64,000 nt of DNA from Mesorhizobium sp. B2-7-2 (lineage in GTDB: Bacteria > Pseudomonadota > Alphaproteobacteria > Rhizobiales > Rhizobiaceae), in assembly GCF_006440775.1 (NCBI RefSeq), contig NZ_VFTZ01000011.1:62001-126000 (forward strand), in the 5' to 3' direction. The notes beneath the pieces were generated by a model, which searched no databases, was not told the origin of the DNA, and saw nothing but the letters and a program-made list of their open reading frames with translations. Within the stretch, counting starts at the first letter, position 1, and each line of letters begins with the position of its first letter. Both the position numbers and the translations under genes were made by a program. Shown piece after piece: positions 1 to 64,000 of this stretch.

Positions 1-3000
1 CGCATGGGTGGTTTCGGCGAAGCCGACCAGACGGTCGACCGTTTCGGCGAATTCGGAGGCGCCGCGCGGGCCGTGGCGCATCTGACCGGCGATGAAGCGC
101 GGGTTGACGGCGCGGGCGCGGACCACGCGCGATACCGCTTCTCCGACCGAACGCGGCTTTGGCTTCTTCGGGTCTGTCGTGTCGAGCACGATGACGTCGG
201 CATTCCGGCCAAGTGCTGCAAGGGCAGCCGAAAAGCCGCCGATGAAGGCGACGTCGGCCGAGCCTTCGAGGATGTCGCGGCCCGGATCGTCGCCGGTGTG
301 GACGAGGAGATCGGCTTCGGCGATCCGGCCTTCGAAAGCGCCGGGCGCGGAAATCGCCTGGCCCTCGGCGCCGCCATAGGCGTGCGAGGTGGCGTCGAGA
401 TAGGCGCGGCCGATCTCTTCGCGCGCGCCCCATTCGCCGCGCGACAGCAAGTCCTCGACGCCGGCGCCATAAGATCCCGGCGAGGTGCCGAAAATGCGCG
501 GGCTGATCTTCCCCTGAGCGCGCGTCGCCGCGGCGAGCGGGTTTTCCGTGTCGTCCTCGTCGCGGCTGGCGACCGCGTTGGCAGCGGCGTCGATCAACGC
601 GATCTGGGTCGGAAACATGTCGCGGAACAGGCCGGAGATGCGCCAGGTGACGTCGACGCGCGGGCGGCCGAGCGTGGCCGGCGGCAGCACCTCGATACCG
701 GTGACGCGGCCCGTCGCGGCATCCCATTGCGGCCGGCAGCCCATCAGCGCCAGGCCTTGCGCGATCTCTTCGCCGCCGGTGCGCAAGGAGGCGGAGCCCC
801 AGAGGTCGATGACCAACGAGCGCGGCCAGTCGCCATGGCTTTGCATATAGCTGCGCACCACTTCCTCCGCTGCCGCCTGGCCGAGGTCATAGGCAGTCGG
901 TGTCGGCATGGTGCGCGGATCGGAGGTGAAGAGGTTGCGGCCGGTGGGCAGCACGTCGGAGCGGCCGCGCGCCGGCGCACCGGCAGGTCCTGCCTTGACG
1001 TGACGGCCGTCGAGCGCGGCAAGCAGGGCTGCTTTTTCCGCGTCCGCGCTTTGCCGGCGCAGCGGATCGGCTTCGTCCTGCGGCGCGCGGCCATAGATAT
1101 GCAGCCCGTCCTTGACGGCGAAATCCTTGAGGTCGCAGAGCCAGGCGTCGATGCGGCGCAGCGCTTCGTCCGGAGCGTCTGTGCCGGCAACGCCGGCTTC
1201 GGACGCAAGGCCGGTCTTTTGCGCCGTCTCGACGATCAATTTGGCCAGACGGTCGCGGCGGCGGCGGTCGAGGCCGTCGGCCTGGGCATATTCGTCTACC
1301 AAGCGCTCCAGCTTCTGTTGCGCCTCGTCTAGGCCGGCGCCGGTCAGCGGCGGCGGTAGATGGCCGAGGGTGACCGCCGAGATGCGGCGCTTGGCCTGCG
1401 CCGCCTCGCCCGGATTGGAGACGATGAAGGGATAGATGACGGGCAGCGATCCGGTGACGATCTCGGGGAAGCAGGTTCCGGAGAGGGCCACCGTCTTGCC
1501 CGGCAGCCATTCCAGCGTGCCATGCGCGCCGACATGGATGATGGCATGCACGCCGAGCGATTTCTGCAGCCAGAGGCCGAAAGCGATCAGCTCGTGGCGT
1601 GGGGGCAGCGTCGGGTCGTGATAGTCGGCGCGGCGATCGGCGGAGCGGCCGCGGTCGGGGGCCAGCGCCACGGTGACGTTGCCGAAGGTCGCGGCGCGGA
1701 AGGGGAAGTGGTTGTAGGAACTGGCCTGCGAAGGTAGGCGTTCTGTCGCCCCCCTCTCTGTCCTGCCGGACATCTCCCCCTCAAGGGGGGAGATTATTCC
1801 TTCACCTCGGCTTTCGCCACCCACTTGGGTTGCAGGAAGGGCACCATCGATGGAACTGCCAATCTCCCCCCCTGAGGGGGAGATGTCCGGCAGGACAGAG
1901 AGGGGGGCCTCGCGCAGCCCTATCTCGTCACCCCATGCGGCCTTTACGGCATCGCGCGCTCCCTCGGGCAGATCTGCCGAAAGGGCGAGATAATCCATCA
2001 AGGCAAGGCCGTGCCCACCCACCTCCAGCGCATCCAGCAATCCCCGCGGCGATTGCGGAATCCCCTCAACCGCATAGCCCTGTTCCTTCAGGTCATGCAG
2101 CATCGCAAGCACACTGGAGGGCACATCGAGCCCGACGGCATAACCTGTACGTCCGGGCGCGCTCGGATAGTCAGGGATCAGGATCGCGAGCTTGCGTTTG
2201 GCCCGCGCCGTCCGCTGCAGGCGGATAAAGGCGGCGACGCGCTTGGCGACCTGCGCCACGCGGTCCGCCTCCGGCCGGTTGGCGAAGGCGCGGAAGGCGA
2301 GCGCCGGATCGGTCTCGACCTCGCCCTTGAAGGAGATGGCGCCGGCCAGGATGCGGCCGTCGAGCTCGGGCAGGACGACATGCATGGCAAGGTCGGCGGG
2401 CGCCAGGCCGCGCTGGTTCTTTTCCCAGACCTCGCGCCTGGTGGTGGCGACGATGACCTGGAAGACGGGCACGCCCGCGCGGTCGAAGAGGGTCTCGGCG
2501 CCGGGTTCCGCGCCGGAGGCGAAAGCAGTGGCGGTGACAATGGCTGAGGGGTTCGATGTTGCGATGGCATTCTCTACGAAGGCCAGGGATGCCGGATCTT
2601 TGAGGCTGGAGACGAAGATCGGCACGGGGGTGAGCCCTTGCAGCTTCAACGCTTCCACGAGAACGTTGATCGGCGCTACGTCTGCCGCCAACAGCATCGA
2701 GCGGTAGAAGAGGATGGGGATAGCCGGGGCGCTGAGGTTGCCAGCGTCGAGTTCCGTCGCCCCCCCCTCTGTCCTGCCGGACATCTCCCCCTCAAGGGGG
2801 GAGATTGTTCTGTGGTCGACGGTTTCGCCAACTGTAGATGTTTCAAGTAGCTCGATATTTGACGAAGCAGAGATAGAGCCGGCTTGGGTGACAGCTGATC
2901 TCCCCCCTTGAGGGGGAGATGTCCGGCAGGACAGAGGGGGGGGCGAAGGATCGCCGACGCTCGACAGGACTGGCTTTTCGACAACTCCCAGACCCGGCTC

Positions 3001-3540
3001 ATAATACCCCGCCTTCGGCACGCTGACCGGTTCGGCCACGGCCGCATCCGACCCCGCAAGCCTTGCCAGCCTTTGCACCAGCGCGCTCATATTCGCCGGG
3101 CCGCCTTCGCGGAAATAGCCGAGCAGAGCGTCCAACTCGGCACGCGGCAGGGTCGAGGCTTCGATCAGCCGCTGGTCCTCGTCATGGCTTTCGCCGGGCA
3201 GCAATGCCAGCTTGATGCCGCGCTCGCGCGCGACCGCGGCGAGCTGGTCGCAGCCATAGCGCCACCAGTCATAGCCGCCGAGGATGCGCACCAGCACCAC
3301 CCTGGCGTGGCGGGCGACGCTGTCGATCCACAGGTCCACCGACATCGGGTGCCGAAGGTCGCGCAGCGCCGCCAACCGCATCGATGGTAGCCGCCCCGCA
3401 TCCGCCGTCCAGGCGGTGGCCAGGCCGGCGAGATCGCTGTCGGTAAAAGACAGTGCCACGACATCCGCAGGCGCCTGCCTGAGGTCGATCGGCTCGGCGA
3501 GGTCGTCGAGCGAAGCGGATGTGGTGGCGAGGATGTGCAT
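1..3540 (-). CDS. cobN: Cobaltochelatase large subunit CobN (3' end cut by window edge)
   Basis: CobN, with CobS and CobT, inserts cobalt into hydrogenobyrinic acid a,c-diamide in the aerobic cobalamin pathway (family knowledge). The minus-strand frame starting at the ATG at 3540 is open for 1180 codons to the left edge with no stop, so the gene is partial; roughly the last 90-100 residues of a ~1270-residue CobN are probably missing. Visible blocks include GGYDWWRYGC (residues 88-97) and the chelatase motif HVGAHGTLEWLPG (669-681). Residues about 200-262 and 545-598 are encoded by two pairs of dispersed palindromic repeats that preserve the frame; a first glance at short fragments in other frames could wrongly suggest a broken gene. 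It follows cobW by 18 bp and probably shares its riboswitch-controlled transcript. Confidence 0.93.
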   Translation of the reverse strand, partial: MHILATTSASLDDLAEPIDLRQAPADVVALSFTDSDLAGLATAWTADAGRLPSMRLAALRDLRHPMSVDLWIDSVARHARVVLVRILGGYDWWRYGCDQLAAVARERGIKLALLPGESHDEDQRLIEASTLPRAELDALLGYFREGGPANMSALVQRLARLAGSDAAVAEPVSVPKAGYYEPGLGVVEKPVLSSVGDPSPPPLSCRTSPPQGGRSAVTQAGSISASSNIELLETSTVGETVDHRTISPLEGEMSGRTEGGATELDAGNLSAPAIPILFYRSMLLAADVAPINVLVEALKLQGLTPVPIFVSSLKDPASLAFVENAIATSNPSAIVTATAFASGAEPGAETLFDRAGVPVFQVIVATTRREVWEKNQRGLAPADLAMHVVLPELDGRILAGAISFKGEVETDPALAFRAFANRPEADRVAQVAKRVAAFIRLQRTARAKRKLAILIPDYPSAPGRTGYAVGLDVPSSVLAMLHDLKEQGYAVEGIPQSPRGLLDALEVGGHGLALMDYLALSADLPEGARDAVKAAWGDEIGLREAPLSVLPDISPSGGEIGSSIDGALPATQVGGESRGEGIISPLEGEMSGRTERGATERLPSQASSYNHFPFRAATFGNVTVALAPDRGRSADRRADYHDPTLPPRHELIAFGLWLQKSLGVHAIIHVGAHGTLEWLPGKTVALSGTCFPEIVTGSLPVIYPFIVSNPGEAAQAKRRISAVTLGHLPPPLTGAGLDEAQQKLERLVDEYAQADGLDRRRRDRLAKLIVETAQKTGLASEAGVAGTDAPDEALRRIDAWLCDLKDFAVKDGLHIYGRAPQDEADPLRRQSADAEKAALLAALDGRHVKAGPAGAPARGRSDVLPTGRNLFTSDPRTMPTPTAYDLGQAAAEEVVRSYMQSHGDWPRSLVIDLWGSASLRTGGEEIAQGLALMGCRPQWDAATGRVTGIEVLPPATLGRPRVDVTWRISGLFRDMFPTQIALIDAAANAVASRDEDDTENPLAAATRAQGKISPRIFGTSPGSYGAGVEDLLSRGEWGAREEIGRAYLDATSHAYGGAEGQAISAPGAFEGRIAEADLLVHTGDDPGRDILEGSADVAFIGGFSAALAALGRNADVIVLDTTDPKKPKPRSVGEAVSRVVRARAVNPRFIAGQMRHGPRGASEFAETVDRLVGFAETTHA
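1749..1908. repeat. Inverted pair of palindromic repeats inside cobN (second insertion)
   Basis: Two inverted copies of a ~46-bp element lie at 1749-1795 and 1860-1908, separated by 64 bp. Each copy contains two small palindromes: GTCC-TGCC-GGAC and a C-run/G-run hairpin around CTCAAGG. The same element occurs at 2757-2943. Read in the cobN frame the copies give peptide such as ISPLEGEMSGRTERGAT and APLSVLPDISPSGGEI. No stop codon is introduced. Confidence 0.85.
2757..2943. repeat. Inverted pair of palindromic repeats inside cobN (first insertion)
   Basis: Two inverted copies of the same ~46-bp element as at 1749-1908 lie at 2757-2806 and 2898-2943, separated by 91 bp. In the cobN frame one arm encodes ISPLEGEMSGRTEGGAT and the other SPPPLSCRTSPPQGGRS. 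The frame stays open across both arms and the spacer. This is a rhizobial-type intergenic mosaic element found inside coding sequence. Confidence 0.85.
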
Positions 3541-3558
3541 CGCTTTTTGGTATTAGCC

Positions 3559-4596
3559 TCAGCCGGCGAGGATACGCTCGATCGCCGGGCGGTTCAGCCC
3601 CTTGAGGCCGATGACGACGAGCCGCGAGCGGCGATCGTCCTCGGACGTCCAGGCGCGGTCGTAGTAATGATTGACGCGTGGGCCGACCGCCTGGAGCAGG
3701 AGCCGCATCGGCTTGCCGCCGACCTCGACGAAACCTTTGACGCGCAATACGTTTTCCTGCTCGGCGGCAAGGGCGACGCGCTCGGCCAGCTCGTCGGGAT
3801 TGGTGATCGAGGGGATATCGAGGACGAAGGAATCGAAATCGTCGTGCTCATGGTCGAGCTCGTCGTCGTGATGGGTCTTGCGGTTCTCGATGTCGTCCTC
3901 CACCGCAAGGCCAAGGCCGAGCAGCACGGACGGATCGACCTTGCCCTGCGCTGTCGGCACGATCTTGACGGCACGCGCGACATGCTCGCCGATGACGGCG
4001 TTGGCACGGGCGGAGCCTGCCGCATCCATCAGGTCGCTCTTCGACAGGATGATCAGGTCGGCGCAGGCGATCTGGTCCTCGAACACCTCCTCGACCGGAT
4101 CGTCATGGTCGAGGGAATCGTCCGCCGCACGCTGCGCCTGCAGCGCATCCATATCGGAAGCGACACGGCCGTCGGCGAGCGCCGGGCCGTCGACCACGGC
4201 GATGACGCCATCGACCGTCACGCGGCTCTTCACGCTCGGCCACTGGAATGCCTGCACCAGCGGCTTCGGCAGAGCGAGGCCCGAGGTTTCGATCAGGATG
4301 TGATCGACCTTGGGGTTGAGCGACAGGATTCGGTCGAGCGCCGGCACGAAATCGTCGGCAACGGTGCAGCAGATGCAGCCATTGGCGAGCTCGACGATGT
4401 TCTCCTCCGGACAGGAGTCGACGCCGCAGCCTTTGAGAATCTCGCCGTCTATGCCGACATCGCCGAACTCGTTGACGATGATCGCCAGCCGCTTGCCCTT
4501 GGCGTTCTCGAGCAGGTTGCGGATCAGCGTCGTCTTGCCGGCGCCGAGGAAGCCGGTGACGACGGTGCAGGGCACACGGGAAACGGATGCGTTCAT
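3559..4596 (-). CDS. cobW: CobW-type metal-binding GTPase
   Basis: COG0523 (CobW) family GTPase, thought to deliver cobalt to cobaltochelatase (family knowledge). The 345-residue protein has a Walker A motif GFLGAGKTT near residues 14-22, the metal-binding CxCC motif in NGCICCTV, SKSD in place of NKxD, a His/Asp-rich metal-binding stretch (THHDDELDHEHDD), and a CobW C-terminal domain. The ATG at 4596 was chosen because it gives the canonical N-terminus MNASVSRVPCTVVTGFLG and overlaps the upstream gene's stop as ATGA, implying translational coupling; a longer upstream frame exists but has no family support. It lies directly before cobN. Confidence 0.95.
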   Translation of the reverse strand: MNASVSRVPCTVVTGFLGAGKTTLIRNLLENAKGKRLAIIVNEFGDVGIDGEILKGCGVDSCPEENIVELANGCICCTVADDFVPALDRILSLNPKVDHILIETSGLALPKPLVQAFQWPSVKSRVTVDGVIAVVDGPALADGRVASDMDALQAQRAADDSLDHDDPVEEVFEDQIACADLIILSKSDLMDAAGSARANAVIGEHVARAVKIVPTAQGKVDPSVLLGLGLAVEDDIENRKTHHDDELDHEHDDFDSFVLDIPSITNPDELAERVALAAEQENVLRVKGFVEVGGKPMRLLLQAVGPRVNHYYDRAWTSEDDRRSRLVVIGLKGLNRPAIERILAG

Positions 4597-5030
4597 GGTC
4601 GGTCCTTCAGCATGTCGAGGGGAGGGATGCGGGCAACCAGGCCGCGCTTGAGAGAATCGGGCCGGCCGCGCCAGGGGATCAGGCCGTCGGTCGAGGTGGC
4701 GAAGAGTTTCGCGCCGGTGACGAGATCGGCGCCGCTGGTCGTGTTCAGATCGCCGAAGACGTAGCTCCAGCAGCCGTCGCGCAGCAGCGCCGCGCTTAGC
4801 CGGCGCTTGCAGTTGCCGAGGCATTCGACGGTACGGATGTCGATCTTTTCGCCGCAAGCCGCCCGACGCGTGTCTTCGGCAAGCAGCGCGCCGGCGCGCG
4901 GATGCGCATCCGACCCGGTCTCGTCGCGGCAGGATGAGCAGACGATGACGGCGACGCCGGCCAAAGCATCGGGCTCGGACGGAACATCCGCACTGTTTGC
5001 CGGGAAACTGCCGTTGCGATCCAAAACCAT
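4593..5030 (-). CDS. DUF1636 thioredoxin-like ferredoxin family protein
   Basis: A 145-residue DUF1636 protein, resembling small thioredoxin-fold [2Fe-2S] ferredoxins. Cysteines at C31, C34, C59, C70 and C74 (CSSC and CLGNC) fit a metal or iron-sulfur site. The ATG at 5030 has a good Shine-Dalgarno (AAGGAGC). It is the first gene after the cobalamin riboswitch and overlaps cobW by 4 bp, so a role in cobalt handling or corrin reduction is likely but inferred from position only; the exact function is unknown. Confidence 0.85.
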   Translation of the reverse strand: MVLDRNGSFPANSADVPSEPDALAGVAVIVCSSCRDETGSDAHPRAGALLAEDTRRAACGEKIDIRTVECLGNCKRRLSAALLRDGCWSYVFGDLNTTSGADLVTGAKLFATSTDGLIPWRGRPDSLKRGLVARIPPLDMLKDRP

Positions 5031-5077
5031 GCTCCTTGCCCGGAAAACCCGCCGGGCATTCGGATACTTAAAGTCTC

Positions 5078-5262
5078 AGACGGCAGGTCTCCTGGCTCGC
5101 GGGTCGTCGCCCTGAATGCCGCCTTCCCGGGAACATCCCAGTGGTTTTCGGCAGAGGCTCGTCGCTTACAGTTGCGGGGACAGCCGCGGATTTGGGTTTT
5201 GGCCCGCACCGCATTCCCTCTTGGCTCCTCCCTTTGCCGGGAGAAGACCGTCTGGGTCAGGA
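5078..5262 (-). promoter_or_regulatory. Cobalamin (AdoCbl) riboswitch
   Basis: Read on the minus strand, the leader contains GAGGGAATGCGGTG, then AATCCGCGGCTGTCCCCGCA, and ends with the B12 box AGCCAGGAGACCTGCC (complement of 5079-5097). This is the conserved order of a cobalamin riboswitch. It lies 48 bp upstream of the DUF1636 start and should repress DUF1636-cobW-cobN when coenzyme B12 is abundant. Outer boundaries are approximate. Confidence 0.93.
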
Positions 5263-5297
5263 TTTAGGCTTACGGCTAGGTCCCTGTCAACGCGCAG

Positions 5298-6497
5298 CTA
5301 CGACACCGCGATGTCGGCCAGCGCCGGTCCGACGTCGCCGGCCGGCGTCACTTCGATTGACTCCAGGCCGAGCCAGCCCTGCATCTGCTTCAACTCGTCG
5401 AAGAGCTGGGCGGCCGTTTCGGGCGGGGCGCCGGCCTCGGCATAGGCAGCGTGGACACGCAACACGCTGGCCGGGCGATCGGCCCTCAGATCGACGCGGG
5501 CGACGATCCGGTCGCCGAGCAGGAAGGGCAGCACGTAGTAGCCATATTGGCGTTTCTCGGCCGGCGTGTAGATCTCTATGCGGTAGCGGAAATCGAAGAG
5601 TTTCTCGGTCCTGGTGCGTTCGAAGACGACGGGATCGAAGGGGGCGAGCAGGGCACGCGCTTCTATCCGGCGCGGAAAACGGGCGTCCTTGTGGAGATAG
5701 GCGGTCTTGTCCCAACCTTCGACCTTCACCGGCAGCAATTCGCCGGCATCGACCAGTTCCTCGATGCGATCCTTCGTGTCGCCCGGCGCGAGACGAAAAT
5801 AGTCGCGAAGGTCGCCATAGGTGGCGATGCCATGGGCGCGGGCCGAGATGCGTAGCAACTCGCGATGCGCGTCCTCGACGGAGGGTACGGGCAGGTCGAG
5901 GACCGCCTGCGGCAAAACGCGCTCGGGCAGGTCGTAATAGCGTTCGAAGCCGCGGCGGTAGGCGGTGGTGATGCGCCCGGCCCAGAACAGCCATTCGAAA
6001 GCGTGCTTGGCCTCGCTCCAGCCCCACCAGCCGCCATTGCCCTTGTGGCCTTCGATATCGGAGGCGGCGATCGGACCGCGATCGGCGACCTCTCTATATA
6101 TCTCGTCGATCATTTCCTTGCGTTCACGGCCCCATTTCGCCAGGCCGAGATACATCTCGTCGCCCTGCTCGGCGCGCTGCATGCGCCAGCGCATCAAAGG
6201 GTAGGTCTCGACGGGCAGGAACGACGCCTCATGCGCCCAGTATTCGAACACGGCGCGCTTGCGGGTGACCGCGGCATTGTCGAGCAGCGTAAGCGGGTAG
6301 GGGCCGAGGCGCGAATAGAGCGGCATGTAATGCGCGCGCACCACCGCGCTCACGGAATCGATCTGCAAGAGGCCGGTTCGCGAAAGTACCCGTGCAAGGT
6401 GGCGGCGATCCGGAATACCACTGGGCCTAGGGTCGTTGAACCCTTGCGCGCCGAGCGAAATGCGCCTCGCCATGGCCAGCGAAATCTTGTCCTTCAT
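5298..6497 (-). CDS. YcaQ/AlkX-like winged-helix DNA glycosylase
   Basis: HTH_42 (YcaQ/AlkZ) family protein of 399 residues; family members unhook interstrand crosslinks or excise bulky alkylated bases. The diagnostic Q-hydrophobic-D motif is LLQIDSV (Q45, D47), which places it with the YcaQ/AlkX branch rather than the QxQ AlkZ branch. Also visible are FEYWAHEASFLP and PFDPVVFERTRTEKLFDFRYRIEIY-type C-terminal family signatures. The ATG at 6497 is preferred over the one at 6518 because AAGGA precedes it. It stands alone, next to the cobalamin riboswitch and pointing away from nuoA. Confidence 0.88.
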   Translation of the reverse strand: MKDKISLAMARRISLGAQGFNDPRPSGIPDRRHLARVLSRTGLLQIDSVSAVVRAHYMPLYSRLGPYPLTLLDNAAVTRKRAVFEYWAHEASFLPVETYPLMRWRMQRAEQGDEMYLGLAKWGRERKEMIDEIYREVADRGPIAASDIEGHKGNGGWWGWSEAKHAFEWLFWAGRITTAYRRGFERYYDLPERVLPQAVLDLPVPSVEDAHRELLRISARAHGIATYGDLRDYFRLAPGDTKDRIEELVDAGELLPVKVEGWDKTAYLHKDARFPRRIEARALLAPFDPVVFERTRTEKLFDFRYRIEIYTPAEKRQYGYYVLPFLLGDRIVARVDLRADRPASVLRVHAAYAEAGAPPETAAQLFDELKQMQGWLGLESIEVTPAGDVGPALADIAVS

Positions 6498-6830
6498 CAG
6501 GTGTCCTTGCCCGATCATCTGCTGGATTTTTAGCCGGTGATTCCTGTCATGCTAGCAGGCAAATGGCGGGAGATATGTCAGGAGAGAAAAGTGGAGTAAA
6601 AGCTGAAGGAAATCAAACAGGAGCGGATCGGACCAGTTTCTTCCGATAAGGCGTCCAGCGCCGCGATTTGAACAACGTTTGACTTGCGTCACCGAAACCG
6701 CTGCGCTAACCCTCGCCGCGTTGCAGCATGGGCCCGTTAAAACGGTTCAGCGGTTAAACTGTCACGCTTCCGCATTAGAGTCCGTTGCTGTAATCAAAGT
6801 GAACTGCCCCCGCCGAAGGAAAGTCGCCGC
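6498..6830. other. Divergent intergenic region upstream of nuoA
   Basis: About 330 bp between the divergent glycosylase gene and nuoA. It must hold the nuo promoter. A TTGACT at 6679-6684 is a possible -35 element, but I see no well-spaced -10. An inverted sequence around GTTAAAACGGTTCAGCGGTTAAAC (6735-6757) may be regulatory. No gene or tRNA is visible. Confidence 0.5.
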
Positions 6831-7196
6831 ATGAGCGCACTCCTAAGTTCGTACCTGCCTATCGTGCTGTTCATCGCCGTGGCGATGATCGTCGGTCTGG
6901 CGCTCATCGTCGCTCCGTTCCTTGTGGCCTACCGCAATCCCGACCCGGAAAAGCTTTCCGCCTATGAATGCGGGTTCAACTCGTTCGACGACGCCCGCAT
7001 GAAGTTCGACATCCGCTTCTACCTGGTGTCGATCCTGTTCATCATCTTCGATCTCGAGGTCGCCTTCCTGTTCCCGTGGGCGGTGTCCTTCTCGAAGCTC
7101 GGCATGCTCGGCTTCTGGTCGATGATGGTGTTCCTGGCGGTGCTGACCATCGGTTTTGCCTATGAATGGAAAAAAGGAGCGCTGGAATGGGATTGA
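6831..7196 (+). CDS. nuoA: NADH-quinone oxidoreductase subunit A
   Basis: Small membrane subunit of respiratory Complex I. At 121 residues it has the three transmembrane helices expected of NuoA, with the conserved loop [20 protein letters not shown] between helices 1 and 2, near the quinone site. The ATG at 6831 follows GAAGGAAAG. First gene of the nuo operon; it overlaps nuoB by 10 bp. Confidence 0.97.
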
Positions 7197-7768
7197 ACGA
7201 CAGTTCAGGCACCCTCGTCGCGCCGAAGCCCAAGGGCATCATCGACCCCAACACCGGCAGGCCGGTGGGGGAGGACGATCCCTTCTTCCTCGAAATCAAC
7301 AATGAGCTGGCCGACAAGGGTTTCCTCGTCACGTCGACCGAGGCGCTGATCACCTGGGCGCGCAGCGGCTCGCTGATGTTCATGACTTTCGGCCTCGCCT
7401 GCTGCGCGGTCGAGATGATCCACACCTCAATGCCGCGCTATGACTCGGAGCGCTTCGGCGTCGCCCCGCGCGCGTCGCCGCGCCAGTCCGACATTATGAT
7501 CGTCGCCGGCACGCTGACCAACAAGATGGCGCCGGCGCTGCGCAAGGTCTACGACCAGATGCCGGAGCCGCGCTACGTCATCTCGATGGGCTCCTGCGCC
7601 AATGGCGGCGGCTACTACCACTATTCCTATTCGGTGGTGCGCGGCTGCGACCGCGTCGTGCCGGTCGACATTTATGTGCCCGGCTGCCCGCCGAGCGCGG
7701 AAGCACTGCTCTACGGCATTCTCCTTCTGCAGAAGAAGATCCGCCGCACCGGCACGATCGAACGGTGA
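7187..7768 (+). CDS. nuoB: NADH-quinone oxidoreductase subunit B
   Basis: Peripheral-arm subunit carrying iron-sulfur cluster N2, the final electron donor to quinone. The 193-residue protein has the tandem cysteines C72-C73 (GLACCAVEM), C137 (GSCANGG) and C167 (PGCPPSAE) that ligate N2. The ATG at 7187, inside the end of nuoA, was chosen because AAAGGAG precedes it and the N-terminus fits the family; a frame starting at 7166 is less likely. Confidence 0.97.
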
Positions 7769-7772
7769 GCCG

Positions 7773-8375
7773 ATGACCCTGGCGTTGAATGAACTCTCCA
7801 CCTATCTCGGCGAGAAGCTCTCCGGCCGCATCGGCGAAGCCGTGATTGCGTATGGCGAGCTGACGGTTTCGGTGGAACCGGGCAATCTGATCGAGGTGGC
7901 GACCTTCCTGCGCGACGATCCGCGCTGCCAGTTCATCTCGATCATCGATGTCTGCGGAGCGGACTACCCGTCGCGCGCCAGGCGCTTCGACGTCGTCTAT
8001 CACCTCCTGTCGCCGAAGCAGAATGCGCGCGTCCGCCTCAAGGTCCAGGCCGACGAGGAGACGCTGGTGCCGTCGCTGACCGGCGTCTATCCGGGCGCCG
8101 ACTGGTTCGAGCGCGAGACCTACGACCTTTACGGCGTGCTGTTCTCGGGCCATCCGGACCTGCGCCGCATTCTCACCGATTATGGTTTCGAGGGCCATCC
8201 GCTGCGCAAGGATTTCCCGCTGACCGGTTTCGTCGAGGTTCGCTACGACGACGAGGCCAAGCGGGTGATCTACGAGCCGGTCGAGCTCAAGCAGGAATTC
8301 CGCAATTTCGATTTTCTTTCTCCCTGGGAAGGGACGGACTACGTCCTGCCGGGGGATGAGAAGGCGAAGCAGTAG
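7773..8375 (+). CDS. nuoC: NADH-quinone oxidoreductase subunit C
   Basis: 30-kDa peripheral subunit of Complex I, here 200 residues, separate from NuoD. The family signature [20 protein letters not shown] and the downstream [10 protein letters not shown] are present. The ATG at 7773 lies 5 bp after the nuoB stop; the longer open frame to its left overlaps nuoB and is not used. Confidence 0.97.
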
Positions 8376-8383
8376 GGCGACCC

Positions 8384-9574
8384 ATGGCTGAAACCTCCGT
8401 CCGCAACTTCAACATCAACTTCGGTCCGCAGCATCCTGCGGCGCATGGCGTTTTGCGCCTGGTGCTGGAGCTGGACGGCGAAGTGGTCGACCGCGTCGAT
8501 CCGCATATCGGTCTGCTGCATCGCGGCACCGAGAAGCTGATCGAGGCCAAGACCTATCTGCAGGCAGTGCCCTATCTCGACCGGCTGGATTATTGCGCGC
8601 CGATGAACCAGGAGCATGCCTTTGCGCTCGCGGCCGAGCGCCTGCTCGGCATCGAGGTGCCGAAGCGCGGTCAGCTGATCCGCGTGCTCTATTCCGAGAT
8701 GGGCCGCATCATGTCGCACATCTTGAATGTGACGACGCAGGCCATGGACGTCGGCGCGCTGACGCCGCCGCTGTGGGGCTTCGTCGAGCGCGAAAAGCTG
8801 ATGGTGTTCTATGAGCGCGCTAGCGGTTCGCGCATGCATGCGGCCTATTTCCGGCCGGGCGGCGTGCACCAGGACCTGCCGCAGAAGCTGGTCGAGGACA
8901 TCGGCAAGTGGATCGACCCGTTCCTGAAGTCGATCGACGATCTCGACGCGCTCTTGACCGGCAACCGCATCTTCAAGCAGCGCAATGTCGATATCGGCAT
9001 CGTGTCGCTGGCCGACGCCTGGGCCTGGGGCTTTTCGGGCGTGATGGTGCGCGGCTCGGGCGCTGCCTGGGACCTGCGCAAATCGCAGCCCTATGAATGC
9101 TATTCCGAGATGGATTTCGACATTCCGATCGGCAAGAACGGCGACTGCTACGACCGTTACCTGGTGCGTATGGAAGAGATGCGCCAGTCGGCCAGGATCA
9201 TGCGCCAATGCGTCGATCTCTTGTTGGGCAAGGAAAGCGCCGGCCCGGTGTCGAACCTCGACGGCAAGGTCGTGCCGCCGAAGCGCGCTGCAATGAAGCG
9301 CTCGATGGAAGCGCTGATCCATCACTTCAAGCTCTATACCGAGGGCTACCGCGTGCCGGCCGGCGAGGTCTATGCGGCCGTCGAGGCGCCGAAGGGCGAA
9401 TTCGGCGTCTACCTGGTCTCCGACGGCACCAACAAGCCCTATCGCTGCAAGCTGCGCGCCCCCGGTTTCGCGCATCTGCAAGCCATGGATTTCCTGTGCC
9501 GCGGCCACATGCTGGCCGACGTCACCGCCGTGCTTGGCTCCCTCGACATCGTGTTTGGTGAGGTCGATCGCTAA
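8384..9574 (+). CDS. nuoD: NADH-quinone oxidoreductase subunit D
   Basis: 49-kDa peripheral subunit forming the quinone-binding chamber with NuoB and NuoH; 396 residues. Characteristic segments are [14 protein letters not shown] near the N-terminus and [15 protein letters not shown]. Its TAA stop overlaps the nuoE ATG (TAATG). Confidence 0.98.
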
Positions 9575-10896
9575 TGTCAGTCCGCCGTCTTGCAGAAGCC
9601 AGCCTCCAGCCAGCCACCTTCGCCTTCAACGAGGCGAACGCGGCAGCCGCACAGCAGTGGATCGCCAAATATCCGAAAGGGCGCGAGCAGTCGGCGATCA
9701 TCCCGCTGCTGATGATTGCGCAGGAGCAGGAAGGCTGGGTCACCAAAGCGGCGATCGAGACGATCTCGGACATGCTCGGCATGCCGCGCATCCGCGGCCT
9801 CGAGGTCGCGACCTTCTACACGCAGTACCAGCTCAATCCGGTCGGCACGCGCGCCCATATCCAGGTCTGCGGCACCACGCCCTGCATGCTGCGCGGCTCG
9901 GAAGCGCTGATGGATGTGTGCCGTTCGAAAATCCATCACGACCAGTTCCACACCAACGATAAGGGCACGCTGTCGTGGGAGGAGGTCGAATGCCTCGGCG
10001 CCTGCGTCAACGCGCCGATGGTCATGATCTTCAAGGACACTTTCGAGGACCTGACGCCTGAGCGGCTGACCGAGATCATCGATCTCTACGACGCCGGCAA
10101 GGGCGCCGAGGTGAAGCCTGGTCCGCAGAACGGCCGCCACGGGTCCGAGCCGGCTACCGGGCTGACGACGCTGACCAGCGAAAAGGCGATCCTGAAGTCG
10201 ACGCGCGACAAGGAAGCCAGGGCGGCGGCGAAAGCCGCCAAGGAAGCTCTCGCGTCGGCGCCGCCTGTAGCTTCCGCCGCAGCCCCGGCACCCGCTGCGC
10301 CGGCAAGCTCGGCGCCAGCTCCGGCCGCCTCTGGCCCGGTTGGACCGTCAAAATCCAGCAAGCCGAAGACCCATGCGGCTGAAACCAGCCCGGCGCTCAA
10401 CACGCCGTCGCCGGTCAAGGTCGCCCCGGCCACCGAGAACGGCGCCAGCGTCAGGGCGCCGCGTCATTCGGCCGCCAACGCCAACCAGGCCGCTCCGGAA
10501 GTCGAGGCGGTTTCAAAGCCGCGCAGCGGGCCGAAGACCAAGGCCGAGCCGGCCACCGCTTTCAAGGCGCCGGAAACCAAGCAGCCTGTCGCCAAGACGG
10601 CGAAACCTTCGCTCGACGACAAGAACCGGCCGGCCGGCATCGAGCGCCCGGCAACGGTCGACGATCTCAAGCTGATCTCAGGCGTCGGCCCGAAGATCGA
10701 AGGCACCCTGCATTCGCTGGGCATCTACACCTTCGCGCAGGTCGCCGCCTGGAAGAAGGCCGAGCGCGAATGGGTCGACGGCTATCTCAATTTCCGCGGC
10801 CGCATCGAGCGCGACGACTGGGTGAAGCAGGCCAAGGCGCTCGCCAAGGGCGGCGTCGCCGAATACATCCGCGTCTTCGGCAAGAAGCCGGTCTGA
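9574..10896 (+). CDS. nuoE: NADH-quinone oxidoreductase subunit E with long C-terminal HHH extension
   Basis: 24-kDa-type subunit with [2Fe-2S] cluster N1a; ligands C99, C104, C140 and C144 (CxxxxC ... CxxxC). The normal NuoE fold ends near residue 170. The 440-residue protein then has a 190-residue Ala/Pro/Lys-rich, probably disordered linker and a terminal domain (358-440) with a helix-hairpin-helix-like motif, [20 protein letters not shown]. The same domain ends the protein at 12287-12970, in the same operon. Most bacterial NuoE proteins are 160-240 residues, so this is more than double. Start ATG overlaps the nuoD stop. Confidence 0.95.
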
Positions 10897-10906
10897 GGGA
10901 CGAAAA

Positions 10907-12211
10907 ATGCTTCAGGACAAAGACCGCATCTTCACCAACATCTACGGCCTGTTCGACAAGTCGCTGGCCGGCGCGCAGTCGCGCGGCATCTGGGACGACA
11001 CGCCAGGCCTCGTCGCCAAGGGGCGCGACTGGATCATCAATGAAATGAAGGCGTCCGGCCTGCGCGGCCGTGGCGGCGCCGGCTTCCCGACCGGGTTGAA
11101 ATGGTCGTTCATGCCCAAGCAGAGCGATGGACGGCCGAGCTATCTCGTCATCAATGCCGACGAATCCGAGCCCGGCACCTGCAAGGACCGCGATATCCTG
11201 CGCAACGATCCGCACACGCTGGTCGAGGGCGCACTGGTCGCCGGCTTCGCCATGGGTGCGATCGCAGCCTACATCTACGTGCGCGGCGAGTTCATCCGCG
11301 AGCGCGAGGCGCTGCAGCGCGCCATCGACGAGGCTTACGCGGCCAAGCTGATCGGCAAGAACAACACGTCCGGCTACGACTTCGACATCTACATGCATCA
11401 TGGCGCCGGCGCCTATATCTGCGGCGAGGAGACGGCGCTGCTCGAAAGCCTGGAAGGCAAGAAGGGCCAGCCGCGGCTGAAGCCGCCATTCCCGGCCAAT
11501 GTCGGCCTCTATGGCTGCCCGACCACCGTCAACAACGTCGAATCGATCGCGGTGGCGCCGACCATCCTGCGCCGGGGCGCCGCCTGGTTCTCGTCCTTCG
11601 GCCGCCCGAACAATGCCGGCACCAAGCTGTTCTGCGTGTCCGGCCACGTCAACAATCCGTGCACCTTCGAAGAAGCGATGTCGATCCCGTTCCGCGAGCT
11701 GATCGAGACACATTGCGGCGGCATCCGCGGCGGCTGGGACAATCTGCTCGCGGTCATTCCGGGCGGCGCTTCGGTGCCGCTGGTGCCGGCCGAGCAGATC
11801 ATGGACGCGCCGATGGATTTCGACGCGCTGCGCGACCTGAAATCCGGCCTCGGCACGGCCGCCGTCATCGTCATGGACAAGTCGACGGATATCGTGAAGG
11901 CGATCGCCAGGCTGTCCTACTTCTACAAGCATGAGAGCTGCGGCCAGTGCACGCCGTGCCGCGAAGGCACCGGCTGGATGTGGCGGGTGATGGAACGGCT
12001 GGTGCGCGGAGAGGCGCAGAAGCGCGAGATCGACATGCTGCTCGACGTCACCAAGCAGGTCGAGGGCCACACGATCTGCGCGCTGGGCGACGCGGCTGCC
12101 TGGCCGATCCAGGGCCTGATGCGGCATTTCCGCGGCGAGGTGGAACGCCGCATCGACGAGTTTTCGCGCAACGCGCACCGGGTCGAGCCGGTGATGGTGG
12201 CGGCGGAATAA
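10907..12211 (+). CDS. nuoF: NADH-quinone oxidoreductase subunit F
   Basis: 51-kDa subunit that binds NADH and FMN and carries cluster N3; 434 residues. The NADH/FMN loop [16 protein letters not shown] is near residue 50. C345, C348 and C351 ([12 protein letters not shown]) with C391 (HTICALGDA) are the N3 ligands. It starts 10 bp after nuoE. Confidence 0.98.
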
Positions 12212-12286
12212 GACTACGAAATACGGGCTTGGCCCGAAGACTAAAAAACTGGGGCGGGCATACGAAGAAACGACCAGGAGATCTCT

Positions 12287-12970
12287 ATGGCGCCGTATTC
12301 GATACCCTATCCGTTCGTGCCTGATTTGGACCAACTCGAGAAGATGAACCAGGACCTGACCAAGATGATGCCGAAGGAGATGGCCAGCGCCGTCAACCTT
12401 CTGGCGCATCCAGTCGCGGGTGCCGCCGCGATGTCGGCGCTCAGCATCGGTCTGGCCAACCACGCCGTCGGCATGTGGATGGGCGCGTTCACCGGCGCGC
12501 TGGAGGCTTCGCAGCGCATGTTCCAGCCTTTCCTCGACGATCTCGAGGCGCAGCACGAAGCGGCCGCCAACGCCTCCAAGGCGCGCAAGGCGACCGAGAC
12601 GTTGATCGCCAGGGCTCAGACCTTCGCCCAGGATGTGACCGACATAGCGGCGAACGCGACCGAGAAAGCGCTCGACGCGACCGGGGCCGATATTGTCGCC
12701 CAACCGGCTGCAACGGGGCTGATGCCCGAGGATTTCAGGCAGCCTAAGGCCGTCGACAAGCCGGCGAAGCCGTCGGACCTGAAGGCGATTTCGGGTATCG
12801 GACCGAAGCTGGAAAAGGTGCTCAACGGTCTCGGCATCTGGACCTATGGCCAGATCGCCGCCTGGACGTCGGAAGAGATCGCCTGGGTGGAAGATTACCT
12901 GTCGCTCGCCGGCCGTATCGGCCGCGACAACTGGACTGCCCAGGCCGCGGCGCTTGCCGCGAAGAAGTGA
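12287..12970 (+). CDS. Complex I operon protein with phasin-like N-terminus and HHH C-terminus
   Basis: A 227-residue protein of unknown function between nuoF and nuoG. The first ~150 residues are helical, with a phasin-like amphipathic look (LEKMNQDLTKMMPKEMASAV and a long Ala-rich helix). Residues 161-227 repeat the domain that ends NuoE: LKAISGIGPKLEKVLNGLGI, then an IAAWTSEEIAWVEDYLSLAGRI-type segment. The ATG follows a strong CAGGAG. Its position suggests an accessory, assembly or regulatory partner of Complex I; this is inferred. Confidence 0.85.
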   Translation: MAPYSIPYPFVPDLDQLEKMNQDLTKMMPKEMASAVNLLAHPVAGAAAMSALSIGLANHAVGMWMGAFTGALEASQRMFQPFLDDLEAQHEAAANASKARKATETLIARAQTFAQDVTDIAANATEKALDATGADIVAQPAATGLMPEDFRQPKAVDKPAKPSDLKAISGIGPKLEKVLNGLGIWTYGQIAAWTSEEIAWVEDYLSLAGRIGRDNWTAQAAALAAKK

Positions 12971-13044
12971 ATTGAAATGCCGGGCGCGGCTTCAGTCGCG
13001 CCCGGAAGGATAGATTGCGGGACATCCGCAGAGGTTTGAGGCGA

Positions 13045-15126
13045 ATGGCAAAGCTAAAGGTCGACGGGAAAGAGATCACGGTACCCGACCATTACACGCT
13101 GCTGCAGGCGGCCGAGGACGCCGGCGCGGAAGTGCCGCGCTTCTGCTTCCACGAGCGGCTGTCGATCGCCGGCAATTGCCGCATGTGCCTGATCGAGGTA
13201 AAGGGCGGTCCGCCCAAGCCGCAGGCCTCCTGCGCCATGGGCGTGCGCGACCTGCGCCCGGGCCCGAATGGCGAGCCGCCGGAAATCTTCACCAACACGC
13301 CGATGGTCAAGAAGGCCCGCGAAGGCGTGATGGAATTCCTGCTGATCAACCATCCGCTCGATTGTCCGATCTGCGACCAGGGCGGCGAATGTGACCTGCA
13401 GGACCAGGCGATGGCCTTCGGCGTCGATTCCTCGCGCTATCACGAGAACAAGCGTGCGGTCGAGGACAAGTATATAGGCCCGCTGGTCAAGACGGTGATG
13501 AACCGCTGCATCCATTGCACGCGCTGCGTCCGCTTCACCACCGAGGTCGCCGGCATTTCCGAGCTCGGCCTGATCGGCCGCGGCGAGGATGCCGAGATCA
13601 CCACCTATCTCGAACAGGCGATGACGTCGGAGCTGCAGGGCAATGTCATCGATCTGTGCCCGGTCGGCGCGCTGACCTCCAAGCCGTTCGCCTTCCAGGC
13701 GCGGCCGTGGGAGCTGACGAAGACGGAATCGATCGACGTCATGGACGCCGTCGGCTCGGCGATCCGCGTCGACAGCCGCGGTCGCGAAGTGATGCGCATC
13801 CTGCCGCGCGTCAACGAGGCGGTGAACGAGGAGTGGATCTCCGACAAGACCCGCTTCATCTGGGACGGCCTGCGCACGCAGCGCCTAGACCGCCCTTACG
13901 TGCGCAAGAACGGCAGGCTCGTTTCGGCAAGCTGGGCGGAAGCCTTCGCAGCGATCAAGGACGAGGTTGCAAAGACCGCGCCCGAGCGGATCGGCGCCAT
14001 CGCCGGCGATCTCGCCGCGGTCGAGGAAATCTACGCGCTTAAGCTGCTGATGGCGGCGCTCGGCTCGAAGAACGTCGACTGCCGCCAGGACGGTGCCGCG
14101 CTCGATCCGTCGCTCGGCCGCGCCAGCTACATCTTCAACCCGACCATCGAAGGCATCGAGCAGGCCGATGCGGTGCTGATCATCGGCGCCAATCCGCGCT
14201 TCGAGGCCTCGGTGCTCAACGCTCGCATCCGCAAGCGCTGGCGCGTCGGCAATCTGCCGGTCGGCGTCATCGGCGAGATCGGCGACACACGCTACGACTA
14301 TGAGCTGATCGGCGCCGGCCCGGAATCGCTCAAGGATCTTGCCGACGGCAACGGCAAGTTCTTTGAGGTGCTGAGCAAGGCCACGCATCCGCTGATCATC
14401 GTGGGCCAGGGCGCGCTGGCGCGCACCGACGGCGCAGCGGTGCTCGGCCAGGCAGCCAGGCTCGCGGCTGCCGTCAACGCGGTCACAGCCGAGTGGAACG
14501 GATTTGCGGTGCTGCACAACGCAGCGGCAAGAGTAGGCGGCCTCGATGTCGGCTTCGTGCCGGGCGAGGGCGGCAAGAACGTCGCCGGCATGCTGGGCGA
14601 CACCGATGTGCTCTTCCTGCTCGGCGCGGACGAGATCGACATGGCCAAGACCGGCGGCGCCTTCGTCGTCTATATCGGCACGCATGGCGATGCCGGCGCG
14701 CACCGCGCCAATGTCATCCTGCCGGCCGCGGCCTACACCGAGAAGTCGGGCACCTATGTCAACACGGAAGGCCGCGTGCAGCAGACCAACCGCGCCGGCT
14801 TCGCCCCTGGCGAGGCGCGCGAGGACTGGGCGATCCTGCGGGCGCTCTCCGACGTGCTCGGCAAGAAGCTGCCCTTCGATTCGCTGGCGCAGCTGCGTGC
14901 CAAGCTCTATGGCGAATTCCCGCATCTCGCCCGCATCGACCAAGTGCAGGCGGGCAGCGGCGACGACATCGCCAAGGTGGCGAAGCTCGGCGGCCGGCTT
15001 AACAAGGGCACCTTCACCTCGCCGGTGAAGGACTTCTATCTGACCAACCCGATCGCGCGGGCGTCGGCCGTAATGGCCGAATGCTCGGCGCTGGCCAAGA
15101 GCGGCTTCAAGCAGGCGGCGGAATAA
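13045..15126 (+). CDS. nuoG: NADH-quinone oxidoreductase subunit G
   Basis: 75-kDa subunit with iron-sulfur clusters N1b, N4 and N5; 693 residues. N1b ligands start at C34, C45 and C48 ([16 protein letters not shown]); [11 protein letters not shown] and [10 protein letters not shown] provide the 4Fe-4S ligands. The rest is molybdopterin-oxidoreductase-like without a cofactor role. The ATG at 13045 is used instead of a TTG at 13015 because [11 protein letters not shown] is the family N-terminus. Confidence 0.97.
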
Positions 15127-15128
15127 GC

Positions 15129-16172
15129 ATGGACACCTTCTTCTCCTTCTATGTGCTGCCGACGCTGCTGATCCTGTTGAAGTCGATCGTGCTGATCGTC
15201 GTGCTTCTGATCGGCGTCGCCTATCTGCTTTATGCCGACCGCAAGATCTGGGCGGCGGTGCAATTGCGGCGTGGGCCGAACGTCGTCGGTCCGTGGGGAA
15301 CGCTGCAGGCCTTTGCCGACCTTCTGAAATTCGTCTTCAAGGAGCCGGTGATCCCGTCGGGCGCCAACAAGGGCGTGTTCCTTCTGGCGCCGCTGGTGTC
15401 GGCGGTGCTGGCGATTTCGGCCTGGGCTGTCATTCCGGTCAATGAGGGATGGGCGATCGCCAACATCAATGTCGGCATCCTCTATGTCTTCGCCATCTCC
15501 TCGCTCGAGGTCTATGGCGTGATCATGGGCGGCTGGGCATCGAACTCGAAATATCCGTTCCTCGGCGCGCTGCGCTCGGCCGCGCAGATGGTCTCCTACG
15601 AAGTCTCGATCGGCTTCGTCATCGTCACCGTGCTGCTCACCGTCGGCTCGCTCAACCTCTCCGACATCGTCATGTCGCAGCAGGACGGTCTCGGCACGCG
15701 GCTCGGCCTGCCCAACACCTTCCTCGACTGGCATTGGCTGTCGCTGTTGCCGATGTTCGTGGTGTTCTTCATCTCCGCGCTTGCCGAGACGAACCGCCCG
15801 CCTTTCGACCTGGTGGAAGCGGAATCGGAGCTCGTCGCCGGCCACATGGTCGAATATTCGTCGACGCCGTTCCTGCTCTTCTTCCTCGGCGAATATGTCG
15901 CCGTCGTCCTGATGTGCGCGCTGGCGACCATCCTGTTTCTCGGCGGCTGGCTGCCGCCGTTCAACTTCGCGCCCTTCACCTGGGTGCCGGGGGTAATCTG
16001 GTTCGTGCTGAAGATCTGCCTGATGTTCTTCATGTTCTCCATGGTGAAGGCTTTCGTGCCGCGCTACCGCTACGACCAGCTGATGCGGCTGGGCTGGAAG
16101 GTGTTCCTGCCGATCTCGCTGTTCATGGTTGTCGCCACCGCGGCCTTCCTCAAGATCACGGGGTTTGCGTGA
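15129..16172 (+). CDS. nuoH: NADH-quinone oxidoreductase subunit H
   Basis: Membrane subunit linking the peripheral and membrane arms and lining the quinone channel; 347 residues with about eight transmembrane helices. Signatures include [23 protein letters not shown] and [20 protein letters not shown]. The ATG at 15129 is 2 bp after the nuoG stop. The stop overlaps the nuoI start. Confidence 0.97.
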
Positions 16173-16663
16173 TGTCCGCTCTGGCCCAGGCCGCAAAATC
16201 GCTGCTGCTGAAGGATTTCGTCAGCGCCTTCTTCCTGTCGATGCGCCAATTCTTCGCGCCGAAGGAAACGATCAACTATCCGCATGAGAAGGGGCCGATC
16301 AGCCCGCGTTTCCGCGGCGAGCATGCGCTGCGCCGCTATCCGAACGGCGAGGAACGCTGCATCGCCTGCAAGCTCTGCGAGGCGATCTGTCCGGCGCAGG
16401 CCATCACCATCGAGGCTGGCCCGCGCCGCAATGACGGCACGCGCCGCACCGTGCGCTACGACATCGACATGGTGAAGTGCATCTATTGCGGCTTCTGCCA
16501 GGAAGCCTGCCCGGTCGACGCCATCGTCGAAGGGCCGAATTTCGAATTCGCGACCGAGACGCGCGAGGAGCTCTACTACAACAAGGAAAAGCTGCTCGCG
16601 AACGGCGATCGCTGGGAGCGGGAGCTGGCGCGCAACATCGCGCTGGATGCACCGTATAGGTGA
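16172..16663 (+). CDS. nuoI: NADH-quinone oxidoreductase subunit I
   Basis: Ferredoxin-like subunit with clusters N6a and N6b; 163 residues. It has two CxxCxxCxxxCP motifs, [12 protein letters not shown] and [12 protein letters not shown]. The ATG at 16172 overlaps the nuoH TGA. It is followed by a repeat element, not directly by nuoJ. Confidence 0.98.
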
Positions 16664-16670
16664 TTAGCGG

Positions 16671-16794
16671 GCTTCTCCCCCGTTTACGGGGAGAAGATGC
16701 CGGCAGGCAGATGAGGGGCGGCGCCAGCTTCTGGAAACTTGGCGTACCCTCATCCGGCCCTTCGGGCCACCTTCTCCCCGTAAACGGGGAGAAG
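16671..16794. repeat. RIME-like palindromic mosaic element in the nuo operon
   Basis: A ~124-bp element between nuoI and nuoJ. Each end is a hairpin (CTTCTCCCCCGTTTACGGGG at the left, and its inverted counterpart ending GTAAACGGGGAGAAGG at the right). The centre holds the GGCCCTTCGGGCC hairpin. This matches the look of rhizobial intergenic mosaic elements. It does not stop the operon reading, but it separates nuoJ from nuoI by 230 bp. Confidence 0.8.
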
Positions 16795-16893
16795 GAACAA
16801 GAAAGTGGACGGCGCAACGTCGTCCGTCTAAGGAACACGCGGTTTCGAACCGGAGGCGGGTCGGAGTCGGAATTTGGAACCCGGGGGAACCCC

Positions 16894-17514
16894 ATGCTGA
16901 GTGGACTAGAGGCGGCCTTTTTCTACCTCTTCGCCTTTATCGCCGTGGCGTCGGCCTTCATGGTCATTTCGTCGCGCAACCCCGTGCATTCCGTGCTGTT
17001 CCTGATCCTCACCTTCTTCAACGCCGCGGGGCTGTTCATGCTGACCGGCGCCGAGTTCCTGGCGATGATCCTGCTGGTCGTCTATGTCGGCGCGGTGATG
17101 GTGCTTTTCCTGTTCGTCGTCATGATGCTCGACGTCGACTTCGCCGAGATGAAAGAGGGCGCGCTGCAATACGCGCCGATCGGCGCGCTGGTCGGGCTGA
17201 TCCTGGCGGCGGAGCTGATCATCGTGCTCGGCGGCTACACATTCGCGCCGCAGCTCGCCTCGACGGTAGCCAAGGCAACGCCGGATCTCGCCACGCGCTC
17301 CAACACGGCGGCGCTCGGCGACATCCTCTACACGGACTACCTCTATTATTTCCAGATTTCCGGCCTGGTGCTGCTGGTCGCCATGATCGGCGCCATCGTC
17401 TTGACGTTGCGCCACAAGGAAGGCGTCAAGCGGCAGTCGATCGCCGCGCAGGTCGCCCGCACGCCGGCGACGGGCATGGAAATCCGCAAGGTCAAATCGG
17501 GCGAGGGCATCTGA
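16894..17514 (+). CDS. nuoJ: NADH-quinone oxidoreductase subunit J
   Basis: Membrane subunit of the proton-pumping arm; 206 residues with five transmembrane helices. The pi-bulge helix segment [20 protein letters not shown] is conserved. The ATG at 16894 gives the family N-terminus [15 protein letters not shown]; the same frame is open leftward through the repeat element, but that part is not family sequence. Confidence 0.95.
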
Positions 17515-17515
17515 G

Positions 17516-17824
17516 ATGGTCGTCGGCATTGCACATTATCTGACCGTATCGGCGATCCTGTTCACGCTCGGCGTGTTCGGCATCTTCCTGAACCGCCGCA
17601 ACATCATCGTCATCCTGATGTCGATCGAGCTCATCCTGCTTGCGGTCAACATCAACTTCGTCGCTTTCTCGGCGGCGCTGCACGACCTCGTCGGACAGGT
17701 CTTCGCCCTGTTCGTGCTGACAGTCGCAGCCGCTGAAGCGGCGATCGGTCTTGCCATTCTTGTCGTCTTCTTCCGCAACCGCGGCTCGATCGCGGTCGAA
17801 GACGTGAGCGCGATGAAGGGTTGA
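17516..17824 (+). CDS. nuoK: NADH-quinone oxidoreductase subunit K
   Basis: Small antiporter-like (MrpC-type) membrane subunit; 102 residues, three helices. The conserved intramembrane Glu lies in [19 protein letters not shown], and a second Glu in [14 protein letters not shown]. It begins 1 bp after nuoJ. Confidence 0.97.
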
Positions 17825-17835
17825 CGGAAACCACC

Positions 17836-19809
17836 ATGTATCAGGCTATCGTCTTCCTTCCGCTGCTTGGCTTCCTGATTGTCGGCCTGTTCGGCAATTC
17901 GCTCGGCGCCAAGGCTTCCGAATACATCACCTCCGGTTTCCTGGTGATCGCGGCGGTGCTGTCGTGGGTTGCCTTCTTCACCGTCGGCTTCGGCCATGGC
18001 GAGGTGTTCACCGTGCCGGTGCTGCGCTGGATCCAGTCGGGCGGCATCGACGCCTCCTGGGCGCTCAGGATCGACACGCTGACGGTGGTGATGCTGGTCG
18101 TCGTCAACACCGTGTCGGCGCTGGTCCACATCTACTCGATCGGCTACATGCACTACGATCCGAACCGGCCGCGTTTCTTCGCCTATCTGTCGCTGTTCAC
18201 CTTCGCGATGCTGATGCTGGTGACGGCCGACAACCTCATCCAGATGTTCTTCGGCTGGGAAGGCGTCGGTCTCGCCTCATATCTCTTGATCGGCTTCTGG
18301 TACAAGAAGCCGTCGGCCAATGCGGCGGCGATCAAGGCTTTCGTCGTCAACCGCGTCGGCGACTTCGGCTTCGCGCTCGGCATCTTCGGCGTGTTCGTAC
18401 TGTTCGGCTCGGTCAATCTGAGTACCGTGTTCGCCAATGCCGCATCCTTCCTGCCGGCCGAAGGTGCGCCGGCGGGTGCCGCCGTGCTCACCTTCCTCGG
18501 CCAAGCGCTCGACAAGCAGACGGCGCTGACGGTGGTCTGCCTGCTGCTCTTCATGGGCGCCATGGGCAAGTCGGCGCAGGTGCCGCTGCACACCTGGCTG
18601 CCGGACGCGATGGAAGGCCCGACGCCGGTCTCCGCGCTGATCCACGCCGCGACCATGGTGACCGCCGGCGTGTTCATGCTGGCGAGGCTTTCGCCGCTGT
18701 TCGAGCTGTCGCATTCGGCGCTGACCGTCGTCACTTTCATCGGCGCATTCACCGCCTTCTTTGCGGCGACCGTCGGCCTCGTCCAGAACGACATCAAGCG
18801 CGTCATCGCCTATTCGACCTGCTCGCAGCTCGGCTACATGTTCGTGGCGCTCGGCGTCGGCGCCTATGGCGCGGCGATCTTCCATCTTTTCACGCATGCC
18901 TTCTTCAAGGCGCTGCTGTTCCTCGGCTCCGGCTCTGTCATCCATGCCGTGTCCGACGAGCAGGACATGCGCAAGATGGGCGGCCTGCGCAAGCTGATCC
19001 CGGCGACCTACTGGATGATGGTCGTCGGCACGCTGGCGCTGACCGGCGTCGGCATTCCGGCAACGGTGATCGGCACTGCCGGCTTCTTCTCCAAGGACGC
19101 CATCATCGCGACCTCCTTCGCCAGCCACAATGCGGTCGCCGGCTTCGCCTTTATCCTGCTGGTGGTCGCCGCCTGCTTCACCAGCTTCTATTCCTGGCGG
19201 CTGATCTTCATGACCTTCCACGGCGAGCCGCGCGCCAGCCACGAGGTCATGCACCATGTCCACGAATCGCCGCCGGTGATGCTGGTGCCGCTCTATGTGC
19301 TGGCCGCCGGCGCGCTGTTTGCCGGTATCATCTTTCACGGCGCCTTCATCGGCGAGGGTTACGCCGAATTCTGGAAGGCTTCGCTGTTCACGCTGCCGGA
19401 AAACCACATCCTGCGTGAGATCCACGAATTGCCGCTCTGGGTCGAGCTCGCCCCGTTCGTCGCCATGCTGATCGGCCTTGCGGTGGCCTGGAAATTTTAT
19501 ATCCGGTCGCCGGAACTTCCCCGAAGCGTCGCCGCCAATCATCGCCTGCTTTATGCGTTCCTGCTCAACAAGTGGTATTTCGACGAGCTCTACGACTTCT
19601 TGTTCGTGCGGCCGGCGAAGCGCCTCGGCAGGTTCCTGTGGAAGACCGGCGACGGCGCCGTCATTGACGGCCTCGGCCCCGACGGCATCTCGGCGCGCGT
19701 CGTCGACGTCACCAACAGGGTCGTCAAGCTGCAGACCGGCTATCTCTACCACTATGCCTTCGCCATGCTGATCGGCGTGGCCGCTCTCGTCACCTGGATG
19801 ATGCTCTGA
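17836..19809 (+). CDS. nuoL: NADH-quinone oxidoreductase subunit L
   Basis: Largest proton-pumping subunit, Mrp-antiporter-like, with the C-terminal lateral helix; 657 residues. Signatures: [19 protein letters not shown] (Glu of TM5), the lysine helix [33 protein letters not shown], and later lysine/histidine helices. The ATG at 17836 is preferred over the TTG at 17821, which overlaps the nuoK stop. Confidence 0.97.
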
Positions 19810-21314
19810 TGACCGACTGGCCAATCCTCTCGCTGGTCACCTTCCTGCCGCTGGTTGGTGTTCTGCTCATCCTGTTCATCAGCGACGACAGCGAAAACGC
19901 GCGCCGCAACATCCGCGCGATCGCATTCATCACGACGGCGTTCACCTTCGTCGTCTCGCTGTTCATCTGGACGGGCTTCGACAATTCGCAGGCCGGCTTC
20001 CAGTTCGTCGAGAAGCACGCCTGGCTGGATTCGGGCATTTCCTACCACATGGGCGTCGACGGCATCTCGATGCTGTTCGTCATCCTGACCACCTTCCTGA
20101 TGCCGCTCTGCATACTGGCCTCCTGGGATGCGATCGAGAAGCGGGTCAAGGCCTATATGATTGCCTTCCTGATCCTCGAGACGTTGATGATCGGCGTGTT
20201 CTGCGCGCTCGACATCGTGCTGTTCTACGTCTTCTTCGAGGCCGGCCTGATCCCGATGTTCATCATCATCGGCGTCTGGGGCGGCAAGCGGCGCGTCTAT
20301 GCCTCGTTCAAGTTCTTCCTCTACACGCTCGCCGGCTCGGTGCTGATGCTGCTCGCCATCATGGCCATGTTCTTCCAGTCGGGCACGACCGACATTCCGA
20401 CGCTTTTGACGCATGATTTCCCGGCCAACATGCAGACCTGGCTGTGGCTCGCCTTCTTCGCCTCCTTCGCGGTGAAGATGCCGATGTGGCCGGTGCATAC
20501 CTGGCTGCCCGACGCGCATGTCGAGGCGCCGACCGCGGGCTCCGTCATCCTGGCCGGCATCCTGCTGAAGATGGGCGGGTACGGCTTCCTGCGCTTCTCG
20601 CTGCCGATGTTCCCGGAGGCGTCGGCGATGTTCGCGCCGCTGGTGTTCACGCTCTCGGTTGTTGCCATCATCTACACTTCGCTGGTGGCGCTGATGCAGG
20701 AGGACATGAAGAAGCTGATCGCCTATTCGTCGGTCGCGCATATGGGCTTCGTCACCATGGGCATCTTCGCGATGAACCAGGAAGGCGTGCAGGGCGCGAT
20801 CTTCCAGATGCTCAGCCACGGCCTCGTCTCGGGCGCGCTGTTCCTGTGCGTCGGCGTCATCTACGACCGCATGCATACGCGCGAGATCGACGCCTATGGC
20901 GGTCTGGTCAACAACATGCCGAAATACGCCACCGTGTTCATGATTTTTACCATGGCCAATGTCGGCCTTCCCGGCACCAGCGGGTTCGTCGGCGAATTCC
21001 TGACCATGCTCGGGGTGTTCAAGGTCAACACCTGGGTGGCGTTCTTCGCCGCCACCGGCGTCATCCTGTCGGCGGCCTACGCGCTGTGGCTCTATCGCCG
21101 GTTGATCTTCGGCGCGCTGAGCAAGGACAGCCTGAAGAACCTGCTCGACCTCTCGCCGCGCGAGAAGGCGATTGTCTACCCGCTGGTGGTGCTGGTCATC
21201 TTCTTCGGCGTCTACCCGGCGCCGGTGTTCGACGCGACGGCCCAGTCGGTCAAGACGCTCGTCACCAACGTCACCGCATCCATCAATTCCGCGCAGACCG
21301 CGGCGGCGAACTGA
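19809..21314 (+). CDS. nuoM: NADH-quinone oxidoreductase subunit M
   Basis: Antiporter-like proton-pumping subunit; 501 residues, about 14 helices. The key Glu is in [21 protein letters not shown], and the lysine segment is [24 protein letters not shown]. The ATG overlaps the nuoL TGA (ATGA), so translation is coupled. Confidence 0.97.
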
Positions 21315-21328
21315 CTGGGGAATAGACC

Positions 21329-22765
21329 ATGACGCCGGACCTTCTCTCCAGCCTTTCGCTCTCGACGCCGGAACTGATTCTCGCCATCGGCGCGCTGGCG
21401 CTCCTGATGATCGGGGCCTATTCGCGCTCCAACAACACCATGACCGTGACCGGGCTGGCCGTCGTCGTGCTGGCGGCGGCCGGACTGTGGCTTGCCTTCT
21501 CCGGCACGCAGGGCTCCGCCTATGGCGGCGCCTTCGTGCAGGATCCCTTCAGCGCCTTCATGAAGATGCTGGCGCTGATCGGCTCGGCGGTGACGCTGAT
21601 CATGTCGATGCGATTCGCGCGCCAGGAACATTTCGACAAGTTCGAATTCCCGGTTCTTATCCTGCTCTGCACGCTGGGCATGCTGTTGATGATCTCGGCC
21701 AACGGCATGATCGGGCTCTATCTCGGGCTCGAGCTGCAGTCGCTGGCGATCTACGTGCTGGCGGCGATCAACCGCGACAATCTGCGCTCGACCGAAGCCG
21801 GCCTGAAATACTTCGTCCTCGGCGCGCTGTCGTCGGGCATGCTGCTCTACGGCATCAGCCTCGTTTACGGCTACACCGGCAATACCGGCTTCCAGGAAAT
21901 CGCGACTGCGCTTGGCAGCGGCGAGCGTCAGCTCGGCCTCGTCTTCGGCCTGGTGTTCGTGCTGGCAGGCCTCGCCTTCAAGATCTCGGCCGTGCCATTC
22001 CATATGTGGACGCCGGATGTCTACGAGGGGGCGCCGACGCCGATCACCGCCTTCCTGGCAGCCGCACCGAAGATGGCGGCGATGGCGCTGATCGTGCGCG
22101 TCACCATGGGCGCCTTCAAGCCGATCGCATCGGACTGGCAGCAGATCGTCGTCTTCATCTCGATCGCCTCGATGGCGCTCGGCGCTTTCGCAGCCATCGG
22201 CCAGACCAACATCAAGCGCCTGATGGCCTATTCCTCGATCGGCCATATGGGCTATGCGCTGGTCGGCCTTGCCGCCAACAGCCAGGCCGGCGTGCGCGGC
22301 GTCGCCATCTACATGCTGATCTATCTGGTGATGACGCTGGGCACCTTCGCCTTCATTCTCGCCATGCGGCGCAAGGAAGGCAATGTCGAGCAGATCAGCG
22401 ATCTTTCCGGTCTCGCCTCGACCAATCCGTTCATGGCCACCATCCTCACCATCCTGATGTTCTCGCTGGCCGGCATTCCGCCGCTCGCAGGCTTCTGGGG
22501 GAAGTGGTACGTGTTCCTTGCCGCCATCAACGCGCATCTCTACGCGCTGGCGATCATCGGCGTGCTGGCCTCGGTGGTGGGCGCCTACTATTATCTGCGC
22601 ATCATCAAGATCATGTGGTTCGACGAGCCGGTCGGCGGTTTTGTGCCGATGGCCAGCGAGCTGCGCCTCGTGCTCGGCGTCAGCGGCGCCTTCGTGCTGT
22701 TCTATGTGCTGATCGGCGGGCCGATCGGCAGCTATGCCGAAGCCGCTGCGAAGACCTTCTTCTGA
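21329..22765 (+). CDS. nuoN: NADH-quinone oxidoreductase subunit N
   Basis: Third antiporter-like subunit; 478 residues, last gene of the Complex I set. The Glu of the fifth helix is in [18 protein letters not shown] and the lysine segment is [22 protein letters not shown]. birA follows after 4 bp, so the operon continues beyond Complex I. Confidence 0.97.
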
Positions 22766-22769
22766 CGGG

Positions 22770-23591
22770 ATGGCATTTCGGCTGGCTCCAACCGCGGCGT
22801 CGGAGGGGTTCCGGCTCGAGGCGCATGACAGCGTCGGCTCGACCAACGGGCTGGCGCTGGAACACGCGCGCGCCGGCGATCCCGGCAAGCTCTGGGTCGT
22901 TTCGAAGAAGCAGGAAAGCGGCCGCGGCCGCCGTGGCCGTGTCTGGGCAACGCCCGAAGGCAATCTCGCAGCGACGCTGCTTCTGGTTCCGGGCGGCGAG
23001 CTCCGCCTTGCCGCGACGCTCGGCTTTGTCGCGGGGCTTGCACTGGCCGACGCGCTAGACGCCGTCGTGCCGAAGGGCCGGATCGCCGTCGCCTTGGATG
23101 GCGCAAGCCAGGGTCGCAACCGCTTCGAATTGAAATGGCCGAACGATGTGCTGGCTTCGGGCGCCAAGCTTGCCGGCATCCTGTTGGAGTCGGCGATGCT
23201 CGATGGCGGCCGCTTTGCCGTCGCCATCGGCATCGGCGTCAACGTCGTGGCTTACCCTGAGGATTTGCCTTATCCAGCGACGTCGCTGCAGGCGCTGGGC
23301 GCCACTTGCGATGCCGAAACCCTGTTCCTGGCGCTTTCGGATGCCTGGAGCGAGAATGCCCGGATGTGGGATGACGGGCGCGGGCTCGATGCCATCAGAA
23401 GGCGCTGGCTTGCCCGCGCAGCCGGCCTCGGCGGCGAGGTTGCCGTCAGAATTGACGGCAATGTGGTGCGCGGCATCTTCGAGACCATTGACGAGGACTG
23501 CCGTTTCGTGATCCGCGACGATGAGGGATCGGTTTTGACGATCGCGGCCGGCGACGTGCATTTCGGCGCGGTCGCTTCGGCCCGCGTATAA
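22770..23591 (+). CDS. birA: Biotin-[acetyl-CoA-carboxylase] ligase
   Basis: Transfers biotin to the biotin carboxyl carrier protein. The 273-residue protein has the catalytic loop SGRGRRGRVW (from residue 50) and KWPNDVL, plus a C-terminal SH3-like domain. There is no N-terminal winged helix, so it is a mono-functional ligase and not a biotin repressor. The ATG at 22770 gives the family N-terminus; a longer frame overlaps nuoN. Confidence 0.93.
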   Translation: MAFRLAPTAASEGFRLEAHDSVGSTNGLALEHARAGDPGKLWVVSKKQESGRGRRGRVWATPEGNLAATLLLVPGGELRLAATLGFVAGLALADALDAVVPKGRIAVALDGASQGRNRFELKWPNDVLASGAKLAGILLESAMLDGGRFAVAIGIGVNVVAYPEDLPYPATSLQALGATCDAETLFLALSDAWSENARMWDDGRGLDAIRRRWLARAAGLGGEVAVRIDGNVVRGIFETIDEDCRFVIRDDEGSVLTIAAGDVHFGAVASARV

Positions 23592-23601
23592 TTTTGTTCT
23601 T

Positions 23602-23649
23602 GCGCAATTCCGGGCGGAAAGCCGTGACACGCTTTTCCCGGAATTGCGC
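23602..23649. repeat. REP-like hairpin between birA and rnj
   Basis: Perfect 13-bp inverted arms GCGCAATTCCGGG (23602-23614) and CCCGGAATTGCGC (23637-23649) with a 22-bp loop. A relative with the same CCCGGAATTGC arm is at 35920-35959. It is a dispersed element that could also attenuate transcription into rnj. Confidence 0.7.
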
Positions 23650-23687
23650 CAACGGCTTGGCCAAAGCGGCCAGGAAGGAAAGAATTG

Positions 23688-25358
23688 ATGGCGAATAGAC
23701 AAAACGCCGAGCTCGTTTTCGCGCCGCTGGGCGGCGTCGGCGAGATCGGCATGAACTTCGCCCTTTACGGCTATGGGCCCGCCGACGCGCGCGAATGGAT
23801 CATCGTCGATGTCGGCGTCACCTTTCCGGACTCGGCACATCCCGGCGTTGATCTCATCCTTCCCGATACGCGCTTCATCGAGGAGAATATCGACGGCCTG
23901 CGCGGCATCGTCATCACCCACGCGCATGAGGATCATTACGGCGCGCTGCTCGACATTTGGCCGAAGCTTAAAGTCCCGGTCTGGATGACGCCGTTCACCG
24001 CCGGCCTGCTCGAAGCCAAGCGGCAGGGCGAGCAGGGCGCGCCGAAGATCCCTGCGTCGATCTACCGGGGCGGCGAGAAATTCACCATCGGACCTTTCGA
24101 GATCGAGGCCATTCCGGTGGCGCATTCGATTCCCGAGCCGATGTCGCTGGCGATCACCACGCCAGCCGGCGCCGTCATCCACACCGGCGACTGGAAGATA
24201 GACCCGGCGCCGACGATCGGCCCGAAGACCGACGAGGCACGCTTCCGCGCCTATGGCGACAAGGGCGTGCTGGCGCTGATCTGCGATTCCACCAACGCGC
24301 TGAGGGAAGGGGAGTCGCCGTCGGAAGTCGCTGTCGGGGAAGGCCTCAAGGGAGTCATCGAGAGCGCGAAGGGGCGCGTTGCGGTCACGACCTTCTCCTC
24401 CAATGTCGGGCGCATCGTCTCGATCGCCAAGGCGGCACGCGATGCCGGCCGGCAATGCCTCGTGCTCGGCCGATCGCTGAAGCGCGTTATCGATGTGGCG
24501 GGCGAGCTCGGCTACATGGACGGGCTGCCGGAGTTCATCGCCGAGGAGGACTATGGTTATATCCCGCGCGAGAACCTGGTGATCATCTGCACCGGCAGCC
24601 AGGGCGAGCCGCTGGCTGCCCTTGCCAAGCTTTCGCGCGACGAGATGAAGTCGGTGGCGCTGACGGCCGGCGATACGGTGGTGTTTTCCTCGCGCACCAT
24701 TCCCGGCAACGAGAAGGGAATCCTCGAGATCAAGAACCGGCTGATCGATCTCGGCATGAAGATCATCGAGGACGGCGACGCGCTGGTGCATGTCTCCGGC
24801 CACCCGCGCCGCAGCGAATTGCGCAAAATGTATGAATGGGTGCGGCCGCAGATCGGCGTTCCCGTGCATGGCGAGGCGGCGCATCTGGTGGCGCAGGGCT
24901 CGCTGATGTCGATGTCGGGCATCGGCCAGGTGGCGCAGGTGCGCGACGGCGACATGCTGAGGCTCTGGCCTGGTCCTGCCACGATCATCGACCAGGTGCC
25001 GTTCGGCCGGCTCTACAAGGACGGCTCGCTGATCGGCACCGACCAGGCGATGGGCATACGCGACCGTCGCAAGCTTTCCTTCGCCGGGCATGTCGCGGTC
25101 AATGTCGTGCTCGACGACAAATATGAGCTTGCCGGCGACCCCGACCTGGTGGCGATCGGCGTCGCCGAAGCGGATGCCCGCGGCGAGACGCTGGAGGATC
25201 TGATGCTCGATGCGGCAATCGGCGCGGTGGACTCCATTCCGCGTCAGCGCCGAAAAGACCTCGACCTGGTGCAGGAGGCGGTGCGCCGCGCAGTGCGCGG
25301 CGCCGCCAACGAAGCCTGGGGCAAGAAGCCGCTGGTGACGGTGTTTGTTACGAGATGA
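23688..25358 (+). CDS. rnj: Ribonuclease J
   Basis: Metallo-beta-lactamase/beta-CASP ribonuclease J, which does 5'-3' exonucleolytic and endonucleolytic RNA processing in the cytoplasm. The zinc motif HAHEDH is at residues 78-83, and the beta-CASP part with TGSQGEP and VHVSGHPRRSEL follows. At 556 residues it is full length. The ATG at 23688 follows AAGGAAAG; a TTG three bases upstream is unlikely. Confidence 0.95.
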   Translation: MANRQNAELVFAPLGGVGEIGMNFALYGYGPADAREWIIVDVGVTFPDSAHPGVDLILPDTRFIEENIDGLRGIVITHAHEDHYGALLDIWPKLKVPVWMTPFTAGLLEAKRQGEQGAPKIPASIYRGGEKFTIGPFEIEAIPVAHSIPEPMSLAITTPAGAVIHTGDWKIDPAPTIGPKTDEARFRAYGDKGVLALICDSTNALREGESPSEVAVGEGLKGVIESAKGRVAVTTFSSNVGRIVSIAKAARDAGRQCLVLGRSLKRVIDVAGELGYMDGLPEFIAEEDYGYIPRENLVIICTGSQGEPLAALAKLSRDEMKSVALTAGDTVVFSSRTIPGNEKGILEIKNRLIDLGMKIIEDGDALVHVSGHPRRSELRKMYEWVRPQIGVPVHGEAAHLVAQGSLMSMSGIGQVAQVRDGDMLRLWPGPATIIDQVPFGRLYKDGSLIGTDQAMGIRDRRKLSFAGHVAVNVVLDDKYELAGDPDLVAIGVAEADARGETLEDLMLDAAIGAVDSIPRQRRKDLDLVQEAVRRAVRGAANEAWGKKPLVTVFVTR

Positions 25359-25361
25359 GGG

Positions 25362-25473
<112 letters not shown>

Positions 25474-25485
25474 AGGAAACCGCCA

Positions 25486-25890
25486 ATGCTTGGACGCCTG
25501 AACCATGTCGCGCTTGCCGTGCCGGATCTGGCCGCGGCAATGGCCGCCTATCGCGATACGCTGGGCGCGCGGCTGAGCGAGCCGCAAGCGCTTCCGGAGC
25601 ATGGTGTGAGCGTGGCGTTCGTCGATGTCGGCAACACCAAGATCGAGTTGCTGGAGCCGCTGGGCGAGGCATCGCCCATCGCCGCGTTCCTCGAGAAGAA
25701 CCCTTCGGGCGGCATGCATCACGTCTGCTATGAGGTCGACGATATCCTGGCCGCTCGCGATCATTTGAAGCAAAGCGGCGCGCGCGTGCTTGGCGATGGC
25801 AATCCGAAGATCGGCGCGCATGGCAAGCCGGTGCTGTTCCTGCATCCCAAGGATTTCTTCGGCACGCTGGTCGAACTGGAGCAGGCATGA
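25486..25890 (+). CDS. mce: Methylmalonyl-CoA epimerase
   Basis: Interconverts (S)- and (R)-methylmalonyl-CoA in propionyl-CoA metabolism, upstream of the B12-dependent mutase. A 134-residue vicinal-oxygen-chelate fold protein with metal-ligand segments NHVALAVPDL, GGMHHVCYEVDD and LVELEQ. It overlaps the next gene by 4 bp. Links thematically to the cobalamin genes, although distance makes this incidental. Confidence 0.92.
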   Translation: MLGRLNHVALAVPDLAAAMAAYRDTLGARLSEPQALPEHGVSVAFVDVGNTKIELLEPLGEASPIAAFLEKNPSGGMHHVCYEVDDILAARDHLKQSGARVLGDGNPKIGAHGKPVLFLHPKDFFGTLVELEQA

Positions 25891-26171
25891 ACTGGATCCT
25901 GTTCGCGGCGCTGTTCTTCGTCACCTGGTGGCTGGTGCTGTTCGTCGTCCTTCCGTTCAGCCTGCGCACCCAGGACGACGACCAGGATGTCACGCTTGGC
26001 ACCGTTTCCAGCGCACCGCGCGGCCCGCATATGCTGCGTGCCTTCGCCCGCGCGACGATCGTGACGGTGGTCGTGATGGGCATTCTCTACGGCCTGACGA
26101 TGGGCCTGGGATTCAGCTTCGACGATATCATGCGGATCATGCCGGACTTTAGTCCGAATGCCCATCACTGA
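25887..26171 (+). CDS. DUF1467 small membrane protein
   Basis: A 94-residue protein with two transmembrane helices (about residues 4-24 and 55-75). It fits the DUF1467 family conserved in Rhizobiales at this position between mce and proS. Function unknown. Start ATG overlaps the mce stop. Confidence 0.85.
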   Translation: MNWILFAALFFVTWWLVLFVVLPFSLRTQDDDQDVTLGTVSSAPRGPHMLRAFARATIVTVVVMGILYGLTMGLGFSFDDIMRIMPDFSPNAHH

Positions 26172-26223
26172 GGCTGAAGATACAGTCTCCCCAAGTATTA
26201 AGCAGCATACGCGCGCCAAGGTT

Positions 26224-26249
26224 GAATTCGGAAGCCGGCTTCCGAATTC
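26224..26249. repeat. Perfect 26-bp palindrome
   Basis: Half-site GAATTCGGAAGCC is followed immediately by its exact reverse complement, with no loop. There is no T-run next to it, so it is not a typical intrinsic terminator. It may be a protein-binding site or a cruciform-prone REP relative. Confidence 0.75.
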
Positions 26250-26304
26250 GGCGACCAACTGTGGCTGATGCCGTTTGGCAGATGATCGCGCTAAGCAGAT
26301 GATT

Positions 26305-26460
26305 GCACAAAAAAAATGCAAGGCACAAGGCCTTGCAATTTAAACGCGTCCGATCCGTTTCCGGTGTCCGGCGGCAGCGAGTTACCGCGCCTAGATCGCA
26401 TCCTCCCAAGACTTTGACCGCGTAGGAGAGCAGATTTTTCTCCGCCCTCTCGGTTATCGG
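26305..26460 (-). ncRNA. Possible minus-strand small RNA
   Basis: On the minus strand a GTGACA (26488-26493) and TCTAGT (26466-26471) with a 16-bp spacer could be a promoter. About 155 bp downstream is a strong intrinsic terminator (26309-26337). No open frame with a plausible start lies between. I do not recognise a known RNA family in it, so this is a candidate only. Confidence 0.3.
26309..26337 (-). terminator. Rho-independent terminator, minus strand
   Basis: Perfect 8-bp stem TGCAAGGC / GCCTTGCA with a 5-nt loop, followed on the minus strand by eight T residues. On the plus strand the tail is only ATTTAAA, so the minus strand is the likely direction. Confidence 0.65.
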
Positions 26461-26743
26461 CGCACACTAGACCAAGGCAGGTGAAAATGTCACGAAGAAT
26501 TTTGCCTCGAAACAGGCAATATCGTGCTGCACTGCACAATAGTGCGGCAGGGCTTGCTTGTGAATCGATCAAAAAGCCATTTGCGGCACTTTGCAGCCAA
26601 AATCGCCTTTTTGGTAAGGTGCAGAAGGCCCGATACTTTGGGGCACTCGGGTTTCCATTCGGCCATGAAATGGCTATGAAGCCCGGGCAAGCAGCCTCGG
26701 TTGCGCCGATTCCCGCGCCGCCATTTCACTCACGGACAAGTCC

Positions 26744-28072
26744 ATGCGTTTGTCGCGCTATTTCCTGCCCATTCTCAAAGAAAATCCCCGCGAGGCCGAG
26801 ATCGTCTCGCATCGGCTGATGCTGCGCGCCGGCATGATCCGCCAGCAGGGGCAGGGCAGCTTTTCGTGGCTGCCATTGGGCAAGCGCGTGCTGGACAAGG
26901 TCTGCCAGATCATCCGCGAGGAACAGAACCGCGCCGGCGCGCTGGAAATCCTGATGCCGACCATCCAGTCGGCGGATCTGTGGCGCGAAAGCGGCCGTTA
27001 CAACGACTACGGCAAGGAGATGCTGCGCATCAAGGACCGCCAGGACCGCGACATGCTCTACGGGCCGACCAACGAAGAGATGGTCACCGAGATTTTTCGC
27101 GCCTACGTGAAGTCCTACAAGGACCTGCCGCTCAACCTCTACCATATCCAGTGGAAGTTCCGCGACGAGGTGCGCCCGCGCTTCGGCGTCATGCGCAGCA
27201 GAGAATTCCTGATGAAGGACGCCTATTCGTTCGACCTCGATTTCGAGGGCGCCAAGGCCGCCTACAACCGTATGTTCGTCTCATATCTCAGGACGTTCAC
27301 ACGCATGGGCCTGCAGGCCATTCCAATGCGCGCCGACACCGGTCCGATCGGCGGCGATCTCAGCCATGAGTTCATCATCCTGGCCGAAACCGGCGAGAGC
27401 CAGGTGTTCTGCGACCGCGCCTATCTGACGCTCGACGTGCCGGGCGCCGGCACGGACTTCTCCAACGACGCCGAGATCGGCGATATCGTGAAGAAGTGGA
27501 CGACGCCTTATGCCGCCACCGACGAGATGCATGACGAGGCGGCCTGGGCGAACGTTCCGCCCAACGAGCAGGTCTCGGCGCGCGGCATCGAGGTCGGCCA
27601 CATCTTCCACTTCGGCGAGAAATACTCCAAGCCCATGGGCGCCAAGGTGACCGGACCCGACGGCAAGGATCACTTCGCCTCTGGCGGCTCCTACGGCATC
27701 GGTCCATCGCGCCTGGTCGCGGCGATCATCGAGGCCAGCCATGACGAGAACGGCATCATCTGGCCGGAAGCGGTGGCGCCCTTCGATATCGGGCTGATCA
27801 ACATGAAGGTCGGCGACGGCGAATGCGACCGCGTCTGCGACGAGCTCTATGCGGCTCTGACTTCGGCGGGCAAGGACGTGCTTTATGACGACACCGACCA
27901 GCGTCCCGGCGGCAAATTCGCCACCGCCGACCTGATCGGGCTGCCGTGGCAGGTGATCGTCGGCCCGCGCGGCGTGGCCGCCGGCGAGGTCGAGATCAAG
28001 AGCCGCAAATCGGGCGAGCGCGCGACGCTGCCGATCGCCGAGGCCAAGAAACGCCTGGGTATCGCCGCATGA
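26744..28072 (+). CDS. proS: Prolyl-tRNA synthetase
   Basis: Class II aminoacyl-tRNA synthetase charging tRNA-Pro. At 442 residues it is the short alphaproteobacterial form, which lacks the ~180-residue editing insertion of the E. coli enzyme. Class II motifs are visible: motif 1 around the start of the core, motif 2 in [21 protein letters not shown], and motif 3 in [11 protein letters not shown]. The anticodon-binding domain closes the protein. Its stop overlaps the lolE start. Confidence 0.95.
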
Positions 28073-29355
28073 ACGAGGCGGCGGCAGCGGCCAGGTCAGC
28101 GGCGGGCGCTTTCTCCGGCTTCGAGCGCATGGTGGCGTGGCGCTATCTGCGCTCGCGCCGCAAGGAGACGGTGATCTCGGTCATCGCCTCGATCTCCTTC
28201 CTCGGCATCATGCTCGGAGTCGCGACGTTGATCGTCGTCATGGCCGTGATGAACGGTTTCCGCGCCGAATTGCTGACCCGCATCCTCGGCGTCAACGGCC
28301 ATCTCATCGTGCAGCCGCTCGATTCGCCGCTGGAGGACTACGCCCAGGTGGCGAGCCGCATCAACGGTGTTTCGGGCGTCAAATACGCCATCCCGCTGAT
28401 CGACGGCCAGGTCCTGGCGCAAGGCAATGTCGGCGGCGGCACGGGCGCCCTGGTGCGCGGCATCCGCGGCGAGGACCTCGGCAAGATTTCGATCGTCGCC
28501 AGCAACATCAAGCAGGGCACGCTCGACGGCTTCGATACCGGCGACGGCGTGGCGATCGGCAAGCGCATGGCCGAAAGCCTCGGGCTGGTGCTCGGCGACA
28601 CGATCACGCTGATCTCGCCGGACGGCGACGTGACGCCGCTCGGCACCACGCCGCGCATGAAGGGCTACAAGGTGACGGCGATCTTCGAGGTCGGCATGTC
28701 GGAATATGACAGCTCGATCGTCTATATGCCGTTCTCGGAAGCGCAGCTCTATTTCAACATGGATGGGCGAGCCCAGACCATCGAGATCTATGTCGACAAT
28801 CCCGACAATGTCGACGCGTTGAAGCCGCTGGTCGAGCAGGCGGCGCAGCGGCCGGTCGACCTCGTCGACTGGCGCCAGCGCAACGAGACCTTCTTCTCGG
28901 CGCTGCAGGTCGAGCGCAACGTCATGTTCATGATCCTGACGCTGATCGTGCTGGTGGCGGCGCTCAACATCATTTCCGGCCTCATCATGCTGGTGAAGGA
29001 CAAGGGCCACGACATCGCCATCCTGCGCACGATGGGCGCCTCGCGCGGCGCGATCCTGCGCATCTTCCTGATGACCGGCGCGGCGATCGGCGTCACCGGC
29101 ACCATCGCCGGCGTGCTGCTCGGCGTCGTCATCTGCATCAATATCGAATCGATCCGCCAGTTCTTCTCCTGGATGACCGGCAGGATCCTGTTCAACCCCG
29201 AGCTCTATTTCCTCAGCCAGCTGCCTGCCAAGATGGATCCGCGCGAGACGACCTATGTCGTCATCATGGCGCTGGCCCTGTCGTTCCTCGCGACGGTGTT
29301 CCCGGCCTGGCGGGCCGCCCGGCTCGATCCCGTCGAAGCCTTGAGGTACGAATGA
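28069..29355 (+). CDS. lolE: Lipoprotein-releasing ABC transporter permease LolC/LolE
   Basis: Inner-membrane subunit that extracts outer-membrane lipoproteins and passes them to LolA. The 428-residue protein has an N-terminal helix ([20 protein letters not shown]), a large periplasmic MacB-like domain, and three C-terminal helices of the FtsX fold, with [16 protein letters not shown]. The ATG at 28069 overlaps the proS TGA. Alphaproteobacteria usually have one such permease; whether to call it LolC or LolE is a naming matter. Confidence 0.93.
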
Positions 29356-30035
29356 TGGCCGAGGCCATTATCGAGTTGAAGGGCGTCGAGCGGCACTACG
29401 TCCAGGGGCCGCGCAAGCTCACCATTCTGAACGGCGCCGACTTTTCGCTCAGGCGCGGCGAGATGGTGGCGCTGGTGGCGCCGTCCGGCACCGGCAAGTC
29501 GACGCTTTTGCACACGGCGGGTCTGCTGGAGCGGCCCGACGCCGGCGACGTGATCCTCGCCGGCCGTGCGTGCGGCCGGCTCTCGGACGAGGAGCGCACC
29601 GCGATCCGCCGCAACGATGTCGGCTTCGTCTATCAGTTCCATCATTTGCTACCGGAGTTCTCCGCGCTCGAGAACATCATGATGCCGCAACTGATCAAGG
29701 GGCTCGGCCGCAAGGAAGCATCCGAGCGGGCGGCACAGCTCCTCGACTATATGCAGATCGGCAAGCGCGCGCAGCACCGGCCGGCCGAGCTTTCCGGCGG
29801 CGAGCAGCAGCGCGTCGCCATTGCCCGCGCGGTCGCCAACGCGCCGCTGGTGCTCCTGGCCGACGAGCCGACCGGCAATCTCGATCCGGTCACCGCGTCC
29901 TACGTGTTCGATGCGCTGGAGGCGCTGGTCAGGCAGTCGGGCCTTGCGGCGCTGATCGCCACCCACAACCACGAGCTCGCCGGCCGCATGGACCGGCGGG
30001 TGACGTTGGCCGAGGGGAAGGTCGTGCCGCTATAG
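29352..30035 (+). CDS. lolD: Lipoprotein-releasing ABC transporter ATPase LolD
   Basis: ATPase partner of the upstream permease; 227 residues. Walker A is APSGTGKS (the usual GPSGSGKS is slightly changed), the signature is [14 protein letters not shown], and Walker B is [12 protein letters not shown]. Two adjacent ATGs (29352 and 29355) are possible starts; the first overlaps the lolE stop. Confidence 0.95.
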
Positions 30036-30044
30036 GTCCCAATG

Positions 30045-30252
30045 TCATCATCGTAGGGCGAAGCTCCGCGAAGCGGAGCGAAGACCCTAGGATCCTGTGT
30101 GTTGACCTCTGCCGAAGAATGCGACGCCGCAGAGGGGGCAGCGGGCGGCTCTTAGAAGCCTTGTTCCGCACCGTAACGAAACATCAATCTCACGGAATGG
30201 ATTCTAGGGTCTGCGCGCGTCGCTTCGCTCCTTGCTCCGCCCTAGAATGACG
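30045..30252. repeat. Mosaic repeat element, copy 1
   Basis: About 210 bp with imperfect inverted ends: TAGGGCGAAG...GACCCTAGGATCC on the left and CACGGAATGGATTCTAGGGTC...CCGCCCTAGAATGACG on the right. The right end nearly matches 43620-43684, and related sequence is at 56770-56851. It fills the space after lolD and has no coding signal. Confidence 0.8.
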
Positions 30253-30376
30253 AAGCCATCGGCGTGTTGGCCAATCGCAAACGGCTGCGATGTGCCCGCG
30301 GAGCAAAGCCGCTAACCTTTCCTTAACCCTGCCCAAACGGACCGCTCGAATTTCCCCGGCGCGCCGTCGACGGTCG

Positions 30377-30411
30377 TTGACATTCGAACAAAATTAGAAC
30401 AAATTACGAAC
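30377..30411 (+). promoter_or_regulatory. Promoter overlapped by a triple LexA-type (SOS) operator
   Basis: Three GAAC half-sites at 30386-30389, 30397-30400 and 30408-30411 are each separated by exactly 7 bp. GAAC-N7-GAAC is the complement of the alphaproteobacterial LexA box GTTC-N7-GTTC (established for Rhodobacter and rhizobia). A TTGACA (-35) at 30377-30382 directly precedes and overlaps it, so bound LexA would block RNA polymerase. The next gene starts at 30433. Confidence 0.75.
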
Positions 30412-30432
30412 ATTCCAACAACGGAGAGAGTT

Positions 30433-30519
30433 ATGTCTGATCTGGTTCAGGATGTTGTCTCGCTGGTTTGCATGAGCACCTTTCTCGTTTCCATGGCGAT
30501 CTGGATCGGCGCCATGTGA
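30433..30519 (+). CDS. 28-residue SOS-box-controlled membrane peptide
   Basis: A tiny open frame of 28 codons, too short for routine gene callers. It starts at an ATG 6 bp after GGAGAGAG and ends with TGA. The N-terminus MSDLVQD is polar, and residues 8-27 form one hydrophobic helix (VVSLVCMSTFLVSMAIWIGA). A GAAC triple box lies 22 bp upstream. In size, topology and SOS control it resembles SidA of Caulobacter (29 residues), which blocks division through FtsW/FtsN after DNA damage. That parallel is an inference; I have not compared the sequences. A hairpin follows directly. Confidence 0.7.
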   Translation: MSDLVQDVVSLVCMSTFLVSMAIWIGAM

Positions 30520-30541
30520 TCGGGCGGCTTCGCCGCTACCG

Positions 30542-30589
30542 GGACGGGCAATGGCCCGTCCGTTGTTCGGGCGGGCAACAAGGCCCGCC
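30542..30589 (+). terminator. Tandem GC-rich hairpins after the micropeptide
   Basis: Two perfect hairpins: GGACGGGC/GCCCGTCC with a 4-nt loop (30542-30561), and GGCGGGC/GCCCGCC with a 6-nt loop (30570-30589). There is no T-run, so termination would be weak or Rho-assisted. They fit the end of a very short transcript. Confidence 0.45.
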
Positions 30590-30701
30590 TGTGGGATAAG
30601 CAAAGCCCGCCTGGGACGGGCAAGAGCCCACCCATTGCTGTTAAGTCTTTCTTGGCCGCGTCGCCGCTAGGCTGCTCCTTCAAGACAGGGAGCCAACACA
30701 A

Positions 30702-31952
30702 GTGTCGGTCATCGTCACGGTCACGCTCGTGGCCGGCAATCTCGGACTGATCTTTCTTTTGATGACCGTGCCGCTTGGACTGCGCACGGTGACGGTCAGC
30801 CGCGTGATCAAGGCCGATCGCAATCGCCTTTGGCAGGCGCTGTGGCCGTTCGGCAGCGACGCCGGCTGGTCGGGCGAAATCCTTGCCGCCCAGCCGCTGG
30901 ATAGCGAAGGGGCGGCGCAGATCCGGCTCTCCTGGGAAGGACGGGACGGGCGGCCGATCGACCGCAAGGCGCGGTTCGAGGATGTGAGGGAGGGAAGCTG
31001 CTTCTCGATGACGGTCCTTGAGGATACGGCGCTCGATCCCTCGTTCTGGGCGAACTATCGCGAGACCGTCGAACTCGTACCGGACGGTGACGCCACGCGG
31101 GTGACGCTCAGCCAGACAGATCGCTATCGGGGTGTCGCGTTCCTGATCTTCCGTTTCTTCGCCATGCGCCGCGAATTGCGCAAGCTCGACGTCTGGGCGG
31201 CGACGGGCACGTATCGCAGGGGCGGCTGGTTCGAGCATCCGCTGAGCCAAATCGGCTTCGCCGTGCTTTCGGCCCTGATCCTGTGGCCGTTCTTCGGGCT
31301 CAATCTTGGCGGCCTGGCGCTGGCGGCGATCCTCACCTCGGTGGTCGCCCTGCACGAGCTTGGCCATATGGCCGCCTTCCGCCTGACGGGGCATCGCCGG
31401 GCGCGGATGATCTTCATTCCGCTGCTTGGCGGCATCGCCATCGGCGGCAGGCCCTATGACAGCCGCTTCGAGGTCGCCTTCGTGGCGCTTATGGGCGCCG
31501 GCTTCTCCGCCTTCCTGGTGCCGGTGCTGATCGCCGCCAGCGGCTTCGCCAATAGCGAAGGACATCGGCTGGCCGCAATGCTTTTGGCCACGCTTGCCGG
31601 CTGCGCGTCGCTGTTCAACATCGCCAATCTGGTGCCGGTGTGGAAATTCGACGGCGGTCAGGTGCTGCGCCAGATCTGCCCGGGCCCGGCCGCACTTGCG
31701 CTGGCGTCCTTCCTGCTGCTCTTGGCGCTTCTGTCGCTCGGCTGGCGGGCTGGTTTCTCGCCGAAATTCCTGCTGATCGCCGGCGCGGTATTCGCGATCC
31801 TCAGCTTGATCACCGTGGGCAGCGGCGTGAAGCCGCGCCACGAGCTGAAGCCGATCCGGCCCTTCGACAGGCTGGCCATGGCCGGCGCGCTGCTCGCCGT
31901 TTTTGCCATCCATGGCTACGGGATGCTGTGGGCGTCCGCGCAGCTCATGTAG
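30702..31952 (+). CDS. START-like/M50 site-2-protease-like membrane protein
   Basis: A 416-residue membrane protein with a GTG start after AGGGAG. After one N-terminal helix (residues 3-25) comes a soluble SRPBCC/START-like stretch (about 30-160; VSRVIKADRNRLWQALWPF). Then several helices with a zinc-metalloprotease HELGH motif (H218, E219, H222) and a distant NLVPVWKFDGGQV (D317), the third zinc ligand of site-2 proteases. All catalytic residues are present. Family assignment is from these motifs; the substrate is unknown. Convergent with lipB. Confidence 0.75.
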   Translation: MSVIVTVTLVAGNLGLIFLLMTVPLGLRTVTVSRVIKADRNRLWQALWPFGSDAGWSGEILAAQPLDSEGAAQIRLSWEGRDGRPIDRKARFEDVREGSCFSMTVLEDTALDPSFWANYRETVELVPDGDATRVTLSQTDRYRGVAFLIFRFFAMRRELRKLDVWAATGTYRRGGWFEHPLSQIGFAVLSALILWPFFGLNLGGLALAAILTSVVALHELGHMAAFRLTGHRRARMIFIPLLGGIAIGGRPYDSRFEVAFVALMGAGFSAFLVPVLIAASGFANSEGHRLAAMLLATLAGCASLFNIANLVPVWKFDGGQVLRQICPGPAALALASFLLLLALLSLGWRAGFSPKFLLIAGAVFAILSLITVGSGVKPRHELKPIRPFDRLAMAGALLAVFAIHGYGMLWASAQLM

Positions 31953-31962
31953 GCGGAGCGGC

Positions 31963-32706
31963 TTAGCTAGCCTTGCGAGCGGGCTCGGCGGCAGAAACTG
32001 CGGCAGGTCCGAACACATCCTCGAACGCAGCTTTCAGCGCGAGGTCGAGGTCGGCCATGGTGACCGGCAGCCCAAGATCGACGAGGCTGGTCACGCCATG
32101 ATCCGAGACGCCGCAGGGCACGATGCCGCTGAAATGGCCGAGGTCCGGTTCGACATTGATGGCGATGCCGTGGAAGCTCACCCAGCGCCGCAGCCGGATG
32201 CCGATGGCCGCGATCTTGTCTTCGGCGGGCGTGCCGTCCGGCAGGGCGGGCCGGTTCGGTCGTACCACCCAGACGCCGACGCGGTCCTCGCGCCGCTCGC
32301 CGCGCACGTTGAAGGCGGCGAGCGTGGCGATGATCCATTGCTCGAGCGCCGCGACGAAGGCGCGCACATCCTCGCGCCGGCGCTTCAGGTCGAGCATCAC
32401 ATAGGCCACGCGCTGGCCGGGACCGTGATAGGTATATTCGCCGCCGCGCCCGGCGGCAAAGACCGGAAAGCGGTCGGCATCGATCAGGTCTTCAATTCGC
32501 GCGCTGGTTCCGGCGGTGTAGAGCGGCGGATGCTCGACCAGCCAGACCATCTCGCCGGCAGCACCGCTGCGGATCGCCTCGGCGCGCGCTTCCATGAAGG
32601 CCAGCGCGTCCGGATAAGAGGTGAAGCCAGGTTCGATCATCCATTCCACCGGCGACGAACCAGGCAGGGGAAGGAACGACGTGGCGATCTGGCTGCGTTC
32701 GGTCAT
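31963..32706 (-). CDS. lipB: Lipoyl(octanoyl) transferase LipB
   Basis: Transfers octanoate from acyl carrier protein to lipoyl domains of 2-oxoacid dehydrogenases and GcvH. The 247-residue protein has [21 protein letters not shown], the lysine in [17 protein letters not shown], and the catalytic Cys in PCGVSDHG (C198). Monocistronic, convergent with the M50 protein gene. Confidence 0.95.
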
Positions 32707-32882
32707 GGAACTTTCTCGATGCTCCTCTCATATGGCGGCAATCGGCCAAAACGTCCAGTTTCGCCAGTGTGAAGCCGAGCCGCGGCGGCTTGTGCCAGCC
32801 GCTTTGCCTGATGCACGTCGTCCTCCCAAAACCTCTGCGCAGTTGTGGGCGATACGCATTCGCGAATATTCCGCTCGGCGCA

Positions 32883-32910
32883 CTTGTTTCGCCGGAAACG
32901 ATTTGCTACA
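32883..32910 (+). promoter_or_regulatory. Candidate promoter of tRNA-Leu
   Basis: CTTGTT (32883-32888) and GCTACA (32905-32910) with a 16-bp spacer resemble an alphaproteobacterial housekeeping promoter. It is 36 bp before the tRNA. The rest of 32707-32882 shows nothing I can name. Confidence 0.4.
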
Positions 32911-32945
32911 GGCCCCGGGCCGGTCGGTTCCGGCTCCTACCACGT

Positions 32946-33030
32946 GCGGTCGTGGCGGAATTGGTAGACGCGCAGCGTTGAGGTCGCTGTGGGGCAACCC
33001 GTGGAAGTTCGAGTCTTCTCGACCGCACCA
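32946..33030 (+). tRNA. tRNA-Leu (anticodon GAG)
   Basis: An 85-nt class II tRNA. The acceptor stem GCGGTCG pairs with CGACCGC, and ACCA is encoded at the 3' end. The anticodon stem CAGCG/CGCTG holds the loop TTGAGGT, giving anticodon GAG (reads CUC and CUU). The variable arm (GTGGGGCAACCCGT) is long as in Leu tRNAs. The T loop TTCGAGT is present. Confidence 0.95.
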
Positions 33031-33103
33031 TTCTCCCCAAAAGCCTGTTGAATTTGGCTTCGGCGAGCGATCGTCGCTGCCGGCGGTTTCCTAGACCAAA
33101 GTG

Positions 33104-33137
33104 AAGCGGCGGCGGGCCATGAGACCACACCGCCGCT
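33104..33137 (-). terminator. Possible hairpin terminator downstream of ppc
   Basis: An inverted repeat AGCGGCGG ... CCGCCGCT with a ~17-nt loop lies just past the ppc stop, between ppc and the convergent tRNA gene. There is no T-run. Weak support. Confidence 0.3.
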
Positions 33138-33179
33138 GATGCTTGACGCGAGGCGATTCCGGCAACCGGCAAACCGAGC

Positions 33180-35861
33180 CTATCCCGTCCACCCCAGACC
33201 GGCCGAGATGCAGTTGATCGAGACGAGCAGGGCGTCGGTCGCCCGCCTTTGATCTGTGCTTGTGCCTGCCCGAGCTTCGCGCAGCAGATTGACCTGCAGC
33301 CGGTGGATGTCGTCCATCTGCCGGCGCAGATTGTCGAAACGCCTTTTGAACATCGGGAAGCGCGCGGAAAGGTCGCCTCCCGTAAGGTCGCCGATCAGGC
33401 GCCGCGTCAGCTCGTATTCGGCCGCGATGCGGGCGTGGATTCTTGCCGCCGCATCGCTGTCGGACACCAGGTCGGCATAGAGCCGTGCGATCTCCATGTC
33501 GGACTGGTAGAGCGTCTTTTCGGCCTCGTCGACGATCAGGCGGAAGAAGCGCGAATGCTCGAACATGCGGGTCAGAAGCTCGCGCCCGGCCTCGCCGCGC
33601 ACCGTGACGAACGCGCTCAGCGCGCTGCCTATGCCGTACCAGCCGGTCAACAGATGTCGGTTCTGGCTCCACGCGAACACCCACGGAATGGCGCGCAGGT
33701 CGGCAATGCCGCTGGCGCCGAAACGGCGATCCGGCCGTGATCCCATTTTCAAGAGCGCCAGTTCGGCGACCGGGCTCGCCTGGTTGAAATAGTCGAGGAA
33801 GCCCGGCTCGGCCATCAATCCGGCGTAGGATGCTTGCGACATGCCCGCCAGCGCTTCCAGCGCTTCGTCGAACTCCGGCGATTCCTTCGGCCCGGCATCG
33901 CCGGGCGATCCGATCCCGTGCGCCAGCACGGCAGCGGCGAGAACCTCGAGCTGGTTGAGGCCGGTGCCGCGATTGGCGAATTTCGACGAAACGACCTCGC
34001 CCTGCTCGGTCACCCGCATGGTTCCGGCGACGGTGCCCTGCGGTTGCGCCGCGATCGCCCGGCCGGTCGGCGCGCCGCCGCGGCTGACGGAGCCGCCGCG
34101 GCCGTGAAAGAAGCCGATCCTGACCTTATGCTTGCGACCGATGGCGGCGAGGCGCTTCTGCGCCTTTGCCAGTTCCCAATTCGAAGCGAGGAATCCGCCG
34201 TCCTTGTTGGAGTCCGAATAGCCAAGCATGATTTCCTGGCGCGCGCCGAAATCCCGCACCGTGCGCCGCACAAGGGAAACGTCGAGCAATGCGTTCAGGA
34301 CGCCGGGTGCAGCCTGCAGGTCGGCGATGGTCTCGAACAACGGCACGATCCGCAGCCTGATCGTGGCGTCGCCGCCGGGCGCGGTGGAGAGCCCGCAATA
34401 TTGCGCCAGCAGGTAGACCGCGAGCAGGTCGTCGGCCGAGCGGGTCATGCTGAGCACGAAAGAGCCGACGGCGTCGGCATCCGCGCTGGATATTTGTTCG
34501 CGGATGACAGCGAATGTCGACAGCAGTTCACCTGCCTCCGGCGAGAGTTGGCTTGCGTCGATCTGCAGCCGCTCGCCCTGGCTGAGCGCCCCGCGGATGC
34601 GCGCCGACCATTGCGGCGTGCCGGCGGCGATCGGATCGGTGGCGTCTATCAGCGCAAACAGCTCGGCCAGCACTCGATTGACGACTGTGGAGTTCTGCCG
34701 GATGTCGAGCGAGACCGTGCGGAAGCCAAAGCTTCCGACCTGCCAAACGAGCGGCTGGATGAAACGCCTGGCGACCGCGCGGCCGCCGATCGCTTCGAGG
34801 ACTGACGAGAGGGCGTTGAGATCGGCGCGAAACGCCTCCGCCGACGGGTAGGCCGCCTTGCCGCCGTCACGGGTGGCGACCAGCCGGGCCAGCAGGGCCG
34901 AAGCGAACTGGCGCAGCGGTTCGTCAGGATTGCGGGCGGCTATCTCTTGCGCCTCTCCACTCTTATCAAGCGCTGTTTGCAGCACCGGCCTGAAGCCGGC
35001 CGGCAGCTCGATGACGTTCGAACTGGCGCTGAGCACCGTCACCAGCCGCTGCGCCTGAGCCAGGTACCAGCCTATAGCGGTGTTGCGGTATTCGGCCATG
35101 GCGTAGGCGGTGACTTCGGCCGTGACATTCGGATTGCCGTCACGGTCGCCGCCGATCCACGAGGCATAGCGCATGAAGGAGGGAATTCGGATCGGCTCGC
35201 CCGGATAGTGGCGCTCGCAGGAGCTCTGAAGCTTGCCATAGAGCTGCGGCGTTGCCTCGAAGATAACTTCGCGGAAGAAATGAAGTCCCCAGGCGATCTC
35301 GCGCTCGACCGTCGGTCGCTCCAGCCGCAGCTCGCCCGTCATCCACAAAAGCTCGATCTCGCTTTCCAGGTCGGCGATCAAGAGATCGCGTTCGCGCGGC
35401 GCCCAGCGCGGCTGGTCGAGCTCGGTCAGCTTGCGATAGATGCGGCGGTGGATTTCCAGCACCGTGACGCGTTTGGCCTCCGTCGGATGCGCGGTCATGG
35501 TCGGGCCGACGCAAAGTTCGTCGAGCGCCGCCTGGGCTTCCGCCGCCGAGTGGCCGCTCGCCGCCATCTCGGCAATCACGCTGGCGAAGGAGCCAGGCAC
35601 TTCGTCGGCGCCCGCGCCTTGCTCGAGCTCGCGCCGCGCCCGCATCGCCAGCAACTCGTCGGCAATCGCCAGCAACTGGAACCACACGCCGCTCGCCTGA
35701 AGCGCCGGGATGCGCTGCTCCGGGGCCAGCGAGACAAGTGACCTGCGGCCGCTCAGGACCGCGGCGATCTCGGGCTCGCGCGCGCTTGCGACCTGAAGCA
35801 GCAGACGTAACAGCAGGCTGCGCTCGTCCTCACGAAACTTGATGGGTTTGCTCTGTTCCAA
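33180..35861 (-). CDS. ppc: Phosphoenolpyruvate carboxylase (serine-cycle type by context)
   Basis: Carboxylates PEP to oxaloacetate. The 893-residue protein has the catalytic His in TAHPTEAKR (H125), the lysine in YSDSNKDGG (K553), and FHGRGGSVSRGGAPTGRA (arginine and glycine loop). The C-terminus ends GLGWTG instead of the usual MRNTG. The start is a TTG at 35861 with GGGAAAG upstream; no ATG exists near the expected N-terminus. It is last in the sga-mcl-mtkA-mtkB block, 198 bp after mtkB, which suggests a role in the serine cycle. Confidence 0.93.
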   Translation of the reverse strand: MEQSKPIKFREDERSLLLRLLLQVASAREPEIAAVLSGRRSLVSLAPEQRIPALQASGVWFQLLAIADELLAMRARRELEQGAGADEVPGSFASVIAEMAASGHSAAEAQAALDELCVGPTMTAHPTEAKRVTVLEIHRRIYRKLTELDQPRWAPRERDLLIADLESEIELLWMTGELRLERPTVEREIAWGLHFFREVIFEATPQLYGKLQSSCERHYPGEPIRIPSFMRYASWIGGDRDGNPNVTAEVTAYAMAEYRNTAIGWYLAQAQRLVTVLSASSNVIELPAGFRPVLQTALDKSGEAQEIAARNPDEPLRQFASALLARLVATRDGGKAAYPSAEAFRADLNALSSVLEAIGGRAVARRFIQPLVWQVGSFGFRTVSLDIRQNSTVVNRVLAELFALIDATDPIAAGTPQWSARIRGALSQGERLQIDASQLSPEAGELLSTFAVIREQISSADADAVGSFVLSMTRSADDLLAVYLLAQYCGLSTAPGGDATIRLRIVPLFETIADLQAAPGVLNALLDVSLVRRTVRDFGARQEIMLGYSDSNKDGGFLASNWELAKAQKRLAAIGRKHKVRIGFFHGRGGSVSRGGAPTGRAIAAQPQGTVAGTMRVTEQGEVVSSKFANRGTGLNQLEVLAAAVLAHGIGSPGDAGPKESPEFDEALEALAGMSQASYAGLMAEPGFLDYFNQASPVAELALLKMGSRPDRRFGASGIADLRAIPWVFAWSQNRHLLTGWYGIGSALSAFVTVRGEAGRELLTRMFEHSRFFRLIVDEAEKTLYQSDMEIARLYADLVSDSDAAARIHARIAAEYELTRRLIGDLTGGDLSARFPMFKRRFDNLRRQMDDIHRLQVNLLREARAGTSTDQRRATDALLVSINCISAGLGWTG

Positions 35862-35919
35862 AGCCGCTTTCCCGATCGTCAGCCGATTTGCCGCTGCGCT
35901 GCTAAGCAGTTGTCTTCAG

Positions 35920-35959
35920 GCAATCCCGGACGGCCGCAGCGCACGTTTCCCGGAATTGC
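35920..35959. repeat. REP-like hairpin between mtkB and ppc
   Basis: Arms GCAATCCCGG (35920-35929) and CCGGAATTGC (35950-35959) pair with one G-T. It shares CACG...TTTCCCGGAATTGC with 23602-23649. It sits in the 198-bp gap between mtkB and ppc. Confidence 0.55.
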
Positions 35960-36059
35960 TCTTCATACGGGCAGCGCCGAGCGCACGGGCCGACGACCAT
36001 CGAGGAGGCCGGCCCGGAACAGGCTTCACATCCTGTCGCGATTCTCGCCTGGTCGGCCG

Positions 36060-36959
<900 letters not shown>

Positions 36960-36972
36960 TTCTCGACCTCCC

Positions 36973-38160
36973 TCAGGCTGCTTTTTTGTTCTTGGCGGCT
37001 GCGCGCCAGGCGGCGACGGCTTTTTCGGCGGCTTCGGCCAGCGTGTCGGCGACGATCACCTTCTCGCCGGAATCGGCCAGGATCTTGCGTCCTTCCTCGA
37101 CCTTGGTGCCGGATAGGCGCACCACCAGAGGGACGTCGACGCCGACCTCGCGGATCGCCTTGATGACGCCTTCAGCCACCCAGTCGCAGCGGTTGATACC
37201 GGCGAAGATGTTGACCAGGATTGCCTCGACATTCTTGTCGCCGAGCACGGCGCGGAAGGACTTTGCTACCCGCTCCGGCGAGGCGCCGCCGCCGATGTCG
37301 AGGAAATTGGCCGGCTCGCCGCCGGCGATCTTGATCATGTCCATCGTTGCCATGGCGAGGCCTGCGCCGTTGATGATGCAGCCGATATTGCCGTCGAGCC
37401 CGACATAGGAGAGGCCGCGGTCGCTGGCGAAGGTTTCGCGCGGATCTTCCTGGCTCTTGTCGCGCAGCTCGGAAATCTCCGGCCGGCGGAACAGCGCGTT
37501 CTCGTCGAACGACATTTTGGCGTCGAGTGCGACGAGGCTGCCGTCGCGCGTCACCACCAGCGGGTTGATCTCCAGCATTGAGGCGTCGTAGTCGCGGAAC
37601 ACCTGGTAGCAGCCGAGGATGGTTTCGGTCGCCTTGCCGATCAGGTTGCTCTCAAGCCCGAGGCCGAAGGCGATTTCGCGCGCCTGGAAGCCTTGCATCC
37701 CGACGCCCGGATCGACGGTGGCGCGGATGATGGAGTCCGGCTTCTTTTCGGAGATGTCCTCGATCTCCATGCCGCCGGCGGCCGATGCCACGATCATGAC
37801 GCGCTCTTCCTTGCGGTCGAGCACGAAGCCGAGATAGAGCTCCTGCGCTATATCGACGGCTTCCTCGAGATAGAGGCGCGAGATCAGCTTGCCGCGCGGG
37901 CCGGTCTGCTGCGTCACCAGCTTGCGCCCAAGCATGGCTTCTGCCGCGTTGGAAATCTCCTCGTCGTTCGAGCAGAGTTTTATCCCGCCGGCCTTGCCGC
38001 GCGCGCCGGAATGGACCTGCGCCTTCAGCACCCATTTGGCGCCGCCGATCTCCCGGGCACGATAGGTCGCCTGCTCGGGGCTGTAGGCGAGGCCGCCGCG
38101 CGGCACGTGCACGCCGTGGCGAGCAAGCAGTTCCTTGGCCTGGTATTCGTGGATGTCCAT
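36973..38160 (-). CDS. mtkA: Malate-CoA ligase (malate thiokinase) beta subunit
   Basis: ATP-grasp subunit of malate thiokinase; 395 residues. The N-terminus [17 protein letters not shown] and the segments [25 protein letters not shown] and [16 protein letters not shown] are present, closely resembling Methylobacterium MtkA as I recall it. The second of two adjacent ATGs (38160) is used, since GGAGG lies 5 bp upstream. A succinyl-CoA synthetase beta subunit is the alternative, disfavoured by context. Confidence 0.88.
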
Positions 38161-38178
38161 CATGTCCTCCGGGTATGT

Positions 38179-39156
38179 CTATTGCGCGGCTTGCGGCTTT
38201 TGTTCGCTGGCAAGATGGCCTGCGCGTTCGATCGCCTCGTTCACCACCAGCACGTTGCGCGCCATGCGCTCCGACGCCGCGTCGATCATCTTGCCGTCGA
38301 GCGCCGCCGCGCCCTTGCCGAGCGCCTCGGCTTCCTTCAGCACTTCGAGGATACGCCTGGCCCGCGTGACTTCTTTCTCCGGCGGCGAGAACACATCGTT
38401 GGCCAAGGCGATCTGCGAAGGGTGGATCGCCCATTTGCCTTCGATACCGAGCGCGGCGGCACGCCTCGCGGCCGCCTTGTAGCCCTCCGGATCGGAGAAA
38501 TCGCCGAATGGACCGTCAATCGCGCGCAGGCCGTAGGCGCGGCAGGCGACCGTCATGCGCGACAGGGCGAAATGCCACTGGTCGCCCGGATAGTCGGGAT
38601 TGAGGCCGCCGATGTTGACGGTGCGCGCCTTGTTGCTGGCGGCATAGTCGGCGACGCCGAAATGCATCGCCTCCAGCCGGCCCGGCGTGGCGGCGATCGC
38701 CTCGACATTGGCCATGCCCAGCGCCGTCTCGATCAACGCCTCGAGGCCGACACGGGTCTTGAAACCCTTGGCCATCTCGATCTGGTTGACCATGGCCTCG
38801 ACCATATAGAGGTCGGCCGGCACGCCGACCTTTGGCACCAGGATCGTGTCCAGCCGGTCGCCGGCCTGCTCCATGACGTCGACGACGTCGCGGTACATGT
38901 AATGCGTGTCGAGCCCGTTGATGCGCACCGAGACGGTCTTGCCCTTTGCGCGCCAGTCGATGTCGTTCAGCGCCTGGATGATGTTCTTGCGGGCACGCTC
39001 CTTGTCGGGCGGCGCCACCGCGTCCTCGATGTCGAGGAAGACGAAGTCGGCGGCGCTGTTGGCCGCCTTGTCGATCATCTCCGGGCTGGAGCCCGGAACG
39101 GCAAGCTCGCTGCGCTGCAGCCTCAGCTTCTTCAGATGGTTGATGGTGTGGCTCAT
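38179..39156 (-). CDS. mcl: Malyl-CoA lyase
   Basis: HpcH/HpaI/CitE-type lyase cleaving malyl-CoA to glyoxylate and acetyl-CoA. The 325-residue protein has the metal-binding FLDIEDAVAPPDKERAR, the substrate segment VSVRINGLDTHY, LIETALGMANVEAIA, and the glycine-rich HFGVADYAASN. Between sga and mtkA with 10-18 bp gaps. A citrate-lyase-like function is possible, but the neighbours argue for the serine cycle. Confidence 0.9.
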   Translation of the reverse strand: MSHTINHLKKLRLQRSELAVPGSSPEMIDKAANSAADFVFLDIEDAVAPPDKERARKNIIQALNDIDWRAKGKTVSVRINGLDTHYMYRDVVDVMEQAGDRLDTILVPKVGVPADLYMVEAMVNQIEMAKGFKTRVGLEALIETALGMANVEAIAATPGRLEAMHFGVADYAASNKARTVNIGGLNPDYPGDQWHFALSRMTVACRAYGLRAIDGPFGDFSDPEGYKAAARRAAALGIEGKWAIHPSQIALANDVFSPPEKEVTRARRILEVLKEAEALGKGAAALDGKMIDAASERMARNVLVVNEAIERAGHLASEQKPQAAQ

Positions 39157-39166
39157 GGTGCGCTCC

Positions 39167-40357
39167 TCACGCCGCTCTGGCGACCGGCACGTCGGCCGTG
39201 CGGCGGAAATGCTCGATCGCCGCCGCCACGCCCGAGCCGGGGGCCAGGCGCACGCCGCAATCGAGCAGCGCCATTTCGGCGGCCGACAGCGAGGCCAGCA
39301 CCATCACCTCGTTCAGCCAGCCGAGATGGCCGATGCGGAAGACCTTGCCGGCCACCTTGTTGAGGCCGCCACCGAGCGAGGTATTGTATTGCTGGTAGGC
39401 GCGCTTGACGACATTCGCGCTGTCGATGCCTTCCGGCACCAGGATGGCGCTGACCGTGTCGGAGTGCCATTGCGCTGTCTTGGCGCACAGCTTCAGGCCC
39501 CAGGCGTCGACGGCCTTGCGCACGCCCTCGGCAAGGCGATGGTGGCGGACGAAGATGTTCTCCAACCCTTCCTCGGCAATCAGGTCGAGCGAGGCGCGCA
39601 GGCCGCGCAGCAATTGGGTCGCCGGCGTGTAAGGGAAGTAGCCGGCGTCATTGGCGCGGATCATGTCCTCGAAGGAAAAGTAGCAGTGCCGGTGTGTCGC
39701 CACCCGCGAAGCGGCAAGCGCCTTCTTGCTGACCGACAGGAAGCCGAGGCCGGCCGGCAGCATGAAGCCTTTCTGTGAGCCGCTGACGGCGCAGTCGACG
39801 CCCCATTCCTCCTGGCGGAAGTCGATCGAGCCGATCGAGGAAACGCCGTCGACGAAGAGAAGGGCAGGATGGTGCGCCGCATCGAGCGCGGCGCGGCAGC
39901 CGGCGACGTCGCTGGTGACGCCGGTCGCGGTCTCGTTCTGGGTGCAGAAGACAGCCTTGATGCGGTGCGCCTTGTCGGCCCGAAGCTTCTCGGCATAGAG
40001 CTCGAGCGGAACGCCGGTGCCCCACTCGCAGTCGATGACGTCGACATCGAAGCCGAGGCGCTCGGCCATGTCGACCCACAGATGCGAGAATTGGCCGAAG
40101 CGCGACATCAGCACCTTGTCGCCGGGGCTGAGGACATTGGTCATCGCCGCTTCCCAGGCACCGGTGCCGGAGGAGGGGTAGATGAAGACGCGGCCGGTCT
40201 CGTTCTTGAAGACCTTCTTGATGTCCTCGAACAGCGGTAGCGTCAGGTTGGAGAAGGAGGAGGCGCGCATATCCTCCATTGGGAGGTTCATGGCTTGCCG
40301 GACCTGTTCCGGAATGTTGGTGGGTCCTGGGATAAAGAGATGGGTAAACCCAGCCAT
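39167..40357 (-). CDS. sga: Serine-glyoxylate aminotransferase
   Basis: PLP enzyme converting serine and glyoxylate to hydroxypyruvate and glycine. The 396-residue protein starts MAGFTHLFIPGPTNIPEQVR, has the PLP lysine K196 in VSGSQKGFMLP, and the phosphate-binding SSGTGAWEAAM near residue 62. The ATG at 40357 follows GGAGGAG. First gene of the serine-cycle block. Confidence 0.92.
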   Translation of the reverse strand: MAGFTHLFIPGPTNIPEQVRQAMNLPMEDMRASSFSNLTLPLFEDIKKVFKNETGRVFIYPSSGTGAWEAAMTNVLSPGDKVLMSRFGQFSHLWVDMAERLGFDVDVIDCEWGTGVPLELYAEKLRADKAHRIKAVFCTQNETATGVTSDVAGCRAALDAAHHPALLFVDGVSSIGSIDFRQEEWGVDCAVSGSQKGFMLPAGLGFLSVSKKALAASRVATHRHCYFSFEDMIRANDAGYFPYTPATQLLRGLRASLDLIAEEGLENIFVRHHRLAEGVRKAVDAWGLKLCAKTAQWHSDTVSAILVPEGIDSANVVKRAYQQYNTSLGGGLNKVAGKVFRIGHLGWLNEVMVLASLSAAEMALLDCGVRLAPGSGVAAAIEHFRRTADVPVARAA

Positions 40358-40478
40358 GCGCGAAACTCCTCCGATCGTTGGGATAGTGGAGGCAGTTTCG
40401 TTTCGATGAGGCCTTGCAACAACACCTTGCCGGGTAAGTTGTTGGCCCTTGCGGGTGGGATGATCCTACCCGGTTGGC

Positions 40479-41201
40479 CTACCCTATAGGTGATTTGGAG
40501 GTGCGGCGTTTCTCGCTCGAATAGAGCGCGACGGCCATGGCGCGGTTGCGGACGTCCAGCTTGTCGTAGAGGTTCTTCAGGTGATACTTCACTGTGTTCT
40601 CGGAAATCCCGGTCCGCGTTGCGATCTGCAGATTGGTCCAGCCGTCGGAAAGCACCGCCAGCAATTCGCGCTCGCGCACGGTGAGCCGGGACAGCGGCGT
40701 GTCGTTGACCTTGTTGATGTCGATGTAGGGAATGCAGATGCGCCCGTGGGCGACCGCCAGGATCGTCTCGAAGATGACGGGCGGATCGTCGAACTGGAAG
40801 CAGTACCCTTGAGCGCCGAGGCGCACGCATTGCTTCAGGATGCCGATGTCGTGGTCGTTGGAGAAGATCGCGATGCGCACGCCAAGCTCGCGGCTCTGGA
40901 CTTCCGCAAGCACATCGGCGCCGTCCATGTCGGCCAGCTTCCAGCCGACGACGGCGACATCGAATTGCGTGGCGGCGGCCAGTTCCAGGAATTGCGCGCC
41001 GCTGTGCACGACACCGAGCAAATCGAAGCGGCCGTCGCATTCCAGCATCTCGCGTAAAGCCGAAACGACGAACGGATTGCGTTCGGCGACGACCACGCGA
41101 ACGCGCCGCTCGGCATTTCCTTCGCTCGTCTTTCCGGACTTGATGTTCAAGGGCAGCGTTTGTCCTCGGAGCATTTGGCGATGCGCTGATCTCTGGATCA
41201 T
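40479..41201 (-). CDS. LuxR-family regulator with degenerate receiver domain
   Basis: A 240-residue protein with a receiver-like domain (residues ~34-155) and a C-terminal LuxR helix-turn-helix (~172-225: LTVRERELLAVL ... ISENTVKYHLKNLYDKLDV). In a normal receiver the phospho-acceptor Asp would be at residue 86; here it is Gly (VVGWKLADMDG). The usual acidic pair is AE (39-40). It therefore probably does not respond to phosphorylation in the standard way. It lies 121 bp upstream of sga on the same strand and is a candidate regulator of the serine-cycle genes. Confidence 0.8.
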   Translation of the reverse strand: MIQRSAHRQMLRGQTLPLNIKSGKTSEGNAERRVRVVVAERNPFVVSALREMLECDGRFDLLGVVHSGAQFLELAAATQFDVAVVGWKLADMDGADVLAEVQSRELGVRIAIFSNDHDIGILKQCVRLGAQGYCFQFDDPPVIFETILAVAHGRICIPYIDINKVNDTPLSRLTVRERELLAVLSDGWTNLQIATRTGISENTVKYHLKNLYDKLDVRNRAMAVALYSSEKRRTSKSPIG

Positions 41202-41507
41202 GCATCATGACAATTCTGCCTCAATAGGGAAGGGGTGCTCTTTCCCCAGCGACATGCGCTGTCGCGCCCGCTGAAGCGTTATCACACCTGCGACGCGGTA
41301 GTCGCACGCTGCTTCCGAGAAGTGCGGGGCGAAGGCGGCCGTCACATTTCCTTGGCTATTCCGCGCGCTAGAGCGACATCTTTCCAAGACGAATCCTATT
41401 GCCGCGCTATCTGCCGAACAGGGTTTGGATTTCCCGAAAAGCGGTTTCCCCTTTTCGGGATCATGCACTAGACCTCGTTTGGGGATTCCTCGTTGCGGGA
41501 GGCGCTG
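41202..41507. other. Intergenic region between the LuxR regulator and mgtE
   Basis: About 305 bp between divergent genes. It contains a 9-bp-stem hairpin CCCGAAAAG / CTTTTCGGG (41433-41459), a common rhizobial palindrome. I do not see an M-box magnesium riboswitch. Promoters of both genes must lie here but cannot be placed. Confidence 0.4.
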
Positions 41508-42926
41508 GTGGAAGGCCAGGACAGACAGACGACCGGCGCCGCGCCCGCCGAGGAGCGCCACGCCGACATCTATGGCGAGGACGGCGCAGTGCGCGCCTCC
41601 TTCCTTGCCCAGATCGGCGCGGCGATCGCCGACCGCGACACGATCACCCTCAAGCGCGAGGTCGACGACCTGCACCAGTCGGAGCTCGGCGACGTGCTGG
41701 AAGCGCTTCATCCCGAACAGCGCCGGGCTTTGGTCGAACTGCTCGGCTCCGATTTCGACTTCTCCGCGCTGACCGAAGTCGACGAGGCGATCCGCCTCGA
41801 CATCGTCGACAATCTGCCCAACGCACAGATCGCGCAGGCGGTGCAGGAGCTCGATTCCGACGACGCCGTCTACATCCTCGAGGACCTCGAGAAGGAAGAC
41901 CAGGACGAGATCCTGTCGCAACTGCCTTTCACCGAGCGCATCAGGCTCAGGCGCGCGCTCGACTATCCGGAAGAGACCGCCGGCCGGCGCATGCAGACGG
42001 AGTTTGTCGCCGTGCCGCCGTTCTGGACCATCGGTCAGACCATCGACTACATGCGCGAGGACAGAAACCTGCCCGAGCGCTTCAGCCAGATCTTCGTCAT
42101 CGACCCTAGCTTCAAGCTGCTCGGCGCCATCGATCTCGACCAGATCCTGCGCAACAAGCGCGCGGTCAAGGTCGAGGACGTCATGCATGAGACCCTGCAT
42201 GCGATCTCGGCCACGATGGACCAGGAAGAGGCGGCGCGCGAGTTCGAGCAGTACAATTTGCTCTCCGCCGCCGTGGTCGACGAGAACGGGCGGCTGGTCG
42301 GCGTGCTGACCATCGACGACGTGGTCGACGTCATCCAGGAAGAGGCGGAAGAGGACCTTTTGCGCATGGGCGGCGTCGGCGACGAAGAACTGTCCGACAC
42401 GGTGCTCGCCACCTCGCGCTCGCGCGTGCCCTGGCTGCTGGTCAACCTTGTGACCGCCTTCCTTGCTGCCTCGGTCATCGGCCTGTTCGACCGCACGATC
42501 GAGCATATCGTGGCGCTGGCGGTGCTGATGCCGATCGTCGCCGGCATGGGCGGCAACGCCGGCTCGCAGACCATGACCGTCACCGTGCGCGCACTGGCGA
42601 CCAGGGACCTCGATATCTACAACGCCGCCCGCATCATCCGTCGCGAGGTCGGTGTGGGCTTCATCAACGGCATCGTCTTCGCTACGCTGATAGGCATCGT
42701 GGCCGCAGTCTGGTTCCGCGATCCCAATCTGGGCGGCATCATCGCGGCGGCGATGATCATCAACATGTTCGCGGCTGCCTTGGCCGGGATTCTCATCCCG
42801 CTGCTCCTTGACCGTTTCAAGATCGATCCGGCCGTGGCCTCCGCCGTCTTCGTCACCACCGTCACCGACGTCGTCGGCTTCTTTGCTTTCCTTGGGTTGG
42901 CTACCTGGTGGTTCAGCATTCGCTAA
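41508..42926 (+). CDS. mgtE: Magnesium transporter MgtE
   Basis: Mg2+ channel of the inner membrane. The 472-residue protein has the N-terminal MgtE helical domain (about 30-140), two CBS domains (about 145-265), and five transmembrane helices with the selectivity segment MGGNAGSQT. The GTG at 41508, 6 bp after GGGAGG, is preferred; a TTG at 41493 would add five residues and cannot be excluded. Confidence 0.93.
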   Translation: MEGQDRQTTGAAPAEERHADIYGEDGAVRASFLAQIGAAIADRDTITLKREVDDLHQSELGDVLEALHPEQRRALVELLGSDFDFSALTEVDEAIRLDIVDNLPNAQIAQAVQELDSDDAVYILEDLEKEDQDEILSQLPFTERIRLRRALDYPEETAGRRMQTEFVAVPPFWTIGQTIDYMREDRNLPERFSQIFVIDPSFKLLGAIDLDQILRNKRAVKVEDVMHETLHAISATMDQEEAAREFEQYNLLSAAVVDENGRLVGVLTIDDVVDVIQEEAEEDLLRMGGVGDEELSDTVLATSRSRVPWLLVNLVTAFLAASVIGLFDRTIEHIVALAVLMPIVAGMGGNAGSQTMTVTVRALATRDLDIYNAARIIRREVGVGFINGIVFATLIGIVAAVWFRDPNLGGIIAAAMIINMFAAALAGILIPLLLDRFKIDPAVASAVFVTTVTDVVGFFAFLGLATWWFSIR

Positions 42927-42944
42927 AGCAACAAGGCGCCGTTA

Positions 42945-42962
42945 ATTGACTTTTACGTAAAT
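42945..42962 (+). promoter_or_regulatory. Candidate MerR operator/promoter
   Basis: TTGACT is directly followed by the 10-bp palindrome TTTACGTAAA (42952-42961), about 110 bp before the merR start. Overlap of a -35-like box with a palindrome is typical of MerR autoregulation. The regulator's motif is not known to me. Confidence 0.35.
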
Positions 42963-43069
42963 GCCGTGCGAGGTTGCCGCGGGGTCACGTGCCGATTCCG
43001 GCGCTGGATGGGTATCACCGGAGGGAAGGGCGACGCTTCAAGCGGCGATGCCCTGGCTTGGGAGCGGGA

Positions 43070-43456
43070 ATGCGGGAATATTACACGATCACCGAGCTGA
43101 CGCGCGAATTCGACGTGTCGACGCGGACATTGCGTTTTTACGAGGACGAGGGGCTGGTGCAGCCGGTAAGGCGCGGCCGCACGCGGCTGTTTCGGCCGTC
43201 GGACCGGCATCTCATCCGCCAGATCATGCGGGGAAAAAGGCTCGGCTTCTCGATCAACGAGATCCGCGAGATCATCCAGATGTACAAGGAGCCGCCCGGC
43301 GAGGTCGGCCAACTCAAGCTGATGATCAAGCGCATCGAGGAAAAACGCGAGGACCTGCGCCAGAAGCGGCGCGACCTGGAAGAGACGCTGGCTGAATTGG
43401 ACCAGGCGGAAGAGTCCTGCGTGGAGCGGCTGGCCGAGCTGGGTGTGAATACGTAG
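43070..43456 (+). CDS. MerR-family transcriptional regulator
   Basis: A 128-residue MerR protein: winged HTH (residues 1-70, YTITELTREFDVSTRTLRFY, then FRPSDRHLIRQIMRGKRLGF) and a long coiled-coil helix. The tail has one Cys (EESCVERLAELG) but no metal-binding pair. It resembles the LiuR type, which controls branched-chain amino acid catabolism; no liu genes are nearby, so this is a guess. The ATG at 43070 follows GGGAGCGG. Confidence 0.8.
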   Translation: MREYYTITELTREFDVSTRTLRFYEDEGLVQPVRRGRTRLFRPSDRHLIRQIMRGKRLGFSINEIREIIQMYKEPPGEVGQLKLMIKRIEEKREDLRQKRRDLEETLAELDQAEESCVERLAELGVNT

Positions 43457-43515
43457 CCCGCTGACAGGCGAAGACCAACTACCGCAAACGTTCGAGATTA
43501 GCCGGTCCCTCTCAG

Positions 43516-43688
43516 CTTCGTCATCCACGGGCGAAGCGGACGCGGAGACCCGAGGATCCATTCCGTGACCTCGATCGAAGGGCGCGGCGGAGCAGAAGTC
43601 TGCACCGTTGCAACGCCTTGATGTCACGGAATGGATTCTATGGTCTGCGCGCGTCGCTTCGCTCCTTGCTTCGCCATAGAATGATGAC
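43516..43688. repeat. Mosaic repeat element, copy 2
   Basis: About 170 bp. The left end CTTCGTCATCCACGGGCGAA ... ATCCATTCCGTGA is matched in inverse by 56782-56851, and the right end CACGGAATGGATTCTATGGTC ... CATAGAATGATGACG nearly matches the right end of 30045-30252. Fills most of the 321 bp between merR and the next gene. Confidence 0.8.
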
Positions 43689-43777
43689 GGGAGAGGCGCT
43701 GCGGCTAGCTAAAGGCGAAACACGCTAGCCCACCCGCTAAGGACGCCTGGCCCGCGACCGATCCAAGCGAAGCAACT

Positions 43778-44257
43778 TCAAATCCAGCGCCGCACCCGCT
43801 TGGCATAATCGCGGTATTTCTTGCCGAACTTCGTCGCCAGGATCTTTTCTTCCTTCTCGATCGCTAGCTTCTGCGTCGCGAAGGCGGCGAGGAAGGCAAA
43901 GAGCAGGAACCAGGCGATGCCGGTGATGAAGGCGACGCCGATCAGCAGCAGCGTGTTGGCGAGATACATCGGGTTGCGGGTGATGCCGAAGGGGCCCGAC
44001 GTCACCAGATGATCAGGTTCGGCGTTGGGGTCGAATGTCGTTTTGGCCCGCATCATGACGCGGATGGCCGTGATCCAGAGCATGGCGACGCCGAACAGCG
44101 CCACCCAGCCGACGCCGAACAGGAGATCGCCGAAGATGTCGCCGATCCAGGGCAGCGGGTAGAGTATGCCGAGGACGACGCTCGCCGCAATCGCCACGAC
44201 ATAGATCACCGGCGGCCAGGGAATGATCCCGTGTCTGGGCTTTACGATGCCCGTCAT
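43778..44257 (-). CDS. Isoprenylcysteine carboxyl methyltransferase-like membrane protein
   Basis: A 159-residue protein with four or five transmembrane helices of the ICMT/PEMT superfamily. The SAM-binding half has LVTSGPFGITRNPMYLANTLL and KEEKILATKFGKKYRDYAKRV, the family's RxPxY and EE motifs. Substrate unknown; in bacteria such proteins often methylate lipids or small molecules. The ATG at 44257 overlaps the upstream stop. Confidence 0.8.
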   Translation of the reverse strand: MTGIVKPRHGIIPWPPVIYVVAIAASVVLGILYPLPWIGDIFGDLLFGVGWVALFGVAMLWITAIRVMMRAKTTFDPNAEPDHLVTSGPFGITRNPMYLANTLLLIGVAFITGIAWFLLFAFLAAFATQKLAIEKEEKILATKFGKKYRDYAKRVRRWI

Positions 44258-45258
44258 TGCTGCCCTCCCTCCATCTGGTCCTGCGTCGCGGCGGTGCAGG
44301 TCTCCGCCATGTCGGCCAGATGCGATTTCCAGACGCTGGACTGATCGTTGGCGTAGAGCTTGTCGAGAGACCCTTCGCCCTTCAGCGTGTCCAGCATGCA
44401 GCCACAATAGCCCGTACAGAACTTGCTGTCCCGCTGTTGTTCGCACTGCGCCTGGCAAGCCGGCAGGAAGCCGGCTTGCCTATCCTGAGGGGCGGCGGGC
44501 AAGACCTGCGAGAACAGCCACACCGAGCCGAACAGAAGCGGCTGGTGAATGAGGTAGAAGGCGAGGCTGTGCCGGCCGATGAAGGTCAGCGGCTTAGACC
44601 AGCGGCCGGGCAGCCATGTTCCCAGCCGGGCGAGAAAGCCAGTGGCGGAAGCAAGCTTCACCGTGGCGATCCCCAGCAGAACAGGGCCGAACCAGGGGAA
44701 AAGCGGCACGTAATCGTTGGAACGCGGGTTGGTGGCGGAAAGGCCCACCCACCACAGCGCCGGATGGTCGAAGAACTCCGACCGCAGATAGTAAGGGGCG
44801 GCAATGACCGCTGCGGCGATGATCGCCGTCACCAACCAGGACAGCCTGAGAAAGGCGAGGCCGAGCAGGCTCGCCAGCGCGATCTCATGCAGAATGCCGA
44901 AGAAGATGAACCCGTCCGGGGTGACGATGTAGGTGACTGCCGAGATGGCGGCCGCTGCGATGGCCACCATGGCGAAGCGCTTCCAGAAGCCTGGCCAGCG
45001 GATATGACGGCCGTGGGCAAGGAAAAGGCTGACGCCGACGAGCAACAGGAAGGTCGAGGCAATGCAGCGCGCGTAGAATTTCCACCAGCCGAAGGCGGTG
45101 AGGGCGGGCGCGGTGTAGCCGAAGTTTTCAAGGTCCCAGGTGAAGTGGTAGCTCGCCATCGCGATCAGCGCGATGCCGCGCAGGATGTCGATGGCCTGGA
45201 TGCGGCCGTGCTTTGGCGCGTCCTGAACAGGGCCGCTCGTCGTTTGAAGGCTCATCAT
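44254..45258 (-). CDS. DUF1624 (heparan-alpha-glucosaminide acetyltransferase-like) membrane protein
   Basis: A 334-residue protein with about eight transmembrane helices of the DUF1624 acyltransferase type. Signatures: RIQAIDILRGIALIAMASYH (catalytic-His region) and FIGRHSLAFYLIHQPLLFG. After the last helix comes a Cys-rich tail: CQAQC, then CTGYCGC and a final Cys. Start at 45258; a TTG at 45300 is unlikely. It overlaps the downstream methyltransferase by 4 bp. Confidence 0.8.
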   Translation of the reverse strand: MMSLQTTSGPVQDAPKHGRIQAIDILRGIALIAMASYHFTWDLENFGYTAPALTAFGWWKFYARCIASTFLLLVGVSLFLAHGRHIRWPGFWKRFAMVAIAAAAISAVTYIVTPDGFIFFGILHEIALASLLGLAFLRLSWLVTAIIAAAVIAAPYYLRSEFFDHPALWWVGLSATNPRSNDYVPLFPWFGPVLLGIATVKLASATGFLARLGTWLPGRWSKPLTFIGRHSLAFYLIHQPLLFGSVWLFSQVLPAAPQDRQAGFLPACQAQCEQQRDSKFCTGYCGCMLDTLKGEGSLDKLYANDQSSVWKSHLADMAETCTAATQDQMEGGQQ

Positions 45259-45482
45259 CTCGATCCGATTCAGTCGTGCCAAACGACTATCACGGTTCAA
45301 GTGGACGACAGAAGCAGGCGGCCATCAATGCGGTTCATGGCAGCCATGAAATTTCGCTTTAGGCCAGAGCTGGAAAGCCTTTGGCAGGCTTCGCTTTTTC
45401 GGCCTCTCGGAGTCGGTTTCCTGCTACTGGCCGGCAGCTGGCCCGGCCAGATTTGACGGACGATTCACGTCTCGGAGGGCCG

Positions 45483-46682
45483 ATGTCCACCCATGTGCGC
45501 CATCCGATCTGGCTTCCGGCCCTGCGGCCGGCGGACGCGCGCACCTTCGCCTCGCTCTATGCGGTTGAATCCTTCGCCCGCGCCACGATCTCCAGCGTGA
45601 TCCCGATCCAGGCCTACGAGATCCTGCACAATGAGCGGATCGTCTCGATCCTCTACACGATCGTGTCCCTCATGGGCCTTTCGGTCACGCTGTTCATGCC
45701 GATGCTCATCCGTCGCTTCGCGCGGCGCTGGGTCTACACGGCCGGCTGCGTGCTGCTGGCGCTCGGCTCCGCCTTCTTCGTCACCCACTCGCTGCCCGGC
45801 CAGATTGCCGGCATGCTGTGCCGCGTCATGGGGGCGAGCGCGCTGTCGATCACGCTCAACCTCTACATCATGGATCACATCCGCAAGACCGACTTCATGC
45901 AGGCAGAATCGCTGCGCATGGCGTGGTCGATGTTCGCCTGGACCGGCGGGCCGACGCTCGGCATCTTCCTCTACACCCATTTCGGCATCTATGCCGCGCA
46001 TGGCGCGGTCGTCGTGTTTGCGTTCGCCCTGCTTTGCCTGTTCTGGTTCTACCGGCTGAGCGACAACCAGTCGATCCGGCCCGGCAAGTCGCGGCCCGCC
46101 AATCCACTTGCCAATATCGGCCGCTTCGTGAAGCAGCCAAGGCTCAGGCTTGCCTGGCTGATCGCCTTCGGCCGCTCCTGCTTCTGGACGACGTTCTTCG
46201 TCTACGGCCCGCTGTTCATGGTGATCACCGGCCAGGGCGAGCTCGCCGGCGGCTTGCTGGTTTCGGCCGGCAATGCGCTTCTGTTCGTGGCGATCTTCTG
46301 GGGCAGGGCCGGCAAGCGCTTCGGCGGGCGCAAGGTCATGACTTTCGCCTATTTCGCCATGTCGGCCATGTTGTTTGCCGCGGGCGGAATCGGCGAGGCG
46401 GCGCCGTTGCTCACCGGCGCGCTGCTGCTTTGCGGCGCCTTGTTCACCATCGCCCTCGACGCGCTCGGCTCGACCGCCTTCATGCGCTCGGTGCGCGCTT
46501 ACGAGAAGGCGCAGATGGCAGCGGTCTACCGCACCTATCTCGATTTCTCCGAGCTGACGCCGCCGCTCGTCTATTCGGTGGTGCTGGCCTTCTTCGGCCT
46601 CGGATCGGTGTTCGTCACGCTCGGCATCCTGGCCGCCTTCTGCGGCTTCGTCACCTGGCGCTACCTGCCGAAGGCGTTTTGA
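45483..46682 (+). CDS. MFS transporter
   Basis: A 399-residue major facilitator superfamily protein with about 12 transmembrane helices. The start MSTHVRHPIWLPALRPADAR follows GGAGGG. The segment FMPMLIRRFARRWVYTAG resembles the loop 2-3 motif. Substrate unknown. Its 3' end overlaps the convergent Rieske gene by 32 bp. Confidence 0.82.
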   Translation: MSTHVRHPIWLPALRPADARTFASLYAVESFARATISSVIPIQAYEILHNERIVSILYTIVSLMGLSVTLFMPMLIRRFARRWVYTAGCVLLALGSAFFVTHSLPGQIAGMLCRVMGASALSITLNLYIMDHIRKTDFMQAESLRMAWSMFAWTGGPTLGIFLYTHFGIYAAHGAVVVFAFALLCLFWFYRLSDNQSIRPGKSRPANPLANIGRFVKQPRLRLAWLIAFGRSCFWTTFFVYGPLFMVITGQGELAGGLLVSAGNALLFVAIFWGRAGKRFGGRKVMTFAYFAMSAMLFAAGGIGEAAPLLTGALLLCGALFTIALDALGSTAFMRSVRAYEKAQMAAVYRTYLDFSELTPPLVYSVVLAFFGLGSVFVTLGILAAFCGFVTWRYLPKAF

Positions 46683-47841
46683 ACGCTGTGTGACGACCGC
46701 GCACCCAATCGTGGAAGCGGTGCAGATCGTATTCCTCCGGCATCAGCACGCCGGCTTTGTGGCGCAGCGAGCGAAGCCCCTTCTGGTTGACCTCGCAGAT
46801 CGCGGCGTCTTCTTCGAGCACCTGGGTGCCGAAGGCGACGATGTTTTCGACATCGGTCTCAGCCAACGCTTCCGGAGCGAACAGCCATTCGGCGGTCAGC
46901 TCGGTCTGCTCCGGGCCGAGCGGGGCGAGCCGCACGGTGCGCATATAGTCGACATGGCCGACGATGAACATCGAGGGCAGCGAGGTGGTGTAGGTCTGGC
47001 CGGCAGCGCGCTCGGCCGGCGTCAAGCCGGAAAAGACAGGGCCATGGACATGGCCGTCCCTGGACCAGGTTTCGGCGCCGGGGCGCAGCCGGCCGGAGAA
47101 TTCCGGGGCGTCATTGTCGGCGTGGCGCGCCCATTCGGGATCGTCATGCCTGGCCATCAGGCCGCGGCCATAGATCGGCACCAGTCGCGACAAATCCTTA
47201 TGCACGCCGGGGCAGTGCAGGCATTCGTTGAAGTTCTCCCAGAAAATCTTCCAATTGCAGTTCATCACTTTGGTGAGCCGGTGGCCGGTGACTAGGCTTT
47301 CCAGAGGCCAGCTGGAAAGATCTCCGGAGGCGCGATCGAAGGAGCTTTCCGCCGAGCCGTCGGGATGCTCGGCGAGGTTGACGAAGACGAAACCGCGCCA
47401 CACCGATAGCGCCACGCGGTAGAGCGGATAGTCGGCCTTGTCGAAGCTCTCGGGCAGCGATTTCGACGGCACGCGCACGAGATCGCCGCGCAGCGAATAG
47501 GACCAGGCGTGATAGGGGCAGGTCAGCAGCCTGGCTTTCAGCCGCCCGGCGCTCTCCTGGCAAAGCTGCGAGCCGCGATGCCTGCAGGTGTTGTGGAAGG
47601 CGCGCAAGGCGCCGGTCTCGTCGCGCAGCACGACGACCTCCTGGCTGCCGATGCGCACCGTGCGGAAGGCGAGGGGCTCGGCGATATCGGCCTCGCGGCA
47701 GACCATCAACCAGTTTCGATACCAGATGGCGTCCAGATCGCGCCGGTAGGCGTCGGCGTCCCAATAGGCGGCCGACGGCAAGGTCGGCTGGAGGCTGGTC
47801 AGGCCGTTGTATGGGTCGCGTTCGTTCGGATCGGGCTGCAT
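46651..47841 (-). CDS. Rieske non-heme iron oxygenase, alpha subunit
   Basis: A 396-residue ring-hydroxylating-type oxygenase. Rieske [2Fe-2S] ligands C86, H88, C108 and H111 (CRHRG ... CPYHAW), and mononuclear iron region NECLHCPGVH (H209, H214). No reductase gene is adjacent. It may act on an aromatic ring or demethylate a quaternary amine; the sequence does not say. The ATG at 47841 gives the family N-terminus. Confidence 0.85.
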   Translation of the reverse strand: MQPDPNERDPYNGLTSLQPTLPSAAYWDADAYRRDLDAIWYRNWLMVCREADIAEPLAFRTVRIGSQEVVVLRDETGALRAFHNTCRHRGSQLCQESAGRLKARLLTCPYHAWSYSLRGDLVRVPSKSLPESFDKADYPLYRVALSVWRGFVFVNLAEHPDGSAESSFDRASGDLSSWPLESLVTGHRLTKVMNCNWKIFWENFNECLHCPGVHKDLSRLVPIYGRGLMARHDDPEWARHADNDAPEFSGRLRPGAETWSRDGHVHGPVFSGLTPAERAAGQTYTTSLPSMFIVGHVDYMRTVRLAPLGPEQTELTAEWLFAPEALAETDVENIVAFGTQVLEEDAAICEVNQKGLRSLRHKAGVLMPEEYDLHRFHDWVRGRHTAFKTPSAGSAR

Positions 47842-47944
47842 CGGCTTCTCCGTGGCTGCCGACAGCCGACACCCGGGCCAAGGAGTTGTCAATCGCGCGG
47901 CGCCCGCATTGTTTCGGTCGCGCAGGAACCTTAAGGTCGCGCGC

Positions 47945-48631
47945 ATGCTGCCAAGAACCATGTCGCTAACCGAGGAACTGGTCGCCCGCTGCTTCCGCGC
48001 GGTCGAGGATGCAGGACCGGATCCCGATGCGGCACATCTGGATGACAGCGACTATGCGGCGATGACGCGTGAGCTGGAGGTTCAACTCCTGGCCAACGAA
48101 CCGCTCTGGCTGTTTGGCTACGGCTCTCTGATCTGGAAGCCCGAGATCGAGCATGTCGAGGAGCGCGTGGCCCTGCTGCGAGGTTGGCACAGATCCTTCT
48201 GCATGAAGATGACGCGCTGGCGCGGCACCAAGGAAAGCCCGGGCCTGATGATGGCGCTGGACCGTGGCGGACAGTGCAAGGGCGTCGCCTTTCGGCTCGG
48301 CGACGGTGACAGGCGCGAGCAACTCGACAAGATCCTGCGGCGAGAGGTGACACTGAAGCCGACCAGCTACCATCCGCGCCTGCTCAATATGACGAGCGAT
48401 GGCGGCCCGCTGCGGGCGCTGGCCTTCGTCATCAACCGCCAGGGCACCACGTATGCCGGTCCATTAAGCGAGGAAGCGGTTGTCGAGCGGCTGGCGACCT
48501 CCTGCGGCCATTGGGGCTCGGGCGCCGACTATCTCTACAACACGGTGAAGAATCTCGAGCAGCGCGGCATCCACGATACACATTTGTGGCGGTTGCAGCA
48601 GCTGGTCGCGGCGCGGATTGCCGGCTCGTAG
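47945..48631 (+). CDS. ChaC-like gamma-glutamylcyclotransferase
   Basis: A 228-residue ChaC family protein, which degrades glutathione to 5-oxoproline and Cys-Gly. The family N-terminal motif FGYGSLIWKPE is present; the catalytic Glu lies beyond it. The ATG at 47945 is used; a second ATG six residues in (47960) is possible. Divergent from the Rieske gene with 103 bp between. Confidence 0.88.
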   Translation: MLPRTMSLTEELVARCFRAVEDAGPDPDAAHLDDSDYAAMTRELEVQLLANEPLWLFGYGSLIWKPEIEHVEERVALLRGWHRSFCMKMTRWRGTKESPGLMMALDRGGQCKGVAFRLGDGDRREQLDKILRREVTLKPTSYHPRLLNMTSDGGPLRALAFVINRQGTTYAGPLSEEAVVERLATSCGHWGSGADYLYNTVKNLEQRGIHDTHLWRLQQLVAARIAGS

Positions 48632-48760
48632 CATCGCAAGTCGTGCCGCAATCGCGCCGGGCGGTGGCGGAATTGGGTTTGCCGGTGGTCGCGCTTCTGC
48701 CTAAGGTTCGCGCACCGTCGGCCTCTGGGCCGCGACACGATTCCAACCTGGAAGGCAAGA

Positions 48761-49306
48761 ATGACCGGCACGACAGCCGCGAGCGGCAATAGAGCTTCCG
48801 ATGGGAAGCTGACCTTCATCCTGGGGGGTGCCCGTTCGGGCAAGAGCTCTTATGCCGAGAGCCTGACGATCGTTAACCCATCGCCCTGGACCTATATCGC
48901 CACGGCGCAGGCCTATGACGACGAGATGCGCGAGCGCATCGCGCTGCATCGGTCGCGGCGCGGCGAAGGCTGGGTCACCGTCGATGCGCCGCTCGATCTG
49001 GCGGGCACAATCGAGGCTTTGCCGACCTACCAACCTGTGCTGATCGATTGCCTGACATTGTGGCTCACCAACCACATGCTGGCCGAACATGATGTCGAGG
49101 CCGAATGCCGGCGGCTCAAGGATGCGCTGTCGCGGCCGCGCGGGCCATGGTTCGTGGTCTCAAACGAAGTCGGCCTGGGCATCGTGCCCGACAATGCGCT
49201 GGCGCGCCGGTTCCGCGACGCCGCCGGCCGGCTCAACCAACAGGTGGCGACCGCTGCCGACAGCGTTCTCATGATGGTGGCGGGATTGCCACTCAAGGTG
49301 AAGTGA
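48761..49306 (+). CDS. cobP: Adenosylcobinamide kinase / adenosylcobinamide-phosphate guanylyltransferase
   Basis: Bifunctional enzyme (CobU in Salmonella) of nucleotide-loop assembly: phosphorylates adenosylcobinamide and transfers GMP. The 181-residue protein has Walker A GGARSGKS (22-29) and the conserved VSNEVGLGIVPDN. First of a cobP-cobO pair with a 1-bp gap. No riboswitch is visible upstream. Confidence 0.95.
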   Translation: MTGTTAASGNRASDGKLTFILGGARSGKSSYAESLTIVNPSPWTYIATAQAYDDEMRERIALHRSRRGEGWVTVDAPLDLAGTIEALPTYQPVLIDCLTLWLTNHMLAEHDVEAECRRLKDALSRPRGPWFVVSNEVGLGIVPDNALARRFRDAAGRLNQQVATAADSVLMMVAGLPLKVK

Positions 49307-49307
49307 C

Positions 49308-49937
49308 ATGGCCGAAATCGAAGACAAGACCGTTGATGACAAGGACGCCGAGCGCCACCGCGCCAAGATGGCCAAGCGCAAGGCGGTGCAGGATGCCGAA
49401 GTGGCCGGCAAGACGGTCGAAAAGGGGCTGCTGATCGTCAACACCGGGCCGGGCAAGGGCAAGACCACGGCTGCCTTCGGCCTGGCGCTGAGAATGCTGG
49501 GCTATGGCAAGCGCGTCGGCGTCGTGCAGTTCATCAAAGGCAAATGGCATACCGGCGAGAAGGATGCTTTCGCGGCCTTCGGCGACCGTGTCGTCTGGCA
49601 TGCGATGGGCGAGGGTTTTACCTGGGAGACGCAGGACCTGAAGCGCGACATCGCCGCCGCCGAAGCCGCCTGGGCCAAGGCGTTGGAGCTGATCGTCGAT
49701 CCGTCGATGAGCCTCGTGGTGCTCGACGAACTCAACATCGCGCTGCGCTACGATTATCTCGATCTGGAAAAGGTGGTCGCGGCGCTGAAGGCGCGCCGGG
49801 GCGATCTGCATGTCATCGTCACCGGCCGCAACGCCAAGCCGCTCCTCGTCGAGGCGGCCGATCTCGTCACCGAGATGGGGCTGACCAAGCACCATTTCGC
49901 CGCCGGCGTGAAGGCGCAGCAGGGAATTGAGTTTTAG
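49308..49937 (+). CDS. cobO: Cob(I)yrinic acid a,c-diamide adenosyltransferase
   Basis: Adds the adenosyl ligand to cobalt (CobO/BtuR). The 209-residue protein has the P-loop NTGPGKGKTTAAFGLALR and the later LVVLDELNIALRY. An ATG directly follows cobP. It ends tail to tail with cobD, overlapping by 4 bp. Confidence 0.95.
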   Translation: MAEIEDKTVDDKDAERHRAKMAKRKAVQDAEVAGKTVEKGLLIVNTGPGKGKTTAAFGLALRMLGYGKRVGVVQFIKGKWHTGEKDAFAAFGDRVVWHAMGEGFTWETQDLKRDIAAAEAAWAKALELIVDPSMSLVVLDELNIALRYDYLDLEKVVAALKARRGDLHVIVTGRNAKPLLVEAADLVTEMGLTKHHFAAGVKAQQGIEF

Positions 49938-50923
49938 CCGCCGATCAAGATGGTCAGGTAGATCACGATCGCCGAGACGACCGCGAACAGGCCAAGCAGC
50001 AGCCAGTCGGCTACGCGATAGAGCTTGAGCGCCTGGCGGATGTCGGTGCTTTCGGCCTCGCGGCGGCCGCCTTCACCCATGAAGGCGTCCTCGACGACTT
50101 CGCCGCCATAGCTGCGTGGTCCGGCGAGCGAAAGCCCCAGCGCGCCGGCCATAGCGGCTTCCGGCCAGCCGGCATTGGGCGAGCGGTGCTTCCTCGCGTC
50201 GCGTCGCATGACATGCCAGGCGGAGTGCGGATCGGCGCCGGGCACAAGAAAGGCCGCCAGCACGATGAGCAGCCCGGTGAGTCGCGATGCGGGCAGGTTG
50301 ACCAGATCGTCGAAACGGGCGGCCGCACGGCCGAAGGCTTCGTATTTCGGCGTGCGGTGGCCGATCATCGAATCGGCGGTGTTGGCGGCCTTATAGGCAG
50401 CACCTCCGCCAAGGCCGCCGATGCCGGTCCAGAACGCGGGCGCGACAATGCCGTCCGAAAAATTCTCGGCTAGGCTTTCGATCGCGGCACGCGCGACACC
50501 GGCCTTGTCGAGCTTTTCCGGATCGCGGCCGACAATGCGCGATACGGCGATGCGGCCGAGCGTCAGGCCGCCGGTCTCCAGCGCGTCGGCGACCTCCTCG
50601 ACATGCTCTGCGAGGCTTTTCTGCGACAGCAGCGAGGAACCGAGGATGGCGGCGATGACGAGGCCCGTAGGGAACATCATCCAGAGCAGGACATGCAGCG
50701 CCAGGCCGATCAGGCCGGGCACCAGCAGAATGACGAGCAAGGCCTGGACGCCGCGTCGGCGACGCAATTCGTCGGAATCCGTAGCGTGGTTGAGCCGGCG
50801 ATCGAGAAAGGATATCAGCCTGCCGATCCAGGTGACCGGATGGCCGATGGCGCCGAACAGCCAGTCCGGGTAGCCAAGGGCCCGTTCGACGGCGAGTGAC
50901 AGGAAAGCGATCAGGACGGACAT
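49934..50923 (-). CDS. cobD: Adenosylcobinamide-phosphate synthase
   Basis: CbiB/CobD membrane enzyme joining adenosylcobyric acid to aminopropanol (phosphate). The 329-residue protein has several transmembrane helices and family segments GHPVTWIGRLISFLDRRLN, ESLAENFSDGIVAPAFW and NAGWPEAAMAGALGL. Convergent with cobO, and its ATG overlaps the divergent cobC ATG. Confidence 0.95.
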   Translation of the reverse strand: MSVLIAFLSLAVERALGYPDWLFGAIGHPVTWIGRLISFLDRRLNHATDSDELRRRRGVQALLVILLVPGLIGLALHVLLWMMFPTGLVIAAILGSSLLSQKSLAEHVEEVADALETGGLTLGRIAVSRIVGRDPEKLDKAGVARAAIESLAENFSDGIVAPAFWTGIGGLGGGAAYKAANTADSMIGHRTPKYEAFGRAAARFDDLVNLPASRLTGLLIVLAAFLVPGADPHSAWHVMRRDARKHRSPNAGWPEAAMAGALGLSLAGPRSYGGEVVEDAFMGEGGRREAESTDIRQALKLYRVADWLLLGLFAVVSAIVIYLTILIGG

Positions 50924-51977
50924 GAAACTTCTAAGCGGAGCGATTGCAGCGGTTGATCATGGCGGCAGCCTTGGCCGGGCAAACGCACTTTTTCCTCATG
51001 CGCCAAAACCTTTCGTGGACCTCTCGACAGGTATCAATCCGCACTCCTATCCGCTTTTCGATCTGCCCGCCACAGCGCTGTCCCGATTGCCGGAGGCAGG
51101 ACAACTGCGCGAATTGGCCGAAATTGCGGCCAGGGCCTATGGCGCGCCGTCGGCGGCGCATGTGGCGGCGGCGCCCGGCACGCAGATTCTCCTGCCGCGC
51201 ATCGCTTCGCTGCTGCGGCCCGGCAAGGCGCTGGTGCTTGGCCCAACCTATGCCGAACATGCCCGGGCCGCCGCTATCGCCGCCCATGCCGTGGCGGAAG
51301 TCAGCGATTTCGGCGCGCTGGCCGAGGCGGACCTTGCGGTGCTGGTCAATCCCAACAATCCGGATGGGCGGCTGATCGAAAAGGCCCGTCTGCTCGACCT
51401 TGCGGCGCGGCTTCGCGCCAAGGGCGGGCTGCTGGTCGTCGACGAGGCCTTCATGGATGTCGGCCCGATCGAGCAAAGCCTCGCCGGCGATGTCGGGCAG
51501 GGCGGCATCATCGTGCTGCGCTCCTTCGGCAAGTTCTTCGGCCTTGCGGGTGTGAGACTCGGCTTCGCATTGGCGGATCCGCTGACGGCCAAGCGGCTGG
51601 ATGCGCAGCTCGGGCCCTGGGCGGTCGCCGGCCCGGCGCTCGAATATGGCATCCGCGCCTTGTCGGATGCGGCGTGGCAGGCCGATATGCGGCAACGCCT
51701 GGCGCAGGATGCCGGGCGGCTCGACACGCTGCTTGGCCGATTCGACGTTCCGGTCGCCGGCGGCACCAGCCTGTTCCGCTATCTGTCGTTTCCCGAGGCC
51801 GCAGGCCTTTTTTCGGCACTTGGCTCGAGCGGCGTGCTGGTCCGCCATTTTGCCGAGCGGCCTCACGTGCTGCGTGTCGGTTTGCCGGGCAATGAAGCGG
51901 AATGGCAACGCCTCGAAGGCACCCTTGCCACGTGGGCCGCGCGGCGCAAGGATGCGCCAAAGGAGTTCGGGCAATGA
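50922..51977 (+). CDS. cobC: L-threonine-O-3-phosphate decarboxylase (CobC)
   Basis: PLP enzyme of the class I/II aminotransferase fold supplying aminopropanol phosphate for the nucleotide loop. The 351-residue protein has DLSTGINPHSYP, VNPNNPDG, DEAFMDV and the PLP lysine K204 in SFGKFFGLAGVRLGF. Its start ATG is part of a CATG shared with the divergent cobD start. Confidence 0.93.
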   Translation: MKLLSGAIAAVDHGGSLGRANALFPHAPKPFVDLSTGINPHSYPLFDLPATALSRLPEAGQLRELAEIAARAYGAPSAAHVAAAPGTQILLPRIASLLRPGKALVLGPTYAEHARAAAIAAHAVAEVSDFGALAEADLAVLVNPNNPDGRLIEKARLLDLAARLRAKGGLLVVDEAFMDVGPIEQSLAGDVGQGGIIVLRSFGKFFGLAGVRLGFALADPLTAKRLDAQLGPWAVAGPALEYGIRALSDAAWQADMRQRLAQDAGRLDTLLGRFDVPVAGGTSLFRYLSFPEAAGLFSALGSSGVLVRHFAERPHVLRVGLPGNEAEWQRLEGTLATWAARRKDAPKEFGQ

Positions 51978-52483
51978 TCCACGTTTGTTCGCTGTCGAAG
52001 GTCGACGAGGCCGTGGCAAGGACCGGTGCGCAGCGGTTGTTGTCGCTGCTCGCCGCAGGCACCGAAGTGGTCCGCCCGGCCTCGATCCTGGCGGAAAACC
52101 ACCTGCATCTCGTCATGCACGACATCGCTGTCGCGCAGGAAGGCATGACGATGCCTGGCGAGGAGCATGTGCGGGCCTTGCTCGATTTCGCCTATCGTTG
52201 GGATCGGGCAAAGCCTTTGGTGGTGCATTGCTATGCCGGCGTCAGCCGCTCGACGGCATCGGCCTACATCATCGCGGCGGCGCTGGCGCCGAAGCGCGAC
52301 GAGATGGAACTCGCCCGGACGCTGCGCTTCCTCTCGCCGACGGCCACGCCCAATCCGCGGCTGATCGCCGTCGCCGATATGCTGCTTGAGCGTGACGGCC
52401 GCATGATCGCGGCGATCGAAGCCATCGGACGCGGTGCCGACGCGTTTGAGGGGATCCCCTTCGAATTGGGGATCGAAGCTTAA
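51974..52483 (+). CDS. Dual-specificity/tyrosine phosphatase-like protein coupled to cobC
   Basis: A 169-residue Cys-based phosphatase: the CX5R loop is HCYAGVSRST (C86, R92). A possible general-acid Asp is in VMHDIA (D50). The ATG at 51974 overlaps the cobC stop (ATGA), so it is translated with cobC. The cobalamin pathway needs a phosphatase for alpha-ribazole phosphate or adenosylcobalamin phosphate, and I see no CobC-type phosphatase in this window; this gene is a candidate. That role is inferred from position. Confidence 0.8.
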   Translation: MIHVCSLSKVDEAVARTGAQRLLSLLAAGTEVVRPASILAENHLHLVMHDIAVAQEGMTMPGEEHVRALLDFAYRWDRAKPLVVHCYAGVSRSTASAYIIAAALAPKRDEMELARTLRFLSPTATPNPRLIAVADMLLERDGRMIAAIEAIGRGADAFEGIPFELGIEA

Positions 52484-52501
52484 GTCAAAGCAGACCCGCC
52501 G

Positions 52502-53299
52502 CTACGCCAGCCACTCGGCAAGCCTCGCCTTGCGCACATCCCGGACCAGGTTGATAAAACCGTCGGCCTGCATTTCCGCCGTCAGCCGGCCCTTCTCGGC
52601 CGTGGCGATGGAGGCGTCGCCGACCACGCCGTTCGGATTGAGGTCGCTGGCGATCCAGGCGAAGGCATGCGTGCCGGTGTGGCGCAGCAGGGCGAATTCC
52701 TTTTCGGCGCGCCCGACATTGGAGACGAAATTCTCCGCCTTGCTCATGTCGACGAGGTCGGGCCGGAAGTGCAGCATCAGTGATGTCTCGACATCGCCGC
52801 CATGGATGCCGTGACGGTCCTCGAGCTCGGTGTACATGCCGGCCGGACGGCCGAAACGCTGCCAGCTCGTCTTCACCGACAGCATTTTGGCGCGCACGCG
52901 CAATTCGCGCGAAATGATGCCCATGATCTCTTCATTGCCGCCATGCGAATTGACGACGATCAGCTTCCTCACCCCGGCCCGGGCGACCGACAGGCCAAGC
53001 TCGGTCCAGGCGTCGACCAAGGTGGTGGCGGGCAAGGTGAGCGTTCCCGGCGCATGCAGGTGCTCGTTCGATTTGCCGACCGCTTGCACCGGCAGGATGC
53101 GGATGTCGAGATCGTCGGGCAGACGCGCGATCACCGTCTCCAGCATGCCCGCCATGATCGAGGTGTCGGTCGAGACCGGAAGGTGCGGGCCGTGCTGCTC
53201 GATCGCCGCCACCGGCAGCACGGCGATGGTCGCTTCGGCGTCGATCGAGGCGTATTCGGTCGTCCGGTAATCGCCCCACCACACGCGTCTTGTCGTCAC
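52502..53299 (-). CDS. Creatininase-family amidohydrolase
   Basis: A 265-residue creatininase/creatinine amidohydrolase family protein. Metal ligands fit E34, H36 and D45 (IEQHGPHLPVSTD), NSHGGN (H119) and HGGDVETS. The family also includes other cyclic-amide hydrolases, so the substrate is not fixed by the sequence. Adjacent to ridA on the same strand, 61 bp apart. Confidence 0.85.
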   Translation of the reverse strand: MTTRRVWWGDYRTTEYASIDAEATIAVLPVAAIEQHGPHLPVSTDTSIMAGMLETVIARLPDDLDIRILPVQAVGKSNEHLHAPGTLTLPATTLVDAWTELGLSVARAGVRKLIVVNSHGGNEEIMGIISRELRVRAKMLSVKTSWQRFGRPAGMYTELEDRHGIHGGDVETSLMLHFRPDLVDMSKAENFVSNVGRAEKEFALLRHTGTHAFAWIASDLNPNGVVGDASIATAEKGRLTAEMQADGFINLVRDVRKARLAEWLA

Positions 53300-53360
53300 T
53301 TTTCGTCTCCCGATTGGTCTGCTGTCCGGCCTGAGGTCTAGAGACTATCCCCGGAAACAG

Positions 53361-53744
53361 CTAGCCCGCTGCCAGAACTTCGACCTCAACGTTGAACTCC
53401 GGGCGGGCGAAGCCGGAGACGATCATCAGCGTGGAGGCCGGCGCCGGATCGGAAAAGAGCCGGTTGCGGACATCCATATAGGCCTGCAGGTGCTCGCGGC
53501 CGATGACGAAGGCGTTGATGCGCACGATGTCGTTCAAGGTCAGCCCGGTTTCGCTGAGGATCGCGGCGATGTTCTTGAAGCAGAGCTCGGTCTGCGCGCC
53601 GGCGTCCTCAGGCACGGCATCGTCGGGGCCGATGCCCAATTGACCCGAGCACAGCACTAGGCGCTTTCCGGCCGGTATTTCGACGCCGTGGCTGTAGCGG
53701 GCGAAAGGCGGTTTGATCGACTTGGGGGCGAGGTATTTGAGCAT
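53361..53744 (-). CDS. RidA-family protein
   Basis: A 127-residue YjgF/RidA protein, often an imine/enamine deaminase or a small hydrolase of nitrogenous intermediates. LCSGQLGIGPDD and the C-terminal ARPEFNVEVEVLA fit, with R114 and E120/E122 in the active-site region. It probably cooperates with the creatininase-family enzyme. Confidence 0.82.
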   Translation of the reverse strand: MLKYLAPKSIKPPFARYSHGVEIPAGKRLVLCSGQLGIGPDDAVPEDAGAQTELCFKNIAAILSETGLTLNDIVRINAFVIGREHLQAYMDVRNRLFSDPAPASTLMIVSGFARPEFNVEVEVLAAG

Positions 53745-53997
53745 GGCATTCTCCTGTCGGCCAACAGCCTAGTGGCGGATTCATGAAACATTCAAGATGC
53801 CGTGGACGCCGCCAGGAGCGATTATGGACAGGCGTCCAAAAAATAGGCACGATGCCTCGCGTACGGCATGACCCGTCCGGTCTCGGCAACGACTGCCGCA
53901 CGAGCAGGCGGCCCTGGCGGTGGCATGTGTCTTGCTTCTTGAATCAATGGTGTCGAGCCCAGCGCGTTGCGCGCCGGAGCCAAGAGAGGGTGAGTTT

Positions 53998-55002
53998 ATG
54001 ATCGGACAAGGAAAGATGCTGGCGGGCGCCGTCGTCCTGCTGGCTACGGGCACGCTGGGTGCGGCCGCGAACGAGAAGGTGACGTTCGGCACCAATTGGC
54101 TGGCCGAGCCGGAACATGGCGGCTACTACCAGGCCGTCGCCGACGGCACCTATGCCGCCTGCGGCCTCGATGTCACCATCATGCAGGGCGGCCCGCAGGT
54201 CAGCGGCCGGCCGATGCTGCTTGCCGGCAAGATCGATTTCTATATGGGCGGCAATCTGCTGTCGGCCTTCGATGCCGTGCAGCAGGGCATTCCGATGCGT
54301 GTCGTCGCGTCCGACTTCCAGAAGGATCCGCAGGTCATCATGTCCCATCCGGGAGTGGGGCTGGACAAGTGGGAGGACCTCAAGAACGCCGACCAGTACA
54401 TCATGGGCGACGAAGGCGCTCAGACCTTCTTCCAATGGATGGTCACCGATCTTGGCTTCGACGCCGCCAAGCGCGTGCCCTACACGTTCAATCCGGCACC
54501 CTTCATCGCCAACAAGAAGTCGATCCAGCAGGGCTATGTGACGTCCGAGCCGTTTGCCGTGCAGAAGCAGGGCGGCTTCACGCCGAACCAGTTCCTGCTC
54601 GCCGACTATGGCTGGGATACCTATGCGACCACCATCGAGGTGATGCAGGACACGATCGACAAGCGGCCGGAGGTGGTGCAATGCTTCGTCGATGGCTCGG
54701 CCAAGGGCTGGTACAAATACCTCTATGGCGACAACAAGGCCGCCAACGAGATGATCAAGAAGGACAATCCGGACATGACGGATGAGCAGATCGCCTTCTC
54801 GATCGAGCAGATGAAGAAATTCGGCGTTGTCGATTCGGGCGATTCGGAAAAGCTCGGCATCGGCGCGATGACCGAAGCCCGCATCCAGAGTTTTTACGAC
54901 AAGATGGTCAAGGCCAAGGTCGCGCAGCCGGGCCTCGATATCAAGAAAGCCTATACGCTGGCCTTCATCAACAAGGGTGTCGGGCTGGAGCTGAAGAAGT
55001 AG
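53998..55002 (+). CDS. ABC transporter substrate-binding protein (NMT1/THI5-like)
   Basis: A 334-residue periplasmic binding protein with a signal peptide (about residues 1-24, ending GTLGAAANE) and the NMT1/THI5/SsuA-type fold: FGTNWLAEPEHGGYYQAVADGTYAACGLDV, and GKIDFYMGGNLLSA. Related proteins bind pyrimidines, sulfonates or aromatic compounds. The ATG at 53998 follows GAGAGGG. First gene of the importer operon, divergent from ridA. Confidence 0.88.
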   Translation: MIGQGKMLAGAVVLLATGTLGAAANEKVTFGTNWLAEPEHGGYYQAVADGTYAACGLDVTIMQGGPQVSGRPMLLAGKIDFYMGGNLLSAFDAVQQGIPMRVVASDFQKDPQVIMSHPGVGLDKWEDLKNADQYIMGDEGAQTFFQWMVTDLGFDAAKRVPYTFNPAPFIANKKSIQQGYVTSEPFAVQKQGGFTPNQFLLADYGWDTYATTIEVMQDTIDKRPEVVQCFVDGSAKGWYKYLYGDNKAANEMIKKDNPDMTDEQIAFSIEQMKKFGVVDSGDSEKLGIGAMTEARIQSFYDKMVKAKVAQPGLDIKKAYTLAFINKGVGLELKK

Positions 55003-55017
55003 GGCGGCCGGCCTGAG

Positions 55018-55839
55018 ATGATCCAGGAGAAAGTGGCTGAGACGCCGGCGGCATCGGGGGAGGCCCCGATGCTGCTGGCATTGCGCAGTGTAGGCAAGGT
55101 CTTTTCCAACGGCGTGACGGCGCTGAGTAAGGTCGACCTGGCGATCCGCGAGGGCGATTTCCTGAGCCTGCTCGGCCCCTCCGGCTGCGGTAAGTCGACG
55201 GCGCTTCGGCTGATAGCCGGCCTGTCGACGCCGACCTCCGGCCAGCTCGACTGGCGCGGCGCGATCGACCGCTCGAACATTGGCTTCGTCTTTCAGGAGC
55301 CGACGCTGCTGCCTTGGGCAAGCGTGTTCGACAATGTCTGGCTGCCGCTGAGGCTGAAGAGCGTGTCGCGCGCCAAGGCGGAGCCGGCGGTGATGGAAAT
55401 GCTGTCGCGCGTCCACCTCAGCGGCTTCGAGAACGCCGTGCCGCGCGAGCTTTCCGGCGGCATGAAGATGCGTGTCTCGATCGCGCGGGCCATGGTGACG
55501 AAGCCGCGCATCCTTCTGATGGACGAGCCTTTCGCGGCGCTCGACGAGATCACCCGCTTCAAGCTCAACAACGACCTTCTGGAACTTTGGCAGGACGAGC
55601 GCTTCACCGTCATCTTCGTCACCCACAGCGTCTTCGAGAGCGTGTTCCTGTCCAGCCGCGTCGTCGTCATGGCCGCGCGCCCGGGCCGCGTCCATGGCGA
55701 ACTCCCCATCAACGCGCCCTATCCGCGCGACGAGGCGTTCCGCACCTCGCCGGGCTATGCTGCGCTTTGCCGGCAGGCCTCGGGCGTGCTGGTCGACGCC
55801 ATCAACTCAACCGCCGGATCGCAAAATGACGGCCATTGA
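55018..55839 (+). CDS. ABC transporter ATP-binding protein
   Basis: A 273-residue SsuB/TauB-type ATPase with Walker A GPSGCGKST, Q-loop FQEPTLLPW, signature LSGGMKMRVSIARA, Walker B ILLMDEPF and H-loop VTHSVFE. It starts 15 bp after the binding protein and overlaps the permease start by 14 bp. Confidence 0.92.
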   Translation: MIQEKVAETPAASGEAPMLLALRSVGKVFSNGVTALSKVDLAIREGDFLSLLGPSGCGKSTALRLIAGLSTPTSGQLDWRGAIDRSNIGFVFQEPTLLPWASVFDNVWLPLRLKSVSRAKAEPAVMEMLSRVHLSGFENAVPRELSGGMKMRVSIARAMVTKPRILLMDEPFAALDEITRFKLNNDLLELWQDERFTVIFVTHSVFESVFLSSRVVVMAARPGRVHGELPINAPYPRDEAFRTSPGYAALCRQASGVLVDAINSTAGSQNDGH

Positions 55840-56677
55840 CGACAATGTCCTGACGCTCGATCCGGAAGAGGCGCGCCGCGCCCGCCAGGAGCGGCTGGAG
55901 CGCATCGGCAAATGGGTGCTGCCGCTGGCGATCATGGTGCTGGCGATCGTGCTGTGGGACCGCATCTGCGTCTGGAACGAGATCCCGCAATATATCCTGC
56001 CGCGGCCGGGCGTGGTGCTGCAGACGCTGCACAACGATGCGGGGCTCTTGTTCTCGTCACTGCTGGTGACGCTCAGGATCACCTTTTTCAGCCTGTTGCT
56101 CGCCGTGATCGGCGGCGTCGGACTGGCGGTGCTGTTCGCCCAGTCGAAATGGGTGGAGATGTCGTTCTTCCCCTTCGCCATCGTGCTGCAGGTGACGCCG
56201 ATCGTCGCCATCTTCCCATTGATCAACATCTATGTGGACAACCAGACCGTCAAACTGCTGCTCTGCGCCTGGATCGTCGCCTTCTTTCCGATCCTCTCCA
56301 ACACCACGCTCGGCCTGAACTCGGTCGACCGCAATCTGCGGGACCTGTTCAAGCTCAACGGCGCGACGCGCTGGCAGCAATTGCGCTATCTGCGCCTGCC
56401 GGCGGCGATGCCTTATTTCCTCGGCGGGCTGAAGATCGCCGGCGGCCTGTCGCTGATCGGCGCGGTGGTGGCGGAATTCGTCGCCGGCGCGCAAGGGCAG
56501 TCGTCGGGGCTTGCGTCCCGCATCATCGAGGCCGGCTACCGGCTCAACGCGCCGCGCCTGTTCGCGGCGCTGATCCTGATCTCGCTCACCGGCATCCTGA
56601 TCTTCCTGGTGCTGTCGCTGGTGTCGCATCTCATCTTGCGCCGCTGGCACGAGAGCGCGCTGAAACAGGAGCGCTAG
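55826..56677 (+). CDS. ABC transporter permease
   Basis: A 283-residue SsuC/TauC-type permease with six helices; the EAA loop is in DLFKLNGATRWQQLRYLRLP. The ATG at 55826 lies inside the ATPase gene's end; the longer frame (from 55694) is not family sequence. Confidence 0.92.
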   Translation: MTAIDDNVLTLDPEEARRARQERLERIGKWVLPLAIMVLAIVLWDRICVWNEIPQYILPRPGVVLQTLHNDAGLLFSSLLVTLRITFFSLLLAVIGGVGLAVLFAQSKWVEMSFFPFAIVLQVTPIVAIFPLINIYVDNQTVKLLLCAWIVAFFPILSNTTLGLNSVDRNLRDLFKLNGATRWQQLRYLRLPAAMPYFLGGLKIAGGLSLIGAVVAEFVAGAQGQSSGLASRIIEAGYRLNAPRLFAALILISLTGILIFLVLSLVSHLILRRWHESALKQER

Positions 56678-56730
56678 GGTGATTGGCGTGGTTAAGAACG
56701 GTGACGGCCTGCTTGGGCCAGAGACACAGC

Positions 56731-56898
56731 GAACAGGCGTGCGGAGACATCGCGAACAGTTTTGTGCCGCCGCATTCTTCGACGACCGTAACGGAATGGA
56801 TCCTCGGGTTTACGCGCCCACTTCGCTCCCGCTCCGCCCGTGGATGACGAAGGACAGGAAGGCAAAACTGTTCGCGATGTCTCCGCACAGCCGTTCGC
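56731..56898. repeat. Inverted repeats with perfect 24-bp core, enclosing a mosaic element
   Basis: Arms 56740-56763 and 56864-56887 are exact 24-bp reverse complements (left arm begins TGCGGAGACATCGCG); similarity extends to 56731 and 56898 with mismatches. Between them 56770-56851 carries the third copy of the mosaic repeat (ACGGAATGGATCCTCGGG ... CGTGGATGACGAAG). It sits between the permease and the amidohydrolase genes. Confidence 0.8.
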
Positions 56899-56950
56899 CG
56901 GGTCTCCGACCCAACCGAACGGTGTTGCATAGGACAGCGGAGGGTAGGCC

Positions 56951-58249
56951 TTGATACCTGCCTCTGGATCCTACCGGCTTATCAACGCCCGCGTTCATCG
57001 CTCGCTGACGCCCGGCCTTGCGGCACCGTTCGACGCCGACGGTTTCGCGCTGACTGAGCTCGCCGTCGCCGACGGTAAGATCGCGAGCATTGTCGCCCAT
57101 GCCAAGTCGAAGGCAGAAGCCGACGCGATCGACCTTGCCGGCCGCATCGTGCTGCCGTGCTTCGTCGATTGCCACACCCATATCGACAAGGGCCATATCT
57201 GGCCGCGAAAGCCCAATCCGGACGGCACCTTCATGGGCGCGCTCAATGCCACCGGCGCCGACCGTACCACGCGCTGGAGCGCCGAGGATGTAGCGCGCCG
57301 CATGGATTTCTCGCTGCGCTCAGCCTATGCGCACGGCACCAAGGCTATGCGCACGCATCTCGACAGCGTGCCGCCGCAGGAGGAGATCTCCTGGCCGGTG
57401 TTCGAGGCGATGCGGGAAAAATGGCGTGGGCGCATCGACCTGCAGGCAGCCTGCCTGCTCGGCATCGAAGGCGTGCGCGACAAGGCCTGGTTCGAACGGT
57501 TGGCGAAACGCGTCGCCGCGGCCAAGGGTGTGCTCGGCGTCGTCACCTATATGGTGCCCGACCTCGAGGAACTGCTCGACCAGGTGTTCGCCCAGGCGAT
57601 CAAGCATGGGCTCGATCTCGATTTCCATGCCGACGAGACCGACGATGTCGCGGCCATGTCGCTGAAGAAGATCGCCGAGGCTTCGCTGTGGAATGGCTTC
57701 GAGGGCAACATCCTGGTCGGCCATTGCTGCTCGCTGGCACGCCAGCCGGACCTCGAGGTGCTCGATACGTTGGACAAGGTGGCGAAGGCGCGGCTTGCCG
57801 TGGTGTCGCTGCCGATGTGCAATCTCTATCTTCAGGACCGCCGCAGCAACGGTACCACCCCGCGCTGGCGCGGCGTGACGCTCCTGCACGAGATGAAGGC
57901 GCGCGGCATCAAGGTGGCGGTCGCTTCCGACAACACGCGCGACCCTTTCTACGCCTATGGCGATCTCGATATGCTTGAGGTCTACCGAATGGCGACGCGC
58001 ATCCTGCATTTCGACCACCCCGTAGGCGACTGGCCCAGGGCGGTGGCGGCGACGCCGGCCGAAGTGATGCGGCTCGAAGGCGCCGGCACGCTTGCGGTCG
58101 GCAGCAGCGCCGACTTCGTCATCTTCAAGGGACGCAGCTGGACCGAATTGCTGTCGCGGCCCGAATCGGATCGCATCGTGGTGCGCGACGGCAGGGCGAT
58201 CGAACGCCAATTGCCCGACTATGCCGAACTCGACGAATTGATGGTGTGA
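56951..58249 (+). CDS. Cytosine-deaminase-like amidohydrolase
   Basis: A 432-residue amidohydrolase close to the cytosine deaminase (CodA) family. Metal ligands H75 and H77 (DCHTHIDKG), then HADETDD and GHCCSL, and the catalytic Asp in ASDNTRDPF. Some family members act on creatinine or isoguanine, so cytosine is not proven. The TTG at 56951 is used because GGAGGG precedes it and no ATG is near. Its stop overlaps the next start. Confidence 0.83.
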   Translation: MIPASGSYRLINARVHRSLTPGLAAPFDADGFALTELAVADGKIASIVAHAKSKAEADAIDLAGRIVLPCFVDCHTHIDKGHIWPRKPNPDGTFMGALNATGADRTTRWSAEDVARRMDFSLRSAYAHGTKAMRTHLDSVPPQEEISWPVFEAMREKWRGRIDLQAACLLGIEGVRDKAWFERLAKRVAAAKGVLGVVTYMVPDLEELLDQVFAQAIKHGLDLDFHADETDDVAAMSLKKIAEASLWNGFEGNILVGHCCSLARQPDLEVLDTLDKVAKARLAVVSLPMCNLYLQDRRSNGTTPRWRGVTLLHEMKARGIKVAVASDNTRDPFYAYGDLDMLEVYRMATRILHFDHPVGDWPRAVAATPAEVMRLEGAGTLAVGSSADFVIFKGRSWTELLSRPESDRIVVRDGRAIERQLPDYAELDELMV

Positions 58250-59655
58250 TGATGGATATCGCAGCGCTGAAGCGCGATCTCGAGGGGATCAAGCTCGACG
58301 ACCATCCGGCCATCGTCCAGCAGAAGAGCCGCGACTTCTACTGGTACAGCCCGGTGCTGAAGGCGCAGCTCGACCACATCAAGGGCGACCTGATCGTCAC
58401 GCCGAAGAACGAGGACGAGGTCATCCGCGTGCTTGCCGCATGCCACAGGCACGGCGTTCCGGTGACGCCGCGCGGCAGCGGCACCGGCAATTATGGGCAG
58501 GCGATGCCGCTGTCGGGCGGCGTGGTGCTCAACCTTGCCGAGATGAACGAGATCAAGACGATCGCGCCGGGGCGCGTGGTGACCGGGCCGGGCGCGGTGC
58601 TGGCAGAGATCGACAGGGCGACGCGGGCGCATTCCGGGCAGGAGCTGAGGCTCTCGCCCTCGACCTATAACACTGCTTCGATCGGCGGCTTCATCGCTGG
58701 CGGCTCCGGCGGCGTCGGCTCGATCAATTTCGGCGGCCTGCGCGATTTCGGCAATGTGCTGCGGCTGCGCGTCGTCACCATGGAGGCCGAGCCCAAGGCG
58801 CTCGAGCTCACCGGCGAGGACCTGCACAAGGTGACCCATGCGTACGGCACCAACGGCGTCATCACCGAGGTCGAGATGCCGCTGACCGCCGCCTATGACT
58901 GGATCGACGTCATCGTCGGCTTCGACAATTTCATGGGCGCTGCCCGCTACGGCAACGCGCTTGCCTGCCAGGACGGCATCCTGACCAAGCTGATCACGCC
59001 GATCGCTGCACCCGTGCCGCAGCTCTATTTCAAGCGGCACCAGAAATTCCTGCGCGAGGGGCAAAGCATCTGCGTCGTCATGGTCGCGAAGCATGGGCTC
59101 GACGCCTTCCTGGCCTTCACCCGCCGCGCCGGAGGCGAGGTCATCTTCAATGCGGCGACCGCGACGGACGAGGACAAGAAGGGCCTGCCGCCAGCCTATG
59201 AGCTTGCCTGGAACCACACGACCCTGCGGGCACTGCGCGTCGACCCGTCGATCACCTATCTGCAGTCGCTCTATCCGTTCCCCAACCAACTGGCGCTGGT
59301 CGAGAAGATGGACGCGATGTTCCCGGGCGAGGTGTTCTCGCATCTGGAATTCGTGCGGCTCGACGGCAACATCACCTGCTTCGGCCTGCCGCTGGTCAAG
59401 TTCACCACCGAGGCGCGGCTCAACGAAATCATCCGCATCCATGAGGAGAATGGCTGCCCGATCTTCAACCCGCACCGCTACACGCTGGAAGAGGGCGGCA
59501 TGAAGCAGACCGACGAGATCCAGCTTGCCTTCAAGCGCCAGACCGATCCGCAAGGCCTGCTCAATCCCGGCAAGATGATCGCCTGGGAAAACCCTGACTA
59601 TGATTATCGCTCCGGCCGCACGTTCCTGTTCAAGGGATTGCAGAAGGCGGGTTGA
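58249..59655 (+). CDS. FAD-linked oxidase
   Basis: A 468-residue FAD_binding_4 (PCMH) protein. The FAD-binding part has TPRGSGTGNYGQAMPLSGGV and the glycine-rich SIGGFIAGGSGGVGSINFG; the C-terminal half is a substrate-binding cap of the FAD-linked oxidase type. Substrate unknown. The start at 58249 overlaps the amidohydrolase stop (ATGA). Confidence 0.82.
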   Translation: MMDIAALKRDLEGIKLDDHPAIVQQKSRDFYWYSPVLKAQLDHIKGDLIVTPKNEDEVIRVLAACHRHGVPVTPRGSGTGNYGQAMPLSGGVVLNLAEMNEIKTIAPGRVVTGPGAVLAEIDRATRAHSGQELRLSPSTYNTASIGGFIAGGSGGVGSINFGGLRDFGNVLRLRVVTMEAEPKALELTGEDLHKVTHAYGTNGVITEVEMPLTAAYDWIDVIVGFDNFMGAARYGNALACQDGILTKLITPIAAPVPQLYFKRHQKFLREGQSICVVMVAKHGLDAFLAFTRRAGGEVIFNAATATDEDKKGLPPAYELAWNHTTLRALRVDPSITYLQSLYPFPNQLALVEKMDAMFPGEVFSHLEFVRLDGNITCFGLPLVKFTTEARLNEIIRIHEENGCPIFNPHRYTLEEGGMKQTDEIQLAFKRQTDPQGLLNPGKMIAWENPDYDYRSGRTFLFKGLQKAG

Positions 59656-60236
59656 TGAAAATCCTCGTGCTTTACGCTCATCCGGTGGAGACCAGCTTCA
59701 ACGCCGGCCTGCACAAGACGATCGCCGAACGGCTCGCCGCAGCCGGGCATGCGGTCGATGATTGCGATCTCTACGCCGAGGATTTCGATCCGCGGCTGAC
59801 GCGCGCCGAGCGGCTCGGCTACCACGACCCGCGCGGGCCGGACGATGCGGTCGCCGGCTATGTCGAAAGGCTGCAAAATGCCGAAGCGCTGGTGCTGTCG
59901 TTTCCGGTCTGGAACTATGGCTATCCGGCGATCCTGAAAGGCTTTTTCGACCGCGTCTTTCTGCCCGGCGTGTCGTTCAAGCTGGTCGACGGCAAAGTGC
60001 GGCCGACGCTGCACAACATCCGCAAGCTCGCAGCCATCACCACCTATGGCGGCAGCCGCCTTCGCGCCATGCTGATGGGCGATCCGCCGCGCAAGGTCGT
60101 CAAGCGCATGCTGCGGGCGACCATCAAGCCCGGCGCTCCCGTCTCCTATCTCGCGCATTATTCCATGAACCTTTCGACCGACGAGACGCGCAACGCCTTC
60201 ATGGCGAAGGTCGCGGCCACGATGGACGCCTTCTGA
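59655..60236 (+). CDS. NAD(P)H quinone reductase-like flavodoxin-fold protein 1
   Basis: A 193-residue NQO1/KefF/MdaB-type flavodoxin-fold protein (KILVLYAHPVETSFNAGLH; FPVWNYGYPAILKGFFDRVF; TYGGSRL). It likely reduces a quinone or flavin, perhaps supporting the FAD-linked oxidase. Start ATG at 59655 overlaps the upstream stop. Confidence 0.87.
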   Translation: MKILVLYAHPVETSFNAGLHKTIAERLAAAGHAVDDCDLYAEDFDPRLTRAERLGYHDPRGPDDAVAGYVERLQNAEALVLSFPVWNYGYPAILKGFFDRVFLPGVSFKLVDGKVRPTLHNIRKLAAITTYGGSRLRAMLMGDPPRKVVKRMLRATIKPGAPVSYLAHYSMNLSTDETRNAFMAKVAATMDAF

Positions 60237-60823
60237 TGCGCGTGCTGGTGGTCTATTGCCATCCGGTGCCGGAAAGCTATTGCGCGGCGATCCGCGACAC
60301 CGCGCTCGAGGTGCTGAGGGGGCGAGGCTGGGAGGTGCGGCTGCTCGACCTCTATGCCGAGAGTTTCGACCCTGTGATGAGCTGCGAGGAGCGGCGCTTC
60401 TACAACGACCGGGCGCCGCAAGACCCGGCACTGGCGCCGCATTTCGAACATCTGCAATGGGCACAGGCGATCCTCTTCATCTATCCGACCTGGTGGTACG
60501 GGTTGCCGGCGATGCTGAAGGGTTGGTTCGACCGCGTGTGGGCGACCGACATCGCCTTCAAGCTGCCGGCCGGCAAGGGGCGGATCACGTCGCTGATGCG
60601 GCATGTAACCAAGGTCGGCGTCATCACCGCCTGCGGCGCGCCGACCTGGTGGAGCGTCGTCGTCGGCCAGCCGGGACGCAAGACGATTTTACGCGGCATG
60701 CGGGCGCTATGCGCCACGCGCTGCAAGACTTTTTTCCTGGCGCACTATTTGATGGATTCGTCGACACCGAAGAGCAGGGCGGGGTTTCTGGTCAAAGTCC
60801 GCAGGATGCTCGAGCGGTTTTAG
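60236..60823 (+). CDS. NAD(P)H quinone reductase-like flavodoxin-fold protein 2
   Basis: A 195-residue paralogue of the gene before it (RVLVVYCHPVPESYCAAIRD; YPTWWYGLPAMLKGWFDRVW; TACGAPTWWSVVVG). The two share layout and probably arose by tandem duplication. ATG overlaps the preceding TGA. Confidence 0.87.
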   Translation: MRVLVVYCHPVPESYCAAIRDTALEVLRGRGWEVRLLDLYAESFDPVMSCEERRFYNDRAPQDPALAPHFEHLQWAQAILFIYPTWWYGLPAMLKGWFDRVWATDIAFKLPAGKGRITSLMRHVTKVGVITACGAPTWWSVVVGQPGRKTILRGMRALCATRCKTFFLAHYLMDSSTPKSRAGFLVKVRRMLERF

Positions 60824-60864
60824 GGGACTTCAGCTATCCTGCGGGATTGTGGCGAACGCCTTTT

Positions 60865-60887
60865 TTATGCGGAAATGAAGTGCATAA
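60865..60887 (+). promoter_or_regulatory. Candidate antitoxin operator
   Basis: An inverted repeat TTATGC-N11-GCATAA lies just before the antitoxin start at 60895 and contains a -10-like CATAAT. Such a site would fit autoregulation of a toxin-antitoxin operon. Confidence 0.4.
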
Positions 60888-60894
60888 TAGAGGC

Positions 60895-61128
60895 ATGACC
60901 AAGCTTTTCGAGCATGCAGTCCAACGTGTTCGCACCTTGCCTCCTGAATTGCAGGACGAGTACGCACGTGTCCTCTTGCGCCTCGCGGGTGATGTGGGGG
61001 ACGAACCTGTTCACCAACTGAGCCGAGAGGAAAAAGCCTCGCTCGCAATGCCCCGAGCGCAGGCTGCGCGTGGTGAATTTGCAACCGACGAAGAAGTCCG
61101 TGCTGTTTGGGCGAAGCACGGCCTGTGA
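60895..61128 (+). CDS. Antitoxin of a ParE/RelE-type module
   Basis: A 77-residue protein (MTKLFEHAVQRVRTLPPELQ ... EFATDEEVRAVWAKHGL) resembling small antitoxins paired with ParE/RelE toxins in rhizobia. The ATG at 60895 follows AGAGG. Its TGA overlaps the GTG start of the toxin gene. Confidence 0.72.
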   Translation: MTKLFEHAVQRVRTLPPELQDEYARVLLRLAGDVGDEPVHQLSREEKASLAMPRAQAARGEFATDEEVRAVWAKHGL

Positions 61129-61415
61129 AGCTTCGTTACACGCCGGCGGCGTTAGCAGAGTTAGAGAGGTTCTCGGCAATATCGCGTTGCAGTCACCCAA
61201 AGGGACGAAGCGGATCCAAGCCAGACTCCACGCAGTCATCAATCCATTGCTCGAACATCCCCTGGCCGGCATTTGCTACAGACGAAAGGCCGATGCGCCG
61301 GATCGTCGTGCGGCCTTATCCCTACCTGATCTACTATGAGCCATCCGCCGCCGAAATTGTGATTGTCGGTATTCGAAATGGTGCTCGCGATCCGTCAACC
61401 ATGCCGGACAAGTAA
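61125..61415 (+). pseudogene. ParE/RelE-type toxin remnant with two compensating frameshifts
   Basis: The frame from the GTG at 61125 starts like a ParE toxin (VKLRYTPAALAELE) and ends like one (MRRIVVRPYPYLIYYEP ... GARDPSTMPDK). The middle is out of frame: the expected EVLGNIALQSPKGTKRIQA and ARLHAVINPLLEHPLAG are in another frame (61177-61275). One indel near 61173 and an opposite one near 61290 restore the frame. The 96-residue product lacks its toxin core, so it is probably inactive. Confidence 0.7.
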
Positions 61416-61470
61416 TAGCGACTCTTGCTCACGCCTGCGGGCAATCCTGCCCGAAGCCGCGAGAGGAAAA

Positions 61471-63933
61471 CTACATTCTCACCCGTTCCGCCTTGGGATC
61501 ATACATCGGCTTCAGCGAGGCCTCCGCGGCGAAGCGCTCGCCGGCGATTTCCACCTCGTAGGATGAGCCCAGCACATCCGTCTCGCTCTCGCCCTGGCAA
61601 GGCACATAGCCAAGCCCGATCGCGCCGCCGAGATGGTGGCCGTAATTGCCTGATGTGATCGGACCGACGATCTTGCCGTCGCGCAGGATGGCCTCGTTGT
61701 GGAAGAGCAGCGGCTGCGGGTCCTTCAGGCGGAACTGCACCAGCCGGCGTGACAGGCCGGCTTCCTTCTTCCTGAGCACAGCGTCGCGGCCGATGAAGCC
61801 GGCTTTGCTCGTCTTGACGGCAAAGCCGAGGCCCGCCTCCAGCACATTGTCCTCGTCGGTGATGTCGTGGCCGAAATGGCGGAAGGCCTTTTCGATGCGG
61901 CAGGAATCAAGCGTATGCAGGCCGCAGAGTTTCAGGTCGACATCTGCGCCGGCTTCGGTGATCGCCTCGAAGACATGGGCCGCCTGTTCGGTCGAGACGT
62001 AGAGTTCCCAGCCGAGCTCGCCGACATAGGTGACGCGGTGGGCGCGGGCGAGACCCATGCCGATCTCGATCTCCTGGAAAGTGCCGAACAGATGGGCCTC
62101 ATTGGAGAAATCGTTCGGGCTGACCTTCCGGATCAGTTTTCGCGCCTCCGGACCCATGACGCAGATCACGGCTTCGGCGGCGGTCACGTCGGTGATGACG
62201 ACGAACTCGTCGGCGACGTGCTTTCTCAGCCAGGCGAGATCACGCTGCAGCGTGGCGCCAGGCACGACCAGGAAATAGGCCGTCTCCGACAGCCGCGTCA
62301 CGGTGAGGTCGCTCTCGATGCCGCCGCGCTGGTTGAGCATCTGCGTGTAGACGATCTTGCCCGGCGCGACGTCCATGTCGTTGGCGCAGAGCCGCTGCAG
62401 GAAGGCGCAGGCATCGCGGCCTTCGACGCGGACCTTGCCGAAGGAGGTCATGTCGAACAGGCCGACGCCGTTGCGCACGGCGAGATGCTCGTCGCGCTGG
62501 TTGTCGAACCAGTTCTGCCGCTTCCAGGAATAGCGGTATTCGCGCTCCTGGCCTTCGCGCGCGAACCAGTTGGCGCGCTCCCAGCCCGCCACCTCGCCGA
62601 AGACCGCACCGCGCGCCTTCAGGTGCTCGTGCAAGGGCGAGCGGCGCACGCCGCGCGAGGTCGCCATCTGGCGATAGGGGAAATGGTCGGCATAGAGCAG
62701 GCCGAGCGTTTCGGAGACGCGCTCCTTGAGGTAGCGGCGGTTCTTCTGGAAGGGCTGGGCGCGGCGAATGTCGACTTCCCACAGGTCGAAGGGGGCCTCG
62801 CCGTCGTTGATCCACTGAGCCAGCGCCATGCCGGCGCCGCCGGAGGAGACGATGCCGATCGAGTTATAGCCGGTCGCCATCCAGTAACCGGAAAGCTCGG
62901 GCGCCTCGCCGAGATAGTAGCGGTCGTCGGGCGTGAAACTCTCGGGGCCGTTGAAGAAGGTGTGGATGCCGGCGGTGCCCAGCATCGGCATGCGGTTGAC
63001 TCCCATTTCCAGGATCGGCTCGAAATGGTCCATGTCCTCGGGCAACTGGTCGAAGCAGAAATCCTCACGGATGCCGTCCATGCCCCAGGGCTTCGCCACC
63101 GGCTCGAAGGCGCCAAGCATCATCTTGCCGGCGTCCTCCTTGTAGTAGGCGCACTCGTCCGGCACGCGCAGCACCGGCAGGCGGGAGAGGCCGGGGATCG
63201 GCTCGGTGACCAGATAGAAATGCTCGCAGGCATGCAGCGGGATGGTGACGCCGTTCTGCCGGCCAAGCTCGCGCGCCCACATGCCGGCGCAGTTGACGAC
63301 GATGTCTGTCTCGATCGTGCCTTGCTCCTCGCCCTGCGTCCAGGAGACGCCGCAGACTCTACCGTCCTTGGTATGGACTTTCGTGACCTTCACATTCTCG
63401 ACGATGGAAGCTCCCCGCTGGCGCGCGCCCTTGGCCAGCGCCATGGCGATGTTGGCGGGATCGCACTGGCCGTCGAGCGGCAGATGTACCGCGCCGACCA
63501 CATCCGAGACGTTGAGATGCGGGTACATCTCCTTGACCTCGCGCGGCGAAATCTCGCGCACGTCGACATCGAAGGCGCGGGCGAGCGAAGCCTGCCGGTA
63601 GATCTCGTGCTTGCGCTCTTCCGTCAACGCCACGGTGATCGAGCCGACCTGGCGCATGCCGGTGCCGACATCGGTCTCGGCTTCCAGCTTGACGTAGAGA
63701 TCGGCCGAATATTTCGCCAGCCGCGTCATGTTCTGCGAGCCGCGTAACTGGCCGATCAGCCCGGCCGCATGCCAGGTGGTGCCTGAGGTGAGCTGCTTGC
63801 GCTCCAGGAGCACGATGTCGGTCCAGCCGAGCTTGGCCAGGTGGTAGGCGACCGAGCAGCCGGAGACGCCGCCGCCGATGATCACGGCCCTCGCCTTGTC
63901 GGGGATCGCCTTGGCCAGGATGGTCTTGGTCAT
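61471..63933 (-). CDS. FAD-dependent dimethylglycine/sarcosine dehydrogenase-like protein
   Basis: An 820-residue protein with an N-terminal FAD oxidoreductase domain (GGGVSGCSVAYHLAKLG, GTTWHAAG) and a C-terminal GcvT/aminomethyltransferase domain (VGELGWELYVSTEQAAHVFE). This is the layout of dimethylglycine or sarcosine dehydrogenases, which demethylate methylated glycines and pass C1 units to tetrahydrofolate. The start at 63933 follows GAGG; a start at 63969 is less likely. The exact substrate is not fixed by sequence. Beyond it only 67 bp of upstream sequence remain. Confidence 0.88.
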   Translation of the reverse strand: MTKTILAKAIPDKARAVIIGGGVSGCSVAYHLAKLGWTDIVLLERKQLTSGTTWHAAGLIGQLRGSQNMTRLAKYSADLYVKLEAETDVGTGMRQVGSITVALTEERKHEIYRQASLARAFDVDVREISPREVKEMYPHLNVSDVVGAVHLPLDGQCDPANIAMALAKGARQRGASIVENVKVTKVHTKDGRVCGVSWTQGEEQGTIETDIVVNCAGMWARELGRQNGVTIPLHACEHFYLVTEPIPGLSRLPVLRVPDECAYYKEDAGKMMLGAFEPVAKPWGMDGIREDFCFDQLPEDMDHFEPILEMGVNRMPMLGTAGIHTFFNGPESFTPDDRYYLGEAPELSGYWMATGYNSIGIVSSGGAGMALAQWINDGEAPFDLWEVDIRRAQPFQKNRRYLKERVSETLGLLYADHFPYRQMATSRGVRRSPLHEHLKARGAVFGEVAGWERANWFAREGQEREYRYSWKRQNWFDNQRDEHLAVRNGVGLFDMTSFGKVRVEGRDACAFLQRLCANDMDVAPGKIVYTQMLNQRGGIESDLTVTRLSETAYFLVVPGATLQRDLAWLRKHVADEFVVITDVTAAEAVICVMGPEARKLIRKVSPNDFSNEAHLFGTFQEIEIGMGLARAHRVTYVGELGWELYVSTEQAAHVFEAITEAGADVDLKLCGLHTLDSCRIEKAFRHFGHDITDEDNVLEAGLGFAVKTSKAGFIGRDAVLRKKEAGLSRRLVQFRLKDPQPLLFHNEAILRDGKIVGPITSGNYGHHLGGAIGLGYVPCQGESETDVLGSSYEVEIAGERFAAEASLKPMYDPKAERVRM

Positions 63934-64000
63934 GCGGCCTCGCGGCGATAGTTCGAAGCGAAGCGGCAAACGCGAAGTGCTGCCTCCTTGAGGACGGGTT

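Follow-up and report, generated by a model that had tools for sequence, protein, structure and literature searches.

A candidate SOS-controlled, SidA-like membrane micropeptide encoded downstream of lolD in Mesorhizobium

Our comparative analyses of a 64,000-nucleotide stretch of the genome of Mesorhizobium sp. B2-7-2 (hereafter the window) show that a frame of only 28 codons, located just after lolD and preceded by direct repeats of the LexA type, is conserved together with these repeats, evolves under coding constraint, and shares its locus and a profile similarity with a short Caulobacter peptide that we take to be the division inhibitor SidA. The best explanation, in which we have considerable confidence, is that the gene encodes a LexA-repressed SidA orthologue that would block septation through FtsW/FtsI/FtsN.

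The region between positions 30377 and 30519 reads, on the + strand, TTGACA-TTC-GAAC-N7-GAAC-N7-GAAC, followed further on by GGAGAGAG-TT-ATG and the 28-codon frame. The -35-like hexamer TTGACA (30377–30382) stands just before two LexA (SOS) boxes of the form GAAC-N7-GAAC, box 1 (GAACAAAATTAGAAC, 30386–30400) and box 2 (GAACAAATTACGAAC, 30397–30411), which overlap through their common middle GAAC, the three tetramers starting at 30386, 30397, and 30408 with a period of 11 bp. The Shine-Dalgarno-like GGAGAGAG (30423–30430) precedes the open reading frame (30433–30519, stop included), which encodes MSDLVQDVVSLVCMSTFLVSMAIWIGAM* and which we tentatively assign to the SidA family from sequence, conservation, and profiles. 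The membrane helix is called by hydropathy only, with a mean Kyte-Doolittle value of 2.08 over residues 8–28; in its 28 residues and single helix so judged, the peptide resembles SidA (~29 residues, one membrane helix). The arrangement announced in the earlier note, with three GAAC at an 11-bp period and a TTGACA, then the ribosome-binding site and a frame with one hydrophobic helix, is thus found as described. A sigma-70 promoter scan of the locus passed no promoter, TTGACA having no scored -10 partner, which leaves any -10 element putative.

In Alphaproteobacteria, the LexA site is GTTC-N7-GTTC, that is, GAAC-N7-GAAC (PMC3323433, PMC12700426), and the promoter of the peptide gene carries this direct repeat, as expected both of the LexA regulon in this class and of a sidA gene. 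Within a single sequence such as this one, the repeat does not exceed what chance would give: the window contains two GAAC-N7-GAAC where 1.45 are expected, a number attained in 43 of 100 shuffled sequences, and the GAAC triplet is found genome-wide once on the forward and never on the reverse strand, against one and one in a backward control. Its significance comes from its conservation across genomes. The extended pattern GAACANAANNNGAACA has eight matches in the Mesorhizobium genome itself versus none in the backward control; one is the peptide locus, and four of the other seven adjoin lexA, an imuA-like gene (52 bits, below the 150-bit cut-off), and two dinB-like (DNA polymerase IV-like) genes, whose frames were scanned in part and where the box has the other orientation. 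SOS control of the peptide gene is very likely. The three remaining sites (L248, L250, L253) lie by unassigned genes, including a long frame of coiled-coil appearance, and these are candidate further SOS genes of Mesorhizobium.

Among 158 loci examined, the peptide was found by script in 155 (L068, L071, and L073 escaped the pattern and were dropped); of these, 153 have a strict GAAC-N7-GAAC in the preceding 90 bp and two do not. The 155 loci are not independent and comprise 98 distinct coding DNAs: 30 come from a same-genus search and 80 from a scan of named genomes that belong mostly to that genus, the two sets sharing some genomes. Within the family outside Mesorhizobium, the strict box is found in 41 of the 43 loci with the peptide (46 examined). 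Across the 155 loci, 118 have a box beginning at -46 to -50, 24 have one only at -35 to -39, where box 2 is the sole box, and 11 have it elsewhere; two boxes are present in 98 (40/75 plus 58/80). The 90 bp before the start also contain TTGAC or TTGCA in 151 of the 155 loci (at -56 to -58 in 136), and 153 loci have a Shine-Dalgarno-like GGAG, GAGG, or AGGA no more than 16 bp from the start codon. Forty further family matches (30 weak ones and 10 second copies), picked by the peptide profile alone without using the box in the search, provide an additional test: 27 carry a strict box within 110 bp upstream, versus 0–1 for six control tetramers in the same loci. A dnaE start lies 3′ of the peptide in 26 of these 40, 25 of which have the strict box, and among the remaining 14, without a dnaE start, the box occurs in two, neither of them among the 10 second copies.

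The frame itself behaves as a coding sequence. It is present in all 99 Mesorhizobium genomes, where every best match spans residues 1–28 without stops, and identical peptides occur at named Mesorhizobium loci among the best 80 of 133 relatives. At E ≤ 1, the single sequence gave matches in 133 of the 247 family genomes searched, although chance-like pieces of long frames make up the weakest of them, and a profile search at E ≤ 0.01 reached 149 of the 247 genomes and 77 of 109 genera, with a profile itself built from members of that family; 98 genomes had no profile match at this threshold. Ninety-eight distinct coding DNAs encode 53 distinct 28-residue peptides, with a pN/pS of 0.27, pN lower than pS in 4750 of 4753 pairs, and identities of 0.876, 0.970, and 0.736 at the three codon positions. 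In the same 98 DNAs, identity falls past the stop to 0.31–0.67 for a dozen bases and then to ~0.3–0.5, and stays mostly at 0.5–0.95 over the 57 bases 5′ of the start, a pattern expected of a translated peptide under a fixed promoter. The earlier note had named loss of the frame in relatives that keep the boxes, or substitution patterns without coding constraint, as grounds for abandoning its proposal; on the contrary, relatives with boxes keep the frame, and the synonymous and codon-position patterns reveal constraint. None of six peptides scanned against Pfam-A and NCBIfam matched any family at E ≤ 10.

The position claimed in that note, just after lolD, is also confirmed: the peptide gene lies ~400 bp 3′ of lolD (29352–30035, + strand), whose best NCBIfam match is TIGR02211 LolD (255 bits, under the 308-bit cut-off). 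Of the 145 loci for which 900 bp or more of upstream sequence was available, 127 have an upstream frame with the LolD-type motif SGG[EQ]xQR, which in 117 lies no more than 600 bp away. Between lolD and the peptide promoter (30045–30253), nested inverted repeats with arms of 12–20 nt, 80–89% complementary, have a form like an intergenic palindromic repeat element. On the 3′ side, the two hairpins that had been noticed are present at 30542–30561 and 30569–30589, are G+C-rich, and may mark a 3′ end (30542–30589, + strand) without a T-run. The RNA of 30517–30660 folds with z = -2.89, a stability equalled by 2 of 200 shuffled sequences. A search for terminators with a T-run detected none on the + strand; its two terminator-like matches are on the - strand, and a terminator 3′ of the peptide is at most putative. 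The G+C-rich palindromes GGACGGGCAATGGCCCGTCC and GGGCGGGCAACAAGGCCCGCC fill this side of the gene (30542–30629), GGGCGGGC-rich sequence occurs at the matching place in some related loci, and the 3′ side is not conserved. The next gene on the + strand (30702–31952) encodes an M50 peptidase and is followed, on the other strand, by a gene of the lipoyl ligase A/B family (lipB). The peptidase has an N-terminal SRPBCC-like region (Polyketide_cyc2, 26.4 bits, cut-off 27.4) and sits where dnaE stands in many relatives.

In the dnaE-linked loci among the further family matches described above, the dnaE start motif is found 239–548 bp after the start of the peptide, which reads MTDFVRDLAAFASMSLFIASISFIALGL and alike; part of these stretches also have the LolD-type motif upstream. 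Taken with six other family loci (L054, L069, L072, L074, L076, L077), this linkage suggests that the original arrangement was lolD - box - peptide - dnaE. In the window no dnaE start motif was found, the single match with two mismatches not reading as dnaE. Nor was the motif found in the 1.9–3.1 kb that follow the peptide at each of 80 named loci, the best 80 of 133 relatives, all of which keep peptide and box. We infer that Mesorhizobium lost its dnaE neighbour. Second or third profile matches elsewhere in some family genomes (L330–L339, e.g., MRDLIEDALSFIAVSTFIATFAVWAAYLAEKV) have neither a LexA box nor dnaE in their stretch; they are possibly paralogues under other control, or chance look-alikes.

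A peptide of similar size precedes dnaE in the genus that we take to be Caulobacter, one in the family of genome G688, on the basis of five genomes matching the Caulobacter CtrA protein at 100%. A 29-residue profile, two rows of which come from Caulobacter itself, matches all 41 Caulobacter genomes at E ≤ 0.01. In 32 of 33 loci read, one genome being counted twice, a frame of 29–30 residues is followed by the dnaE start motif 141–241 bp after the start codon, and 31 of these 32 have GAAC-N7-GAA[CT] or GAA[CT]-N7-GAAC within 110 bp upstream. On the other side, two loci read have a nucleoside hydrolase (inosine-uridine) gene, identified by Pfam PF01156 in L147 and alike by eye in L286. These neighbours fit what the sources give for Caulobacter, where sidA is CCNA_02004 (PMC11034885), CCNA_02005 is an inosine-uridine nucleoside hydrolase (PMC3667746), dnaE is CC1926 (PMC1839093), and SidA is described as a 29-residue protein that interacts with FtsW and FtsN (PMC4211646). 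Because neighbours, locus tags, length, and box all fit CCNA_02004, the Caulobacter peptide before dnaE is taken to be SidA. The window peptide belongs to the same ancestral locus, as indicated by lolD upstream and by the dnaE linkage of its relatives, the window itself having no dnaE neighbour.

The similarity between the two peptides is far from obvious in a direct comparison, with only 5 of 28 residues identical, and homology is argued from modest profile scores combined with gene position, peptide length, and the box. A profile-profile comparison with hhalign gave a probability of 80.6% (E 1.3e-5) over 25 columns, ungapped from Met1. With a first, narrow profile (A1), 32–38 of 500 shuffles scored as high as two Caulobacter peptides, and three of nine Caulobacteraceae peptides as well as all six intermediates from outside the family beat all shuffles. 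A broadened HMM, trained on 55 family sequences of exactly 28 residues that included dnaE-linked rhizobial peptides and no Caulobacteraceae, gave 6.8–25.7 bits to 15 of 16 Caulobacteraceae peptides and 5.5 to the other, with 0–23 of 1000 shuffles scoring as high and 15 reversed peptides at -3.0 to 1.0 bits; two Caulobacteraceae peptides tested with the narrow profile (G781, G807) were left out of this test. The columns kept are an acid at 7, S/A at 10, L/F/M at 11, S/C/A at 13, and F at 17, in a common pattern close to [QRK][DE]xx[SA][LF]x[SCA][MVI]xxF. The reading of the earlier note is largely borne out; the likeness to SidA, which it proposed by analogy, is strengthened by gene position, box, peptide length, and a profile match in the same register, pairwise identity being low. 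Where the Caulobacter peptides carry R3 and R6, the window peptide has D3 and Q6, and this acidic instead of basic N-terminus is the main reason to doubt an identical topology, which, judging from sequence, may differ.

Outside the family, an order-wide profile search yielded 22 new loci outside the genus (L080–L101). Ten loci outside the family were read, the top seven plus three with short open frames, and eight of them have box and peptide, four of the eight belonging to one genus; L081 and L082 lack this combination. A class-wide search with a mixed alignment (A5) was set aside: at E ≤ 0.05 its matches were confined to 16 of 385 genomes and included several chance-like stretches in long frames. 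No single HMM can follow so rapidly drifting a peptide, and we turned to its place and its box. Among 40 stretches downstream of lolC, drawn from 142 genomes of the class, 28 contain the dnaE start motif; a strict box in the sense of dnaE lies within 600 bp before it in six of these 28, compared with 0–1 for 11 permuted tetramers and 0–1 for seven other spacings, and an opposite-sense box occurs in three. The other 22 have no box in the dnaE sense, and the box-peptide-dnaE unit is patchy across the class. A short hydrophobic frame follows the box in each of the six stretches, a count made without a control, and their peptides (G666, G750, G745, G682, G634, G764) do not rise above shuffles (5–231 of 500), so that box and place are what supports these six. 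In Caulobacteraceae, the dnaE start was found in 10 of 20 stretches, with a strict box in 5 of the 10 and GAAC-N7-GAA[CT] in all 10, versus 0–1 for permuted tetramers and 0–2 for other spacings.

SidA is induced through RecA/LexA, inserts in the inner membrane, and stabilises an inactive FtsW/FtsI/FtsN complex (PMC4211646). By analogy, in undamaged Mesorhizobium cells LexA would sit on the two overlapping boxes and cover the promoter just downstream of TTGACA. Upon DNA damage, RecA-driven cleavage of LexA would free the promoter, and the peptide would be made from its good ribosome-binding site and insert in the inner membrane as one helix. There, presumably by binding FtsW or FtsN, it would hold the septal-synthesis complex FtsW/FtsI/FtsN inactive and arrest division until repair is done, as for Caulobacter SidA.

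Other explanations can be envisaged. An SOS-induced orthologue of SidA might have taken on another task in rhizobia, for example a TisB-like membrane depolarisation with growth slow-down or a modulation of polar growth instead of septation. The charge pattern (D3 and D7, versus R3, R6, and E7 in Caulobacter peptides) would agree with this, as would the ten box-less further copies read (L330–L339), in which the helix may have been reused. We nevertheless regard a change of task as unlikely, since length (28 residues in most family members, 29–30 in Caulobacter), helix core, and the place before dnaE have all been kept, as expected of a fixed target.

That the peptide is a mere leader, or arises incidentally from a LexA-controlled transcript that serves to produce a small RNA or the downstream gene, seems decidedly improbable. 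In many relatives that gene is dnaE and the box preceding it could serve dnaE induction, and stable hairpins do lie 3′ of the stop, but constraint at the amino-acid level ends at the stop, the ribosome-binding site is conserved, the next gene in the window is an M50 peptidase, and all 80 named loci (best 80 of 133 relatives) retain peptide and box with no dnaE motif found in the next 1.9–3.1 kb. The notion that a short frame happens to follow a chance GAAC repeat could draw on the unremarkable frequency of the repeat in this single sequence; the joint conservation of frame and box already refutes it, and we give it practically no credence. We thus retain the LexA-repressed SidA orthologue as the most probable reading.

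Among known systems, SidA (CCNA_02004) is the closest in length (29 residues versus 28), single helix, kind of LexA box, place before dnaE in relatives of both, and same-register profile match; it differs in sequence (5/28 identical residues), in its basic rather than acidic N-terminus, and in the gene that follows, the window having the M50 peptidase and lipB instead of dnaE. DidA of Caulobacter, likewise a small single-helix, damage-induced division inhibitor, binds FtsN and is under DriD control (PMC4211646); its 71 residues and SOS independence, against 28 residues and a LexA box here, speak against it as the counterpart of the window peptide. The window peptide is short, hydrophobic, and preceded by a LexA box. 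TisB-type SOS membrane peptides are also short, hydrophobic, and LexA-controlled, and act as toxins paired with an antitoxin RNA. YneA of Bacillus, SosA of Staphylococcus, and SulA of Escherichia coli are SOS-induced division inhibitors as well; all are larger, and SulA acts on FtsZ.

What is new is that SidA appears to be part of a long-established family in Alphaproteobacteria. In the open-licence literature searched, neither a rhizobial SidA nor any other division inhibitor induced by the SOS response in rhizobia was seen, nor were SOS peptides in the Sinorhizobium Ribo-seq literature; a view of SidA as a widespread, drifting family at one locus was not seen in the open-licence literature either, the founding 2011 paper being outside that scope. 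We consider it reasonably likely that SidA did not originate as a Caulobacter novelty and that it is instead the most familiar representative of an ancient alphaproteobacterial family of SOS checkpoint peptides, encoded between lolD and dnaE since before the split of Caulobacterales and Rhizobiales, nearly every residue changing while length, helix, the acid at 7, F17, and the LexA box were maintained, and which perhaps spawned box-less paralogues. In rhizobia, which grow from the pole, such a peptide would serve as the general checkpoint after DNA damage, and its small size and divergence would have hidden it from standard gene prediction and sequence searches. If this is true, a single 28-codon gene would answer how rhizobia stop dividing after DNA damage, and the 53 distinct 28-residue peptides would offer a natural series for mapping the contact surface with FtsW/FtsI/FtsN. 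It would also mean that a checkpoint peptide can keep a fixed genomic position even as its sequence diverges past the point where ordinary searches recognise it.
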